NCBI GenBank assembly: GCA_018873225.1
Contig: JAEILZ010000004.1
Location: forward strand, 3,100,001 to 3,164,000
Source: [Phialemoniopsis] sp. UDSM-2020
Taxonomy: Eukaryota > Ascomycota > Sordariomycetes > Thyridiales > Thyridiaceae
Length of the DNA: 64,000 bases
Direction: 5' to 3'
The notes under the pieces: generated by a model
What the model saw: the letters and a program-made list of their open reading frames with translations, nothing else
The model's database searches: none
What the model was told of the DNA's origin: nothing
Translations under genes and position numbers: made by a program
Part shown: piece by piece, positions 1 through 64,000 of the stretch
How positions within the stretch are numbered: position 1 is the stretch's first letter
Layout of the letters: each line of letters begins with the position of its first letter

Positions 1-2216
1 ACGCCTGGGCCCACTGGAGCGAACATTTCAAGCTCTCGGGCTACGAGCTGTCCAACGAGCATCTCACCACAATGCTCAACTCCATGGCCTTTTGCGTCTC
101 TACCGACATCCTAGCCTTCCTTATCGCTCTCAACGACTTCATCACTGGTCCCGTCACCTTCCCTGCCTCGGACGACTATCTGCAGTCCATTGCGCTTGTA
201 GAAAGGGCCCAGCTAGCTCTGGAGAAGCCGATAAAGACGCTTTCAAAATACGTCCAGAAGTATGGCATTGCCAAGCAATTACATTCCGCTCGTACCCTCT
301 ACGAAGCCTCTCGAGGCGACCGCGAGACTGCGGACCATGAGAGACTGGAGCTTAGCACTGCTTCCACCGAGTCCAAGTCCAAGACCGAGTGCCTTCTCAT
401 CGACAACCTGGTCGCCAAGTCGAATCAGTACTTTGGCCCGGACGAATGGAACCTCATCAATGACTATGCCAAGGTCACGCGCGACCTGCGGGAAATCTGT
501 GTCATCTTTTCCCTGCCTCCGCTCCATGAAGAGCTGTTGAAGGAGTTCGAGAACTGGTCTCCGACTGATTCTCTCGTCAGTATGGCCAATTTCACTGAGA
601 GCATAGCGAGCTTTCCTTTCTGGAAGGAGTTGCCTGCAGGAACTACTTCTATTCCCGCTTTCGAGATCACCGATACCCACGATCCAAACTACCAGATTGC
701 CCAACTCATCAACTCTCGCCTAAGAAAGGCTGACGACCTTTCCGGATCTGGCGACCAAAAGACGGACCAAGATGTTAGGATCCAGCCGAGAGCAGCCGAC
801 GACATTCCCAGCCAATTTTCGCAAACGAGATGGGCGGCGGCCAAGGCAGTAGAGCAGTTCAAGAACAACAAGGCCAAGATCACCCGCGGTTCGACCTTCA
901 CCCTCAACGATCTCCGAGCCCTTTCCCAGCGAACCACATCCTTCGCCTCCATCCCTGCTGGGGCCACTGGCGGAGATCCCTTTAAGCACGTCTCGCCACT
1001 CGTCCCCAATGCGATACGACGCTTCTACCGCAAGAACCTCCGCCCCGTTGTCAATTGGTTCGCGGGCTCCCAAATGATGGGTTCCCTCGACAGCTTCAGC
1101 GCCGGCGCCTTCACGGGTGGCCTCGTGAACCTGTGGCCCAACACCAAGGCTGGCATTCTCTCCGACGGCTACTCGGTCGCCATGATTCACTTCCTCTTCG
1201 CCATTATGCTCAACCACTTGCGCCGCATGTTCGTCCCCTGGCTCGGCACCTACATGTACTACCACCCGCTCGAAGACCTGCGCCTCGCCATCTCCAACCC
1301 GGACGTCTACCTCAACCAGGCCCTCTCCATCGGCTACTTCCGGATCCTCTTATACCAGGCCCAAAAGTACGTCGTCGACCTGTTTGGCGGCTTCATGATC
1401 GGCTTCGTCGCCATGAACGCGGGCACCTGGCCCGAGGCCATGCTCGAGCCCTTCCGCCGCAACAACCCGCACCAGGTCGTCTGGGTCGAGCGCTCCATGC
1501 ACCTCGTAAAGGTCGGCTACCTGTTCTACGCCTTCATGGCCGCCTCGTACATCTTTGACCGCATCGGCAGCACGTCGGCCTTCCTCATCGCCGCGGCCAA
1601 GCTGCTCTTCGGCGGCGACGCCGAGCACATCGCCCTGGGCCGCCTCCTGCGCAAGCACCTCTTCGTCATGCCCACCCTCGGCTATCAGGTCTACTCGTAC
1701 ACAACGTCGTGCATCTGGCCCCTGCTCTGGGGCTCCGTCGTCTGCGCCGTCGTTGGCCAACCGGGCCTGCTCATGGCCGTCCTGGGCGTCAGCGGCACCA
1801 CCTACGCCATCCTGCGCTACCGCGCCCGCTTCTACATCGCCCTCGAGCTCAGCGGCCTCTTTGTCGTGAGCGGCTTTCTGCTCGTTTCGGCAATTTTACT
1901 TGCGGTCGAGTTCGTCAACGATCCTTTGGGTTTCCGGACGAGCACGAGCCGTGCGCGAAGAGTCGGGTCTGCGGCCAAGGGCCTCATGCCGATGGGTAAC
2001 AACACGCGCACCAACGTTCTGCGCGGGCAAAAGGCCGACGCGATCATGTTCCCTAGCTCGTGGGCCGAGGAGAGCCAGCAGGAGCCCGCGCCCGGCGCAC
2101 GCCAGGGCGTCGGCGAGATTGGCGGCGGTGGTGTGCCTGCGCCGGTAGAGGAGCAGTCGCGCGTTGAGGAGGTGCAGGACGTGTCGGAGGGGTTCGATCA
2201 TGCCAAGAAGGACTAG
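1..2216 (+). CDS. Polytopic membrane protein, unknown function (5' partial)
   Basis: The reading frame is open from base 3, so the true start lies outside the window; the first visible in-frame ATG at 72 is probably internal. About 737 residues are visible. The first half is soluble and charged. The second half holds roughly six hydrophobic segments, from about residue 375 of the part counted from the ATG at 72 (GYSVAMIHFLFAIML) to a long pair near residue 600 (FYIALELSGLFVVSGFLL). The last 80 or so residues are a hydrophilic Pro/Gly/Glu-rich tail. I do not recognise the family and assign no activity; it could be an organelle or plasma membrane protein. No intron is needed in the visible part. 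The gene converges on the amidase gene with about 220 bp between stops. It is real by length, codon character and hydrophobicity; function is unknown. Confidence 0.85.
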   Translation, partial: AWAHWSEHFKLSGYELSNEHLTTMLNSMAFCVSTDILAFLIALNDFITGPVTFPASDDYLQSIALVERAQLALEKPIKTLSKYVQKYGIAKQLHSARTLYEASRGDRETADHERLELSTASTESKSKTECLLIDNLVAKSNQYFGPDEWNLINDYAKVTRDLREICVIFSLPPLHEELLKEFENWSPTDSLVSMANFTESIASFPFWKELPAGTTSIPAFEITDTHDPNYQIAQLINSRLRKADDLSGSGDQKTDQDVRIQPRAADDIPSQFSQTRWAAAKAVEQFKNNKAKITRGSTFTLNDLRALSQRTTSFASIPAGATGGDPFKHVSPLVPNAIRRFYRKNLRPVVNWFAGSQMMGSLDSFSAGAFTGGLVNLWPNTKAGILSDGYSVAMIHFLFAIMLNHLRRMFVPWLGTYMYYHPLEDLRLAISNPDVYLNQALSIGYFRILLYQAQKYVVDLFGGFMIGFVAMNAGTWPEAMLEPFRRNNPHQVVWVERSMHLVKVGYLFYAFMAASYIFDRIGSTSAFLIAAAKLLFGGDAEHIALGRLLRKHLFVMPTLGYQVYSYTTSCIWPLLWGSVVCAVVGQPGLLMAVLGVSGTTYAILRYRARFYIALELSGLFVVSGFLLVSAILLAVEFVNDPLGFRTSTSRARRVGSAAKGLMPMGNNTRTNVLRGQKADAIMFPSSWAEESQQEPAPGARQGVGEIGGGGVPAPVEEQSRVEEVQDVSEGFDHAKKD

Positions 2217-2434
2217 AGGGTCTGCCCTCATGAATGGCTTTGGGGAGATGGCCATGTGAATTGGGGATGATGTTGATGGGACACGTGAGATTGGAAAATA
2301 AGGTGTTGATACATCACGACATACACGACTGCGTACATTTCTGAGCATATGCAAGTTTCCTGATTCTGTATATAGATGGACATGAATGATGACTTTGTTT
2401 TCTTTGTTTACTTGATTACTTTCGCATCCTTCCT

Positions 2435-4539
2435 TCATGCAAACACCATTTTGGCAGCTGACCTGCCATTCTTTCCAGAGGCAAGCACAATGACCATGGT
2501 CTTGTCAGGATCTGGGCATCCTCTCTCTTCATCTCTGCCTGTCCAGGGGCTGAGTGGACCAGTCTCGACTTCCCAATTACCCTTGGTCATCTTGACTCCC
2601 TCAATCTCGTCGCCGTCGACAAAAACACGCAGCGCAGAGATCTCATCCGCGGCAACACTCCCAAAGAGACGCACCTTCCTCCCGCCCTGCGCATCAGCAA
2701 CCTCGTCAACCAGTACTGTCAGTCCCGGTGGCTTAGCCCCGACTTCCACACCTCCGTCCCTACCCTCGACGACATCCGTCGCCAACACCGGCGTCCGTGG
2801 CGGCGCCCGCCGCAACGAACTCGCCTGCTCAAAGGCATACGCATACCGGAACAAGTTGCTGTCGTCGTACGCCGCCGACGCAAACGTCAGGTTCACGGGC
2901 ATCTTGCGATCGCTCATGACACCCATGGGCACGCTGACGGTCGGCACGCCGAACTGCCGGATCGCGCAGTTGCCGTTGGAGTAGAGCACGCCGTTGCGCC
3001 ACGCCTCGGCCGCCGAGGTTTCGCTGACGTCGGCGTCGGCGGGCGCGACGTCGGCGTTGCACGGCCAGACTAGCGCGTCGAGCCCCTTTGCGCTAAGCCA
3101 GTCTTCGTAGTCGGCCTTGCGCGTGGCTTCGAGATTGTGCAAGGCGGTGGCGAGGTTCGGGATGGAGTACGTGGGCGGGCGGTCGGGCGTGATGTGGGCT
3201 ACTACGTCTGTGTGCCGGACGAGCGGGTCCGCTGCGTCGTACCGGTCTGGCAGCGCGCCTGGGGGCTGGGGGAAGATAGTCGACGAGTCTACGGCCGCGA
3301 GGGTGGTCGCGACGCTGGCGTCGGCGTTGGCGGCAAGGAAGTCGTCCCAGGCGTAGGCCATGAGCTGGGCCATGTCGATCTCGTTGCGGTGAGGCGGTGC
3401 GCCCGAGGAGGATTGTTGCTCTCCCGGTAACGGACGCTCGAACTTGGTCACTAGCGGGAAGTCGACTTCTTCGACGGTAGCACCGAGATCTTCTAGGATT
3501 TTGCGGGCGCCTTCCCAGAGGTCGATGACAGATTGCCGCGTGTGCACCTCGCGCGCCGAGGGGTCCGAGTCGCGCTTGCCGATGTACATCTTCGGCACGC
3601 CGATCTTCTTGCCCCTGAGCGCATCTTTGTCCGCGAGTTCCGCATAGGAGGCTGGCCGCACGGTGTCGACGTCGGGGAGCTTGACGTACGGCTGCCCTCT
3701 CCAAAAGTCGCACGAGGTATCATCATCCCGCGCAACAATCACATCAAGTAGAGCGAACATATCACCCACCGTGCGCGTGTGCGGCACAACGACATCACAC
3801 GTCGGAAACAGCGGCCAGTTGCCCCTGATAGATATCACACCCCGCGACGGAGTGTACGCCACGAGCCCGTTATTCGACGCCGGCGACCTTCCGGAGGAGA
3901 TGGTCTCCTCGCCCATGCCGAACACGCCCATGCTGCTCGCCGTCGCGGTGGCGGACCCGTTGGACGAGCCCGACGCGAAAGCGGCCGTGAGGTAGTCGGC
4001 GTTGTACGGCGACTCGGCGCGCCCGTACACGCCGCGCTGCATGCCGCCCGCGGCCATGGGCGGCATGTTTGTCCGGCCCAGGACGACAGCGCCCGCGTCG
4101 CGGAGCTTGCGGACGGTGAAGGCGTCTTCGTTGGCGAGGAGGTTCTGAAAGGCTGGGGATCCGGCCGCGACGGTCATGCCTTTGAATTTGTATGAGTCCT
4201 TGATTGTGCAGGGGATGCCGTCGAGGGGGTTGAGCGGCGACGACGGGCCGGCAGCGGCGCGGCGGTCGTCGGAGGCCTGGGCTGTGTCAAAGGCATGCTC
4301 GTTGATCAGGGGCACGGCGTTGAGGAGGGTGGAGCGCCGGTCGTACTTGGCGATGCGGAGGAGGTGTTTGGCTGTCAGCTCGACTGAGTTGGTCTGGCCC
4401 GTGGAGAGGGCGGAGGAGAGGTCTGCGATCGTGGCTTCCACGATGGAGAGGGTCTGACATGTTAGCCTTAGGTCTTGATCAAGTGAAGCACGGAGGAAGA
4501 CCTAAGACATCTTACCTGCGGTGCTTCGAGAGAGCCCAT
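2435..4539 (-). CDS. Amidase signature family hydrolase
   Basis: Two exons: 4539-4516 (ATG GGC TCT..., eight codons) and 4453-2435, joined across a 62-nt intron with GTAAG donor and CAG acceptor; product 680 residues. The body is an amidase-signature (AS) fold. GIPCTIKD carries the catalytic Lys. ASGSSNGSA is the Gly/Ser loop with the cis-Ser. SSGRSPASNNG is where the nucleophilic Ser loop lies, followed by the fungal AS hallmark AYTPSRGVISIRGNWPL. AS enzymes hydrolyse carboxamides through a Ser-cisSer-Lys triad. No signal peptide is seen, so a cytosolic site is likely. The C-terminal 120 residues extend beyond the usual AS core. It is divergent to the MFS gene and shares its promoter, so co-expression is plausible. 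The substrate is not predictable. The downstream GTG at 4441 is not needed as a start because the upstream exon supplies an ATG. Confidence 0.93.
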
Positions 4540-5019
4540 GGTTCAATGCTGTGGGTTGCTCGTGGTGATGGCATCAGGGGTGAGGTGAAGCTCGAGCAAA
4601 TCTCGTGGGGCAAACGCTGGTGAGTTATACACTTCATGATATCTCAATCTACTGCCCTGATTGTTCATATACACTTTTACAGCTGTTGAATTTATCTATC
4701 TCGTGTAATTGAGCTGGATGCAGCATTGTCGCCAAGGCGAGGCCGAAGCAGTGCCCCTTTAGCAGCTGCTAATTGTTCAACAATCAAGCGCTTATCATTG
4801 GGTCCTTGTCGAGGACAACCGCTTCTTATCAGCTCTTCCCCTGACAAGACTGTTGATTTTCTTACTATTGGTCAACTCGGGTCTTGAAAGAAGAAGATCA
4901 ACGCGGTGAGCTCGAGATATCTATATGAGGCCCAGAATGCCGCTGCACCCAACTTCCCCAGTTCCAACTGCCGCTCCATCCAGACATCGTTCCCCAAGCA
5001 AATTCTTACCATCACCACC
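4540..5019. promoter_or_regulatory. Bidirectional amidase/MFS promoter with palindrome and GATA sites
   Basis: This 480-bp gap separates the divergent amidase and MFS starts. It holds a perfect 14-bp palindrome TTAGCAGCTGCTAA at 4759-4772 and, directly after it, an inverted repeat ATTGTT-C-AACAAT (4772-4784). Two GATA-factor core sites in CTTATC orientation follow at 4791-4796 and 4825-4830. The palindrome with its flank recurs upstream of the Zn2Cys6 gene at 8417-8434. GATAAG pairs are the known target of AreA/NIT2-type nitrogen regulators; that they act here is inference. Confidence 0.5.
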
Positions 5020-6672
5020 ATGGCACAGAGTGCTGACCCAGACCACATCCCCGGTACCGTGTACCTGGTCGACATCGACGGTCATGAGACTTCGGCCTTG
5101 CACGATGCCTCCCACAAAGATATCGTGTTGATCCCGCGCCCCAGTGCCGACCCCAATGACCCGCTCAACTGGACGTATCGCCGAAAGCTCCTCGCCGTGA
5201 GCATGGCCTACCTCTACGTCTTCGGCACTGGAATTGCTACTTCCCTCCAGTATTCGGTCCTGGCGGACATCACCGCCGACACGGGTATCAGCACTGCCAA
5301 CTTGGTTCAGGGCACCGGAGTCATGTTCCTCTTCTTCGGCTGGGCCTGTCTGATCTGGCAGCCTATCGCCCTGACATACGGCCGCCGGGGAGTCTATCTA
5401 ATTACCATGTTCCTTACGATTCCGATGATGGTCTGGACAGCCTACTCCTCGTCTGCGGGCGAGTGGTTCGCCCACCGCGTCCTAATCGGTATCATCGTGT
5501 CCCCTATCGAGTCCCTTTGCGAAGTCACCGTCTTTGACCTCTTCTTCGCTCACAACCGCGGCACGTACATGGGTTTCTACGTGTTCATCCTGTTCGGCTC
5601 CAACTTCCTGGCCCCGCTCGTTGCGGGTTGGTTCAACGATGCATACGGGTGGCGGTGGACAATGCACTTTGGCGCTATTGTCTGCGCTGTGTGTTTTGTG
5701 GTGATATTCTTCTTTATGGAAGAGACGATTTACTTCCGTGGGGATATCATTGAGGGCGAGTCGGAGCAAACCGATGCGTCGCAGGCTCACAGCTTGAGGG
5801 AGGGCAAGGGCTTTCTAAACTCGGAGACCAAGCCGTCCCCGGCATCAACTGCGCCTGCAACGGGACATTCAACGGCTCCTGCACCTCGAAACAACCACGC
5901 TGGCTGGGGAAAGTACACTCTCTTCAAGGCGCTCCCCGGCCGTCCGACCAACCTCGATATGCTGCGGATGGCATACCGTCCTGTCATCATGATCTTTCAT
6001 TTTCCAACAGTCGCATGGGCGGGCTTCCTTTACGGGATCAACTTGGCATGGTACAACGTCCTAAACGGAACTGCGAGCCCTGTCTTGACAGGTGCCCCTT
6101 ATAACTGGTCAGCCGCCCTCGTCGGCTGCGTCTACGCGGGACCAATCATCGGAGCCGGCGTCGCCTCCCTATGGTCCGGCAACGCAGCAGATTGGATCGC
6201 ACTGCAGCTCGCGCGACGCAATAACGGCATCCGCGAAGCCGAGCACCGCCTCTGGGTGCTGTCGGTGTCCGGTATTGTCTCCGCAGCCGGACTCATCATC
6301 TGGGGCGTAGGCGCCTACCACAATGTCCATTGGGTTGGCCTGGTCTTTGGCCTTGGAATGTTGACCTTTGGCTGCGTCACCGGCGGCTCAATCGCCGTCA
6401 GCTACAACGTCGACTGCTTCAAGGAACTGGCTGGCGAGACCACAGTTTCTATCATGCTCATCCGGAATACGATCGGGTTCGGCTTCAGCTATGCCATTAC
6501 GCCTTGGTGGACCACGCAGGGGCTGCAGAATTGCTTCATCACGGCAGCTATGATATCCATCGCCTGTACTTTCACCTTCTTGATCATGATTGTTTATGGG
6601 AAGCGCATCAGGAAGTGGTCGATTCCTGCGTACCACAGGTACATGGCCTCGGCTGCGGTAGCTCATGAGTGA
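5020..6672 (+). CDS. MFS transporter, fungal DHA1-like
   Basis: Single exon, 550 residues from the ATG at 5020 (context CACCATGG). The frame extends upstream without an ATG, so this start is preferred. The N-terminus is soluble and contains DPNDPLNWTYRRKL, the pre-TM1 signature of fungal drug:H+ antiporter-type major facilitator proteins. About 12 hydrophobic segments follow, split by a long hydrophilic loop at about residues 240-310 (Ser/Thr/Glu-rich, then PGRPTNLDMLRMAYRP). The loop between TM2 and TM3 reads YGRRGVYL, resembling the MFS G-x-x-x-D-R/K-x-G-R-R motif with changes. A plasma-membrane proton-coupled small-molecule transporter is likely. It is divergently transcribed from the amidase, so it may import the amidase substrate or export a product; direction and substrate are inference. 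The 3' end converges on the Zn2Cys6 gene about 160 bp away. Confidence 0.93.
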   Translation: MAQSADPDHIPGTVYLVDIDGHETSALHDASHKDIVLIPRPSADPNDPLNWTYRRKLLAVSMAYLYVFGTGIATSLQYSVLADITADTGISTANLVQGTGVMFLFFGWACLIWQPIALTYGRRGVYLITMFLTIPMMVWTAYSSSAGEWFAHRVLIGIIVSPIESLCEVTVFDLFFAHNRGTYMGFYVFILFGSNFLAPLVAGWFNDAYGWRWTMHFGAIVCAVCFVVIFFFMEETIYFRGDIIEGESEQTDASQAHSLREGKGFLNSETKPSPASTAPATGHSTAPAPRNNHAGWGKYTLFKALPGRPTNLDMLRMAYRPVIMIFHFPTVAWAGFLYGINLAWYNVLNGTASPVLTGAPYNWSAALVGCVYAGPIIGAGVASLWSGNAADWIALQLARRNNGIREAEHRLWVLSVSGIVSAAGLIIWGVGAYHNVHWVGLVFGLGMLTFGCVTGGSIAVSYNVDCFKELAGETTVSIMLIRNTIGFGFSYAITPWWTTQGLQNCFITAAMISIACTFTFLIMIVYGKRIRKWSIPAYHRYMASAAVAHE

Positions 6673-6830
6673 AATCTGTTTCGACGAAGACGTGTGGGGT
6701 TTTTGCTGGAGCGAGGCCTTGGCTTACTTGGATTTTTTAAGATGTTTTATTTGGTTTGATTGACCGGCTGTTCTGTAGTCTATACATGAAGCAATTGCAA
6801 TTGCTAATTTACTATCATTCGCATGTAGTT

Positions 6831-8312
6831 CTACAAAGTCGCTTCTGCCAGCCGTAGCAATCTTTCTCCAGCTTCTGCTGCTGAAGGGATATCATGCTGC
6901 AAGGTACTGACCAAGTCCCCAAGGAACATGATTAGCCGCTTCGCTTCAGATCTGTACTGGCCATTCTCATAGCGGGACGCGTTGCAAAGCATGTGACCAA
7001 CACCCAGGATCTGGTGAACAATTTGACTGCTCGCAATCCTGAACATGATGAGCGGTACCATAGCTACCTCCTTGAGGAAGCCCTCAGCAACACTCATCAC
7101 CTCGCTAGCCGGAGCTTGGCAGTACAACAGCGCCATGATATTCACCAGCGTCTCTGTGCAAATAATCTCGACCGCCATGTACTTGCACCGATTACTCTGA
7201 AAAGCACTATCCGGGTCCGCCAGCAGTATCCGCGGCTTGGCCGCCTTGAGCCGGTGCAAGCTGTCAAGAAGCGTTGTCGGCGACGGCCGGTCAAACAGCC
7301 CCGCCAGCACCGGCTTGCGGTTCTTGCAACCCCTCAGACTAAACATGGCGTACTCGAGCAGGCGGAACAGGTCCGTGATGTAGTCCCAGCCGGCGGTCCA
7401 CGCCTGCGTCTCGGGCTCCATGGCCGGCGTGATGCGCGGGTAGAGCACCATGACCTGGGACTCGGGCATGCGGACGACGTGGCCGAGCACGCAGGCCGAG
7501 TGGATCTCGAGGCGGTACACGCACCAGAAGAGCCGCCGCCTGTCATCAACGTCCGAGAGCGATATGTCGGACGGCCAGCGGCTTTCGTCGTGGAAGCCGT
7601 GCTGCGCGACCAGGGCGTGGTAGAGCCCGAGGTAGCGGTGGAGGTCGCTGTGGTTGCCGTGGCGCAGGGCGTACACGGCTAGTAAGCCGAAGGAGCGCAG
7701 GTAGTCTAGGTCCTGCGACTGGGCGATGCGCATGGGTATCTTGGAGACTGCTTCGAGGAAGTAGAAGTCGCTGTCGTGTATGGGTGGGCCATCGAGAAGA
7801 GTGCTGTCGAAGACGGCTTTCAATGAGGCTGTCTGCGAGCTTACGGCGCACAGGGCCATCAATAGCATGTAGGACGGTTCCTCTGGCCCGGGGATGCCGT
7901 CTTCCCATCGGGTCAACAGGTCTTTCTCTGGAAGGAACGGGAAGCTGACAATAGGTCAGCACGTGTAACACAAGTGGAAGGCGAGGATGTGGTGATCGTA
8001 CTAGCACTGGTACATGGTATCACAGTAGATCCGTGTGAGTCGTTGTACAGCGTCGAGAGATCTATAGCTCGAATCTGAGACAATTTTAATTGGCCTTTCG
8101 AGATTCCGGCCGTCCAACTTTGTGGGTTTCCGGCCTCTTTTCCGTATGGGTCGGTTCATCGAGCATTCAACCCCATAGTCGGTGCATGTCAGACAGCCGA
8201 CCTGGGTCTCAACTGAGGAACTGCTTGCTCGACGGCACTTGAGACCCCTGCCATGGCAAAAGTCGCAGGCTCTCGAGATGCGCTGCCTTTGTCGCTTCGA
8301 TTGTCTTTCCAT
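6831..8312 (-). CDS. Zn2Cys6 transcription factor with fungal_trans middle region
   Basis: Two exons: 8312-8008 and 7944-6831, with a 63-nt intron; 472 residues. The donor (CA then GTGCTA) is weak but is the one I prefer because it joins the frames into DTMYHFPFLPEKDLL. A second possible donor two codons earlier would shorten the junction. Residues 15-50 form the binuclear cluster, CDFCHGRGLKC then CLTCTDYGVEC (C-x2-C-x6-C twice), followed by a basic stretch RPIRKRGRKPTK. The middle region has RRLFWCVYRLEIHSACVLG, typical of the fungal_trans domain. It is a nuclear DNA-binding regulator by family. Position between the MFS and SDR genes, and a shared palindromic motif in both flanking promoters, suggest it controls this local cluster. 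It is shorter than many family members but looks intact. Confidence 0.9.
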
Positions 8313-9099
8313 CGCTTGAGAGTGCCTGGTTCAACGCTCATGGGCAAAGAGTGATCGATGAAAGAGAAAAGGAATTACCAGTTGCAGATGCAATCAAGAG
8401 TTGATAAAAGACGGTATTTAGCAGCTGTTAATTGCTGTTAATTGATAAGGCTTTTTGAACTAGTGTCGAATGTTCTTATCTGGGGCTATTAGTGGTCTCT
8501 TGGCCTCTCACACGTAGGAGCGTGCGATAAGAGCTTTTGCTTGTTACATAATGCCGAGGCCAACCTACCTTAACTCGACCATGTTAAACAATCACGGAGC
8601 AGTACACGCAAGAACTGCCATACTTTCTAGATATCGTCCTACGCGTTGAGCTTTTACCTCCCATTCTGTAACATCTTGCTAATAACCGCTTTGATGTCAT
8701 ATCACAAGCCAGCAACCACCAGCATTCATGGATAACTGTGACCAGACAAGCATAGTGTCCCATAATGTCATTACTTTTTAGTTTTCCATTCGACGAATAT
8801 TTAAAGGAAAGAAGAACAATGATACTTGCAAGCTCAGATCGAGTTTCTTCTGTCTTGTGTGCTTGTTTTCGTCCTGCACATGCATTTCCCGCGAAGACGG
8901 GGAAATCTCCACATTTGGTTCGGAAGCTTGCCCGCTTGGTTCCCGGCTTTACCCCGCCTCGGCATATTCTCGCTCCGTCACCGGAAGTAATCCGCGACGG
9001 TAGTGATCCGTCATGTAAAAAGCCTACTGGGACCCTAGCACTTCACATATCGCGAACTATAAGATTCTTGTCATCCAGGAATTTCACACATCGACAAAT
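8313..9099. promoter_or_regulatory. Divergent Zn2Cys6/SDR promoter region
   Basis: This region separates the regulator and SDR starts. At 8417-8434 it holds TTTAGCAGCTGTTAATTG, one base different from the motif in the amidase/MFS promoter. GCTGTTAATTG is repeated directly at 8424 and 8434. GATAAG cores lie at 8444-8449, 8475-8480 (reverse) and 8526-8531. A CGG-N7-CCG inverted pair at 8982-8994 fits the spacing style of Zn2Cys6 dimer sites. No coding sequence is convincing here. Confidence 0.45.
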
Positions 9100-10056
9100 A
9101 TGATGAAGGTCGCGCTCGTCACGGCGTCCTCGGCAGGCCTCGGTGCCGCCATCGCCCAAAGTCTAGCACCGGAGATGAGGGTGGTCATCAACTACGCCTC
9201 TAGCGCGGACCGAGCCGAGGATACGAGAGCAGAGATGGAAGCAATTGCAGAGACCGGCAGCAAATTTGGTACTAGCCCCGACAATATGCCTCGTTTCGGC
9301 ATCATCAAGGCAGATCTGGGCAAGCGAAGTGACATCGAAAGGCTGGTCAACGAGACCGTTGGCATGATGGGGAGGCTGGATGTCGTCGTGTCAAATGGCG
9401 GATGGACAAAGATCAGAGATTTCCGTGACCTCGATCAAAACGTTGACGAGGAGGACTGGGATCGGTGTTTCGACATCAACGTCAAAAGCCATCTGCACCT
9501 GTTGCACACTGCAAGAAAGCATCTTGACGAGACAAAAGGCTCGTTCGTGACGATCGCAAGTACTGCGGGTGTCAAGCCAAGTGGAAGTTCCATTGTGAGT
9601 AGCTCTAGGAATTGCACATACCATTCTGCCTACCTACTAATCCACCTGACAGCCATATGCGGTCACCAAAGCAGCGCAGATTCACATGGTCAAGTGTCTA
9701 GCTCAGGCAGTTGGACCCAACATCCGCGTTAACTCTGTGTCGCCTGGCTTGATGCTGACGGTAAGATAAAGGGAACAGAGCGAGACCGACAAGAACAAGA
9801 GCCTTGCTAACAGGCACGACAGGACTGGGGTAAGAAGTTCCCCCAAGAGCGTTTGGATGCATTGGAAAAGTCCAACCCTTTGCAATCGTTTGCAACTGTA
9901 GAGGTAAGTCTGACGAGGCGGACAAACTTCACTATACAAGACAAAACCTAACATTGTATACGTGTGCAGGATGTTGCCCAAGCTGTCAAGATGTTGGCCT
10001 TCAATAATTCTATGACGGGCCATAATATAGTTGTGGACGCTGGCTTTTGTGCATGA
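9100..10056 (+). CDS. Short-chain dehydrogenase/reductase
   Basis: Four exons: 9100-9594, 9653-9760, 9823-9903 and 9970-10056, all joined in phase 0; 256 residues. The classical SDR Rossmann motif is present as TASSAGLGAAIA near residue 7, with Thr-Gly replaced by Thr-Ala as in some fungal members. Next come the D-L adenine-site motif (KADLGKR), a VSNGG strand in place of the usual NNAG, the DINVKS Asn, the catalytic Ser in TIASTAG, and Tyr-x3-Lys as YAVTKAA. The C-terminal motif is NIRVNSVSPGLMLT. The motifs predict an NAD(P)(H)-dependent oxidoreductase, soluble. Acceptor choice for exon 3 is ambiguous: CAG at 9813 would add three residues. It is divergent from the Zn2Cys6 gene and probably belongs to the amidase cluster; the substrate is unknown. 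Confidence 0.92.
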
Positions 10057-10168
10057 ATGCTTTGGCTATTACATATAAGGCTGTCAGATAGTGTGCTGAC
10101 TGGACTATCTCGCGACGCTACAACGCCATTCTCCATGTATACAGCTCCTTGGTATCTGGTCCATAACT

Positions 10169-12166
10169 TCAAATACTTCTAGACAAGTCACTATACGCGT
10201 CCATATGTGCTTCCCCATGCTCACTTCGCAGGTCATCTTGAATCCGCTCGGCTTCCTTGGCACCAATGGGCCACTCCACGACGTCATTGAGAACCATCTC
10301 ATCGATCTCAGAGGGTAACCCCAAGCCGAATCTGCCCCGGAACGTTTCGTGCCACCACCAGTCGTGGCGTTGGATGGGCACGTTGCGGGTCGAACATACG
10401 CGAGAGCTCGGATCAACCAGGTGCAGGATGAGGCACCTCTGATGGCCGGGGCGTGTCTTGTCGACCAGCTCAAAGGATTCAAACCGGTGAAACAGTACAT
10501 TGGGGTGCGCTATCAATCTTCCCGGTGACACCGCAACGGGACCTAAGAACTGCGTCATCCTCTTCTCTGGCCACACGAAGCGAGGCTGGTCGGGCATGTC
10601 GTTCTCTATCTCCGCAGCAACGTCAATGGTGTACAGTTCGTCGGCCCGTCCGATCTTGCGGGGATACAGATTCTCCTGGTCCCATCCGCGGTGGGCATAT
10701 TTTGCCGTTTTGTGCATGAAGCGTAAGTAGCCCGTGGTGATGTTCTCCGCTGAGAAACAATACACAGCGGTGGCGACAATCTTTTCGTTCAGTGACCCGT
10801 GAAACGTCCAATCGTGCCCTTTGTACTTTGGGTGTGATGGGTCCAAGTCGACACTTGTCATCTCTACGACGACCTGGAGCCCTTCTTTCCTGTAAGTATC
10901 TTCGAGCCTTGGCCAGTGATAGCGACACGATCCCTCTTGCCCAGTGCCACCTTTGGTTTGGCACATTTCGTCACTGTGGCCGCTCTCAGATCTCCATTGT
11001 TCATGCGAACGGGAGTCGGAGAAGTCGGGGTATTCAACCTTGCGCATTCTGTCCCAGACCTTTACGGCAAGTTTCTCGGCCCCTCCTGCTTGGTCTCTAT
11101 AGTCATATAGGTCTATCCCATTCTCATCAATATCATCGGCAAAACATTCCAGGTTATCCAGATACAATTCCCACAGCTCCACATACCAGTCAAACTTGTC
11201 ATGCCCTTCCTCAAGATAACGGCTCCATTCCGGATACGGTATGTCCAGCGGCCTGCTGCACGGAGAGCTCAGTGGCAGGCGATTTTGATAGCCTTCTCCG
11301 ACGCGACTGAGGACCTGGTTCCAGGGCTCGATGGCAGCTGATATGACCTTCTCTATCGCCACGTACAGCCGCTTGTTGCGGTAGGGATGGATATTGTTGA
11401 TGTAGGAAGTGATGCGGACATTGGTGCCCGACTCGCCAAACTCAACCTCACAAGGCAGCCACTGGCCTACATCATTGGAACGCGGACCAGTGGTGCGAAG
11501 CCTTCGGCCGCCCCTATCTAGGACGGTGGGTTCTCGATCGGCCACATGTGTGAGGTCATACATCCTAAAGGAGTTGTCCAGAGGCACACGGCCGCCTTGC
11601 GTAAGAACCAGAGATCGCCCAAAGACGAGCGGATACAGAAAAGGGCTCACGAGTTTGGTACGACCGGGTGTTCTCCAAGAACATGTCGGCTTAATCTGCT
11701 GCTTGCGAAAACGAGCTGCGCTGGCACTCAGTGCCTCTTGTACGCCAGAAGGCAGAACGATGTCTGCCTTGTACACTCTGGTTGCGGTTTCAAACGCCAG
11801 GATGTGACCGGTAGACTCGAAGACGGCAGCTTTGTGCTGCAATTCCGCTCGGCACCATGTCCAGGCGTTGTCGGTCATGCACGTCTGAGACTTGAATTCC
11901 TCTCGCCATCGCGAGAATACAGCATCGTCGAACACATCCCGGTGCCAGCCTGACTTTTCGGTGATTTCGTTCATTACCCGCAGCATGGTCAGCTCGCGCA
12001 CGAGAACACGCTCGAACCTGGTTGATGCTCCGTCGTGAGCCACGTGAGCTGCATGATTGAAGACCTCGCCACCTGGACGGGGCTCATCTACTCTGATGCC
12101 GTTGAAACCGGGCACGCGCAGAGGCCCATCGCCGCTATTCGAGTAGGGCTTTTCGTCCGTGGCCAT
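10169..12166 (-). CDS. DUF4246 family protein
   Basis: Single exon, 665 residues. The N-terminus has LRVPGFNGIRVDEP and the centre has long Trp/Tyr-rich helices. The strongest family mark is near residue 440: GSLNEKIVATAVYCFSAENIT, which matches the DUF4246 core (fungal proteins, usually G-x-LNE-x-I-x-ATA-x-Y-x3-ENIT). A later stretch reads HRFESFELVDKTRPGHQRC, again as in the family. DUF4246 proteins resemble 2-oxoglutarate/Fe(II) oxygenases in having a W-H-x-E pair before GQLNE and a distal HR motif. Here the first pair reads W-T-F-H, so the predicted metal ligands are changed. No function is established. It is convergent with the SDR gene, 112 bp apart; cluster membership is uncertain. Confidence 0.88.
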   Translation of the reverse strand: MATDEKPYSNSGDGPLRVPGFNGIRVDEPRPGGEVFNHAAHVAHDGASTRFERVLVRELTMLRVMNEITEKSGWHRDVFDDAVFSRWREEFKSQTCMTDNAWTWCRAELQHKAAVFESTGHILAFETATRVYKADIVLPSGVQEALSASAARFRKQQIKPTCSWRTPGRTKLVSPFLYPLVFGRSLVLTQGGRVPLDNSFRMYDLTHVADREPTVLDRGGRRLRTTGPRSNDVGQWLPCEVEFGESGTNVRITSYINNIHPYRNKRLYVAIEKVISAAIEPWNQVLSRVGEGYQNRLPLSSPCSRPLDIPYPEWSRYLEEGHDKFDWYVELWELYLDNLECFADDIDENGIDLYDYRDQAGGAEKLAVKVWDRMRKVEYPDFSDSRSHEQWRSESGHSDEMCQTKGGTGQEGSCRYHWPRLEDTYRKEGLQVVVEMTSVDLDPSHPKYKGHDWTFHGSLNEKIVATAVYCFSAENITTGYLRFMHKTAKYAHRGWDQENLYPRKIGRADELYTIDVAAEIENDMPDQPRFVWPEKRMTQFLGPVAVSPGRLIAHPNVLFHRFESFELVDKTRPGHQRCLILHLVDPSSRVCSTRNVPIQRHDWWWHETFRGRFGLGLPSEIDEMVLNDVVEWPIGAKEAERIQDDLRSEHGEAHMDAYSDLSRSI

Positions 12167-14371
12167 GTTTGGAGAGCTGATGCGCCGTCAAATCGGAAGC
12201 GCCATTGGTGATGCTTAATGACATCTCGCCCTGCCGAGCGATAACAAGGCCTGGTGATGTTCAGGTGCCATCATAGGCAGCAATCTTCAGATGGGTGTTT
12301 CGGTGTTGCCTTCACGGTCAAACGCGCGTCCTCCCAACGGGACATTCAGCCGACCACCCGCCCGCCTTGTTCACGTTTTGATGCATAGTGAGTAGACATT
12401 CACCTCTAAGCTGCTCTCCTGAGAAATAATCTGAGACGTCGCGATGACTACTCTAACAATAGAGAATTAATCGTGCGTAGAGTGAATGATAGCGAAGGAT
12501 CGTGACTCGGTAGTACGGATGTGTCGTCTTCAGCACAGGCCCAGATGGTGCCTGCCAGGGCAAAGCACCGCTTCTGTGGCCCACTGAGCCTTGAATTCTG
12601 CGGTGACAGGCATTGGCCACAAGCAAGAACCGCTAGACAAAGCAAGCAGACCCAAAAGGACAACCGGCCAAGCACGCAACTTGAAGGAATCGGGCCTTCA
12701 TCACTTGCTGCGTGCCGATATTTCCAGAAGCATTCAAAAGCAAAAAAGTTGACCCGGTTATGAACCAGCCACGATCGCGACAGCCGACTTTCCGCTGTAC
12801 GAGAGGATCGGCGGCCAGGTGACAGCGCAAAATACGATTCGGTCTGCCTGCCGAGAAACGTCGATCATTTCAACCACAAATGCTGTCTTTGCCACCAGAC
12901 GACGACGACAACACTGCATGCCTGTAAGGCTATTATTCCCCGCTGCTCAAGCTACGTTACTTTAGCATCGCGAGCTGAAGGAGCGAGAGACCCTTGGACC
13001 CGTGGGACCCTGGAGAATGTCCCTGACGTGAGAAGACCCTCGAGGAAATATCCATCCCTGAAGCGGGCGCTGTCACTGGCCAAAAGATCCACTGTTTGCC
13101 TGCAAACGTCGCTCTTTGCCCCAACCGGGACTTGTTTAGCGAGCTTCGATCCAGGTCCATGGAAATTCGACGACATCAACATGTTTCGACGACATTCCCT
13201 CTCGGCGGCACTCAGGCCGAGTGATGAAGTGCACGCCGCCGGCTCTCAAAGCATACTATCCCACGAATGATTGAACGCAGCCGGAGATCAAGATGATGGT
13301 CAGAATGAGGCCAGAATCTCGAATTGCGCAAGCATCTTCCTTGCTCCGAGTCGGACGATAAACATAATAATCCTGATGAGAAGAGCTGACTTTGATGTGG
13401 TGAGACAGCAATCAATGATATCACGCCAGTAACATCTCCATGTCAGATTTCCTGTATGTACACGGCATCAGACGGCATGACGCAGGCACCGTTGTAGCCC
13501 TGGCAGGGGTTGTAGAGCAACGCCTCCCCGCGGTCGGCCTCTGCCCTTTACCGGGCTCCCGCTGTCACATTTACGCCAAATGCCGGGAAGAGGGTTGCCT
13601 CTGGCGATACCCAAAAGGGTTATATCACGTCCACCCAAGGGTGCAAGCCGCACATTCCGCCAGTGAGCGCACCTGGTAGGGCCGCTGTAGGGCGGTGTAA
13701 GACCCCGTGCTTCTCCACAAAACGTGAATACGAATGCTTGGCTGACGATCACCGCTTAGAAGACATGCAGCTTGCGCTCCCTTGCCGCAGCTCACATGAC
13801 CCCAGCACGGCCTGAAATCCCTCCAATCTTTGGTACCCTCTGGGCTCTGGGAAGCTCATCTATTTGCCGTGCAAGCCTGACCAACGAAGCAAATTGTGTA
13901 CATAGGGCTTTTCTTCGTATCCGAACCGTGCTCTCTAAAGATCGGCGGTTTCGGGGTTTATGGCAGAGTGATCCCAGGCATTATTCCAACCCTTGTCCAA
14001 TGAGATGCCTTTACCGTCCCGAAAAGGGACCAACAATACCAGCTAACTTGGGCTTCAAGACCTGGTTTCTATTTTGAGCCACATGGCCCAAGCTTCCCTT
14101 CAGTCGGTCACGGCGTGGAATATCCGGGATCGTCACTGAGCCAAGACACAGGGCAAATATGGCATGCAGACGTTGGTGATGATGGAACCGGGTTCAACAT
14201 CAGTCCAGCTCGGATATAAAAGAAGCCTCTTGCCTCTCGTCTTTATCGAGAATCTTATAGACAGCATCAGCACTCGTTCATCAAAGACATTCGCTACACA
14301 GCTACAACACTACAAACAGTAATACCACACTCTACAACATAATCTTAATCCACCCAACCCCAACCTTCAAG
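12167..14371. other. Intergenic, 2.2 kb, no supported gene
   Basis: Only short overlapping frames without family features are present. The right end contains the promoter of the Bys1-like gene, with TATAAAA at 14215-14221. I see no tRNA or repeat. Confidence 0.6.
14215..14221 (+). promoter_or_regulatory. TATA box of Bys1-like gene
   Basis: TATAAAA lies about 150 bp upstream of the ATG at 14372. It is followed by an A/C-rich leader typical of highly expressed secreted-protein genes. Confidence 0.5.
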
Positions 14372-14842
14372 ATGGTCCAGCTCCTCAACATCGCCGCCGC
14401 CGGCCTCGCCCTCGCCGCCCCCTTCGCCTCGGCCCTCGGCCGCGCCCGCGTCCAGAACAACTGCGAGACCACCGTCTACCTCTGGTCCGTCGGCGGCTCC
14501 GTCTCCGAGATGTGGGGTGTTGACCCCAACACCGAATGGAGCGAGGAGTTTTCCAAGGACCCTACGACAGGTGGCCGCGCCCTCAAGATCACGCGCGTCC
14601 AGAACGGTCTCTACAACGGCGCGCCCCAGACCATCTTCGCCTACAGCCTCGACGGCGCCCGCGTCTTCTACGACCTCAGCGACACCTTTGGCGACGCCTT
14701 TGCCGGCTCCAAGCTCGTCGAGGCCTCGGCCGAGCAGACCTGCCCGGCCATCGTCTGGGAGGACGGCGTCCCGCCCGCCGGCAGCCAGGTCAAGGACTGC
14801 ACTGCCGACGCCGACGTCACCCTCACCCTCTGCGCTGCTTAA
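14372..14842 (+). CDS. Secreted Bys1-like (thaumatin-like antigenic) protein
   Basis: Single exon, 156 residues. Residues 1-21 form a signal peptide (MVQLLNIAAAGLALAAPFA), cleaved around ASA-LG. The mature part begins RVQNNCETTVYLWSVGG and contains a repeated beta pattern, DPTTGGRALKITR, IFAYSLDGARVFYDLSDTFGDAFAG, and Cys near residues 29, 130, 142 and 154. This is the pattern of the Bys1 family (first described as a yeast-phase-specific secreted protein of Blastomyces; related to the thaumatin fold). The mature size of about 135 residues fits. Codon use is strongly C-ending (GCC, CTC), suggesting high expression. It probably acts extracellularly or in the cell wall; its biochemical role is unknown. 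The next gene, also secreted, is convergent. Confidence 0.85.
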   Translation: MVQLLNIAAAGLALAAPFASALGRARVQNNCETTVYLWSVGGSVSEMWGVDPNTEWSEEFSKDPTTGGRALKITRVQNGLYNGAPQTIFAYSLDGARVFYDLSDTFGDAFAGSKLVEASAEQTCPAIVWEDGVPPAGSQVKDCTADADVTLTLCAA

Positions 14843-15250
14843 GTTTCCTCTTTAAAGGGGCTTCACGACATCGACTTCTTGGATGGGGACATGACTGAAA
14901 CGGACGTACATACATGATTTGGAGTTCATGAATGGGGATTGGTTTGCAACGGCATGACATAGTTCAATACACCATATACATATTAGATTGTATTGGCCTT
15001 CATTGAGCCGCGAACTTTGCTTTTCCCTCTCTGTGCGGCGCTCTTTATGTCAGAAGTCATTCCACAGAACATGGACAGCACTGATTTGCCTGATCTTTAT
15101 CGGGAATGTAGGGATGTGTAGTTTATTGCGGCCCCTGGTAGTCTGCCCAAAGAGTGAGCGGCAGACTAGACCATGGCTGCTATTATGTACAACTTTGCGT
15201 TGATCCTAGATGTTACCCGAGGTTTACAAGAAGGGTAGCTCCGGCGTGAT
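14843..15250. other. Intergenic between two convergent secreted-protein genes
   Basis: This 408-bp gap holds the 3' untranslated regions of the two convergent genes. I see no gene or notable repeat. Confidence 0.6.
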
Positions 15251-15868
15251 TCAAGCCTTGGGAACAACCCAGAAGCCAACACCATTCTCCACACCCTGCT
15301 TGAACTCAAGCTCGAGCCCATTATCGTTCTGGATGAGGAAATCAGCCCCACCCCCGGCCGACGGGCAGTCAAACGTGCCGACCTCGACCACGGCGCCCGG
15401 GTACACCTGCGTGATGTCGTTGTCGGCCAGGCGCTTGTCGTCCAGGTCCGTCTTGGCCCAGTTGAACTCCTGCATCGGCATGGTGTAGAACCCGGCGCTG
15501 TTGGCGACCTCCTTGAGCAGGCCGGACCACTTGTAGCACGGGTAACCCTGCGGCAAGTTGACGCAGGCGGGCATGCGGAACTCGAGGGCGCAGCGCTTGG
15601 CGCCGCCGAAGGAATCGGTGAAGGCGAAGCGGAACATGGTGTTCTTTTGGTTCGTGATGGTCGCCTGGCGGTCGCTGACCGAGGCGAAGGTGTTGCCGAG
15701 GCGCTCGCCGACGAAGAGGACCTCTGGCGCGAGGGAGGGAGTAAAAGAGGCGCGCTTGGTCAGGGCGGCGGACTCGTCCACGGACGCACTGGAGCCGGAG
15801 AGGCGGAGAGGTCCAGCGGCGGAGACGGCCAGGCCGGCGAGGAAGGTAATGAGCGACAGGGACTTCAT
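15251..15868 (-). CDS. Secreted protein with But2-like C-terminal domain
   Basis: Single exon, 205 residues from the ATG at 15868; the frame continues upstream but those codons look like 5' leader. Residues 1-19 form a signal peptide (MKSLSLITFLAGLAVSAAG). A Lys-Arg at residues 38-39 could be a Kex2 site. The mature part has FRFAFTDSFGGAKRCALEFRM, YPGAVVEVGTFDCPSAGGG and LELEFKQGVENGVGFWVV. This order (C-A-L-E-F, P-G-x5-G-x-F-x-C-P, L-E-x-F) resembles the But2 C-terminal domain found in many fungal secreted proteins. The role is not known. The assignment is a family resemblance recalled by eye; a generic small secreted cell-wall protein is the alternative. Confidence 0.75.
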   Translation of the reverse strand: MKSLSLITFLAGLAVSAAGPLRLSGSSASVDESAALTKRASFTPSLAPEVLFVGERLGNTFASVSDRQATITNQKNTMFRFAFTDSFGGAKRCALEFRMPACVNLPQGYPCYKWSGLLKEVANSAGFYTMPMQEFNWAKTDLDDKRLADNDITQVYPGAVVEVGTFDCPSAGGGADFLIQNDNGLELEFKQGVENGVGFWVVPKA

Positions 15869-16425
15869 CTTTTCACGAGTTGGGCGCGAAGGTGATGATG
15901 TCGTAAATGGACTTTTGTGAGCTACTGACGGGTTTCGCAGGAGGTGCAGAGTGGGACACACCAGCTGCTGTTGAGCTTGCCGGTACATATTTATATGATC
16001 ACAGTCTGCCAAGCTTTCGTGTTTATGAGGCTCCCCTATTTCAAGATCGCTAATGCAAGGCGAATCACTTCTGTCTGCTTTCTCGGGCCGGAGCATTTTA
16101 AGCGGTTGAGCTAGCCATGGGTCTGACCTGAACGAAATGAGGCTTCAGCATCTTTAGACAGCTCGAGGTCTGGATCGGGATTAAGCTATGTCAGCACTAC
16201 TGCCGTGGGAAAGTGTTAAAGCATCCTTCGATGTCAGCAATTAATTACTTGGCGCTTAATCTCCCTTGCTCTAGCAAGCATTGACATCGGAAGGCCCCGG
16301 TTTTGGCCCCCAACGAAGGATCGAAACCACTATCATGTCAACCTGATGCTGCTTTGCATATGCGCTTTGTCCGGCATTCAATGCAATATTGATTCATGTC
16401 CTCTGCTTTCAACATAAAGAAATGC
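15869..16425. other. Intergenic, 557 bp
   Basis: This holds the upstream region of the But2-like gene and the 3' flank of the P450 gene. No gene or clear motif is seen. Confidence 0.55.
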
Positions 16426-18295
16426 CTAGCCCGTCGATGATAGGGGCTTCACCCTTGCGTAGGGGGTATCCGGCTGTCGGTGAATCCTCTCCGTCGCGCT
16501 CATCGTCCGCAATTCCTCAGGCAGGGAGAGGAACTCAAAGTTGAGAATGAGCAGGACGATGACAATACGGATCTCCATCTTCGCTAGCTTGACTCCTACA
16601 GGAACAAGAATGGTCAGACAGATGTTCAAGGCAGTGTCAGATGACGGGCACTCACCGAAACAACCCCTGTATCCACCGCCAAAGGCAAGTGACGGGATCG
16701 CATGTGCATTGAATGTTGACTTGCCAGACGCGTCGGTGACTAGCCATCTCCGAGGCTCAAAAACTCCAAGATTTCGACCGGCTGGACCGTCGATCCCACC
16801 GTGATCGCCGTGCTTGCGCGCGGCATCCTGACTGGTGGCACTGCGCTTGGTCTCGTCAACTTCCGCGGGCTGTCGGTTTATATGTAGATTCATGAAGATC
16901 TCTGTGTCCTTGGGTACCTGGTCCCATTGTTAGTCTGTATTGTGATAATGTAATTGCCTCACTTCCTTACCTTGTGGCCGAGAATCTCAGTGTCGACGAG
17001 AGTACTGCGTAGAAGCGCTTTGGCCGCACCAGCGAGACGGGAAGTCTCTTCGCAGACTCCGTCGAGATATGGTATGTCGGCTCCTACGATCTCATCGGCA
17101 GAAGGCTCTTTGTTGCCGGAGAATGCCTCTTGAAGGGCTGTGCGTAGCTCGGTCTGGACGCGAGGGTAGGCTTCCATAAACTTGGCCCACCACGAGAGGA
17201 CGTCGCCAGTGGTGTCGTGGCCCTACATAATTAGTCAAGCAGAGTCTTTAAGTCAGTGGGTAGAAGGGTGCTACTCACCGCGACAAGCATAGAGAACAAC
17301 ATGTCGACCATGCCCGTGTCCTGTACTGCACCGGCGGAGAGCTTCGTCCCACCCTTTTGGGCGTCCAGGATCAGCCGGCGAAGTACCAGATCGACCATGC
17401 ACGTATCGTGGTCTTCGAACTCGAGCCGTTCGATCGCTCTTTGCACGGGGCGTCCGACTTCAGTATTAATGGTCTTCCTGGAAGCGCGGTAGCGAGGGGT
17501 CCATGTCTCGAATCTCTGCGCCCACTTTGGTGAAGGACTGGTGGAGTTTTTCGCGATGGTTCCAGTGATGTACAGCACCTCGCCCTTGATTGCTGCGCCA
17601 AGAGGGTTGTCTTGAGGCTTGCCATCCCCAGAGATTTGGCTTTGCAGCTTGTTAATCTGAGCACGCGTTACGCCGGGTTCCTCGCCTACTGCCGCGACCC
17701 AGATGGCGTCCAGCGCGGCGTTTCTGAAGCCATCCAGGGTCTGGAAGGGCTTGTCCGGCTCGATGGAGGCTCTCAACCGCCACAGCTTGACAAGCTCCAG
17801 CGACGACTTGCGAATGTTGGGCGCCACGATTTTGCGAAGGAAGTCGATCTTCATGGTGTCGGCCCACAGGCGCTTCAGCTCTCTGACCTTCGGAGTCGTA
17901 TACATGGAGACGATGGAATTAGGGAACATTGGACCGAACAAATCGGCGGTCATTGGCGCCGTGTCAAACTCTTTGGACCGGCGCAGGAGGATGTCCTCGA
18001 TCTCGCGAGGATCTTCGAGGACGACCATCGGCTTGCGTATGCCTGGGAAGAGCATTTGAGCAAGGGGCACGCCCAGCTTGCGCGTGGTGACGGTGAATAA
18101 TGACTCGGAGAACTCATTCTTTGCCTTGATAACGGGAACTAAATTCGGAACATCGCCAGTGACGCGAAGCACCGATTCGGCGTTGAAGGGAATGTCCGGG
18201 AACGGAATGGGATACAGCTTCTGCCTCACATACAAGAAGACTACCGGTACGCCCACGAGGAGGAGGGCCAGCACCCAGCCGCGAATGTCGTCCAT
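16426..18295 (-). CDS. Cytochrome P450 monooxygenase
   Basis: Four exons: 18295-17279, 17222-16971, 16917-16656 and 16595-16426; 566 residues. The introns are 53-60 nt with clear GTGAGT or GTAAGG donors. An N-terminal anchor (residues 6-23, GWVLALLLVGVPVVFLYV) points to the ER membrane. The I-helix motif is AGHDTTGD, split by intron 1. The K-helix ExxR is ETSR. The PERF-like region is FEPRRWL, and the heme loop is FGGGYRGCFG with the axial Cys. All catalytic landmarks are present, so it should be functional. The substrate cannot be read. It stands alone between intergenic stretches rather than in an obvious biosynthetic cluster. Confidence 0.95.
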
Positions 18296-19970
18296 TGTGA
18301 GGACAGTGGTTTGAAGAAGTGATAGAATCGCAAGAACGAATAAAAAGAGATCAAGAAAGACACGACATCTCCTGTAGAAGAGATATATGTAAGACGCAGG
18401 ATCACCAGGCGGGCGCCACTAGGGTTCTTGGCACCCCAAATGGCTAATCCGCCAATCATGACGAGGTTCTTTTCAGGGGCTGCCCCGATCTAGCCGAGTG
18501 TGATTGGTCGGTTTTGACATTTCGTCTCTTTCACGGGGGACGCAACTGGCATGGTACACCCAATTTCCTATTCAAGACTTGTGCTGTAGCAAATAGCCTA
18601 TGTGTTTTTCGGTGGCACACTCGTCTCAACCTACACACCCGAGCTCGATCTCCTGTTGTCTCCATCGGCACTAAATAAACGCGAGCGAAGTCCGGCAGCA
18701 AAAATTTCACCTACTCTGCTCACTAAAGAACCTCAATTCGAATGCTGTGATCGCTTTGAAACACCTGGCAAGGTTAAAAATTACTAGCCATCTTGTTCTC
18801 CAAGACTTTAATCTGGCCCTGCCTCTAAATCGACGCATCGGGATGCTGAAGCATCATCCCCGGGTTGTAACACCCGCTACAAAAGCTATCAAGTTAGGTG
18901 TTTTGCCGTTAAGCTTTCATTATGGAATGTCTAACAATCTCTTATATCAGCCATCATGGCGACTACTTTCAGGACGGATGGACAGTAGGGTCTGAGGGAA
19001 TGGGGCTCCTCATAGTGGCATCCTGGAACAAGTGTTCCCTCGCGTAATATCGGCTGATCATTTGGCGTTGGCATGTTGTCATGCAGCCGGAAAGCAGCCG
19101 CTGCCAGCCCGAACTCATCCACGTTTGGTACACCACTACTGTGTCATGTCAATCAAAGCGTTGCGGGAGCGGCTTAATCAAGGTGAAAGCTTGGGCTAAA
19201 CTCGAGTCAGACCTTTGCAAGAGCTTTCACAGCTGTCAACCGTCGTGACTGTCGAATAATCCCTTTTTAAGCTAATAGTCCACTGCTCATAGGCATTCAA
19301 CGTAGCACTACGTCAACTGAAGGCCAAAATATAATCGCCATTCCTCTACAACATTAGTCGCAAAGGACCATTTGTCTTGCATACAGCCCTTGTTTCCATG
19401 AAAAGCCCTAGACGCCGCATTCTCGGGGAGAGAGATAGCGGCGCGCGGGTCGGCGACGCGAGCTGCAATGTGCGCAAAGCTATGGTCTGCCTATGCTCGG
19501 GGTATGCATAGAGTAATCAGACACGGGGCTTTCCAATTCGAGTTGAGGTGGAGGATCGGGCCTAGAAGGGTTAGCACCTCGTCGACATATGGACGGCTAT
19601 GCTGGTCTAATGCTGATCGTGGTGATGGTCGTACGGCGAGGGTTTGGCGGCTGCGGCGACAGCGGCATTGTCTGCATGACGTTAGCATATGCAGGCTCTA
19701 TGCTGGGGTAAAGGTAGTACTTACTGAAGTCTTGAGCGGTGAATGAGGCCATTTTGATGTCGTTGATCTGCGCATATGGTCAGTATATGTGCTGCATATG
19801 CAGAGCCTCTGCCTCTGTCCTTCGCACTTACCTCAATCTTGCGATTACTAGGAAAAGAAGAAGAATAAGGAGAGGTTTGGGCCCACAAGCTCGGTATAGC
19901 CCTCCAGGGCTTCTAGAAACCAACAGCCATTGTTCCCTGGTCTCGACCTGGGTATGTCTAAACCGCCCTC
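18296..19970. other. Intergenic, 1.7 kb, no supported gene
   Basis: Only short incidental frames are seen. It covers the upstream region of the P450 and the 3' flank of the next minus-strand gene. No repeats or RNA gene are recognised. Confidence 0.55.
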
Positions 19971-20706
19971 CTACCAACCAACCTTCCGAACAAGAGTCCA
20001 CTCCGAACACTCCTCCAAGACGGCGGGACAATACTGGCCAATGATGAGGAATATCTTCTTCACACAGTGTTGGGCCATCGTCCCCGATGTGTAGAAATCG
20101 TTGCGAGGACCGAGAGGCCGAAGCTTGGTAATGTCCCGAGTCAGAAGCAGGCGGCACCAAAGGTCGTCGACCCGCCGAGTTACCTCAGCCTCATCCTTCC
20201 AGTCGATTTGGGGAGGGATTGCAGGTTGAGCCCTCTTGCTCAGATAAAGTGACGGCCCAAACTGAATTCGGACCTTCACAATCCGTGCCAGACCGCCATG
20301 CTTGTTGAACTTCTCCGGCTCAAACAAGAGCCAGTTCCAGTCCTTGAAGTTGTCCCCCTTGAGGTGAAGATAGAACGAATTCTCGCGGAAGTAGACTCTC
20401 AGAGCCTCCTCCCGGGTCTTTTTGTTGAGCTGAGCCATCGCAGGTGGTATGAAAATAGCCAATGGGCGTCCATGGCTGTTCTTGATAGGTCCCGGCTCGA
20501 CCAGCGCGTGTCGGTAGACGATACGTCGGACTTGTTTTGGGAGCTTAAGGAAGGGGAATGGCTTGTCGACTGAAACCTATTTTGGTGCATGTCAGCTATC
20601 GGCCTGACGATGAATAAGATGGTTTGTCTCGCACCTGGTCTTCCTCACCGTCGCGGTGGTTGTCACTGACTCCGGCGTCTGGCATTTCCTTGTCAAGGCT
20701 GGCCAT
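19971..20706 (-). CDS. LPxELR/2EXR-like fungal protein, paralogue 1
   Basis: Two exons: 20706-20635 (24 codons) and 20576-19971, with a 58-nt intron (GTGCGA donor, ATAG acceptor); 225 residues. After a charged N-terminus comes FPFLKLPKQVRRIVYRHAL, the F-x-LP-x2-(L/V)R-x2-(I/V)Y motif common in large F-box-like or 2EXR families of fungi. IPPAMAQLNKKTREEALRVY follows, and a C-terminal IGQYCPAVLEECSEW. The same blocks occur in the next gene, so the two are local paralogues. No function is known; family members are often expanded and poorly conserved. The start was chosen because the upstream exon gives an ATG in a coherent spliced frame. Confidence 0.72.
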
Positions 20707-22043
20707 CTTGGGGTTCCTGAAAGAGTTGTTTTGAAACCACAGTCGTTATTCAGAAAGCTCTGTTGGAAGTCTTCAAGACTCAATCCTAATGAGATTGGTT
20801 GTTGCACAAAATTCAGTGAAGTGGTGGGCTGAGAAAAGAGGGAGATGGAGTTAGGTCGCAAGGTGGGGCGGGGCGTTGTAGTTGACAAGACGCGTCAAGT
20901 TTGTTTTCAACAAACGTGAGGCATAGGGAGCCGAAAAAACTAAACTGAGTTAGAATATGAATTCAAAGTGAGTGAATGCCTCGAGTCCAATCTCATACCT
21001 AAATTAGATCCCGATACACAACTTAGTAGGTTGGTCGTGATGAAGTTTGTATAAGAAGTCAGCTGAGACGCGGGTGCCTGGTGACCTCGCCACATCTAGC
21101 ACTGTATACCTGTTTGTGTGTTATTAAATATATTTATACATTCAACTCATTGGGGCTGGAGGCATGGTGAAAACCTGACATGAGGAACGGCAAGGGCTGT
21201 TTCTATACCTATTCACCACACCATGAGTGGAGATGCTGGCCAGGTCAAGATGGTGACAGAGTACAAGCGTCAAGCATTGCATGACATTCACATCTATACC
21301 ATCTCCGCCATCGTGTCACTCTGATGTCAAGTCAGGTCAGATATTTGTTTGTTGATTGCGCATAACAATGTTTCAAGCTGTTGAATCGTAGAAGACATCC
21401 TCATGGCCATGAATCATCCACATCTAGAGGAGCGTCAACCAAATTCTATACCTTGGGAACACAAGCCATTCGGATCTCGTCGGTTCTGTGTTGGATATGT
21501 TATCCAAGATGTGTCACCTGCAGCCCATACTGAAAGCTTTGAAGGCGACTGCTATATAGACAGCCATTCTTTCTAAGGATACTGCTCTGGTGGCGGTCTG
21601 CTTACTAGAAAGTTTTCGGTCGACAGCGCCAGCTTGATGCGGCTAGAGTGATGTATCCTAAAGAGCACATGGCAAGGCTCTTGAGAAGACGTTGACTTGC
21701 AACTCAGATTCACATCAACGTCGTTCAGGCTTCCTCAATTAAGCCAAAGAAAAACCCCTAATCCTCATTCTCTCCCTTATTCTACTGCTCCTCCTGCAGC
21801 TTAGCACATGTCCACTTGTCTCTGCATTCTAAGGTGCAGGTCTATTCTTACTTTGCTATTTCCCATCCAACGCGGAAATAAACCAGAAAGGTTTTGAATA
21901 GATTGTGTTCATCAACGTGTTGAAGCGGCTTTGAAAGCGTTGTGGATTTTCATCATGTAAGCCGACTGGAGATATGTGTAGGCGCGAGTGTCTAACTAGA
22001 CTGCTAATCATAAGACTTCACTCAGCCTGTCTTGTTCTGAACA
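20707..22043. other. Intergenic between divergent paralogues, AT-rich
   Basis: This 1.3-kb stretch is richer in A+T than its neighbours and has no convincing reading frame. It is the shared 5' region of the two LPxELR-type genes. Confidence 0.5.
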
Positions 22044-22927
22044 ATGTCTGAAGGTTCTGACGAGAATTCTGGAGTTGATTCGAAGCTCGAGCCTGAGGCT
22101 GTGCCCGGTCTGTTGCGCCTACCTGCAGAGCTACGAAACCGACTTTATCGAGACCTCATTATACGACACCCTCAGCGGCCTGTCATTTCGAGTGGAAACA
22201 TATTTCGTCTAATTGTCCCTCCAAGAATTGCTCAGTTGAATAGGCAGATACGCAAGGAGGTGCTGTCCATCTTCTTCGCCGAGCACATATTCTGCTTGAA
22301 CTTCTCTCCTTCCGACTCCTCAGAATACGTATCGACGACGACCCTTTTTCTGCGACGCTTGCGCGATTCCTGAACTTGCTGGGCAACAGCAGAAACGAAC
22401 TTTTCAGCATGATTCAGAACATCTGCGTGGACATCCAGGACGAATGGGTATACTCCCGGAGGTTTGGAGATAGGGAGGCACGACGTCGTTCCGTGAACCA
22501 GAATCAGAATGTTGTGCTTCCCGTCCGTTATGAGGAGAATCATGGTTACGAAACGCTTCCTCGTGTTACCGTCCATCTACGTCTTCGATTATCCAATGGC
22601 TTGGCCGCGCCGTCCGGCCATCCACTGTGTACGAAAAAGCTGGTACCCTGTCAGAAAGATTGGACCGATCACCGAGCCGTTCACTCCTTTCTTGTGAATA
22701 GCTTTGAGGCCTTCATACAGAGCATCGGTTGGGCGGGCGAAGAAGAACTTGCATATGCCGAGAGAGCACTCGCTCTTGCCGCTACAGATCTTATCAATGA
22801 GGCCGCTGAACTGACGTGGCTGCTTGGACATTATTGTCCAACTGCTCTCGGGAATACGTGGGGTGATTGGCATGCATCTTATGATGACAAAGGACGATTC
22901 TCCGAGGGTATCGACTTCTCTGGATAA
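22044..22927 (+). CDS. LPxELR/2EXR-like fungal protein, paralogue 2
   Basis: Proposed two exons, 22044-22328 and 22418-22927, with an 89-nt intron (donor GTATCG, acceptor ATTCAG), giving 264 residues. Without splicing, the first frame stops at about 22373 and the conserved C-terminal half continues in another frame. The N-terminal part has LLRLPAELRNRLYRDLI and VPPRIAQLNRQIRKEVLSIF. The C-terminal part has LLGHYCPTALGNTWGDW. Both halves match blocks of the neighbouring paralogue in order, so they belong to one gene. The intron is inferred from frame and weak splice signals; a frameshift is the alternative and would make this a pseudogene. Function is unknown. Confidence 0.6.
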
Positions 22928-23455
22928 GGAGCTTAGAGGGGTTTAGCGATGGGTGGGATCAGATGGCATTGGGACCTTAGCGGAAGAGTCTATCCTCTAC
23001 AATACGAGTCTGGTGTATCTGGATGCAGTCCATACCCCAGCTATCATTGTATTACCAAGCATGTCTGTCATTCTCAATGGTCGTAACAAGTATGGTGATT
23101 TATGCATTTGCCAGTTTTCCATGTTCAACCACCCACTGTGACATGCTGGGTAATTCAGTACGGATCCTCCACATGGTCGATAACATTACGATGTGGGCAT
23201 CTTCGGAATTCGACCCGCCTGTGCGACGAACAACAGATGCGGGAAGTGATTGAAATGTGTTGGGACAAGATTAGTATGGCCATATTAGAACCTTTGGCTA
23301 CACTTTGGTGACGCCAACTTTTAGTCTGTGTGCTTGAACTTGCTTCACTACCCAACATTTATTTTGACTTCATGTATTCAAACAACATCCCATTTTCCAC
23401 ACCTATTGACACTTCATTCCTTTCACTAGCTTACAGGTGCTTCACTCTCCGCAGT
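22928..23455. other. Intergenic, 528 bp
   Basis: This holds the convergent 3' flanks of paralogue 2 and the muramidase gene. Nothing else is recognised. Confidence 0.55.
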
Positions 23456-24191
23456 CTAACCAGTGGCAAGCTTGTGCAGGCTGTCCTCGCTGCCATTGAA
23501 AACATCAGAGTCGCCGCCGTACTTGTACGAGTCGCTGTTCTGCCAGATGGTCTGGTACGGCCAGCCACCGGGGACGGTGCCCACGCTGCTGCTGTAGCGC
23601 GCCAGGACGAGCGGGTTGGTGTTGACAAAGGCGTTAGAGTTGCCCGTGCAGTCCTTCCACCAGGACGGGTTGGTGTAGAGCATCGGGTACCGCCCCGTCT
23701 TGGTGTGGTATCGGTCGCTGAAGGCCTTGATCCAGGCGACCATGTCGGCCGCCGACAGGCCCCAGCACTCGCCCGAGTTGCCCTCGGACTCGAGGTCGAG
23801 CATGCCGGGAAGGGTGATGCCGTCGCCGCTCCAGCCGCCGCCATGGGCGATGAAGTAGTCGGCCTGCGCGGCGCCCGTGGTCTGGCCCGGGTGGGCGAAG
23901 TGGTAGCCGCCGCGAATCAGGCCGGCCTTGGTGGCGCCCGTATAGTGCGACGAGAAGCTGCTGTCGATGTAGCTGGTGCCCTCGGTGGCCTATGGGGACG
24001 AGTCAGATCTTCTGTGGGTTGAGTGACAGTCAAGCTTAGGGTGGGCTTACCTTGATGATGACGAAGCGGGCGCCGGCAGCCTTAGCAGCGGCAAAGTCGA
24101 CATTGGGCTGGTAGTGGGAGATATCAAAGCCTTGGACGGCAGCTTCTGCAGCGGCCGCAAGGGCGAGAGTGGAGGCAATGGAGAACTTCAT
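23456..24191 (-). CDS. Secreted GH25 muramidase (Chalaropsis-type lysozyme)
   Basis: Two exons: 24191-24051 (47 codons) and 23989-23456, with a 61-nt intron (GTAAGC donor, CATAG acceptor); 224 residues. Residues 1-17 form a signal peptide (MKFSIASTLALAAAAEA). The mature protein starts AVQGFDISHYQPNVDF, where the Asp of DISHYQ is the conserved GH25 active-site residue. It continues FVIIKATEGTSYID, GGYHFAHPG, and MLDLESEGN with the catalytic Asp-x-Glu. Then come YPMLYTN and WQNSDSYKYGGDSDVFNGS. Length fits the single-domain GH25 family of about 205-215 mature residues. These enzymes cleave bacterial peptidoglycan between MurNAc and GlcNAc. In a fungus an extracellular antibacterial or nutritional role is likely. 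A TATATAA lies about 105 bp upstream. Confidence 0.93.
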
Positions 24192-24293
24192 GTTGGCAAC
24201 AGGGTAAGAAGATAATTTGAGGCGTCAGGCTTGTGGTGATTGTGAATTCTGCTTTTCCAATTCCTTTCGACTTCCCAAGCTCTTTCACTGGCC

Positions 24294-24300
24294 TTATATA
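24294..24300 (-). promoter_or_regulatory. TATA box of GH25 gene
   Basis: TATATAA on the minus strand, about 105 bp upstream of the ATG at 24191, in the expected place for a secreted-protein gene. Confidence 0.45.
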
Positions 24301-25331
24301 CTCAAGCTCATATGAATGTTCTCGACAAAGTTCCCCCGTCTTATTGTCTCCTTGGACCCTGTCGTCAGGTCTATATTGATGATCTGCAACCCCCGCGATG
24401 TAAATCATTCATGGTCATCATTCACGCTGTCCAATGCCCACATATCGTTGGATCATCCCCAGGGAGCTGACGGACCCTGACTCCGCAGCTCGAAGAGCGG
24501 GACGATCGCTACTGGTTGGGGGCCACCGACAGTACATCTCAGCCGCAGCGTCATTGCCGCGGGCCAGTGTAACACCACCACACCCTCGACGCGCGTGAGA
24601 AGCCTAAATTTAGCGGGGAGCTGAAATGCCCATGGAACAACCCTGGAAGGTGCTCTGGTGCAATCGTCTGATGTCCAGCGTCGACGGACGCGCCCACGTG
24701 GTGGGTCGTGCTGCTTGCTGAATGGCGTCGATCACCGGGTTGAAGCGGGCGCCAGTGGGTTTGGTGCGGAAACGGTGCGCCTCCCGAGGTGTCTGTCAGA
24801 ACAAGCTTTTTTATGAGGCGACAAGCTCTTCGACCAGACATGCAATGCGACCTTCTTCGATTAAGATTGCTTCTTCTAGCATGGCGAGTTGCGATGTCAT
24901 ACGACGATCAACAAGGTTGACTCCGGGTCTGACGGCACTCTTCCGTGTACCGAAATCTGTGCATGGCGCGCCATCGAGAACATTCCTTGCCCCCGCCGCC
25001 ATGGAGAGACAAAATGCCGTCATTGTCTGGCATTTCCTGACGAAAACACAGTTCAAGAATGCGCAAAAGCACGAGCGTCATTGGTTGGTAATGTTCTACC
25101 TGTGATTCCCATGTGTGACGACAGGCCTTCCATTGCCCAGTAGCGTACTCTTGAAAGCACCTGTGAAATATGAGAGAATGGCCACGGCACCAAGACACTC
25201 CCAGTGCGGACTTCAAGTTCCCAACATGACAGCTCTTGAAATCACAGATGGCCTGCACCGCTCCGATCCTCCGTGTCGAGTGATCCCTCAGCTCCTGTGC
25301 TGCACTCACAAGCGGAGCCCGTATGTTTAAG
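24301..25331. other. Intergenic, about 1 kb
   Basis: No family features are seen in the short frames. It holds the distal promoter of the GH25 gene and the 3' flank of the acetyltransferase gene. Confidence 0.5.
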
Positions 25332-26036
25332 CTACTGTTGCACACCCTTCAATGCATTGGCGGGCTCCAACGTCTTTTGAAGGAAGATTTCGTCGAAAAA
25401 TTGCCCTTTCTTCTCCATCACACCTTTCATTATCCCTCGTCTCTCGAAACCTTTGTCCAGATACAACTTCTCCCTGTCCATCTGCTCAGGCTTGCACACC
25501 ATCGACACCACAACTGACTTGTACCGTGGACCATTATCGTCATAACAATTGGAAATGGCACTATCCACCAAAGCGCTCCTGATCCTGGTATCAAGATCTA
25601 CGCCCAACACGGACTCCCCCAGCGACGTGATAATCAGCTGGGCTGTCTTGCCATAGCAGCTTCTTCTACCGCTGAGAAGCCCGGTATAAGGAAGCAGGAC
25701 AGCCGAACCGATTAGATCCTGTGCCAAGGCGGTTTTTATCTCGTCACTCAGATGGTATGCGATCTTTGCCATGGTAGACTTCAATACGCTAGAGGGCGAA
25801 GTTTTCACGTGCGCATCCACGACTAGCCAGAAGTAGTCCGTTACTGCGACCGCATTGATGTCCTTCTCCAGGTCTTTTACGGAAGGCTCCTCATCAGGAA
25901 TCGAAGCCATACTATGTTCACGGACATGTCTCGTGAGACGTCGAAGAGCCGGCGCATCACGCACAGTTGCATGGCGGATGGTGATGGTCGGCTTGTCAGA
26001 GGGTGTTTGCGTCTCCTTGTCTTGTAGCTCGGTCAT
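25332..26036 (-). CDS. GNAT-like N-acetyltransferase
   Basis: Single exon, 234 residues from the ATG at 26036 (MTELQDKETQ). An in-frame extension upstream adds 19 residues of unlikely coding character. The GNAT pattern is PTITIRHATVRDAPALRRL at the N-terminus (the first strand and helix), then a central core. The C-terminal part has VVVSMVCKPEQ and YLDKGFERRGIMKGVMEKKG, like the GNAT C-terminal Y-x-K-x-GF strand. The acetyl-CoA pyrophosphate loop Q/R-x-x-G-x-G/A is not clear, so activity is uncertain and the protein may be a divergent member. It is probably soluble. The next gene upstream on the same strand is the ThrE-like transporter; no functional link is evident. Confidence 0.7.
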   Translation of the reverse strand: MTELQDKETQTPSDKPTITIRHATVRDAPALRRLTRHVREHSMASIPDEEPSVKDLEKDINAVAVTDYFWLVVDAHVKTSPSSVLKSTMAKIAYHLSDEIKTALAQDLIGSAVLLPYTGLLSGRRSCYGKTAQLIITSLGESVLGVDLDTRIRSALVDSAISNCYDDNGPRYKSVVVSMVCKPEQMDREKLYLDKGFERRGIMKGVMEKKGQFFDEIFLQKTLEPANALKGVQQ

Positions 26037-26686
26037 GGTCGAAGCTGTTCCCTTAGGCTGCAAGTAACAAACCATCCAGCCCCGGTTTGTCAAAATCGCA
26101 GGTTGGATGGTTTTGAATCAGGAAAGCCAGGGTCTGAGAGCATATGGTCCACTGTTTGCATCCAATGATGTGTGGATATGAGTTGCATGAAGTATGACAT
26201 CAGCTGGGGGATTGTCCGGGCCAAGAGACTTATAATGCTACCTCTCGGCTTACACTTCTTCACTGTATTCGATTGATGTACAATAAGCGTGATGACGTCT
26301 TTAAACGTTCATCTAGAGTCTTGGCCCTCCTTTCGTTTGCGAGTGGTTCAAACCTTCATTCCAATGACCTGATGGAGAGCGAGGCAGTCGACGAACATGA
26401 TTTTCACCAATCAATTACAGTCGCCTTGCATTGGTAAGCCGGTTGAAAGGTCTGTGGGGCGATAATAGTAACTCAAAGAACCCTGTATAGCTAGAAGGTA
26501 ACGCTCAAGGTTCACTCATTACATTACACTTGGCATGGTCAGCTCATCTCAAGGATGAATTCAACATCCGTTGTCGCCATTTCATTAGTATCTGAATGCA
26601 AAAATTGGTTCCTAATTTACAAGCCTGTATCCAAGAACACCAGACCATCCGATTGCTGGGGATCTTTCCAGCATCCCCTTCGAACC
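26037..26686. other. Intergenic, 650 bp
   Basis: This holds the upstream region of the GNAT gene and the 3' flank of the ThrE-like gene. No gene or conspicuous motif is seen. Confidence 0.55.
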
Positions 26687-29227
26687 TCAAAAACTGAAAA
26701 GGCCACCCTTCCGCTTCCCAAACGGCCACATGATCAACGCTGACATGAAGAGCCCTATTGAGAGTCCCATGGCGATCTGGATCATCCGCGCCGCGAAATC
26801 AAAGATGATGGTATTAGCAAGCGACGCAGACAACATCCCCGACATCTGACTCGTCCCATTCGTCCCGGTTGTCCCATTCAAGGCTGGCGGTCCCATTGAG
26901 CCGCGCAGCTCGTCCTCCGTTGCCAGTCCCGTCAGTAAGCCGCACTTGGCCGCGAGGCCCCCCGGAACCAGCACATACATGGCGGGCACGATCACGGCGG
27001 CCGCGACGTCATGCCGCATCACACGCCCGTACAAGTTGGCCAGGATCCCAGCGCCCATAGCGGCGAGCGTCGGAGCAACCTGGGGCGCCGCCACAAAGTA
27101 GAGGTCGCTAAAGTAGCTAATCACATGCCCAGCAAATGCGATGACGACCATGGCCGGCATCTGTACCCAGTGGGCCTGGAAGACGATACAGATGGCCGTC
27201 GCGAAGACGGGCACGGCGATGAAGCCGTACAAGGGCGGGACGGAGCTGGCGCAGGTGGATGCCGAGGTGGCGTTCTTGTCGATGGCGCCGTACAGGGCGG
27301 TACCAAGCATGAGCCCGAAGCCTAGGAGCATGGTGTAGACGATGGCGTAGAACATGCGTATCGAGCCCGGGACAATGGCGTGCGACTGGATCTCGAGTGC
27401 GGCGCATACTGTCACCGTTATGTCAGTGCATGTAATTTCCTAGCGAGCAGGGAGCTACTTACGAACCAAGTACCCGGGCAGCAGGATGACGATACCGCTC
27501 TGTGCCATCGCAGCGAAGCAGAACAATTGCTGATTGCCTAGACTCCCGAATAGTCTTGTCAAGAATGCTACCAGCACTGTTACAGTCACCTCAAAAACAT
27601 TGCTGTACAGTACGGACCTGCGAGCAACGACCAGTTCCAAGATACCAACCAGGCACCCGAAACAGAAGCTCAGAGGTATGTCGAGGAGGCCGCCTTTGTA
27701 CACGGACGGGCCGATAGCAGCAGCGGCCAAGCCATATGCAAGGACTCGAGCACACGGGGTGTACCTGGGTTTAGAGTCTAGCAAGTCTTCGATCTTTGTG
27801 ATGGCCTCTTCCACGTCGATTATATCGTGGACGACCTCCTTGTATATCTTGTGCGTATCCTTGAGCTTGGCAAGCTCGATGTCCTGAGATGTGCGCACGA
27901 AACGCATCTCGGTAGTGTGGAGCATCTGGTCGTCAAAGGATATGATCATGCTGCCCGGTATGTACAGGAATTGAGCATCGACCTCGAGTACATTAGCTGA
28001 CATCTGCAGGTACTCTTCGAGCCGATGCGTCGGCGCTCCGTAGAGCATAAGCGCACGGCACAGCTTGATGAGGTAGTCATGCCGGGCCAGTGTCTCCGCG
28101 ATCCGCGCCGTAACCCGCTCCTCCTCGCTGGCATACAGGTGGCTTCTACGCCGACTTGTGTACAAACCTCTATTCTGCTCCGTCTGCGCATCGTTGTTCA
28201 ACGTCGTGCTTCCTTCGTCGACCCCGCTATGTGTACTCTGCGCTTCTAGGTCAAGCCATGATTGGCGCTCTGGCGCAACATCTCGTGGATTCGCCTGAGA
28301 CGTACACTGTGCCCCGGATCTAGAGTCGCGGCCTGCTGGCCTTGTCCACGGCGACAAGAACGTACCGCTTTGTCGAGGATCACTACGGGTCGTTGCAGCT
28401 GGCTTGTTGTAGAGCCTTAACAGCTGCGATAGCACGCCGGCTCGGTACCGCGTGGGTGGCTGGAGATGCCGGGTTCGCTCGGAATAGCCACCATCGTGTG
28501 GCGATTGGGATCTCTCGTAATATCCGCTCGAGTTTCGTTGGTGACTCAAGGGTCTGGATGCCCCTTGGACGCGTTGCGAGTGTGCTCGTACAATCTCTTG
28601 GGCTTGTCGGACAGTGGGGGACTCGTTCTCGTCGGCAATCGGGGACAGATGGGATTGCGCATGCTTTTTTCGCGGCGGCTTTGTAAAGGGTACTCGATCG
28701 CTGCCTTGCTCAGGCTCGGTGTCGCTTTCGCCAGTGATAGCAGTGGTAACAATGGACGCCCTGGAGTCCCATGCCGCGTCGTTACGTAGTTCAGGGTTGG
28801 TATGGGATTCCTGTGGTTTGTTCGGGTTGTGAAGCGGCCAATTGCTGTCTACACTTAGCCCGATCAAAGAAGAGCGTGATGAATAGACAGAACTGGACCT
28901 GGACCGACTACGGCGGGTCCCGGCAGCTTCGGCCACGTCTATTGTCGGAACTCCCGCTCGGTCTCTTCCTTGTATGAGCGCCTCGGGTGATTGAGCACCA
29001 TGTTCACTCGATGAATCGTCTTCGCCGGCCACAGGGACTGCCGCTATTAGGTTGCGGTCAAGTCGCGCCCGTCCTTCGTCCTGAACGCCAATGGTAGCAG
29101 CTTCTGGAACCGTCGTGGTAGCCTCATGCTCCTCAGCAGACTCTTGTTGCCACCAATTAGTCTCGGGCTCAGGTAAATAAGTCCCTTCTTGTTCGTCTTG
29201 GGGAGCCTGCTCTCGAGAAGTATCCAT
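26687..29227 (-). CDS. ThrE/DUF1212-family membrane protein, Prm10-like
   Basis: Two exons: 29227-27463 and 27408-26687, with a 54-nt intron (GTAAGT donor, GACAG acceptor); 828 residues. The first 380 or so residues are a hydrophilic Ser/Arg/Glu-rich region, probably disordered and cytosolic. Then comes the ThrE domain: LIKLCRALMLYGAPTHRLEEYL, LPGSMIISF-like sequence (IPGSMIISFDDQM), and a helical linker. About ten hydrophobic segments follow, starting ARVLAYGLAAAAIGP and including QSGIVILLPGYLVLCAALEI and the splice junction, then GSIRMFYAIVYTMLLGFGL. The family includes bacterial threonine/serine exporters and the yeast pheromone-regulated membrane protein Prm10. Transport of amino acids is known only for bacterial relatives, so the fungal role is inference. 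The ATG at 29227 was chosen because the frame above it lacks ATG. Confidence 0.9.
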
Positions 29228-30500
29228 TGGACAAGGAGAAGACAAGACTGACCTGGTCTCAGGGAGGATCGCTGCAAAGGCTGCTAGGCGTCGCGATCCG
29301 ACCTATATCATGAATGGAGCTTCGAACGCATCCTGCTTAGGAGTTGAGCATGCTCGTAGGACGCCAATGAGGCTGAGTAGAGCCTCCCGACATGGTGATA
29401 AGAACACTGTGGGTGGGGTCGCTTCAGTGGAAACTTGGGGGTACGCCGCAAGAATGGACAATGCCCCGAGCCCCAAAGAGGCTGGATAAGCGAGGTTAGA
29501 TATCAAAATCGGAAACAGAGCGATTCATCCAGGCTCCTGACGGAGCTGAATGCCCATTGGCGACTACATGCCTCGATTCATGAGCACGAACTCGATCCGA
29601 TTGCAATCTCTAAGCCACATGCGTGAAATTATGCAGGAACTGGGCTGCAACTTCGCCGTTACATCCAAAGCTCTGGGATTCCTCACCGGGCAAGTCCTCC
29701 TTCCACAGTGGGATATGATCGGAGCATCGCGTGTGCCGGGCTGTCGTGTCGGCGTCATGGCTGGGGCGACCTCCGGCCCTTCTTTCCCCCAGCATGTGCT
29801 CTATTTATAACAGTCTCGTTGCATGTTGTAATCAGAATGGGTAAGCTCCAACCACCCCGGCGTCGTGGAAAGAAGGCTAGTGATCAAGATTCCAGTTTAG
29901 AACTTGCTGAAGGAAGCTTCGCCAAGTCCAGGGGCAAGGGCGGATATCGGACCGGCCCGTGACGCGGCAAGTCCATTGCAGCCCCGGGCGGAAGTACTGA
30001 CGACACTCTTCATGCAAGGCTGCTCGTTCTGACTAATCCTCCTGGGTCAAGATAAGAGGTATTGAACTGCTAGTCCATACGGCGTACTCGCTTCTTTGTC
30101 GTGGGCCTTTGAAACGATGGTACAGTTTTGATGTTCCTCCGTATCCAGTACTGCAGGGACATTGCTCTGCAATGGCCTCATATCTGCCTCTCTTTGACAA
30201 GGTCGATCTAGAAAGGACAAGAGCGGGTTGGTAATACCTAAGTATGCAGGCGCGCCGCACCCCAGGTGATTGCCAATTGCTTTCGGTCTCGCGAGTCCAA
30301 ATTTTGGCTGGCCAAGATAGCTTACGCGCAATGTCATTCATCCTTTATGTCACTACTGTGACTGTATCACTACTACAGGGCAATCCACCAGCCTCGAGGC
30401 ACGCATCAAATCCCGAACTGCACCTGTCCCGATTATCTAGCCCGAGGATCATCTTCCACACGCACATTGCTATCATCATATCTTCTCTCATAATCCTATC
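29228..30500. other. Intergenic, 1.3 kb
   Basis: This is the upstream region of the ThrE-like gene and the left border of the small-gene block. Only short incidental frames are present. Confidence 0.5.
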
Positions 30501-31153
30501 ATGGTGTTCCCTTTGGTAGGTATTTTATGCTCCCCCACATGAGTTATCTTTCCACACGTCTGACACATTGAAAGACCAAGTGGGAGCATCAGCTTCTCGA
30601 AGACCTAGGCAGTTATCTCGAGTATGGTACTCCACGTGTCAATGACTTGGGCGCCGCCTTCGATCAGGCCGTAGTCCTCTTCAACGAGTGGAGAAATCAA
30701 ATCGACGACTAGCGGGAGCAACCACGGAGGACTTACAATATCGCCTTCCTCGATCGCAACCTTGACTTGTTCGACACAATGCGCCAGAAGATAATTAATA
30801 TCCAGAGCGAACTCCTACGTTACCGCCCGGTCGAGCCAAATGCGGCAAGGGCAGCGATACTTGCCAGAGCTGAAATGGCAGCCCTGCGAACCGCCATGGA
30901 GGGGTGGGTGACGGCGGCGCTGGAGGCAATCCGGCGGGAGCAGTCACAAAGCTTGACCCGGCAAATACAAATTTGCATCACAGAGGCAAGGATGGACAAT
31001 TTCCTCGTAATAGATGAGGATTTGCAGACTTTCATCCACGACCTTAACGCGCGCCCCGAAATAAATCCGCTCCGGAGTAGTTCAGACAAGTCGAGTGATG
31101 CCGAGGACGAGGATTTCGTGAACGAAGAGCAAGACACGGATAGCGCCGAGTAG
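30501..31153 (+). CDS. Small helical orphan protein, array member 1 (in-frame TAG)
   Basis: The first exon is 30501-30515 (ATG GTG TTC CCT TTG), then a GTAGGT donor. With the near acceptor (AAAG at 30574) the second exon stays open for 45 codons, from KWEHQLLEDLGSYLEYG to FNEWRNQIDD, then meets TAG at 30710-30712. The same frame continues open to 31153. If instead the AG of that TAG is the acceptor (intron 30516-30712), the product is 151 residues: MVFPL joined to REQPRRTYNIAF. The C-terminal body is helical, SELLRYRPVEPNAARAAILARAEMAAL, and ends in an acidic tail. It resembles the array member at 35.6 kb (LLDTRPLDAEAKMLLSKFD). Function is unknown; it is either a spliced gene or a pseudogene with one nonsense codon. 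Confidence 0.5.
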
Positions 31154-32098
31154 CAGTATCTGCTGGACGAGGAACAAGAGCCGGCATGATAGGTGCATTA
31201 GAGTACAGACAATTTTGGCTGTAGCGAATGAGCGTAGATTTTCTCCGAGGAACATGGCGTGCTTACTTATTTTCAGTAGTATTTTATCTGAAGCGTTTGC
31301 TAGCGACATCAGTCCGCTCTTTTTATGTCCCGTCGGTTACTTTGCAAGACTCCTACTGTTCTAGATCCCCACATGAGCAACGATATCCCTCCTCGTCAAC
31401 GTGGACGATGATATGGCTCTATCGAACTCTCAACCGTTGATCATGTTCGTTGGGACTAGTGACTGAGTTTAGGATAGGGCATGAGGCTGTAAAGGGTACA
31501 AGACGTGACCGATTGCTTTGCTCATGGAGAGAGAAAGGATGGTCGAGGCAGAGATTTTGGTACTTCTAGGACTGCATCCAAAAAGGAAAATAGAGGTCCA
31601 CGAAGGATCGCCACCAGCCAGTGACACCGCATTCTTGTGTTAGTGTAGCGAAGATGTCTGCCTGACCTTTTCGGCTATGAAAAACCGGTTGTCAGGTCTC
31701 ACAGCTAGCCATGCCAGTGCGCAGAGGGGTGAAGTGAGGTATCATGTGCACATCACGTAGATCGGTGGTGAATCTACAAGTGCAATGAGTACAAGCTCTA
31801 AATCAGTGAAAGGTTCCGGAGTCAGTGAATCGATGAGGTTTCATGAGTCTTGACGAAGGCTCATAGCACGAAAGGAAGTGGTGGTTGCGTGGACGGCTAC
31901 TCAACAACATGCCTCCTAATCACGATGTCCATGATTCACAGGTGTTTAGAGCATCTATAAATGTTAGAAGAGTCTGCTAGAGACTGCAATACCCAGAATT
32001 CCACAACACAACACAACTCAACAGACACGAAGGCCCAAAGTCACTCAACGATCATCTTCTTGACGACAAGAGTCCATCAATCTTCCACAACTATCATC
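31154..32098. other. Intergenic inside small-gene array
   Basis: No gene is seen. The right end carries TATAAA at 31956-31961 and the A/C-rich leader of array member 2. Confidence 0.5.
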
Positions 32099-32600
32099 AT
32101 GGGTCCAGTGAGTTCTCCACTGTATCTGCATCCCTCTAGCAGAAGTCACTGACTTATGACAGGCTTTCCCCGCCAAGATGGAGCAGCAACTCGCCGAGTA
32201 CATCTCGGGCTTTGGCAATATGCCAACCTCTTCCAACCTGAAGGACCTCGTCGAAGACTGCTACATCGGAACCGGCTTCCTGGACACCTGGAAGGAGGCC
32301 ATCACCCGCTGGGACAACAACGCGGAGCCGGTCGGCGTGTCGTTCATCGAGCAAAACGTCGAGGGCTTCCTCGGCATCTCCAACCAGAAGGAGGCCATGG
32401 AGCAGGAGTGGGTCCAGCACGAAGACGTCACGGCCGAGCAGCAGTGCTACCTCGACAAGTTCAAGGAGCACTACGACGAGCTCAAGAATGTGCTCAAGAC
32501 CTGGCTGGAGAAGATCATGCCGGAGACTCTGGCGAGGCTGAGGAGCGACGATCCCCGTATCCAGGACGTGACGGAGAAGTTTGAACGTGTGTTCAAGTGA
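32099..32600 (+). CDS. Small helical orphan protein, array member 2
   Basis: Two exons: 32099-32107 (only ATG GGT CCA) and 32163-32600, with a 55-nt intron (GTGAGT donor, TGACAG acceptor), phase 0; 148 residues. TATAAA lies about 140 bp upstream. There is no signal peptide or TM segment. The protein is acidic and helical with Trp: LVEDCYIGTGFLDTWKEAI, then EDVTAEQQCYLDKFKEHYDELKN and LKTWLEKIMPETLARL. The last part resembles array member 3 (LSMAEKDRQATFTL...LKPYVDKVVPIAQKQL), so I place both in one diverged family. I recognise no known domain. Codon use is strongly C/G-ending in the second exon, which argues for a real, expressed gene. Confidence 0.75.
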
Positions 32601-33093
32601 ATTCTGCGGTTACAAAGGAGAATATGCATGGGATAGTGCCTGGAGCGTAGCTTTTGTCTTAGAACTTTTTGGGAGTCCTGATCATTGGGTTATTCCATGA
32701 TCAGAGTTAACCACCGCTTGATAACTCAATCAACTTGATTTCTCACGATCATCCATGCATTTCGTTTCTCGATGCATCAACTTATTCATGAATGATATTC
32801 AGCAATTTGATCGAATATACCGGACGACATTGATCCAGGATGCCCGCCTTGTCAAGTGAGCAACGGCAGGCGAGACTACCGAGTAGAGATGCTTGCAGTG
32901 ATTAGATACCTAGTCAGTACGCGATTCGCAACTGCCCTCGAATTCACATCCAGGAGGACTGTCACGATTCAGAGATTTTTTTGTGTATTTAATGGAAGCG
33001 ATCACCGCAGAAACAAACATTTGCAAAGTTGTCAGACACCGACATTTCCACACAAAATTCATCAATTCACTTCATATCGCAAACAGCATCACA
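32601..33093. other. Intergenic, 493 bp, with short inverted repeat
   Basis: Just after array member 2 lies a perfect 8-bp inverted repeat CTGATCAT/ATGATCAG with an 11-nt loop at about 32677-32703; it may shape the 3' end of the transcript. A TATTTAA lies near 32988, about 105 bp before member 3. Confidence 0.4.
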
Positions 33094-33618
33094 ATGGCTG
33101 CCGCCGCAGTAAGTCACAATTGGATCGTTTCTGGCCCCCATCGAGAATGCTCGCGCTAATCCACCGTGACATAGGAGAGCTTGCTGATCGACATCCAGGA
33201 CAAGGTGAAGGAACCTTGTGCCTCAGGAAAGCAAGGCATATTTCTCCGGATGCACGAACTCCAGGGCCTCTGCGATCAATGGAGGGGCGTCCTGTCTGAA
33301 TGGAAAGGGGATGAGCGACTGCACACCCCAGCAATTACCCGCAAGTGTCTCGAGACCTGGGGTCTAGTACGCGACCAGCGCAAGCAGCTGGAGAGCGACT
33401 ACAAGCTTCAACTGCGCCTGGGGACCTTGTCGATGGCAGAGAAGGACCGCCAGGCGACCTTCACACTTAGCTACTGCAAGCTGAGAGACCGGCTCAAGCC
33501 ATATGTTGACAAGGTGGTACCGATCGCCCAGAAACAGTTGCAGAGGTCGCAATCATGGGCCCAGGCTCTCGACCTAGCACAGCTATGGCAACAGAGCTTC
33601 CCGCCAGAGGAGTTATGA
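33094..33618 (+). CDS. Small helical orphan protein, array member 3
   Basis: Two exons: 33094-33108 (ATG GCT GCC GCC GCA) and 33175-33618, with a 66-nt intron (GTAAGT donor, CATAG acceptor), phase 0; 152 residues. The body reads SLLIDIQDKVKEPCASGKQG, LQGLCDQWRGVLSEWKGDE, ITRKCLETWGLVRDQRKQLE and CKLRDRLKPYVDKVVPIAQK. It is almost all predicted helix, with Trp in heptad-like spacing; there is no TM segment or signal. It has the same gene plan as members 1, 2 and 5 (tiny first exon, phase-0 intron, one long exon). Function is unknown. A bundle-forming or partner-binding protein is a guess only. Confidence 0.75.
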
Positions 33619-33910
33619 TTATGGTCTTCTGGTCTTGGCAGACGGGATACATTGAGGGTGTCATGAGTTGCAAATTTCTTGGAGGGTAAGGAACAACAAA
33701 CACAAGCCTGGTCCAGCACAAAGGACTTGATGGGCTACCTTGGGGCCGGTTAGGGCAACAAAACCCATCTACAAATCCAGCGTTTTGGAATGATTTTTGG
33801 TTTGACTACCATGTATGTGTCTCATGATTACGTTAATGATATGTAAGAAACCCTTCTCCCCACCCAACAAGAAAGCGAATATAACACCAAGGCTCCGGCA
33901 AGCCACCATA

Positions 33911-34516
33911 TTACCAGCGGTATGCCCGATACTCTCGCGGTCCCAGCACAGTCACAGCCAAACGCCACAGCGATATATCACTCAACTCAAGTTCCTTCTG
34001 GAAGCCATCTATGAGGAAAAGGAGGTCATCCTCCCGCCTGGTCAAGTCGATATCCCAGTCGTCGGCCCACCAGTACCTGGTTCCCATCCCCATGAGAGTG
34101 ATCGTGAGCAGCATCTCGTTCAGTTTCTTGTACACCCGGAAGTAGTAGTCGCGCGCCATCTCCTCCCGCTTCGAAAGCTGAGCAGACCAGCGTTTGAGTA
34201 TGTAGTCGTAATGGACGCTGCGTCTGCGGAGCAAGTCGACTGTTTCACAGATCGTGGCGACATCACTGGCCGGGCAGCTCTCCAGGTGCACCTCGACGAC
34301 GAGGTCTTTCCACTCGTGGAGAAGGAGAGCCCCATCGATCATCTGAGTGGCCGCTATGTCGACGTCTTCATAATCGTGATTCGTTGGACAATCCCCCCAT
34401 AGCCACCTCGTCAGCTTCTCAGGGACCTCCAAGTAGTGGCGATGTCTGTGCTGCGAGACTGCGAGCTGGCGAGTAGATGTCCTTGGAAAGAGTCGGGGAC
34501 GTGCTGGAGAGGGCAT
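33911..34516 (-). CDS. Small helical orphan protein, array member 4
   Basis: Single exon, 201 residues from the ATG at 34516 (MPSPARPRLFPRTSTR). The frame extends 18 codons above it, but a TATATA lies within that stretch (about 34555), so the downstream ATG is preferred. The N-terminus is basic. The body is helical: DIAATQMIDGALLLHEWKDL, ICETVDLLRRRSVHYDYILK, EEMARDYYFRVYKKLNEML, then a WWADDWDID stretch and a C-terminal helix ending LGPREYRAYRW. The pattern of W and helix blocks resembles the array member at 35.6 kb, but weakly. It is the only member on the minus strand and has no visible tiny first exon. Function is unknown. Confidence 0.65.
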   Translation of the reverse strand: MPSPARPRLFPRTSTRQLAVSQHRHRHYLEVPEKLTRWLWGDCPTNHDYEDVDIAATQMIDGALLLHEWKDLVVEVHLESCPASDVATICETVDLLRRRSVHYDYILKRWSAQLSKREEMARDYYFRVYKKLNEMLLTITLMGMGTRYWWADDWDIDLTRREDDLLFLIDGFQKELELSDISLWRLAVTVLGPREYRAYRW

Positions 34517-35468
34517 GTTGATTTCTGTTTTCTGCAATGAATTTGTCGACTTAGATATATAAGGTCGCATGAAAACACTTTGAAAGCCTTCGAGGCTGTT
34601 GTGGGTAAGATCCAGAACGCGAGGGGGCCATCCTGTCGATACTTATACAACGGCAGCCACCTCCGTGTCACGAACAGTTCGTACCGCGTTGCAACGAGCT
34701 TGGCGACACTCGGACACCACATCAACATTCGATTTACGGCAGATGGCGATAACCCTTTGGTAGGACAGGTGCACCTTCAGAACACTACCCGGGCCACGGA
34801 TGCATCACCACGTGTAGATAAGGCAGTGACACGGGCTCTTGTTCGCCAAGGGCAGGTGTCAAATTACCAAGAGCGGAGCCGTTTCTGAGAAGGAGTGGAT
34901 TCACTACGCCTACTCGTGAGCTTTCCTGGATGTAAGAGATCATCTGTGTGGCCACTGCCTGACACTTTGAGGAAGGGGGTTTGAGGTCTGAAGGCGAAAG
35001 GAGATTGACACCACGCGGCGGATGTTCCTGCCTAGCAACGATTCCGGCACAGCAAGGGGGCGATGACTTGAGCCTTTTCCCGTGTCATCTTCTTACACAA
35101 CAATTCATCCAAGTGCAGCTGGGCAAGGGCAACTGCCCGCAGACTGCTGCAGCCTGCAGGGGCATAAATTGCCTTGCGCGACGGTCAAAGCCGCTATGTC
35201 CTTTCAAACATGCTGACATCAACAAGCCGAGCATCTGACACCGAAAGATATCATTTGAGAAAGGCCAAAAACAAGCCTCTGTTCATCTATCCACTCCATT
35301 CAGTACAAGTCGTCACTGTTATATTTTCATTTGAGTCCTCAGACACAAGTCTCAGTATTTCGTCCCACTCAAGATCTGGCTAGATTCCCATTATTAGGCT
35401 TCCTCGCCCAAAGTCACCCCGAGGATCAAGACCGCCAATCTCAGCAAAACTCTCAGACGAGGCTCAGT
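34517..35468. other. Intergenic inside small-gene array
   Basis: This 950-bp divergent region lies between members 4 and 5. TATATT near 35318 could serve member 5. No coding sequence is supported. Confidence 0.45.
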
Positions 35469-36098
35469 ATGGTTTCTCCGCCGCCAGACCTCGGCTTGGA
35501 TGTAAGTAACCCTCCGACGAACGCCGTCACCTCAAACCGTAGCATGCTGGCTAATCAAGAACGGCGGTAGCCCATGGCCGACTCAGAGGCCTGGCGCGCC
35601 GTGGAGTCCTAGATGGCTTCTGGCCACCTGGCCCATGACTGCACTATAGCCGACGTCGTAGGGCGGGCCGAGAAGGCTATCGGAGACTACATCAACGAGA
35701 TCGAAAGGTGGACTTCTTCATCCGTCCAAGCGGGAGTCATGACAGAGCTCACTTGGCGCTTCGCGCGGATTGGCAGCTATTACGAACATGTCCGCACCCT
35801 GCTGGATACTAGGCCGTTGGATGCAGAAGCAAAAATGCTACTCTCGAAATTCGACGCCGATATGGCACTTCTGTGTGCCAAGGCGATCTCCTGGGCGGCT
35901 TCGGTGTTTGAAGAACTTTTTGCCAAACACGTCGGTACTGTCCCTACTGCTACCACCAAAGAGCTACTTAGAGCCGACTTAGAAGCAGGGCAGAGCTTCC
36001 GCAAGCAGATCCTTCTGTTAGCGAACGAAGTGATGGCAAATCTTGCGAAGGGAGAGGACTCAGGAGAGGACCCAGGAGAGGACTCAGAGGAGGAGTGA
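35469..36098 (+). CDS. Small helical orphan protein, array member 5
   Basis: The first exon is 35469-35501 (11 codons, MVSPPPDLGLD) with a GTAAGT donor. Two acceptors keep the frame. The one at 35570 leads in 13 codons to an in-frame TAG at 35610-35612. The AG of that same TAG, used as acceptor, gives exon 35613-36098 starting ATG GCT and a 172-residue product. I prefer the second model. The body is helical: DVVGRAEKAIGDYINEIERW, ELTWRFARIGSYYEHVRTLL, then DTRPLDAEAKMLLSKFDADM and CAKAISWAASVFEELFAKH. It ends in an acidic DSGEDPGEDSEEE tail, like member 1. There is no known domain. Near-identical layout to member 1 supports common descent. Confidence 0.65.
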
Positions 36099-36374
36099 TG
36101 GTGCTGGGTTTACCTGGACTTGACATTGGAAGGAGGAGCGCATTTGACAGAAACTACCATCAGCGAGTAAAGTAGGCAATAACTAGCATTGGCAAGAGCG
36201 ACAACATAAAATATTGATCTCTCCCGCCTTAGCAAATTTTGATCTCGTGTCTACTTCTCTCTTTTTCTACTCAGCAGGCCATTTGCATCCCCGCCCTGAC
36301 CTCTTGTACCAGACCTGTCCTCGTCGTGATTCTAAGATCAGCTACTCTCAACGAGACAATCCATACAGACCACC

Positions 36375-36763
36375 ATGGTAAGAACACGTCCACTCCCCTA
36401 CTTTTGAATCAAGCTTTCCTGACCCATGGGCGAAAGGCTTACCATCATGACCATGGCAACCACCGATTTCCCGACCATGTTCACGATGAACAGGCGTTCC
36501 GGCCCGCTGCCTTGGGTGCTCTCGACTGTCCGCCGTGCCCGCCTAGCCCAGCCTGTTATCTCTACGTAGAACGATTCGGCTGCGCTATTCCCTGTCATCG
36601 GATTCCTCTATATGTGCTAGCTTTCATCCTGCTCACCACGGCCTTCTTTAAACTCGGCCACCGTTTCTTTAAACTCGGCCACCGATACGCCGAGTGGCTG
36701 CGATGCTGTGAGGACGCAAGGCTCGCCAAGGTCAATGAGATCGATGGGGACTGCAAGGAATGA
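36375..36763 (+). CDS. Small Cys/His-rich single-TM protein with possible ATG-only first exon
   Basis: The only suitable ATG (36375-36377) is followed at once by GTAAGA. Splicing from there to AAAG at 36436 (59-nt intron) joins ATG to GCT TAC CAT in frame and gives 109 residues. The protein begins MAYHHDHGNHRFPDH (His-rich). A Cys/Pro segment follows (CPPCPPSPACYL, then FGCAIPC), then one TM helix, IPLYVLAFILLTTAFF. A short basic/acidic tail completes it. FFKLGHR occurs twice in tandem because of a 21-bp direct repeat at about 36647-36688. It is not obviously related to the helical array proteins but sits in the same block. The gene is moderately supported; a longer unrecognised upstream exon is possible. 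Confidence 0.45.
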
Positions 36764-37150
36764 AGAAGACGAGAGAGGAGGGCTAGAAAGTGAAGAAGTA
36801 CTGGAGGTGTTGAGGAGATGAAGGATGGGAATGGACCAACGACATCGAGGATAATCGACATCGGGAGGTTGAGGGTCAGGAAGATCGGAATGTGGACGCG
36901 ATGGTTCGTTGCTATGTCAAGATAACGATGACACTTTGGCCATCAAAGACACTCGGAGTCACCAACTCTGTTCATATGGTGTGTAAGGTCTCATTTTGGT
37001 GATATCATGCTAGAACGCCGTGTTCCATGCTCCATCTAGGTATTCTACAATTGGGATCTTCCAAGGTTCCTCAAATTTCATGTACGCTCGGCTTGTTTCG
37101 AGACTCTGTCGATGCCGTAGCAGCCCGAAGACAACGTGACTCTGTCCTTT
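36764..37150. other. Intergenic, 387 bp
   Basis: Right border of the small-gene block, before the conserved ISA1-type gene. Nothing is recognised. Confidence 0.5.
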
Positions 37151-37954
37151 CTATACCATGAACGACTCGCCGCATCCACACTCCTCCTCTGCCAAACGAA
37201 ATATGGTTAGCCAAGGCACTCTTTGCATTCCATTGTACACAAGGCAGGGTGACTCACTGATATTCGGGTTCCGAAACACAAACTTTTGCTGTAGCTTGTC
37301 CTCGACCCAGTCCATCTCGCTGCCGATGATGCTGAACAGCGCCTTGCTGTCGATGAGCACGCGCACGCCGTCCTGCTCGACCGTCTCGTCGAACTTGCCA
37401 GGGGCGTCGACGTACTCGAGGTGGTACGCGAGGCCGCTGCACCCGCGGTTCTTGACGCCGACGCGGATCAGCTTGGGCTCGGGCTGGTCGAGCAGGTCGC
37501 GCAGGTGCTCGACTGCCTCCGGGGTGAGCTTCATGGCGGCCTTGCGCGGCGTGCGCAGGCGGGACTTGCGCTGCGGCTTGGCTGCTGCTGCCGGTGTCGC
37601 TGCCGCCGTTGTTGTCGTAGAAGCTGCGGCTGCGGCTGTGGCGGTACTCTTCTGCCCCTCTGCTGGCACAAATTCCTTCTTCGACTGCTGCGCCGCCTTC
37701 TCGGGAATCGACACCTGGCCTGCGGGCGGTCTCGTCTCGTGCACTCTAGGCAGAGGAGCCGGCTGGCTGATCGAGGTGTCGGGGACGGTTGTGTTGCGCG
37801 GCTGCTGCGGCGCCGACGGCTGGACGAGGGGGTAGCTCTGGAAGGCGAAAGGGCGGGCGCGGGTCGTGGAGAACTGTCGGAGGAGGTTTCTGCGGCAGGC
37901 GAGGCAGACGGAGAGCGACCTCCGCGGCAGCAAAAGCGGTGCTGCGGCGCTCAT
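37151..37954 (-). CDS. ISA1: Mitochondrial iron-sulfur cluster assembly protein, ISA1/IscA type
   Basis: Two exons: 37954-37258 and 37188-37151, with a 69-nt intron; 244 residues. The intron joins FRNPNI to KEECGCGESFMV. The C-terminal 110 residues are an A-type (HesB/IscA) domain: MKLTPEAVEHLRDLL, GCSGLAYHLEYVD with the first Cys, and the CGCGESF motif with the other two. The N-terminus, MSAAAPLLLPRRSLSVCLACRR followed by an Arg/Ser-rich stretch, fits a mitochondrial targeting sequence. A long Ala/Thr/Gln-rich linker lies between. Isa1 works with Isa2 in making [4Fe-4S] clusters. The intron length is a multiple of three and open, so unspliced RNA would still encode an in-frame protein with 23 extra residues. 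Confidence 0.92.
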   Translation of the reverse strand: MSAAAPLLLPRRSLSVCLACRRNLLRQFSTTRARPFAFQSYPLVQPSAPQQPRNTTVPDTSISQPAPLPRVHETRPPAGQVSIPEKAAQQSKKEFVPAEGQKSTATAAAAASTTTTAAATPAAAAKPQRKSRLRTPRKAAMKLTPEAVEHLRDLLDQPEPKLIRVGVKNRGCSGLAYHLEYVDAPGKFDETVEQDGVRVLIDSKALFSIIGSEMDWVEDKLQQKFVFRNPNISESPCLVYNGMQRVPWLTIFRLAEEECGCGESFMV

Positions 37955-38814
37955 TGTGGCGGGACGAAAGACGAGGTGGTAAAAGAAACAACAGTGGTAT
38001 GCGCACACAAGAACCAGAATGTCCTTCTGTTGTGTAATAGCGAAGAGTAGGTTGAGTGGTGAAAAGGAGAGGGGAGAGATTGATTGCAAATCAGGGTCTG
38101 GAGTTGGAGATGGTGATGTTGGTTTACCCTAGCAGCAAAAAAGCGGCAACGGTTAGAAAGGCTGGCTTGGTTAGCCGATTTGCTTGCGGGTGTGATGACA
38201 TGATCAGAAGGTGGTGCCCCGCCCAATCAAGAGCCGCACAGAAGCAGACCACAGCAATTCAACGAGCATCGGCTGGCTCCGGCTTTGAACGAGCCAATCA
38301 CGCCCCTTCTAATGGTCAAACTAGCTGTGCTTCCAGTGCCGCTTTAGCGGTCCCGAGTTCCTGCTGTCGCCCTCTGATGGTAATGAGCCCTAATTGACTC
38401 TAATTGACACTCATTTTGTATCAGAGACAAGAGAACCTTGATGATATTATCCTTTGCAAGCTCACATTTGATTCTAGTAGCCCCGACTTGCCAATATCAT
38501 CATGAAGGCATTCACACTGCTCTCTAGACACAGCAAGCTAGCATCGGCAGAAGCTCTCCCAGCCCCAGAATCCCCATAATTCTCCCCAGCTATTTCTCAA
38601 CAATCGGCTTTCCGAGGTATCATACGTAAATACGCCCACGCCACCAACAGCCAACAACACAGGACCCAACGTCATTTCTTTGATATTACAACCAACAGTC
38701 AAACCCCGTATCAAAGCCTTCGAAGAAGGTGGGACAAACACCGGGTTTCCATCATCGGCCGGGAATACCCTTTCTCCGCGGAGCGTGTGTCTAAACGGGC
38801 GCTGCGCTCCACTC
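37955..38814. other. Intergenic, 860 bp
   Basis: This is the ISA1 upstream region and the ARMH3-like 3' flank. CTAATTGACT/CTAATTGACA is repeated in tandem at about 38391-38410. No gene is seen. Confidence 0.5.
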
Positions 38815-41146
38815 TCACCCAATAAGCACCTTCACGTCCCCGACCGCCGTCCGCGCCATCCTCTTGAGCACCGTCCTCTCGTCCGCCTCGCGGTACCGCT
38901 CCCAGCTGTCCAGCCCTTCCTTGGCCTGTATGCTCAGCGTCTCGTACCCCTGCTTGATCACTTCGGCCACCTGCAGGCTCGTCAGCGTCCCGCTCTTGCC
39001 CACGACCCGGCCTCCCTTGCCTCCCTTCGCCGTCCCCTCCGCCAGCATCTGCTTGTAGTGCGCGCTGACGCTGACGAGCGTGTGTATGCTGTTGCTCGGC
39101 CTGTTCTCCAGCGAGTACGTGTCGCGGAACTTGACCAGCAGGTCCCCTGCCTCGACCACCTTGTAGAACAGGTCGTCGTACGCCGCCGGCGTCGGCAGGA
39201 AGCCCTCACCCGCGCTGAGGCCTAGCGCCAGGAGGTTGACCACGTGGTCGAGCAGCGTCTCAATGTGCGGCAGGTCCTTTAGGTCGGAGGCGTAGGTCGT
39301 GAGGAAGCGGATGAGGCTGAGCAGCGAGCGAAACAGCTCGGCCCAGTGGTAGGCCAGGCGCGTGCGCGACCGCGACATGTACGAGATGACGCGCAGCAGG
39401 ATGCCGACGCACAGCGCGTAGAGCCCGACATCGAGCCGCCGGCGCAGGTTGTGGTTGATGCCGTCGATCATGGTGTCGAGCAGGCAGGCCGCGAGCACGC
39501 GCTCGTCGCGCACGAGGGGCAGGTAGGGCTGCCGCTGGCGGCACAGGCGCACGGCCGTCTTGCCGTCGTCGCTGCACAGGCGCTTGCACAAGACCGGGTC
39601 CTCGATGAGCAGGCGGAAGACCATCAGATTCAAATGGCAGTAGACAGTGGCGCGCTGGGACAGGTGCGCGTGCTGGAGGAGGTACGATGTTAGGGAGAGG
39701 TAGCTGGCAAAGGGCTGCTCCTCGCCCTTGTCGGCCTTGAGGGTCATGAGGTTGAAGCAGAAGAGCTTGTTCGCGTGGCTAAAGTCGTATGTGGCTAATA
39801 GTAGGGCCGCCTCTTCGCCGGGTCTGCAGGACATCAGGGTAAGTCATTGCTCGGTTGGCTCGAGGGTCATGTCCAAGGGGCAACTCACAGTTTTGTGAAC
39901 ATCTGCTTCGCCGTCTCAGCGTCGTACACCACCTTCTTCTCCGGCTTCGGCCCCGGAGCTATCGCGCCGAGTCCAAACATGTTGAGCGTATTCGCCAGCG
40001 TCCATCCTTCCGGTAGGTCTTCTTGTATGTCGACGTATTGCGCTCGTAACCTTTGGCATGTGTATCCCACGCTCCGGACGACTGTTTGTATCGCGGCCTC
40101 GTTGACAAAGTCATTGAGCCGCAGCTGGTAAGGATTTTGGAACTCGAACTTGTTGTAATTAGCCAACAGGCCGATCAAGGTGAATGGCTGGAACACTCGT
40201 ATGGGTGTGTCTGTTTCTTGTATGAACTGCAAGTGGCTTCATGTCAGCAAGTGGTAGATATCTCCCACAACAGAAAGGGCAGCCTCACCTTCATAATCGC
40301 GGGGAACATATCCCTTTGTATAAAGTAAGTCAAGAGACTCGTTTGGTACGCGCCCGACGTGACCGCGAGCGCCGTCTCGATAGCTTTTTGCCGTAGTTCC
40401 ACTACCAATGACACACTTGGTCAGCTCCAGTTCCCGACACGCAAGCTTCCTCTCCGGGCATATTGCACTCACAGCTCTTGCCATTCCGTATTATCCCATC
40501 CAGCGACCCGACAAACTCGGCGAATATCGTGTCGACGTGGTCCAGCCCCGCCAGCACGGCGATGATGTCGGAGCTCGGGTTCGTGTACCGCTTCGCCAGC
40601 ACGGCCGCCAGGAACGTGCTCAGTGTCTAGTATTCCGACTCCGGTCAGCACAGCTGTCCTTCCTTTTCCGTCTCGGTGTATAACCCCGTACCTCTAGAGC
40701 ATGCCCCTCGGCCGCCTCCTGCTGCGCCCCGCCCGTCGTGCCCTTGAGCGCGCCCACGGCCCGCGCAAAGAGCTGCCGCGTCTGCTCCTCGAGCTGCAGC
40801 AGCTCACCGGGTGACAGCCCGTCTAGGAGCTTGCGCAGGCTCGCCCTGTCCGGCTTGAGCAGGAAGAGCTCGCGCCAGAAGCCCTCGGGCTTGTCGGTGC
40901 CATATTCTTCGTCGTCCTCGGGGGCCTGGTTGCGGTTGGTGTGGTTAGTCTTCCGTGCCTTGCGGTTTCCATGGTGGGCCAGGTAGGGATAGGAGAACGA
41001 CGAACCTGTAGAGATTATGTTAGCCCCACGAGCATACAAAGCGGAGGGAAGGAGAAACACACCTTGAATAGCGCCTCGTATAGCTGCACGACCTTGGGCT
41101 GGAAGACCTCCGGGCGAGGCTGATGCGTGAGCGGCGATTGCTCCAT
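38815..41146 (-). CDS. ARMH3/DUF1741-family armadillo-like protein
   Basis: Six exons: 41146-41063, 40925-40692, 40626-40473, 40401-40289, 40226-39889 and 39823-38815; 643 residues. All junctions keep frame, and the reading agrees with the family order. The N-terminus has KVVQLYEALFK joined to DKPEGFWRELFLLKPD, as in ARMH3 (human C10orf76), where a similar EELF-L segment begins the protein. The middle has RDMFPAIMK and VFQPFTLIGLLANYNKFEFQ. The C-terminal DUF1741 part has YDFSHANKLFCFNLMTLKAD and the RDTYSLENRP block. The human homologue acts at the Golgi with PI4KB and GBF1; a similar trafficking role is inference for the fungus. Length (human about 690) fits. Intron 1 is 137 nt; a shorter intron ending at 41006 would break the frame. 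Confidence 0.88.
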
Positions 41147-42286
41147 GTGTGCGCTCTCTCCAGTCCCAGCACCAGGTCACAGTCGTCGTGCAGGTAATAA
41201 TCGTAATGCTCGTATTATTGCTATAACAAGTATCCCACCATAGTCACTGGTTCCTCGTGTGGGCTGTTAGGAAGCACTCGTGTTGGTGGTTAATCTACGG
41301 GGAAGCCGCGTCGCCTCTCCCTCTTGTGCGTGCGTGCGTATGCGTGTCCGTTTGCGGTGCGCAATAGGGAACATTATTTGGATTGCTAGCGCTGGGCTGA
41401 GCTTATCGCACGCCCCTACCAAAAATAAAAATGCGGCGGCACAGGCCAAGACAGGGAGGGGGACGGGATAGCGAGCCTAGCAGCTGGATCCACCCGCTAG
41501 TTAATCACAGAAGCAGAAACGGTGTCGAGAACCACGGTTCAGCTCGAGGTCTGAGTCTGGGCCACACCGTTATTAGCCAGGAACGGCGGCAGGGGATCTT
41601 CACATGCATCAATCATCATGATGTAGAAGAAATACTCTTTCAATATACATAGAGCAGCATCAGCTAACCCGATGATGCACTGTAAAAGATAATAAAAAGA
41701 TAAATAAAGTGTCTCGCAAGTCTTGTCTCTCGCCAATCTGTCTGATGCGGATGCAGGAAATGCGAAATCAATGCAAGGCAACGCCATGCTGTCTGATCTT
41801 TGTCTTTGTCCCTCCTCTTGTTCTTTTGACGAGTGGGACACTCTGTTGAATAGAGTGTCGGTGATACCCTGTCGTGTCTTATCTGTCTCCTCCTGTAGTC
41901 TTTGCATGAAATCAATATCGAAAGAGTCTTTGCTTTATCTTCCTCCTCCACTTCCTCTTCCGTTTCCCCTGCTTTTCTCTACCTCGCTCCTGGTTGATGC
42001 AAAATTGCAAATCCCCAAGCTCCTCCTTGTCTCTCAAAGCAATGCCGTATGCCAACGCAAGCAACCCAGGCGAATGCCGCTCGAATCATAAAAGTCGTAT
42101 GCACCTCGACGGAAAGAAAAGAAGCCAATAAGCCAGAACAGGCCACGCCAAACGCCAACCGTGTTTGCGTTTTCCCCCTCCGAGATCCCATTGTGAAAAA
42201 GCAGAATGATGGCTGTTGCTGAAAAGTGAAAAAGGAGGCGAGACTCCTTGGGAAAACGTATATAGTAATCCCCCGAACAACAGATC
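41147..42286. other. Intergenic, 1.1 kb
   Basis: This is the ARMH3-like upstream region and the 3' flank of the next minus-strand gene. There is a small TGCG/GCGTGCG repeat near 41327-41345. No gene is seen. Confidence 0.55.
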
Positions 42287-44176
42287 TTAAATTCCCCAAC
42301 TTCCTCTCCTCTCCCGCACGCCCCAGGCCAGCGGACTGATGCTATCCAGGTCCGGGTGCTGCCTCGCCCATTCAAAGATGTACTCCTTGAGCGCCTTCCA
42401 GCGGGGACACTTCTTCTCGTCGCCGCTGGTCGAGCTACCGCTCGTCGTGCTGCGGTCCTCCTCGGGCTCGTCCACGAGCATGATGTGGCCCGTGGCACCG
42501 CCAGTACTGATACCGTCCATCATCTCCTCGTCGCTGCTCTCGAGGTCGTCGACCGACATGCGCGCAATCTTGGACAGCTCCTCGTCGTAGAAGCGCGCCA
42601 TGGCGGGGTACCCCAGGGACAGGTAGTTGTACACCTGCGTGACGAAGGCGTCTGTGAACTCGGCGGCGATCTTGTCCTCGAGGTCGGCGGCCGCCTTCTC
42701 CTTGCGCAGACGCTCGTCGAGGCCCATGAGCATGTGCAGCCCCTTAGCCTCGCCGTGCTTGGTCCTGTGCTCGGCGTGCGGCGGGTTGTTGCCGCCGACC
42801 GACATGTACCCCGTGGCCTTGGGGGAGGGCTCCTCGCTCATGGCGACGGGCGCCGTGCCGAAGGCCGCGGCGAAGGGGTCGCTGTTGGCGTTGGCCTGTG
42901 GTAGGGGCGTGGCGATCATGGCCGGCCGCTCGATGCGCGCGAGCCACTCCTTCTTCTCGGGCGAGTAGCAGTAGCCCTGCCACAGACCCTTTTGGCCCGT
43001 CACGTCGCGGTGCGTGTCCTCGCCCGCCACGTCCGGGAAGGGGTGGTCCGGCTCGAGCTTGGTCTGCTTGGGCGACGGGCACTTGCGGAAGACGAGGTCC
43101 TTGCCGAGCATGGGCGGTGCCGGCCTCGAGCGCAGCTTATGGTACTCGCGGTCGGCAACGAGGTCTCGGTTCGCGCCGCGGAAGCCGCTCAGGGGCGCAC
43201 CGAAGGGGGCGTGGGCATTGCGGAAGCCCGTCTCGGGGGGTAGCTTGGAGGCCGGGACATAGGGCATGCTCGCGGCCTGGCCGGCTGGAGCCGACGGGAT
43301 GTAGGGCATCAGGCTCTCGCCGATGGGCCGGGCGGCGGGCGTCGACTCGGGTTGGGCGAATGGGGTCGCGGGTGTCTCGCCAATGGTGGCCAGCGGCTCC
43401 TTGGGGACGAGCGGCATAAGCGACTCGCCAATCGGGCGAATGGCGTCCGCCGAGGGTCGCCGGCTTGTGGTCCAGAGGGGGTTCTCCGGGGGGATGTCGA
43501 TACTCATCCTGTCCAGGTCCAGCGTCGACACCCTAGCCTGATCCAGGTGCTCGTGGTGTTCCTGCATCTCCTTGACTGCCCAGCCGACATCTTCCTCCGA
43601 CGAGTCCCGCCTCGAGTGCCTCGAGGCTCGCGTGCCTCTCATCGGCGTCCTGCCGCGCGACTCTATGCTGCTCTCATCCTCGGAGCCCTCCCGGACGAAG
43701 AAATGCTCGGCACCACCAGCTCTCGCGCGACTGTTGGGAAAGGCGGAGAGCGCCTGCTCCTGCAGCAGGCGCTCGCGATCTCTGGCGAGCTGCTCAAAGA
43801 GCTGGGCCGCCGTCTCGTCGTCGCAGGACTCGCGCCTCCCATTGCTCGCAACCCTACTGTGCCGCCTCTTAGAGCGCGGGGCGTAGATGTGCTTGGTGTA
43901 GGGGGTGATATCGGTCTTATCGACTGGTTTCGTGGCCGGACCGGTGTCACCGCCGCGGCGGGACCGGCGAGTCGATTCGATGAGCTGGGGGGCGAAGCGC
44001 CGCTTCTCCTTCTTTGGCTGCTCCTTCTGTTCTGGGAAATTGGGGGGTGGTGAGGGTGATCGAGGTGAGGGCTCCGGGGTCAGCTCCGCGGCCGGGCCGC
44101 CTTTCCTGTACCGCTCAAACGTCGTTTCTATAGATATGGGCGCGAACCGCCTTCGCGGCGGTGTGGATTCAGCCAT
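42287..44176 (-). CDS. Conserved disordered fungal protein, unknown function
   Basis: Single exon, 629 residues, ATG at 44176. Most of it is charged, Ser/Pro/Arg-rich and probably disordered. Two internal repeats are visible: RRRFAPISIETTFERYRK (about residue 8) and RRFAPQLIESTRRSRR (about 59), which share an (R)RRFAP-x2-IE-(S/T) core. RPIGESLMP occurs twice, about residues 244 and 282. The C-terminal third is more ordered: LEDKIAAEFTDAFVTQVYNYLSLGYP (quoted in parts: LEDKIAAEF, VTQVYNYLSLGYPAMARFYD), then CPRWKALKEYIFEWARQHPD. I believe it is conserved in Pezizomycotina but know no function. An arginine-rich N-terminus could give nuclear localisation. An opposite-strand frame of 233 codons is a GC-driven shadow. 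Confidence 0.85.
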   Translation of the reverse strand: MAESTPPRRRFAPISIETTFERYRKGGPAAELTPEPSPRSPSPPPNFPEQKEQPKKEKRRFAPQLIESTRRSRRGGDTGPATKPVDKTDITPYTKHIYAPRSKRRHSRVASNGRRESCDDETAAQLFEQLARDRERLLQEQALSAFPNSRARAGGAEHFFVREGSEDESSIESRGRTPMRGTRASRHSRRDSSEEDVGWAVKEMQEHHEHLDQARVSTLDLDRMSIDIPPENPLWTTSRRPSADAIRPIGESLMPLVPKEPLATIGETPATPFAQPESTPAARPIGESLMPYIPSAPAGQAASMPYVPASKLPPETGFRNAHAPFGAPLSGFRGANRDLVADREYHKLRSRPAPPMLGKDLVFRKCPSPKQTKLEPDHPFPDVAGEDTHRDVTGQKGLWQGYCYSPEKKEWLARIERPAMIATPLPQANANSDPFAAAFGTAPVAMSEEPSPKATGYMSVGGNNPPHAEHRTKHGEAKGLHMLMGLDERLRKEKAAADLEDKIAAEFTDAFVTQVYNYLSLGYPAMARFYDEELSKIARMSVDDLESSDEEMMDGISTGGATGHIMLVDEPEEDRSTTSGSSTSGDEKKCPRWKALKEYIFEWARQHPDLDSISPLAWGVRERRGSWGI

Positions 44177-47100
44177 GGTGATGGCACAAAGAGTTCTTTG
44201 GGTAGGTTGGTGATGTGTGTATTGATGGATTGTGCGTCAGAGACTGCAAAGCAGAGAAGCACAGGCTGAGACAAAAGGCTGCAATCGCTCGTGGGGTTTG
44301 ATCTGTTTCCCTTCTGGGTCGATGTAGCAGCTCTGACTCGCGAAGTTGGGAGTGGTGATCCTCTAGCTTCACAGCATCATGACACAAGCGATTGAAAATC
44401 TGAAAGGTTCAATTCTAATTTGCCAGCCGGTGATCCTCCCCAAGGGCAAACAAAGAAAGAAAAAACAGTTCAAAAGAAGAAGAATCCCTCTGACAAAGAA
44501 ATCACAGGAAAAGAATGGACGATGTTGCCATGGCGGGGAAAGAACAAGGGATCGGGGTCACAAGGTCACGGTGAACGCGGGCTGATAAATGCCACCCCCA
44601 TTTGCAGTTGCCCAGACATGGGAACGCTGATGGCGAGAAGGGTAGGAGGTGGGATGGGATCTGCGTCCAGGGATCGAGACAGTGCATATACAGTTTGAGG
44701 ATCTGTCTGCTTTGAGCCTCTATCCACATCGTGAGGCCGTCAGAAGCCTTATTTCGTACTAGGTGAGACGCCATGCCATGATGGGGATAAGCCTATGAGC
44801 CCAGAATACCGTGTAGATCACTATCAAACATACTGTCTCGCTACTTCAGCTGGCCTGCATTCTCGAGTCGCCCTTTGCAGGCTTCGTGCAGGGGACACCA
44901 CCCGCTGGTGCCACGGCCTTCAGCTCTGATTTGCTGTCATTTCACCACCCCACCGACCCTGGCAAGCCCGTATCGCTAATACTATTACTCTGGATCCCCG
45001 ACCCTGACATCATCGCCCGCCAGTGAACCATCACTAGCGATGCAGTGAACTTGGTGATAACGCCTAGACTGGCCGTGCCAGTGTGGCCTTCCGCATTTTG
45101 TCCTCCACTCCCCAGCAGTCGCACTGCACTACTGCTCCTGTTGGCTGCACATACATGCATTACATCTTAATAACGTCGAGCCATTCGGATGACAGTAAGG
45201 ATTCTGTTGGGTGATGGTGGGATCCTCGGTGGTTCTTTCGTTATTTTGTTTGCAGAAGTATCTCCAGCAACGCCGTGGACCAGCTTCCGTCATTCCAGGG
45301 GAGTCAACGGGTGTGGGTGTGTGACCACACTGTCAAAGACAAAAAGTCGCCGTTGAGAAACGCAGCATTGAATTCCAGGTACCTGGGGCCGGGCGACGCA
45401 GCCTTCAATGCAATGCTGGGCGACACGAGGACAAAAAATCCCTGAACTGCCATCGGAATGAGGGTTCCTCGTCATCTGAACGCCCCTTCCGGTGTCCGGC
45501 GCTCGTTAGTCTGGCCCAAACCAGCGTCCCAGCACCCGCTTTGGGGGCTGAGCAGCCACCATCATCTCATAGTTTGGGCCCTGTGTCTGCCCAAATCTTG
45601 AATTGGCCACGTACTTTGGGTGGTATTTAGTGGACACGAGGAGAATTAGACAGGATATTCCTGGAGCGAAAGGCAATCTGGGAGATTGGACAGGTATCCA
45701 CAGATCTCGGGAGTGTCCAGACAGAGATTTGACAAGTTGAACTCTATCGCTGGACCATTGGAACTGTGCGGCCACGAGTTCGCGTGAGGGTCAGTACCAA
45801 AGGGTGACAGGCAGTGCCGATCATCGGCAGTGGCTTGACCGCCACGGAAGCAATCGAGCCAGATTGGGGGTCAGACCTCTCTGACCTCTTTACCCCTCAA
45901 AGATCAGCAAACAGATGAAGGTGTCGATTGCTTGCAAAAAGACAACTTTGAATAAGCCTGCCATGTCTCGACTCCTTGGAAAGGCTTCATGCCGCCCAGG
46001 CGGTCCAGACCAGTTCCCTCGTGTCCAAGCTACTGCAGCTTCCTAGTTCTTGGAACCCGGAGATCCATCGCGGAAGAGCCAGGCGGAGACAAAGCAGAAC
46101 CCACCACGACCAACTAACCTCGATGCTACTCTAGGCCGTGGGTATTCTGCACGCTGGCAACTTGGACGCTATCCGGTCGGTAGTTGCAATGGGGATAGTT
46201 GAACCAGAAACGCAAGGGAGAGGGGCACACCTGTCTTCCAGAGAAAAATGCTCCCTAACCATTTTTCTCATGGAAACTAGTTTGGCCCTCTTCTCTCCCT
46301 CTCTGCTTGATAAAAAGTGCCCGCTTCTCACGCTTGTCCGGGGTCGGGATGCAGGAGCCGGCCGAGTAGCGTCCTGCACCCGGCCGCTTACCGCTGGCCT
46401 AGTGCACTCCACCACCCGTCTACACCGCAAAGGCTTGGTGATCTGTTTGAAACAACGTCGTCCAACATCGTGAAAACATGCCTGAATCTGCTGGAGGAGG
46501 GGAGGTTGGGAAGAAAAAACCCAAGCCCACGATGCCAGAAGCAGCCTCACCGCAAGAGGGCGTCGCTACCACGTGCGTCCACCCCGGACATGATTGCCTC
46601 CCCAGAACGGGCTTTCAAAGGATTCAGCTGGGATCTTCTCATGCAACCCCCAAAAGCCACACGCAGCTTCTGACCTGCTCGTGATGTGCCAGCCCCCGCG
46701 TCCATTGGACGGGACACATTTTGAGACAGGAACAGTCAAAGCTGGACGAGACCTCCTGAAAGTCGGGCAAATCGGCCGAGTCCGCCCAAAAGGCGGTCAG
46801 GGACAAAAGTGCGCTTTGTTCTGTGCTGCAGCGAGCCGTGGCCCCCTCCCTCCAACTGTCGGATGCTCTCCGGGGTGCATGAGTTTGCTCATTCAAAGTG
46901 TGTCTCGTGTCAGCATCTTGATTTGCTTGCTGCCCTGCCCTTCCCCCAAGACTCGGGGGGGAGAAAAAGGAAAAAGCTCAGACGAGCAATGTCCGAACTG
47001 GGTCATTTGATGTACCTTGAAGCGCATTGGTCGAAATGCTTTTCCGTGTCCGTGAGCTGATTTGGCATTTCGTTTCTTGTGCTCACTTCACTTAGTCAGC

Positions 47101-49912
47101 TTAGATTATCCAGACCTTGTATCAAAAGCGAATGAATGCACGATGGCTTCCAGACTCTTCGCTCCTCGGAGATGACCCGGCGGTCAATTCCTTGCAGTCA
47201 CGACAGCTGAGTAGAACACCCAGCTTGGTTACACAAAGTGACCCTAGGTCACGGCAGAAGCAGCCGGAATAATCATCATGTCACGCCCAGCGTCTCATAC
47301 TCACCTCGTCACACCTCGGACTTACTGCTCTCAAGCTCGCAATCAAGTCGTCAAGTGCGCTCATAAGGGAGCCTACCTCTTGAACCCTGGTTTTCGAGCT
47401 GTGCGCGTCGTACAAGGCTGTCGTTCACGCGCCTGCCTGCAGCGACTGCGCGTGGTTTAGATGAGATGGACCCTCACGGATAAATTGTATCACACACATC
47501 TGGTGCACTTGGATATGCACTGCCGTCTTGGCGATGGGCTGACACATTGCGATGTTTCTGACAATGACTTCTTCGAAGAGAAGTCATTCATCGAACTTGA
47601 GAGACTCGTATCAAGTCAGCAGTCATAAACATTTCATTTCGGCTCAAGCCGACCGAGGTCCCTCCAGCGGGCGGCCGTCACGCGCGGCCGACATAAGCAA
47701 AACCAGGAAGCCCGGGTAAAAGTGAACAGTTCGCCCAACGACACGGTCGAGTACCAAAGACCAATCTCGAGAAACTTGGCTGTACCCGGGTTACTCGCTC
47801 GAAACGGACCATCTGGCTGGCAATCTCTGGCCGCCCTGGTACCTGACAGCGGGCCATTTCAGGCTCCTCTGCCTGCTTGTCGGATCTCAGAATCGCCAAA
47901 TTGTTCTTTGATCCCGGCTGAATGTAACCCTAGGGATGCGCTGCAAGCGCGCGCCCGGACGGGATGACGTCTACCTTGCCGATGCAAGGTAGGATGGACG
48001 GATGTTTCAGTGCTACAAGGACAGGGAAAGACATCGAGATGCGCAAGGGGGTGAACGAGCAGCTGCTCTGCTGGAACCTACGAAGTAGATGAGCGCGCCG
48101 ACGTGATCACGGTATTTGCACTTTGCGTACCGGCAGGTGATAAATACATGTAGTCCTTATGTACCAAAGAGGCACAGCCAGCCAGCTTCTGTTTGAGGTG
48201 GGGTCGTATGCGTGATTGCCAGCAATCTTTTGCGCCCTCCTCAAACGTGCAAATCCGGGCGCGGCCATCCCCAGCCCGAGATAAGCGTTCCCGGTGCAAT
48301 CAAAGTTTGGTAACCCCCCCAGCAGGGCTCACACGCCTGGGGAAGGGAGTAATTAAAGGGTATCTCTCTGTTATGGTATCAGCCAATTCTGGGGGAGCTT
48401 TCCCACGTTCCCAACGGGCCTCCGTGCCCCAGCCCCAGCTATGGTTCGTCGGGTTCGACTTAGCAAGACGACTTGCCGTGCCGCTTACCGCTCTGCCGTC
48501 CGTCGTTCGCCTCCCTCGCGTTTTAGCTGCATTGCACATCACGGATCGACCTCCAGGAACCGGTGGCCCTGCCTGTCTACGGCACGCGAGCGGATACCTC
48601 TTGGACCGCCGTCGAGGACGTGTTCTCATTTCGGCCAGCCAGTACCGGATTGGGAGGGTAAGATATGACACTCTATCAGGCTCGTGAAGTAGCGCGGATT
48701 GGTGCAGGGCGTATGAGATGAGATAAGAAGAGAATAGATTGGCTACCACACCCAAAGGGGAGGGTGCGCGCTCTTATATTACGGTGCCGTGTGGCTTCAG
48801 CTAGGCAATGCCAGACAGGCGCCATTTACAAGAAAGTGACCACATTTGGCCGTGACTTAAGGTACGAACGGCTATCTCACTACCAAGAATCATACAGGTC
48901 AATGCCTCGCAGAGGCAGTCACTGCCGATGTTGACGGTCAGACCCAGGTGTATCAAGCACATCAGCGTAGATCACACATGTGGTTGGTGTGAGAAATGGT
49001 CGGGTTAGAGTTTGGATGGCTTGCGGTTCAGACCGAACCCAACTGCGGTGGCCCCTGGCGATCGCCGGGTCTCTCTGACAGCGACCAGTCAAAAGGTGGA
49101 AGGTACTGAGGAAGAAAGAGGTGAAACCAGCCAACCAGCCACGACACATCTTCTTTTCCTTCTCAATCTCTCGATTTAGTGCTGTCAATCTTGATCCAAT
49201 TTCAACAGACCCCTGTCTGGCGCGGCCGTTGTGCCACACTTGTCAACCAACCGGGAATTCGTGGGTCAGCAAAGGCCCCTGTCCGGCCCCATCTTTGGGC
49301 GATTGGGATTCGAGCCGTTGGTTTCGAAAACAAGGTTCCAAGGTTCAAGGAGGGATGAAAAGGGAAAGAGGCCTTGGATAGTTCTTGGATGGCCCGGAAG
49401 GTTGCCATGTCTGGCCTGTCGCGTCCTGTCATCGTGCGCTCATTTGACAAGAAAATACTCCATTGACACGCAAGAACGCCGTCACCGGTACAGAAAGAGT
49501 CGGCAAGTCGGCTGGCTGGCTATCTTGGGACCGGGTTGTACCATACTTTATCTAAGTGTTGGCTGGAGAGCGAAAAAGGACAAAGGTTTGAATTGATCCA
49601 TGGATGGATGGGATGCTGGGTGTGTACCATGCCATGCCAGCCATCGACATTGCTCTCAGCAAACTCTCTTTTTTTGCTCCCTGCCCCAGAACAGACGGAC
49701 GCCTCACACGTTTCGAAGAGTAAGAAAGACACGCACACACACTTTGGATCTTTTTCTTTACACCTCACTTTCCATCTTTCACACGACACAACCACGCACA
49801 CACGCACAAGGACACAGAGACACACACACCCCAGACACCAGACTGCAGAAATACGAGTCGGACGCTACCACTAGCAACTAGCAGCTGTGGTTTCCAGTTT
49901 CTATAAGGGGAC
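44177..49912. other. Gene-poor stretch, 5.7 kb
   Basis: No frame here shows a domain, signal peptide, spliced continuation or coding-like composition; the longest (about 165 codons near 48.2 kb) has an equally open opposite strand and is probably chance. I find no transposase, reverse transcriptase, tRNA or long repeat. A CA-rich run (49793-49832) and a pyrimidine-rich stretch mark the probable 5' leader of the next gene. Long non-coding RNA or an extended upstream regulatory region cannot be excluded from sequence alone. Confidence 0.5.
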
Positions 49913-52900
49913 ATGGCCCCAATCGCTGATGGGGCCGTACTAGCCACCGCCTATGACGACACGAGGCATAGCGGGTCTCGCTCACCAGCCTCAGCGCCCT
50001 CGTCGCCTGACACGAGCAGCAGCGTCCGGTCGCCTACTGAATCGCCAATGACTTACTCGTCGCCGCTGGCCGAGCTATCATTCACGCCTCTGTCCCTGAC
50101 CAACAGCGAGTTCCTGTCTCCTCTTCCCACTTCCAGCAGTCAAAAGTACAACAACAGCATCGCGAGTATTTTTGCTGCCGCTTCTGCTGGAATTGTCGAC
50201 GACGACGCGGGAGACGGCAATGAGGAGGAATACCAGGGCCGCCGACGCGACAGCCAAACAAATTTTGCGCCCACGACGCCACTGCAACCACAGCAGCAGG
50301 GCACCAGCACAGCCAACAGAACACGAGCACCACCACCTACTGCTGGGGACCCGGCCACTCCCAGCAAAATGGCCACCCAATCGCCGCCGCAACCCCCAAC
50401 GGCCGATGCACCTCAAGGGGGCCATGATGTCCGGGCCTCGCCAAAAAGCCCCGAAATGACAGACGAGGGTGCAGATAATTCTTCTAATCTCGCCAGCACA
50501 GATGCCTCACAATCATTAGGCGTTGCGACACCGACAACGACTACAGCCGAGATCAAGGTACCGAAAGCTACGAGGCCAACAGCCTCATCATCCTCAGCAT
50601 CACCAGCCACAGCCACAGCACCCCTATCATCACAAGAGAACCCTGCCAAGTCCGCAAGCGAGAAAACTTCAGCTTCAACAGACTCTCAGCACCTCGGCCC
50701 ATCACAGTTGCGGGCAAGTCCGCATGCCAGTGGCCAGGAACAAGATAGCATTGCAGTCCCTTCCTCCGCAAGCGATGCCACAAAGGGGAACGATCCCCAT
50801 GCCGACGCGACACATTCCAGCCCGACCTCAACAACGATAATACGCCCCAAATTCCTCAGCCACGAGCCTCAGCCGCAAGCGACCCAGGGGAAGAAGCCGG
50901 CATCCCAAGCTTCTTCAGACCCAGAAGCAGCTGACGATCGCGATACCCTCGGCCCCGAGATCGTCAGGACCACTTCGTCCACGGCCAATACCCCCCTCTG
51001 TCATCCCGTCCCCGACTTCGTCCCCAACGTCCGGGCCGGCGCCTTCCTCGGCAACATCGCACAGCTCGAAGACATCGCCGAGCGGCTGTCTATGACCAGC
51101 TCCATCGAGGACGCGATCCGAGAAGAACACCGCGAATTGAAGAGGAGCGACAGCAGGAGATCCTCCATCCTCGCTGCCAACCTCAAGAACTCGGGCCTCG
51201 AGACCGACACACAAGATTTCGCCCCGTCTTTTGCCAAGCCGACGTCTATCATCGACATCAACTCGACTGCGAGGTTAGGAGGCTACTCTCCCTCCGGGTT
51301 CGTCATGTCTCCAGCTCACTCCCTGTCGAGCTCGAGGCTACGGTCCAGCAGCAAGGCCAGTGCTACCGGTCCTTTGTCCGTCAGTGGTGGCTCGGACCGT
51401 GTGGTTTCGCCTGAGGAGGGCTTCCCGGTTCTGTCACGACATGGCCCGGGCAAGGCCTCCGTCAGGAGTGTCCAGTCCAACAAGCAAACTTTGCCGGAGA
51501 TTGTTGAGGACGAGCTGCCTGTCACCCTGACCCAGGATGCGTTAGATGAAGCTGATCGGATTGTCGCTTCGGGCCAACAAATCGACGAAGACGAGACGTT
51601 ACGCGTCAATGCATACCAACGAATAGATATGGATTTCAGGTCAGGTTTGGGCTTGGATTTTGACCTGACTCCAAACGCCGAGTCATGGCCTCAGCAACAA
51701 ATGCTAGGCTACAACAACAACAACTGCGATGTGTCGCCAATGTCCTTTGACGACCAGCAGACCCCGCAACAGCATCAAGCCAACCCGATGGAGTATGCGG
51801 CCCATTACGATGTGCCACAGCAGCGTCCGCAGGACTACGAGCGACCCACCACCTCGGGATCCGGCGGCACGTTTGAGCAGGCCCAGATGGCCTTTGGCGA
51901 CTTTGACGGTGTTCACTGCGACCCCGAGAGGGCCGACGTAGCGGACATGCCTGAACTTCAGATGCCCCAGCCTCAACCCCAGGATAAACGGATGTCTCGC
52001 CCCATGCGCCCGGCTGCTCCGCGACCACAGTCCTACTTCGATATGGACACGGGCCAACAGATGCTGTATTACCCTGCCCGTGTCCCCGCCATGCTGAACC
52101 TGCCGCCCAAGCTGTCCAGGAAACCCAAGGCCGCGGAGCGAAATGTCAGGAGGTCACAGATCCTGAGCGCCATGCCCATGGACGCTCGGGGCTCTCGCAT
52201 CTGGTTACCTGACCCTCTGGAGGGTTCGACCGGAGCACCTCTCATCGAAACAGAGGAGCAACAGAATGATGACATATTAGCAGAGCCGTCGCCAGGTGAC
52301 CGGCCCGAGTCTCGATTCTTAGATCAGGCATCACCACAAGAGTCAGAGCCGTCACCTCTCATGCCCGAGGAGGCGCCGCTTAACCAGGAGTATCGTCGCC
52401 CTCAAAAGCTTGGAGATAAGCGCAAGTCGAAGATGTCGACTCTTTCGGATATCCCTGCAGCCCTTCGAGCCTCGGCATTCTTCGACGTGCCTTCAGCACC
52501 CCCACCGCAGATCGAGATCAAAAACGGCTCTGCGATGGACACGCTCGACAGCATTCTCAATGCATCGGCAGCAGCGCCCGTCAGTGCGTTTACGGACCAC
52601 GCCTTTGCTGGCAAGTTGGGCGCCGAGGTGTACGGTCTTGAGAAGAAGAGCAAGAAGAAAGCGGACAAGGAGAGGGAGAAGGCTCTGCTTCGTGCCAGCT
52701 CAGCCAATCCGCTCGGCGACGAGAAGAAGCGCGGCTCGTTCCTGTCACTCGTCGGGCACATGAAGAAGAACAGCATGTCATCTGGCCACCGCACCGTCAT
52801 TGCTGCCGAGGGCACTGTCGACGAGAGACAGCGGCTATCATCTCATGTCGATGGCGACATGATGTCTCCTACCCTAAGCGACACCGCCGCCGCGGGTGCG

Positions 52901-54478
52901 CTAGCACCTGGTGAAGATGAGAGAGAGTCGTCGTCGGAAGAGGAGGAAGACGAAGAAGGGCTCTATGATGGTGCGCCTACCACTTTGCTCGCGGAACTGC
53001 AGAAGCGAAAACAACAGCAGAAGAACCGCACGCGGCCCATTACTAAAGCCTTCCCCAACGGCATGCACTCGACCCTCCTGGAGCTCGATACCGTCGCCGA
53101 GGTCGAGCGCAAGCAACGCCAGGGCAAGCGAATCAACCTTGCCTGGGAAGACCCGAACGCAAACCCCTACGGCCCCGATAGTGAAGAGGACGAGGATGTC
53201 CCGCTCGGCATGCTCTACGCCGCCAAGGCCGCTGGCAACAACGATATCTCTGCTGTCGCTGCTGAGATTAACCGACCTCTCGGCCTGATGGAGAAGAAGG
53301 CGCTAGAGGACAGTGAGCCTCTAAGCAGGAGACGTGACAGGCTACAGGGCCGTGACCCAGGACCGAGCGTATATCTGGGCAATGGGTTGGGCATCAACAA
53401 CCCTAACCGCATGAGCCAGATGACTCTCACGCCGACCATTGCCGCCCTCAATAGAAATGGTGCTCTCGGCGGAGGTCAGCAGCCACCCGCCATCCCTGAC
53501 GAGCCCGAAGAGGAGGAAATCGAAGGCGAGACACTCGCAGATCGTATGCATCGCCTGAAGACCCGCGATGGTGCCGACAGCCCTCTGCCCCTCGCCCGCC
53601 CCGTCAGTCGCGCCTTCTCCGCCGAACTCCTCTCCCAATTCGGCGATCTCGAAGACGAAAAGCCCAAGGCCGAAGCAGCCAACAAGAAGAAGACCGTCCA
53701 ACACCCACCCGAGGAAGAGGAGACGCTGGGCCAGCGCCGCAAGCGTCTGCAGGCCGAGAAGGAAGCCCGCGAGCGCGAGATGGGCTCGAGTGCAGCGGGC
53801 GGAGGCCTTGCCGTCAACACAGGCGCGCTGCACGCGCTCACGGGGTCGGATCGGCTCTCACGCCGCATCTCCATGGCTGACGTGCTCGGCGCGCATCCGG
53901 CTGACCACGCGAGAGGGGCTGTGGACCCGCGTGAGCAGGAGCGCCTGCGCCAGGAGGAGATGGTACGGCAGTCGGCGCGCGAGAAGCAGGAGCGCGTGCG
54001 CATGGCACGGATGCAGGCTCAGCAAGATGCTGCGGCGGCGGCCGCAGTCAAGCCTAACGGTTACATGGGCGGCCGTTTCAACGATGGCGCTGCCGGTGGT
54101 TGGGGCATGGCCGGCGGCGACGGTCCCGGGTACGGGCGATGGGCCAGCCAGGCGCCTACGCAGGGCACGATGATGGGCAACAACAGGCAGAGCGTTGCTA
54201 TGAGTGGGTATGGCGCGGGTATGCCAATGCACATGCAGCAACAACAACAGTTCCAGCAGCAACAGCAGTTCCAGCAGCAGCAGCAGCAGCAGCAGATGAT
54301 GGGTATGAACGGGTACGGATACCCCACTGGTGCCGCCGGCGCGATGAACATGAATATGAACATGAACGGCATGTACGGCGGGATGGGTATGGGCATGGGC
54401 ATGGGTATGATGCCGATGCAGCCCACGCAGGGCCAGGTCGATATGGTCGAGCGGTGGAGGCAGGGAGTCCAGCCTTGA
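49913..54478 (+). CDS. Large low-complexity fungal protein with polyQ and Met/Gly/Asn tail
   Basis: Single exon, 1521 residues. The first 350 residues are Ser/Thr/Pro/Ala-rich. Ordered-looking islands follow: VRAGAFLGNIAQLEDIAERL, a block around residue 735 (KLSRKPKAAERNVRRSQIL then AMPMDARGSRIWLPDPLEG), GKRINLAWEDPNANPYGPDS, and EGETLADRMHRLKTRD with a related ETLGQRRKRLQAEKEARER. The stretch from about 1350 is helical and charged, possibly a coiled coil. The tail has a polyQ tract broken by Phe (about residues 1443-1462), then alternating Met-Asn and Gly-Met, ending VDMVERWRQGVQP. I recognise it only as a conserved Pezizomycotina protein of unknown function. PolyQ and Met-rich tails suggest condensate or multi-partner behaviour; that is inference. 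Confidence 0.85.
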   Translation: MAPIADGAVLATAYDDTRHSGSRSPASAPSSPDTSSSVRSPTESPMTYSSPLAELSFTPLSLTNSEFLSPLPTSSSQKYNNSIASIFAAASAGIVDDDAGDGNEEEYQGRRRDSQTNFAPTTPLQPQQQGTSTANRTRAPPPTAGDPATPSKMATQSPPQPPTADAPQGGHDVRASPKSPEMTDEGADNSSNLASTDASQSLGVATPTTTTAEIKVPKATRPTASSSSASPATATAPLSSQENPAKSASEKTSASTDSQHLGPSQLRASPHASGQEQDSIAVPSSASDATKGNDPHADATHSSPTSTTIIRPKFLSHEPQPQATQGKKPASQASSDPEAADDRDTLGPEIVRTTSSTANTPLCHPVPDFVPNVRAGAFLGNIAQLEDIAERLSMTSSIEDAIREEHRELKRSDSRRSSILAANLKNSGLETDTQDFAPSFAKPTSIIDINSTARLGGYSPSGFVMSPAHSLSSSRLRSSSKASATGPLSVSGGSDRVVSPEEGFPVLSRHGPGKASVRSVQSNKQTLPEIVEDELPVTLTQDALDEADRIVASGQQIDEDETLRVNAYQRIDMDFRSGLGLDFDLTPNAESWPQQQMLGYNNNNCDVSPMSFDDQQTPQQHQANPMEYAAHYDVPQQRPQDYERPTTSGSGGTFEQAQMAFGDFDGVHCDPERADVADMPELQMPQPQPQDKRMSRPMRPAAPRPQSYFDMDTGQQMLYYPARVPAMLNLPPKLSRKPKAAERNVRRSQILSAMPMDARGSRIWLPDPLEGSTGAPLIETEEQQNDDILAEPSPGDRPESRFLDQASPQESEPSPLMPEEAPLNQEYRRPQKLGDKRKSKMSTLSDIPAALRASAFFDVPSAPPPQIEIKNGSAMDTLDSILNASAAAPVSAFTDHAFAGKLGAEVYGLEKKSKKKADKEREKALLRASSANPLGDEKKRGSFLSLVGHMKKNSMSSGHRTVIAAEGTVDERQRLSSHVDGDMMSPTLSDTAAAGALAPGEDERESSSEEEEDEEGLYDGAPTTLLAELQKRKQQQKNRTRPITKAFPNGMHSTLLELDTVAEVERKQRQGKRINLAWEDPNANPYGPDSEEDEDVPLGMLYAAKAAGNNDISAVAAEINRPLGLMEKKALEDSEPLSRRRDRLQGRDPGPSVYLGNGLGINNPNRMSQMTLTPTIAALNRNGALGGGQQPPAIPDEPEEEEIEGETLADRMHRLKTRDGADSPLPLARPVSRAFSAELLSQFGDLEDEKPKAEAANKKKTVQHPPEEEETLGQRRKRLQAEKEAREREMGSSAAGGGLAVNTGALHALTGSDRLSRRISMADVLGAHPADHARGAVDPREQERLRQEEMVRQSAREKQERVRMARMQAQQDAAAAAAVKPNGYMGGRFNDGAAGGWGMAGGDGPGYGRWASQAPTQGTMMGNNRQSVAMSGYGAGMPMHMQQQQQFQQQQQFQQQQQQQQMMGMNGYGYPTGAAGAMNMNMNMNGMYGGMGMGMGMGMMPMQPTQGQVDMVERWRQGVQP
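54236..54299 (+). repeat. CAG/CAA repeat encoding polyQ
   Basis: CAG/CAA codons dominate, coding QQQQQF-QQQQQF and then eight Gln. Mixed CAA and CAG codons argue for selection on the Gln tract rather than a pure unstable triplet repeat. Confidence 0.8.
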
Positions 54479-56475
54479 TTCGTCCCGCGGACGGTATGAT
54501 TGGGGGACAAGGCTTGATCATCCTACGGTGTGTATTGGGGTAGGGTTTGGATGCATATACTTAGGGAGGAAGGACTTGGATGTCCCCCATACCCCTTGTT
54601 CGTTTTACATTACATTACACACACTCAGCATAGCAAGGGGCGTTCGTTTTGATGAGCACACCACGCGCGAAGCATGCATGCGGATTACCTGAGTAGAGCA
54701 TTTACAAATGATGGGGGAATAGACTAGGTGTGTCTGAATACAAAGCATTTGTTAAAACAACTTTAAAGGTCTTGAGTGAGGGTATTGATGTCGTGTTCTG
54801 TTTGTGATGTCTGTGAATTCGACTCATTAGTATAACCAGGGGCAATTTGTCTGATCTTGTTCTTTCCGACCCTCGGTCTTTGAGCTCAAGGGACAAGATG
54901 AGGGTGTCTTCAGAGGCAATGGGAGGCCAGCTCAGGCGATACCAGCTTTGTTGAGGCCATCTCAAATCCAGATCAGGCCGCCGCATCAACAATGCCATTT
55001 GAGGCCGATGGCATCCAGCTTGGGATCACAAAGCAAGGCCCACACAATGAAACACCCCCAACCGGCACTCTTTCGCCAAAACAATCTTATACTGCTATTC
55101 ATTTTAATATTTTAATTAATGAACCTGATTTGTGGCCAATTCAGTCCTGTGTGAATCTAGGGTTAAGTGGTCAGCAAGGCACGAGCCACATAAAGCCGAA
55201 TAGTCTCAGCCATACCTCTCGGGTCAACCGCGTTTCACTTTCGCGTTCACATCACAATAACCAAAGAACCTGCAATTTGAAAGTGGTTTTCACATCTCTC
55301 GCTCTCCCTCTGAAGAGAATGTACCTGCTACCTTTCCTTTTGCGTAGTCCCACCGCAAGAGTGATCGTACCAGGTACCTGCCGAGTTGAGAGTCTCCAAG
55401 ACCAAGCAAAACACCACCACACTCAGTTCACGACGCGTTTCTCACATACGCGATCACCTTCTAGTAGCTTCGAGATAGACTCAGAATAATAGAATCAAAT
55501 CGAATTTACTGAATTACAAGGCGGTCACTAGCGGCGAGAACGCAACCTGCAAACACTCTGAGTCTCCTATAAATACATCCTTCCCCCCCTCAACATCGCA
55601 GCGCCCGTTCCTTCCTCCACTCTCACACCCTCACTTTTCAAAACATCACCACATATCATTTTCACTTTTTCACGTCTCATAATTCTCATCAAGTCGTTGC
55701 AGGAAGCCTCTATCTCATAATCCAGCTTCGCGCCTTCTCTTTCTGTTCCTTTCCTTGAGTCTCATCTACACGCTTTTATCACAATTCCAACCACCGCCTC
55801 ACACCACATCCGACTTTCACTTTACTGCACAGGCATCATGAAGTATATGAACGCACCAGAATTCCCTGCCGCTTATCAGCATCGCATGGCTGCACATTCC
55901 ATTGTTGATTTCCCCGCATCATATGTGCAGACCTGAGAAGTATAACATATCACCGCCGTTTCACAATCCTTTGTATCAGAGCTTCTGCTGACAATCTGGT
56001 TTCCAAACATGCAGTTTCCTTTACCTCTCTTTATATCTATACACAAATCTCAACATTCTATCTCCTCCCATTCTCCCGTGCTAGTCGAGCTGGACTCATG
56101 GGACTCTCAAGCTCAAGAAAACTCTTGGCCTGATCCAGCACGAGGTTGGACTTCTCGATTCTCCCCATAGCTCCTCATAGTTGCGAAGGGTCACCGTTCA
56201 TTGTTGCCCCGGCAGCTGGGCCAGCACGAGCAAGGCTGGACTGGCCAATGTCCTGGTCAGATTGATCTGCACGCAGGTGCCACACACCTGGGACCTAGAG
56301 CTTCCCAGTTGCCCTGGCAGTCATGTTCTGCCTCAACTTTGCTACATTCACTTGCAAAAGGACATCACTGCAGCGTCAAGCTCACTCTCCAGGATTGTGT
56401 ACTATATTGTACTATGCACGTCTTTCCCCTTTTTCCTTTCTCCTATATATATCGACACTTTTCAAACGTTACCAC
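54479..56475. other. Intergenic, 2 kb, with promoter-like leader
   Basis: A TATAAATA at 55568-55575 is followed by about 250 bp of C/T-rich leader and then an ATG at 55838. That ATG opens only 33 codons (MKYMNAPEFPAAYQHRM...) before TGA at 55936. It looks like the promoter and first exon of a gene whose body is now lost or scrambled downstream. No other feature is seen. Confidence 0.35.
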
Positions 56476-56763
56476 ATGATCTCGGACGCCATAGCCGATT
56501 GGAAGAGGGCACAAAACAGAAAGAAGAACGTGCAGAAGAGGGCCAAGGCAAAGGCCAAAAAGCTCGAGCAGCGTGAAGCCGAGAAGGCCATTCCTGCTGC
56601 GGGACAGTCTGAGGTGTCGACGCTTGTTGGCGACGAGTCTGACGTCACCGCCAGCTCGAAGACGAGCAAGGGTGAGACTGTCGAAGGTCAGCAAGGTCCT
56701 GGCTTCTCAACCTGTCAGGAAGCCAAACGTCGACAATGGCCCAAGCAGATCTGGGACCGCTGA
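56476..56763 (+). CDS. Small basic Lys/Ala-rich ORF, uncertain
   Basis: ATG at 56476 opens 95 codons. The first 40 residues are very basic and helical (ADWKRAQNRKKNVQKRAKAK, AKKLEQREAEK), followed by GDESDVTASSKTSKGETVEG. TATATATA lies just upstream (about 56442-56450). A related stretch, GDDSDGMTSSKKMSKGTVVDD, occurs at 57744-57806, so this segment was duplicated locally. There is no known domain. It may be a fragment of a larger broken gene rather than a functional small gene. Confidence 0.3.
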   Translation: MISDAIADWKRAQNRKKNVQKRAKAKAKKLEQREAEKAIPAAGQSEVSTLVGDESDVTASSKTSKGETVEGQQGPGFSTCQEAKRRQWPKQIWDR

Positions 56764-57679
56764 CTGTTGATGAGGCCAACCTCATCCAGAAGCTGAGGGA
56801 CGAAGCAATCTCTCCCAGCTTCTGCCTCAAACGCTGCTCCCACTGTCAACTTGGGTAGCACACTGCGTTCAGGTCTCTTGCAGCCATTGATCAAGACTGG
56901 TCAGAATGACGAAAGGCTGGGTTAAATCCCAAGCCGACTGACACAAGTCTGCTTCTGCCTCCTGGGGCAATGTCTTGGCCGACGAGTCAACCAGCGAGGA
57001 GTGACAGCCGGAGCGATTGCCCCTGACCCCGGAGGTGGCACTGGGCCTCTCTACCTCGTCAACCGCAGACTTTCACACAGCCTGCCAAGGCTGCGCGGAT
57101 TGCCAACGAGAAGTAGTGTATGGACGTGGACGAGAGGTCAGAGCCCTTAGGCTCACTCGACCCAAACCCTCCGCAACCTCCCGCGAAGGGGCACAGGGAT
57201 CCTGACCATCTTATTCAGCCTGCTGTCCTGAGTATTCCACGAGCGGTATGCCACACAGAGCCTACGAACGTGCCACACTCACTAACTTTCAACGCAGCTC
57301 TCATAAATTCACACTTCAACTTGTTAGTCCATGTCTCTTCCTGGTCCAGAAGCACAGGTTGCTTGACTTGCAAAATACTTCCAACACCTACCGGCACTCA
57401 ATCAGAACATGTCCCTTCTATCATTCAAGCAGCTTGTCTACCAAGTACCAACTCCATCACTGCAGTGTCCATATTGAGCCTGACACAGTGGCCATCACAA
57501 AGTCTCCTGTTTGAATCGACGAGCAACCCTTTACACGCACGCACTAGTGTCCGATCAACATGTCTTATACACTTCCTACAACTCCATCCACCTCTCCCCC
57601 CACCCCCTGCCTCTCGGCAAGGCCGGTTCCTTTCATATAGCAACACATTCGCCTCTGCCTGCCTCGTCCAGGCCGGGCC

Positions 57680-59140
57680 TGCTGGCGATCGACCAGACAA
57701 AAAAGCTATTTTGGTTAGCATTCGCATGCTGGAATCGCTCGCTGGCGATGACTCTGACGGCATGACAAGCTCAAAGAAGATGAGCAAAGGTACTGTTGTT
57801 GACGACTAGCAGCCGATCCGTCCACCGACACAGCTGCAACCACTCCCCTTTCCTCAGTCTGCGCTATCAGCCGGGGAAAAGATGAGACAATCCAGCCCCT
57901 CCGAGACTGAGAGGATGTCAAAGACAAGCCAAAGTTCAAGACTTCGCTCTGCGTCCGGATCTTCAGTTTGCTAGCTCGAGCAGGTTCGACGAAATGCACG
58001 AGAGAGTTTCTGGCTCGATCTTGTATTACTTCTTGTATTACTACCTTTATATATACAAAAGCGCGGCTCCCGTCTTGCAAGTCCGCTAAGATCATGGCCG
58101 GCATGTTCACCGGCCAGTCGCGTGGCTACATTTTGGTCCGCTTCTCAGACGAGCAAGACCAGCAGCGAGCCCTCCTCGAGTTGCAGGGGCGCCTACTGAG
58201 GGTAACCGCCCAATGCGCATCTCCACTGCGACGCCGTTGTACCAACAATTGTATCAACAGCAGGATGGTCAGCAGATGATGCAGGCCCCCTGTTCAAGGT
58301 AACATGGAATACATGAATCGGGGCGGGCGGCCCGCAGTATTAGCTGCGGCTGGTGGCCTGTGTGGCTGAGATTGGCAATCAACCAGACGACAAAGCTACA
58401 AGATTCTTCCCCTCTTCGTCCGAGATATCTTCGAGATAACCAAACCACTTCGACATCGTACGACTCTTCTCGAGATGAAGGGCGCATGCTGCGACAACTG
58501 ACCGATGCGGTCTTCAGCTGTGGTGAGCCCTTGTACCAACAACTGTAACAACAGCAGGGTGTATGAACAGCAGGGTGGACAGCGAATGATGCAGACCACC
58601 CGTCCAAGGCAACATAGGGTACATGAACAGAACTGGCCAAGCTCAATGCCCTCACCATGGGCCTCGTTGGTTGGCCGTCTGACTGTCGAGCAGGACGGGC
58701 GGTCCGCAGTATTATCTGCTGTGGTGGCCTGTGTGGTCAGGCTGGCAATTAACCAGACGAGTACTCCCTGCAAAATGCTCGTGTATTATATATATATTAT
58801 ATATCTTGCACTGTGTTGGAGATGCAAGGCGTCTACTGTGGTGGTCGTCGGGTGCGCATCTCAACTGCGACGCCCAAGACTCGGTACGTTCTTCATCAAA
58901 CCATATGTGCAAGGGAAATTTTACTGACAATGTGGCAGATCCCACCAATACCAGCAGCAAGGGAGGACAGGGGCGCCCTCCTGGCGGCATCCAGGTAAGC
59001 CTCAATTATATCGCAAGCAAGTTGACATAAAAGCTAACCGCGCTCTCTTTTCCCTAGTAAAACCTGCTCCGCCGTCTTACTTCAGTATCGTTCTCTTACC
59101 ATTGCTTGGAGTTCAAGTGTCCTGCGGATAAAAGTCTCGA
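57680..59140 (+). pseudogene. Scrambled Csx1/Nam8-like RNA-binding gene remnant, copy I
   Basis: Pieces of a three-RRM protein of the Csx1/Nam8/TIA-1-like class lie here, out of register. At 58065-58210 is an RRM2 segment, ARLPSCKSAKIMAGMFTGQS followed by RGYILVRFSDEQDQQRALLE. After an indel comes RPMRISTATPLYQQ in a shifted frame (58205 on). The Gln-rich linker is duplicated at 58530-58640, with a stop in the second copy. The RRM2 end EMQGVYCGGRRVRISTATPK is at 58819-58883, ending at a GTACGT donor. The gene end (PPGGIQ-like, GTAAGC...CTAG, TAA) is at about 58970-59062 and its 3' flank matches that at 61.1 kb. Frames are broken by indels and AT-rich inserts, so no full protein can be made. 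Confidence 0.65.
58778..58810. repeat. AT-rich insert within RNA-binding remnant
   Basis: CTCGTGTATTATATATATAT-type sequence. Similar inserts occur at about 56394-56450, 58018-58060, 59641-59680, 59850-59890, 60279-60345 and 60679-60712. Most begin with (C)CGTGTA(T/C)(T/G)ATA, which resembles the codons for SRVRL at the end of RRM3. Confidence 0.6.
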
Positions 59141-61180
59141 GGGGTTGGCCTGTGTGGCTAAGACTGGCGATCAACCAGACGAGAGCTGCCATCGTGGCAG
59201 CTCAAAGTTCTCGACTTCTTTTTCGGGCTTGAAGAGCACTGCCAGCCCGGGGTTCAACCCCATGGCGGCGCAGCCGATGAATCAGGTTCGCCGGCCCTGA
59301 CAACCTGACACTATTCATGGGCTGGGTGGCCGCCGGGTTCGGTATCACAATACTACCGACCCGGGTTCAACCCCGTGGCCGCCCAGCCCATGAACCAATC
59401 CACGGACCCCAACAATACCATAAGCTTCCTGGGCTGGGCGGCCTTCGGGTTGGTACCTCAATGCTATCAGTCGGGTTTCAACCCCATGGCCGCCCAGCCC
59501 ATGAAACTATCTACCGGGTCCGGCAATACAACTTGTCGAGAGACTGGCGGTCTCTCGGGTTATGGGACCGAAGCCGAACTCCGCTCTTTCTTTGAGAGAC
59601 GGGGCAAGCAACCACCCGACGGCCACCTCGCAGTTCCGAACTCGTGTATTATATTGTACTCTATTGTACTTTATAGCTACATCCGTTCTTCCGGGGCTTC
59701 GGCGAGATCACTTGTTTGAAGATCCCTCCTGGAAAGGGTGCGGTTTGCTCGGCTCGTCCATCGTCATGCTGCGGAGATGGCGATCAACCAGATGGGGTCC
59801 TCCCTCTGGTACTCGATTTAGGTCTTCACGACCTATTTCGCATGATGGCCGTGTATTATACTGTACTCCATTGTACTTCTATTTATACACTCGCTCTTTC
59901 GCCGAGCTGCGGAGATGGCGATTAATCAGATGCATGGTTGTCTCGTCGTCGACACTTTCTTGATTTCGGCTTCACCAACTTCTCCCATGACGGAGCTCAC
60001 GACCAACGGTAGACGACTGGCGCACAACGACAAGTTCGTTCTCGTCTCGCTGTTCCAGGCGAGCTTCCTGTCTTGCAAGTCCGCGAAGATCATGACCGAC
60101 GCTGTCACCGGCCAATTTCAGAGTCCGTGTGCCGCGGACCAAGTACTGGCAATCAACCAGACGATAGCTGCTATTGCAGCTCACGATTCGACACTTTCAG
60201 TCTGTCTTTGGGCGGACTCTCCGGATATGCCCAAAGACGAACTGCGGTCCTTCTTAGGGGCCGGCCCGCGCTCCTGGCCGTGTATGATATTGTACTGCAC
60301 TGTACTATATTGTACCATACATTTTTTATATATATACGTACATATGTATAAAGATTACCGACTCCGCAGAGCCCGGAGCTCTTGCCAAAGGGCGACAACC
60401 AGCGTCAAGGTCGATGGCGTCGCTTCAGCCATCCTCGGCCACGTAGCCCGAGATGGCCACCCAGCCGATGAATCAGTTCACGGACCCGAACAACACGACT
60501 GTGTTCGTTGGCGGACTCTCCGGATACGTGACTGAGGACGAGCTGCGTTCCTTCTTCCAGGGCTTCGGAGAGATTACCTACGTCAAGATCCCTCCTGGAA
60601 AGGGTTGCGCTTTCGTGCAGTTCGTGCACCGCCACGCTGCGGAGATGGCGATCAACCAGCTGAGAGTTCCTCTACAGGGCTCGTGTACGATATATATATA
60701 TATTATATATCCGGCTCGTCTCGGCGGGGGAAGAGTGGTGTTCTGGGGCCGCCGCGGTCCTGCCCTGGCTGGCGATTAACCAGACGAGCCAAATCGGCAT
60801 ATATTTTACGCGTTGTCGCGCGGCCTGGGGACGTTCCCAGAACAACTCGGGAGTTGGCAATCCTTACCGCCATCGACTTTCCTCCCCCGCCTCATTACGG
60901 CGGCGGCGTGGCAACAGCCTCAGAGCCACCAGAGGAGGCCGCCACTAAGGCATGGCTCCTCAGGGAGGCCCGGGTGGTCCTGACGGACCTCACCACTTCG
61001 GTGGTAACCCCGGTCAGGGGCCCTCCCCCAGGCGGCATGCAGGTAAGCAAAGACCGTCCCACAATGGTGTTGATTGACATTGATTGCTAACTTCTTCTTT
61101 GTTCTGCAGTAAGGTGTGTTCCAATTTCTTACCATTGCTGTGGAGTTCAAGGGGTGTCCTGCGGCGTAAAGTCTCGAAAG
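59141..61180 (+). pseudogene. Scrambled Csx1/Nam8-like RNA-binding gene remnant, copy II
   Basis: A second set of pieces of the same gene. The RRM3 lead-in GFNPMAAQPMN appears at 59250, 59370 (degraded) and 59485. KIPPGKG with a broken HRHAAEMAINQM block is at 59719-59800, and another MAINQM piece is at 59915. RRM2 start NDKFVLVSLFQASFLSCKSA followed by KIMTDAVTGQ is at 60025-60120, after which the sequence diverges. An intact RRM3 is at 60453-60665. The following WGRSQNNSGVGNPYR block is at 60815-60870. The gene end PPPGGMQ, with a GTAAGC...TGCAG intron and TAA, is at 61020-61114. Order and frames do not allow one protein. Confidence 0.65.
60453..60779 (+). CDS. Open single-RRM frame inside the scrambled RNA-binding region
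   Basis: ATG at 60453 (context GAGATGGCC) opens 108 codons. Residues 1-71 are a complete RRM as in the third RRM of Csx1/Nam8-like proteins: MATQPMNQFTDPNNTTVFVG, with RNP2 as VFVGGL, then SGYVTEDELRSFFQGFGEI, and RNP1 as KGCAFVQF. It ends HAAEMAINQL. The remaining 37 residues run through an AT-rich insert and a partial second copy of the RVRLSWGR region, and are probably not native. It is either the best preserved exon of a pseudogene or a small functional single-RRM gene. A functional role would need transcript evidence. Confidence 0.4.
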   Translation: MATQPMNQFTDPNNTTVFVGGLSGYVTEDELRSFFQGFGEITYVKIPPGKGCAFVQFVHRHAAEMAINQLRVPLQGSCTIYIYIIYPARLGGGRVVFWGRRGPALAGD

Positions 61181-61294
61181 ATTCTTTTCAGGGGGGGGAG
61201 GTACGAGATCGACATTTATGTTGGCTGGGAGAGGGTCGCTGGATAGAGATGTACATTTATGTACGATATTGTCCGAAAGGTGTAGGATATGTGT

Positions 61295-61391
61295 AGGATG
61301 GGTGAACTTGAGCCTTGGATGGATGAGAATCAATGTTTTCTCGATAGTTGCCGGCGAGACCGTCAATGTCAAGGTCATTCGTGACCGCAAT
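61295..61391 (+). pseudogene. RRM1 first-exon fragment displaced downstream
   Basis: In the frame MGELEPWMDEN (61299 on), then VAGETVNVKVIRDRN (about 61343-61387), this matches the start of RRM1 in Csx1/Nam8-like proteins. It ends at a plausible GTATGT donor. It lies after the 3' end of the gene remnants although RRM1 should come first, and no RRM1 continuation follows. A one-base shift around 61327 (ATGAGAATCAATG) may break the frame. Confidence 0.6.
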
Positions 61392-62336
61392 CTCAGGTAT
61401 GTTTTGGTTCATTTAAATGGATGAGGAGTACGAGATCGACATTTATTGCTTGTTGGGAGAAGGAGTAACATCGGCTTTGTTGGTGGAGTATCTAAGCAGC
61501 ATGAATGAGGATTTTGAAAACGAAATCTATCCCAAGGTCATCATGAAGAGCTGTAGCTGTAACTGAAGCGTGATGTCCGTCCAATGAGTCGAGTGTCTGC
61601 TATATCTAAGGCGTGTGAAAGGATAGGATCGACCTTGTATCGATGCGGGGGTGTTATCGCTTTTTCGTCAGGGTGATCTTTGCCTTGGCGTTGTTGATAT
61701 GCTGTGACTTGCCTCGTACTGTGCATCGCCTAAGGAACTGGCTCGGCTTCCCGTACAGCCGCTAGCGACTGCGATGATCGCCGCCCTGGTTCTGCGGGAG
61801 ACGGGGCTGGGGAGCGCTCCAAGCTGCTCGGCTGCTGGGCATGACGCTCACGGCGGCGGGGGTGGGGTCAAACTTTTGGACAGTCACTTTAGCATGAAGG
61901 TACAGATGTCGTAGCTTACAGAACGAATTGTATTTGCTGTGACATTGTAAGTGAATGACAACCACACATAAACCTTTACCGACCTGAGCTCGTTGCACAG
62001 GATCATCTGTAAGGCTGGTCAGGTTGTCATGCAGCAATTGATGGAGACTTCCTCCCTGGCAAGTCGCTTAAAGAAGAGAATCACAATTATGATGTCAGCC
62101 CCCAATTTCTATTTGATGTTTAGTTTTTGACATAGTATCCATCTTTTTGTTCTGGCAGCCTGAGGTGGTGACGAGCAGCATTTTACTCAACGGCTGTCCA
62201 CAGGCTTACTTAACATGATGGTTTTTAACAACAATCCACTCCTTAGCGTGACGGCATGGCAACGCAAAGACTCACCGATCCCGAGGAGTCTAACGCGAAG
62301 GGCACTCCGCCAGAGAAGAAACAGGTGTGATCCTAT
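61392..62336. other. Intergenic, 945 bp
   Basis: No gene is supported. It lies between the RRM1 fragment and the 3' end of the C2H2 gene. Confidence 0.5.
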
Positions 62337-63062
62337 TCAAAGACCAAATTGGGAGAGATTCACCAAGGGGTGTTTTGTCTGGCAGTGACGCTTGAAATTC
62401 GATTTCCTGTAGTTTGGGATGTCATACTTCTTACAAGTCTTGACAGTGCAGACCCAGTAGTCTTCGCCTTTTTTATGCTTGGTCTCGAGGTGGCGCTTCA
62501 GATTGCTGTTACTAACGAAGCTCTGCTCGCAGGTATCACAGCGGGGACGAGGGCTGCCAGCTTTTTGAGAGCAAGTTCTTATTTCGGCCAAAGTCGATTG
62601 AGGGGGCTGGTGCTGGGGCTCATTCAGATAAAGAGAAGTTTGTGGCATGTACACGTCGGGGAAGTCGTGAGTGTGAGGGTGATTGTACAAGAAGGACCCG
62701 TCTAGCGCTTGGACTGCATCCCAAGGGTGGGCGGAGTCTGGTAGAGGAGAGTAAGGGATTGAAGTATAGGCGTTGTCGGGGCTATAGCCCGGGTCATTGG
62801 CTTTCGGAGCTCCAATGGAGATTCCTGCAACCGGAGAACAGCTTTCGGCACTCTCGTTCTCTGACAAGGATGGATACCCGGCGAGCGGTGTGGAGGCTTC
62901 GAACGTGATGTAAGACTCGTACGTGTCGTCGCCCACACAACCATTATACAAGGTATGCTCGAAGTTCTCTAACGAGTTTGCTGAAGGACTGTAGCTGTCC
63001 GAACCGGAAAAGGACACGTGTTGACTGGATGCTCTGCCGGAGTGTGACTCGTTGTTTGACAA
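62337..63062 (-). CDS. C2H2 zinc-finger protein, 5' end unresolved
   Basis: The open frame is about 241 codons. The C-terminus has two zinc fingers: CDTCEQSFVSNSNLKRHLET followed by KH (C-x2-C-x12-H-x4-H), and a variant finger C-x4-C-x15-H-x4-H (CTVKTCKKYD, then FKRHCQTKH). The N-terminal two thirds are Ser/Pro/Asp/Tyr-rich and acidic, like an activation domain. No in-frame ATG precedes residue 137, and a stop lies just above the frame start. So an upstream exon with the ATG is missing from my model, or the gene is 5'-truncated. The two-finger layout with variant second finger is common in Sordariomycete orphan regulators. A nuclear DNA-binding role is inferred. Confidence 0.7.
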   Translation of the reverse strand: MSNNESHSGRASSQHVSFSGSDSYSPSANSLENFEHTLYNGCVGDDTYESYITFEASTPLAGYPSLSENESAESCSPVAGISIGAPKANDPGYSPDNAYTSIPYSPLPDSAHPWDAVQALDGSFLYNHPHTHDFPDVYMPQTSLYLNEPQHQPPQSTLAEIRTCSQKAGSPRPRCDTCEQSFVSNSNLKRHLETKHKKGEDYWVCTVKTCKKYDIPNYRKSNFKRHCQTKHPLVNLSQFGL

Positions 63063-63533
63063 GATTCAAGAATGCGGACCTCCTATGTCATACACTGGAG
63101 GCCCGGTTTGGATAATTTTGTATGTAGTTGCTTTGTAAATAAGCAGTCCTGGGCTACTATGCCAAGTAGATGCGCCCAGGACTGTTTAGAATGGGTAAAG
63201 TGTAGAAGTTTTGAGATGAGGATATTTGGTTGTGGGATGCTGCGAATGCATCCTGAGTGAGAAGTGGCCGAGCTTATGTATGTGTACACTTCCACCAATC
63301 CACTCGCGATGACTGAATCTGGAGTTGCGTGAAGGCACAGCTGACTTCCTACATACTTTGACTAGTATGGCTAGTGGGCTGCAGCAGTCTCGGGAGGACT
63401 CGGGGTGTGACGTGGCTGACTCTGACCCGACCTGCAGAAGCCGTTGAAATATGCTTAGGCGACAGCAGAACCGCGTGAGGCTGTTTATGCATCCTCATTT
63501 TTGGCCAATGCGGGCCGAGACTGTGCAAAGTAT
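63063..63533. other. Intergenic with stem-loop
   Basis: Upstream of the C2H2 gene. It contains the inverted repeat described at 63144-63184. No other gene is supported in this part. Confidence 0.5.
63144..63184. repeat. Inverted repeat (11-bp perfect stem)
   Basis: CAGTCCTGGGC (63144-63154) and GCCCAGGACTG (63174-63184) are exact reverse complements with a 19-nt loop; pairing extends with one mismatch. It sits about 80-120 bp upstream of the C2H2 frame. Confidence 0.75.
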
Positions 63534-63810
63534 GCCTCAAATCGAGCACACCGGAGAAGGCAACCACCGCATATCGAGGTTCATGGATGCAATCGCGGTG
63601 GGGCTGAGGCGCGAATGCAGCCTCAACGTTGACCAATTGGCAGCGAAATGAACTATTCCTGCCTCAAAACGAGCCAACCGGAGAAGGCAGCCATCACATA
63701 CAGAGGTTCATGGAATCAGTCGCCGTGGGGCTGAGTCGGATGCGGCCTCAACGTTGACCAATTGGAAGCGAAATGAACTATTCCTGCCTCAAAATGAGCC
63801 AACCGCATAT
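63534..63810. repeat. Tandem repeat of about 126 bp, two copies plus part of a third
   Basis: Units begin GCCTCAAA(A/T)(C/T)GAGC at 63534, 63661 and 63786. The two full units share long blocks such as GGTTCATGGA, CGTGGGGCTGAG, GCCTCAACGTTGACCAATTG and GCGAAATGAACTATTCCTGC. The third copy breaks off after about 20 bp. A further short match, CCTCAAAACAAGCCAATCAC, is near 63951. There are no coding or transposon features. Confidence 0.8.
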
Positions 63811-64000
63811 GATGTCGGATCAACAAGGATGTGCCCGGGCCGTTACTCTTTGCCAACCGCACGTTAGATTGTCAAGCGTCTTGAATGAATGAGACATTGC
63901 GAATCACCAACTGCAAGGCGTTTTTTCTTTTCTTTTTTTGGACTTGCAGGCCTCAAAACAAGCCAATCACGCCCCAACAGCCGGAAACAGGCATGTTCAG
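63811..64000. other. Window end, no gene
   Basis: Non-coding by inspection. It ends with a sequence resembling the start of the tandem-repeat unit, so the array may continue beyond the window. Confidence 0.4.

What the first reader, a model, noticed from the sequence alone, without database searches (positions are those of the whole stretch)
30501..36098. Block of five small, helical, diverged paralogues between conserved genes
Between the ThrE-like and ISA1 genes lie five short genes (30.5, 32.1, 33.1, 33.9 reverse and 35.5 kb) with no recognised domain. Their products are 150-200 residues, helical and Trp-containing, without signal peptides. Local matches link them: LLRYRPVEPNAARAAILARA with LLDTRPLDAEAKMLLSKFDA (members 1 and 5), and DVTAEQQ...LKTWLEKIMPETLARL with LSMAEKD...LKPYVDKVVPIAQKQL (members 2 and 3). 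Four share a plan of 3-11-codon first exon, phase-0 intron and single long exon. This looks like a fast-evolving tandem family with no described role. Homology between the more distant members is inference from short matches.
Basis: partly seen in the sequence, partly recalled or inferred. Interest (0 to 1): 0.75.

Follow-up and report, generated by a model that had tools for sequence, protein, structure and literature searches.

The report
Orphan gene cluster with stop-interrupted members
Five small neighbouring fungal genes with no relatives that we could find include two that seem to carry a single stop signal inside the gene; this fungus appears able to edit such signals out of its messages during sexual reproduction, so the two may be genes read only at mating, or recently broken ones.

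Summary
Members 2, 3 and 4 are intact. Members 1 and 5 are stop-free only with introns of 197 and 111 bp that end exactly on an in-frame TAG. With introns like those of members 2 and 3 (65 and 69 bp), each has one TAG early in exon 2, then 146 or 161 open codons. Member 1's TAG aligns to a column that is Trp in members 2, 3 and 5. The genome looks like a Sordariomycete's that edits mRNA: it has an Ame1-like gene with the editing-linked Met-Val pair and a PUK1-like kinase with TAGTGG at a known editing position. I favour an orphan, fast-evolving helical-bundle family whose two outer members are decoded by sexual-stage A-to-I editing (0.42). Ordinary pseudogenes come close (0.35); no RNA data were available. 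Sequence homology is supported for members 1-2-3 only; member 4 shares one motif, member 5 a predicted helix order. No relatives were found in a database rich in Sordariomycetes, but apparently without a close relative of this species.

The parts
30501..30515 (+). member 1, exon 1 (MVFPL)
30516..30580 (+). member 1, favoured intron (65 bp; GTAGGT, CTGAC branch-like site 17 nt before the acceptor)
30581..30709 (+). member 1, exon 2 before the TAG (43 codons, coding-like, holds the W-[RK] motif)
30710..30712 (+). in-frame TAG of member 1; in the five-way alignment on a column that is Trp in members 2, 3 and 5 and Val in member 4
30713..31153 (+). member 1, exon 2 after the TAG (146 codons and stop; acidic C-terminal tail)
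32099..32107 (+). member 2, exon 1 (MGP)
32108..32162 (+). member 2, intron (55 bp)
32163..32600 (+). member 2, exon 2 (148-aa protein in all; exon-2 product predicted as a five-helix bundle, pLDDT 87.6)
33094..33108 (+). member 3, exon 1 (MAAAA)
33109..33174 (+). member 3, intron (66 bp)
33175..33618 (+). member 3, exon 2 (152-aa protein in all)
33911..34516 (-). member 4, single exon, 201 aa; membership weak (one shared motif)
35469..35501 (+). member 5, exon 1 (MVSPPPDLGLD)
35502..35570 (+). member 5, favoured intron (69 bp; CTAAT branch-like site 16 nt before the acceptor)
35571..35609 (+). member 5, exon 2 before the TAG (13 codons)
35610..35612 (+). in-frame TAG of member 5; A in a predicted hairpin loop with flanks of 20-30 nt, not with 75 nt or more
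35613..36098 (+). member 5, exon 2 after the TAG (161 codons and stop; acidic C-terminal tail; predicted four helices)

Best explanation
The block is a local expansion of an orphan, fast-evolving family of small, probably intracellular helical-bundle proteins in a Sordariomycete-like fungus. Shown by computation: members 1, 2 and 3 are related; member 2 is predicted as a five-helix bundle; with introns like those of the neighbouring genes, members 1 and 5 each carry one in-frame TAG early in the long exon, with coding-like sequence on both sides. Inferred: in vegetative cells members 1 and 5 give only 48- and 24-residue fragments; in fruiting bodies the Tad2-Tad3-Ame1 deaminase converts UAG to UGG (Trp), yielding full-length bundles with acidic tails, so the two outer genes are switched on by editing while the three inner ones need none. 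What the bundle binds is not known; I infer a role confined to sexual development.
For: Intron anatomy: the only CTRAY site in each intron lies 17 nt (member 1) and 16 nt (member 5) before the favoured acceptors, against 10, 15 and 14 nt in members 2, 3 and the 36.4-kb gene; for the TAG acceptors it lies 149 and 58 nt away. In-frame codon scores are positive and the best of three frames before (+0.168, +0.294) and after (+0.090, +0.097) the TAG in members 1 and 5. Member 1: in the five-way alignment the TAG column is Trp in 3 of 4 other members, at the end of the best ungapped 12-mer of members 1-2-3 and 1-3-4 (2 and 3 of 60 shuffles reach it); in the leave-one-out test member 1 with its part before the TAG gets E 0.041, while the part after the TAG alone is not among the 14 rows printed (last E 8.4). 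Organism: DUF726 genes at two places; the C5 copy has Met-Val 30 and 29 residues before its GYSLG serine, the C1 copy Leu-Asp, against Met-Val 31 and 30 before the serine in F. graminearum Ame1 (passages). A kinase at G000:C1:4067683-4067685(-) reads RCD[TAG]WSIG, i.e. TAGTGG, the arrangement reported as edited in N. crassa PUK1 (passages). Member 5's A lies in a hairpin loop with 30-nt flanks (P 1.00; reached by 2.75% of 400 control TAGs). Invented introns around edited stops are a described artefact.
Against: No RNA data, and no close relative in which the TAGs could be seen conserved. Member 5's hairpin loop fades with longer flanks (P 0.57 at 35 nt, 0.05 at 40, 0.48 at 50, 0.00 at 75 and 100); member 1's A is not in a loop at any of eight flanks (P 0.02-0.15); the PUK1-like TAG scores only 0.18. 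In the pairwise alignment of members 1 and 2 a gap puts the TAG one column past the Trp, and the part of member 1 before the TAG, taken alone, matches member 2 best at another place (p 0.005-0.009), member 3 at the motif only weakly (p 0.04-0.07) and member 4 not significantly. A nonsense mutation of a Trp codon gives the same picture. The DNA methylase search showed no stop inside its five matches, so a second known editing target was not confirmed.
Confidence: 0.42

Rival explanations
1. Members 1 and 5 are recent pseudogenes: single nonsense mutations (for member 1 a Trp codon turned to TAG) in a decaying orphan family, while members 2 and 3 stay functional.
For: One stop in each otherwise open frame; orphan, fast-evolving genes are often lost (general knowledge); member 5 is not recognised by a profile of the others; member 1's TAG lies outside a predicted hairpin loop.
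Against: No frameshift and no second stop in 194 and 185 codons; codon scores stay positive after the TAG; both stops are UAG, the editable type; no RIP-like dinucleotide bias in the cluster (0.63 and 1.27, against 0.64 and 1.25 for 264 kb; member 5 alone has a raised TpA/ApT of 0.92).
Confidence: 0.35
2. One reading: splicing ends at the TAGs, or translation starts again downstream (member 5 has an ATG directly after its TAG).
For: TAG is a legal acceptor and both models are phase 0 and open; the TAG-ATG junction of member 5 is visible in the sequence.
Against: The CTRAY sites lie 149 and 58 nt from these acceptors, against 10-17 nt elsewhere. The member 1 model would delete coding-like sequence that aligns to helix 1 and most of helix 2 of the predicted bundle.
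Confidence: 0.13
3. A separate question from the three above: the five genes are not one family, but two or three real paralogues (1, 2, 3) beside unrelated small helical genes.
For: Members 4 and 5 fail leave-one-out profile tests; six of ten pair tests are not significant and two are marginal; helical-bundle matches are generic; the 36.4-kb gene fits the same exon plan without kinship.
Against: W-[RK] motif shared by member 4 at width 12; similar order of predicted helices in members 2 and 5; members 1 and 5 both end in acidic tails.
Confidence: 0.3

Closest known systems
PSC-edited (premature stop correction) genes of Sordariomycetes: PUK1, AMD1, FgRID, FgAMA1, FgBUD14 (review PMC11156358)
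   Same: one in-frame UAG (two in F. graminearum PUK1) in an otherwise open coding exon; a gene model free of stops needs a made-up intron; genome with an Ame1-like gene and a PUK1-like TAGTGG kinase
   Different: no editing shown here; small orphan neighbours instead of conserved genes; loop context weak
Editing-controlled spore killer genes (rfk-1 of Neurospora; the meiotic drive gene of Lohmar et al. 2022), seen here only as cited titles
   Same: genes of Sordariomycetes whose effect on spores is tied to A-to-I editing, by those titles; small size is recalled
   Different: no drive, killing or resistance evidence here; no sequence comparison made
OLD-ZAO editing modules (OTT_1508-like deaminase beside a zinc-finger gene with a UAG; PMC12754623, part 1 of 3 read)
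   Same: UAG correction by a deaminase in a filamentous ascomycete
   Different: four OTT_1508 matches in this genome, none in the window; the nearest on the same contig is about 519 kb from member 5; no zinc-finger match in the five pieces scanned

Membership tests
PSC-edited fungal genes | UAG inside the true coding exon, open frame on both sides | tested here: met
   rests on the favoured intron models, no cDNA
PSC-edited fungal genes | organism has the editing machinery (Ame1 with Met-Val) | tested here: met
   compared with passages of PMC11087585; one-residue offset; no Ame1 sequence aligned; Tad2 and Tad3 not searched
PSC-edited fungal genes | organism carries a known conserved edited stop | tested here: met
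   PUK1-like kinase with TAGTGG; orthology judged by motif and position only
PSC-edited fungal genes | edited A in a hairpin loop (preferred, not obligatory) | tested here: inconclusive
   member 5 clear only with flanks of 20-30 nt, member 1 no
PSC-edited fungal genes | A-to-G in perithecial cDNA | not testable with these tools
   no RNA data held
one paralogue family (members 1-5) | significant sequence relation among all members | tested here: not met
   supported for 1-2-3, not for 4 and 5
one paralogue family (members 1-5) | same fold | tested here: inconclusive
   members 2 and 5 modelled with overlapping alignments; members 1, 3, 4 not modelled
OLD-ZAO module | OTT_1508-like deaminase next to the UAG gene | tested here: not met
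spore killer genes | killing of sibling spores | not testable with these tools
   needs crosses

The most novel reading that the evidence does not exclude
A single cluster in which sexual-stage RNA editing switches on the two outer, acidic-tailed members of a rapidly diverging bundle family while the inner members are always readable: a self-contained sexual-stage module, possibly a selfish, spore-killer-like one with the always-on partners acting as protection.
Probability: 0.06. Interest if true: 0.85.

Novelty: new member of a known kind. Interest (0 to 1): 0.45.

Why it matters
If the two UAGs are edited, this would be a natural side-by-side comparison of stop-gated and ungated neighbours in one block, making it directly testable why fungi keep stops in genes that only editing can read. 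If they are not, it is an ordinary orphan cluster with two dead copies. Either way, annotating such genes with stop-dodging introns would hide the point.

Tried and rejected
Relatives: member 2 (exon 2) alone (5 candidates, none at E <= 1) and a profile of all five (4,361 candidates, none at E <= 1). The ThrE control found 1,025 proteins at E <= 1e-10 among 7,991 scored candidates; the 120 rows listed have 37-48% identity, and the best-scoring named ones are Hypocreales (order recalled). So the collection is rich in Sordariomycetes but appears to hold no close relative of this species, and young relatives could be missed. Own-genome searches with the long exon or post-TAG part of each member found only itself; that search is not sensitive to relatives at 15-20% identity. 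Profile scans of the 200 kb of flanks fetched: no convincing further member (lowest non-member E 0.37, 0.13).

RIP as the cause of the TAGs: the cluster's indices equal the regional ones; member 5's raised TpA/ApT (0.92) is not matched by its second index (1.17). DNA repeats: between members only short matches of 16-20 nt, plus a 34-nt, 71% inverted match between members 1 and 4 over the W-[RK] motif. The hairpin argument was weakened by my own longer-flank control. One paper search on premature-stop editing with paralogue or lineage-specific terms listed one paper, on AMD1; a spore-killer search with SKC1 listed none. Neither shows that nothing is in print.
Full report
What is there. The window is bases 3,100,001-3,164,000 of contig C6 in a 44.18-Mb genome of 11 contigs. 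Between a ThrE-type gene and an ISA1-type gene lie five short loci without Pfam matches above cut-off. Members 2 (32099-32107 + 32163-32600), 3 (33094-33108 + 33175-33618) and 4 (reverse, 34516-33911) are open.

The gene models of members 1 and 5. The stop-free models need introns 30516-30712 and 35502-35612, whose last three bases are an in-frame TAG. Each of these introns holds one CTRAY site; its A lies 149 and 58 nt before those acceptors, but 17 and 16 nt before the phase-0 acceptors at 30580 and 35570. The same distance is 10, 15 and 14 nt in members 2, 3 and the next gene at 36.4 kb. With the short introns (65 and 69 bp; members 2 and 3 have 55 and 66) each gene has one stop inside exon 2, a TAG, followed by 146 or 161 open codons. 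Codon scores learned from 39 long frames of the 264-kb region are positive and the best of three frames on both sides of each TAG (only 13 codons before the TAG in member 5). The median of the long frames is 0.095 and of all 465 frames of 140-200 codons 0.012, so members 1 and 5 after the TAG (0.090, 0.097) look coding, but not strikingly so: they lie near the upper quartile (0.103) of all such frames.

Kinship. Of ten pairs, members 2-3 and 1-2 stand out against shuffles. Leave-one-out profiles recover members 1 and 3 first among non-members at E 0.041, member 2 at E 5, member 4 at E 25, and member 5 not at all at E <= 100. For member 1 this needs the part before the TAG: the part after it alone is not among the 14 rows printed. 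Ungapped 12-mers pick the same place in members 1, 2, 3 and 4: LFNEWRNQIDD-stop, FLDTWKEAITRW, LCDQWRGVLSEW, LLHEWKDLVVEV; 2, 3, 3 and 0 of 60 shuffles reach the scores of triples 1-2-3, 1-2-4, 1-3-4 and 2-3-4. Ten triples and two widths were tried; at width 20 the best triples with member 4 lie at other places of member 4, and triples with member 5 gave 3 to 55 of 60. In the alignment of all five the TAG of member 1 sits on a column that is Trp in members 2, 3 and 5 and Val in member 4; the TAG of member 5 sits on a hydrophobic column (Ile, Ile, Leu, Leu). Against this, the pairwise alignment of members 1 and 2 opens a gap that puts the TAG one column off the Trp, and the part of member 1 before the TAG, taken alone, matches member 2 best elsewhere. 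Members 1 and 5, the outer genes, share acidic tails (10 of the last 20 and 9 of the last 19 residues are D or E).

Fold. Member 2 (exon 2), modelled from an alignment of the five, is a confident five-helix bundle (pLDDT 87.6, pTM 0.82). Member 5 after its TAG, modelled from an alignment with members 1, 2 and 3, gives four helices in the order of helices 2-5 (pLDDT 76.5, pTM 0.67), so the part before the TAG would supply helix 1. The two predictions are not independent. No solved structure matches beyond the level usual for helical bundles.

The organism. The best-scoring named ThrE matches are Hypocreales, and further down other Sordariomycetes, Leotiomycetes and a few others appear (classes recalled). 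Fungal mRNA editing works through Tad2-Tad3-Ame1; Ame1 has a DUF726 domain, and a change from Lys-Asn to Met-Val at 500-501, with the catalytic-triad Ser at 531, marks the editing form in Sordariomycetes (passages of PMC11087585). This genome has DUF726 genes at two places; the C5 copy has Met-Val 30 and 29 residues before its Ser, the C1 copy does not. Of 137 kinase matches, 25 by my count have a stop inside; I fetched 7 of these 25, among them all five whose only stop is a single TAG. One, at C1:4067683-4067685 on the reverse strand, has TAG followed by TGG where related kinases have Trp-Trp (motif recalled). N. crassa PUK1 has UAGUGG in its kinase domain, and it is edited (passages of PMC4817773). 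The other six looked by eye like exon edges or introns. So the fungus probably edits UAGs of this kind in the sexual phase; PMC11156358 (parts 1 and 2 of 3 read) reports PUK1 and another 70 such genes in F. graminearum. The DNA methylase search, tried because FgRID is one of them, showed no stop inside its five matches.

Site context. Known sites favour U at -1 (given by UAG) and hairpin loops (62.4%). Member 5's A is in a six-base loop with flanks of 20, 25 or 30 nt (P 1.00; 11 of 400 random TAGs reach this at 30 nt; 484 of 1,500 lie in some minimum-energy hairpin loop), but P is 0.57 at 35, 0.05 at 40, 0.48 at 50 and 0.00 at 75 and 100 nt in the spliced message. Member 1's A is not in a loop at any of these flanks. 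The PUK1-like site scores 0.18, so this test discriminates poorly.

Weighing. The intron evidence makes a real in-frame TAG likely in both genes. Whether it is edited or simply a mutation cannot be decided without RNA. The Trp column in member 1, the open frames after both TAGs and the editing-competent genome favour editing; the weak loop context, the orphan nature of the genes and the ease of such mutations favour decay. I put editing at 0.42, decay at 0.35 and splicing or restart at 0.13. Whether the five form one family is a separate question, which I leave open for members 4 and 5. Rechecking the calls mended several figures and added the results against my reading given above; it did not move these odds.

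Function. No domain, no telling fold match and no relatives. The best inference is a sexual-stage protein-protein interaction module. Editing-controlled spore killing in this fungal class is known to me here from cited titles only, so a selfish role is a speculation that I give a few percent.

Noticed in passing
window 36375-36763 (+): Sixth small gene with a one-codon first exon, 59-bp intron and a 109-aa product that looks to have one membrane-spanning stretch; no Pfam match.
   Followed up: partly
G000:C1:4067683-4067685 (-), L035: PUK1-like kinase with TAGTGG in its kinase domain, a probable conserved editing site.
   Followed up: partly
G000:C5:3853316-3854433 (-) and C1:8507983-8509042 (-): Two DUF726 genes; only the C5 copy carries a Met-Val pair at about the place described for Sordariomycete Ame1.
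   Followed up: partly
window 19974-20576 (-) and 22044-22924 (+): Two neighbouring genes that look alike by eye (the first with a sub-threshold 2EXR match, E 0.0059); the second changes frame near 22.35 kb, perhaps by an intron.
   Followed up: no
G000:C4:3511730, C6:3655494, C9:2656555, C6:4332752: Four OTT_1508-like deaminase matches, the type that corrects stops in the OLD-ZAO antiviral modules of Neurospora; their neighbours were not examined.
   Followed up: no
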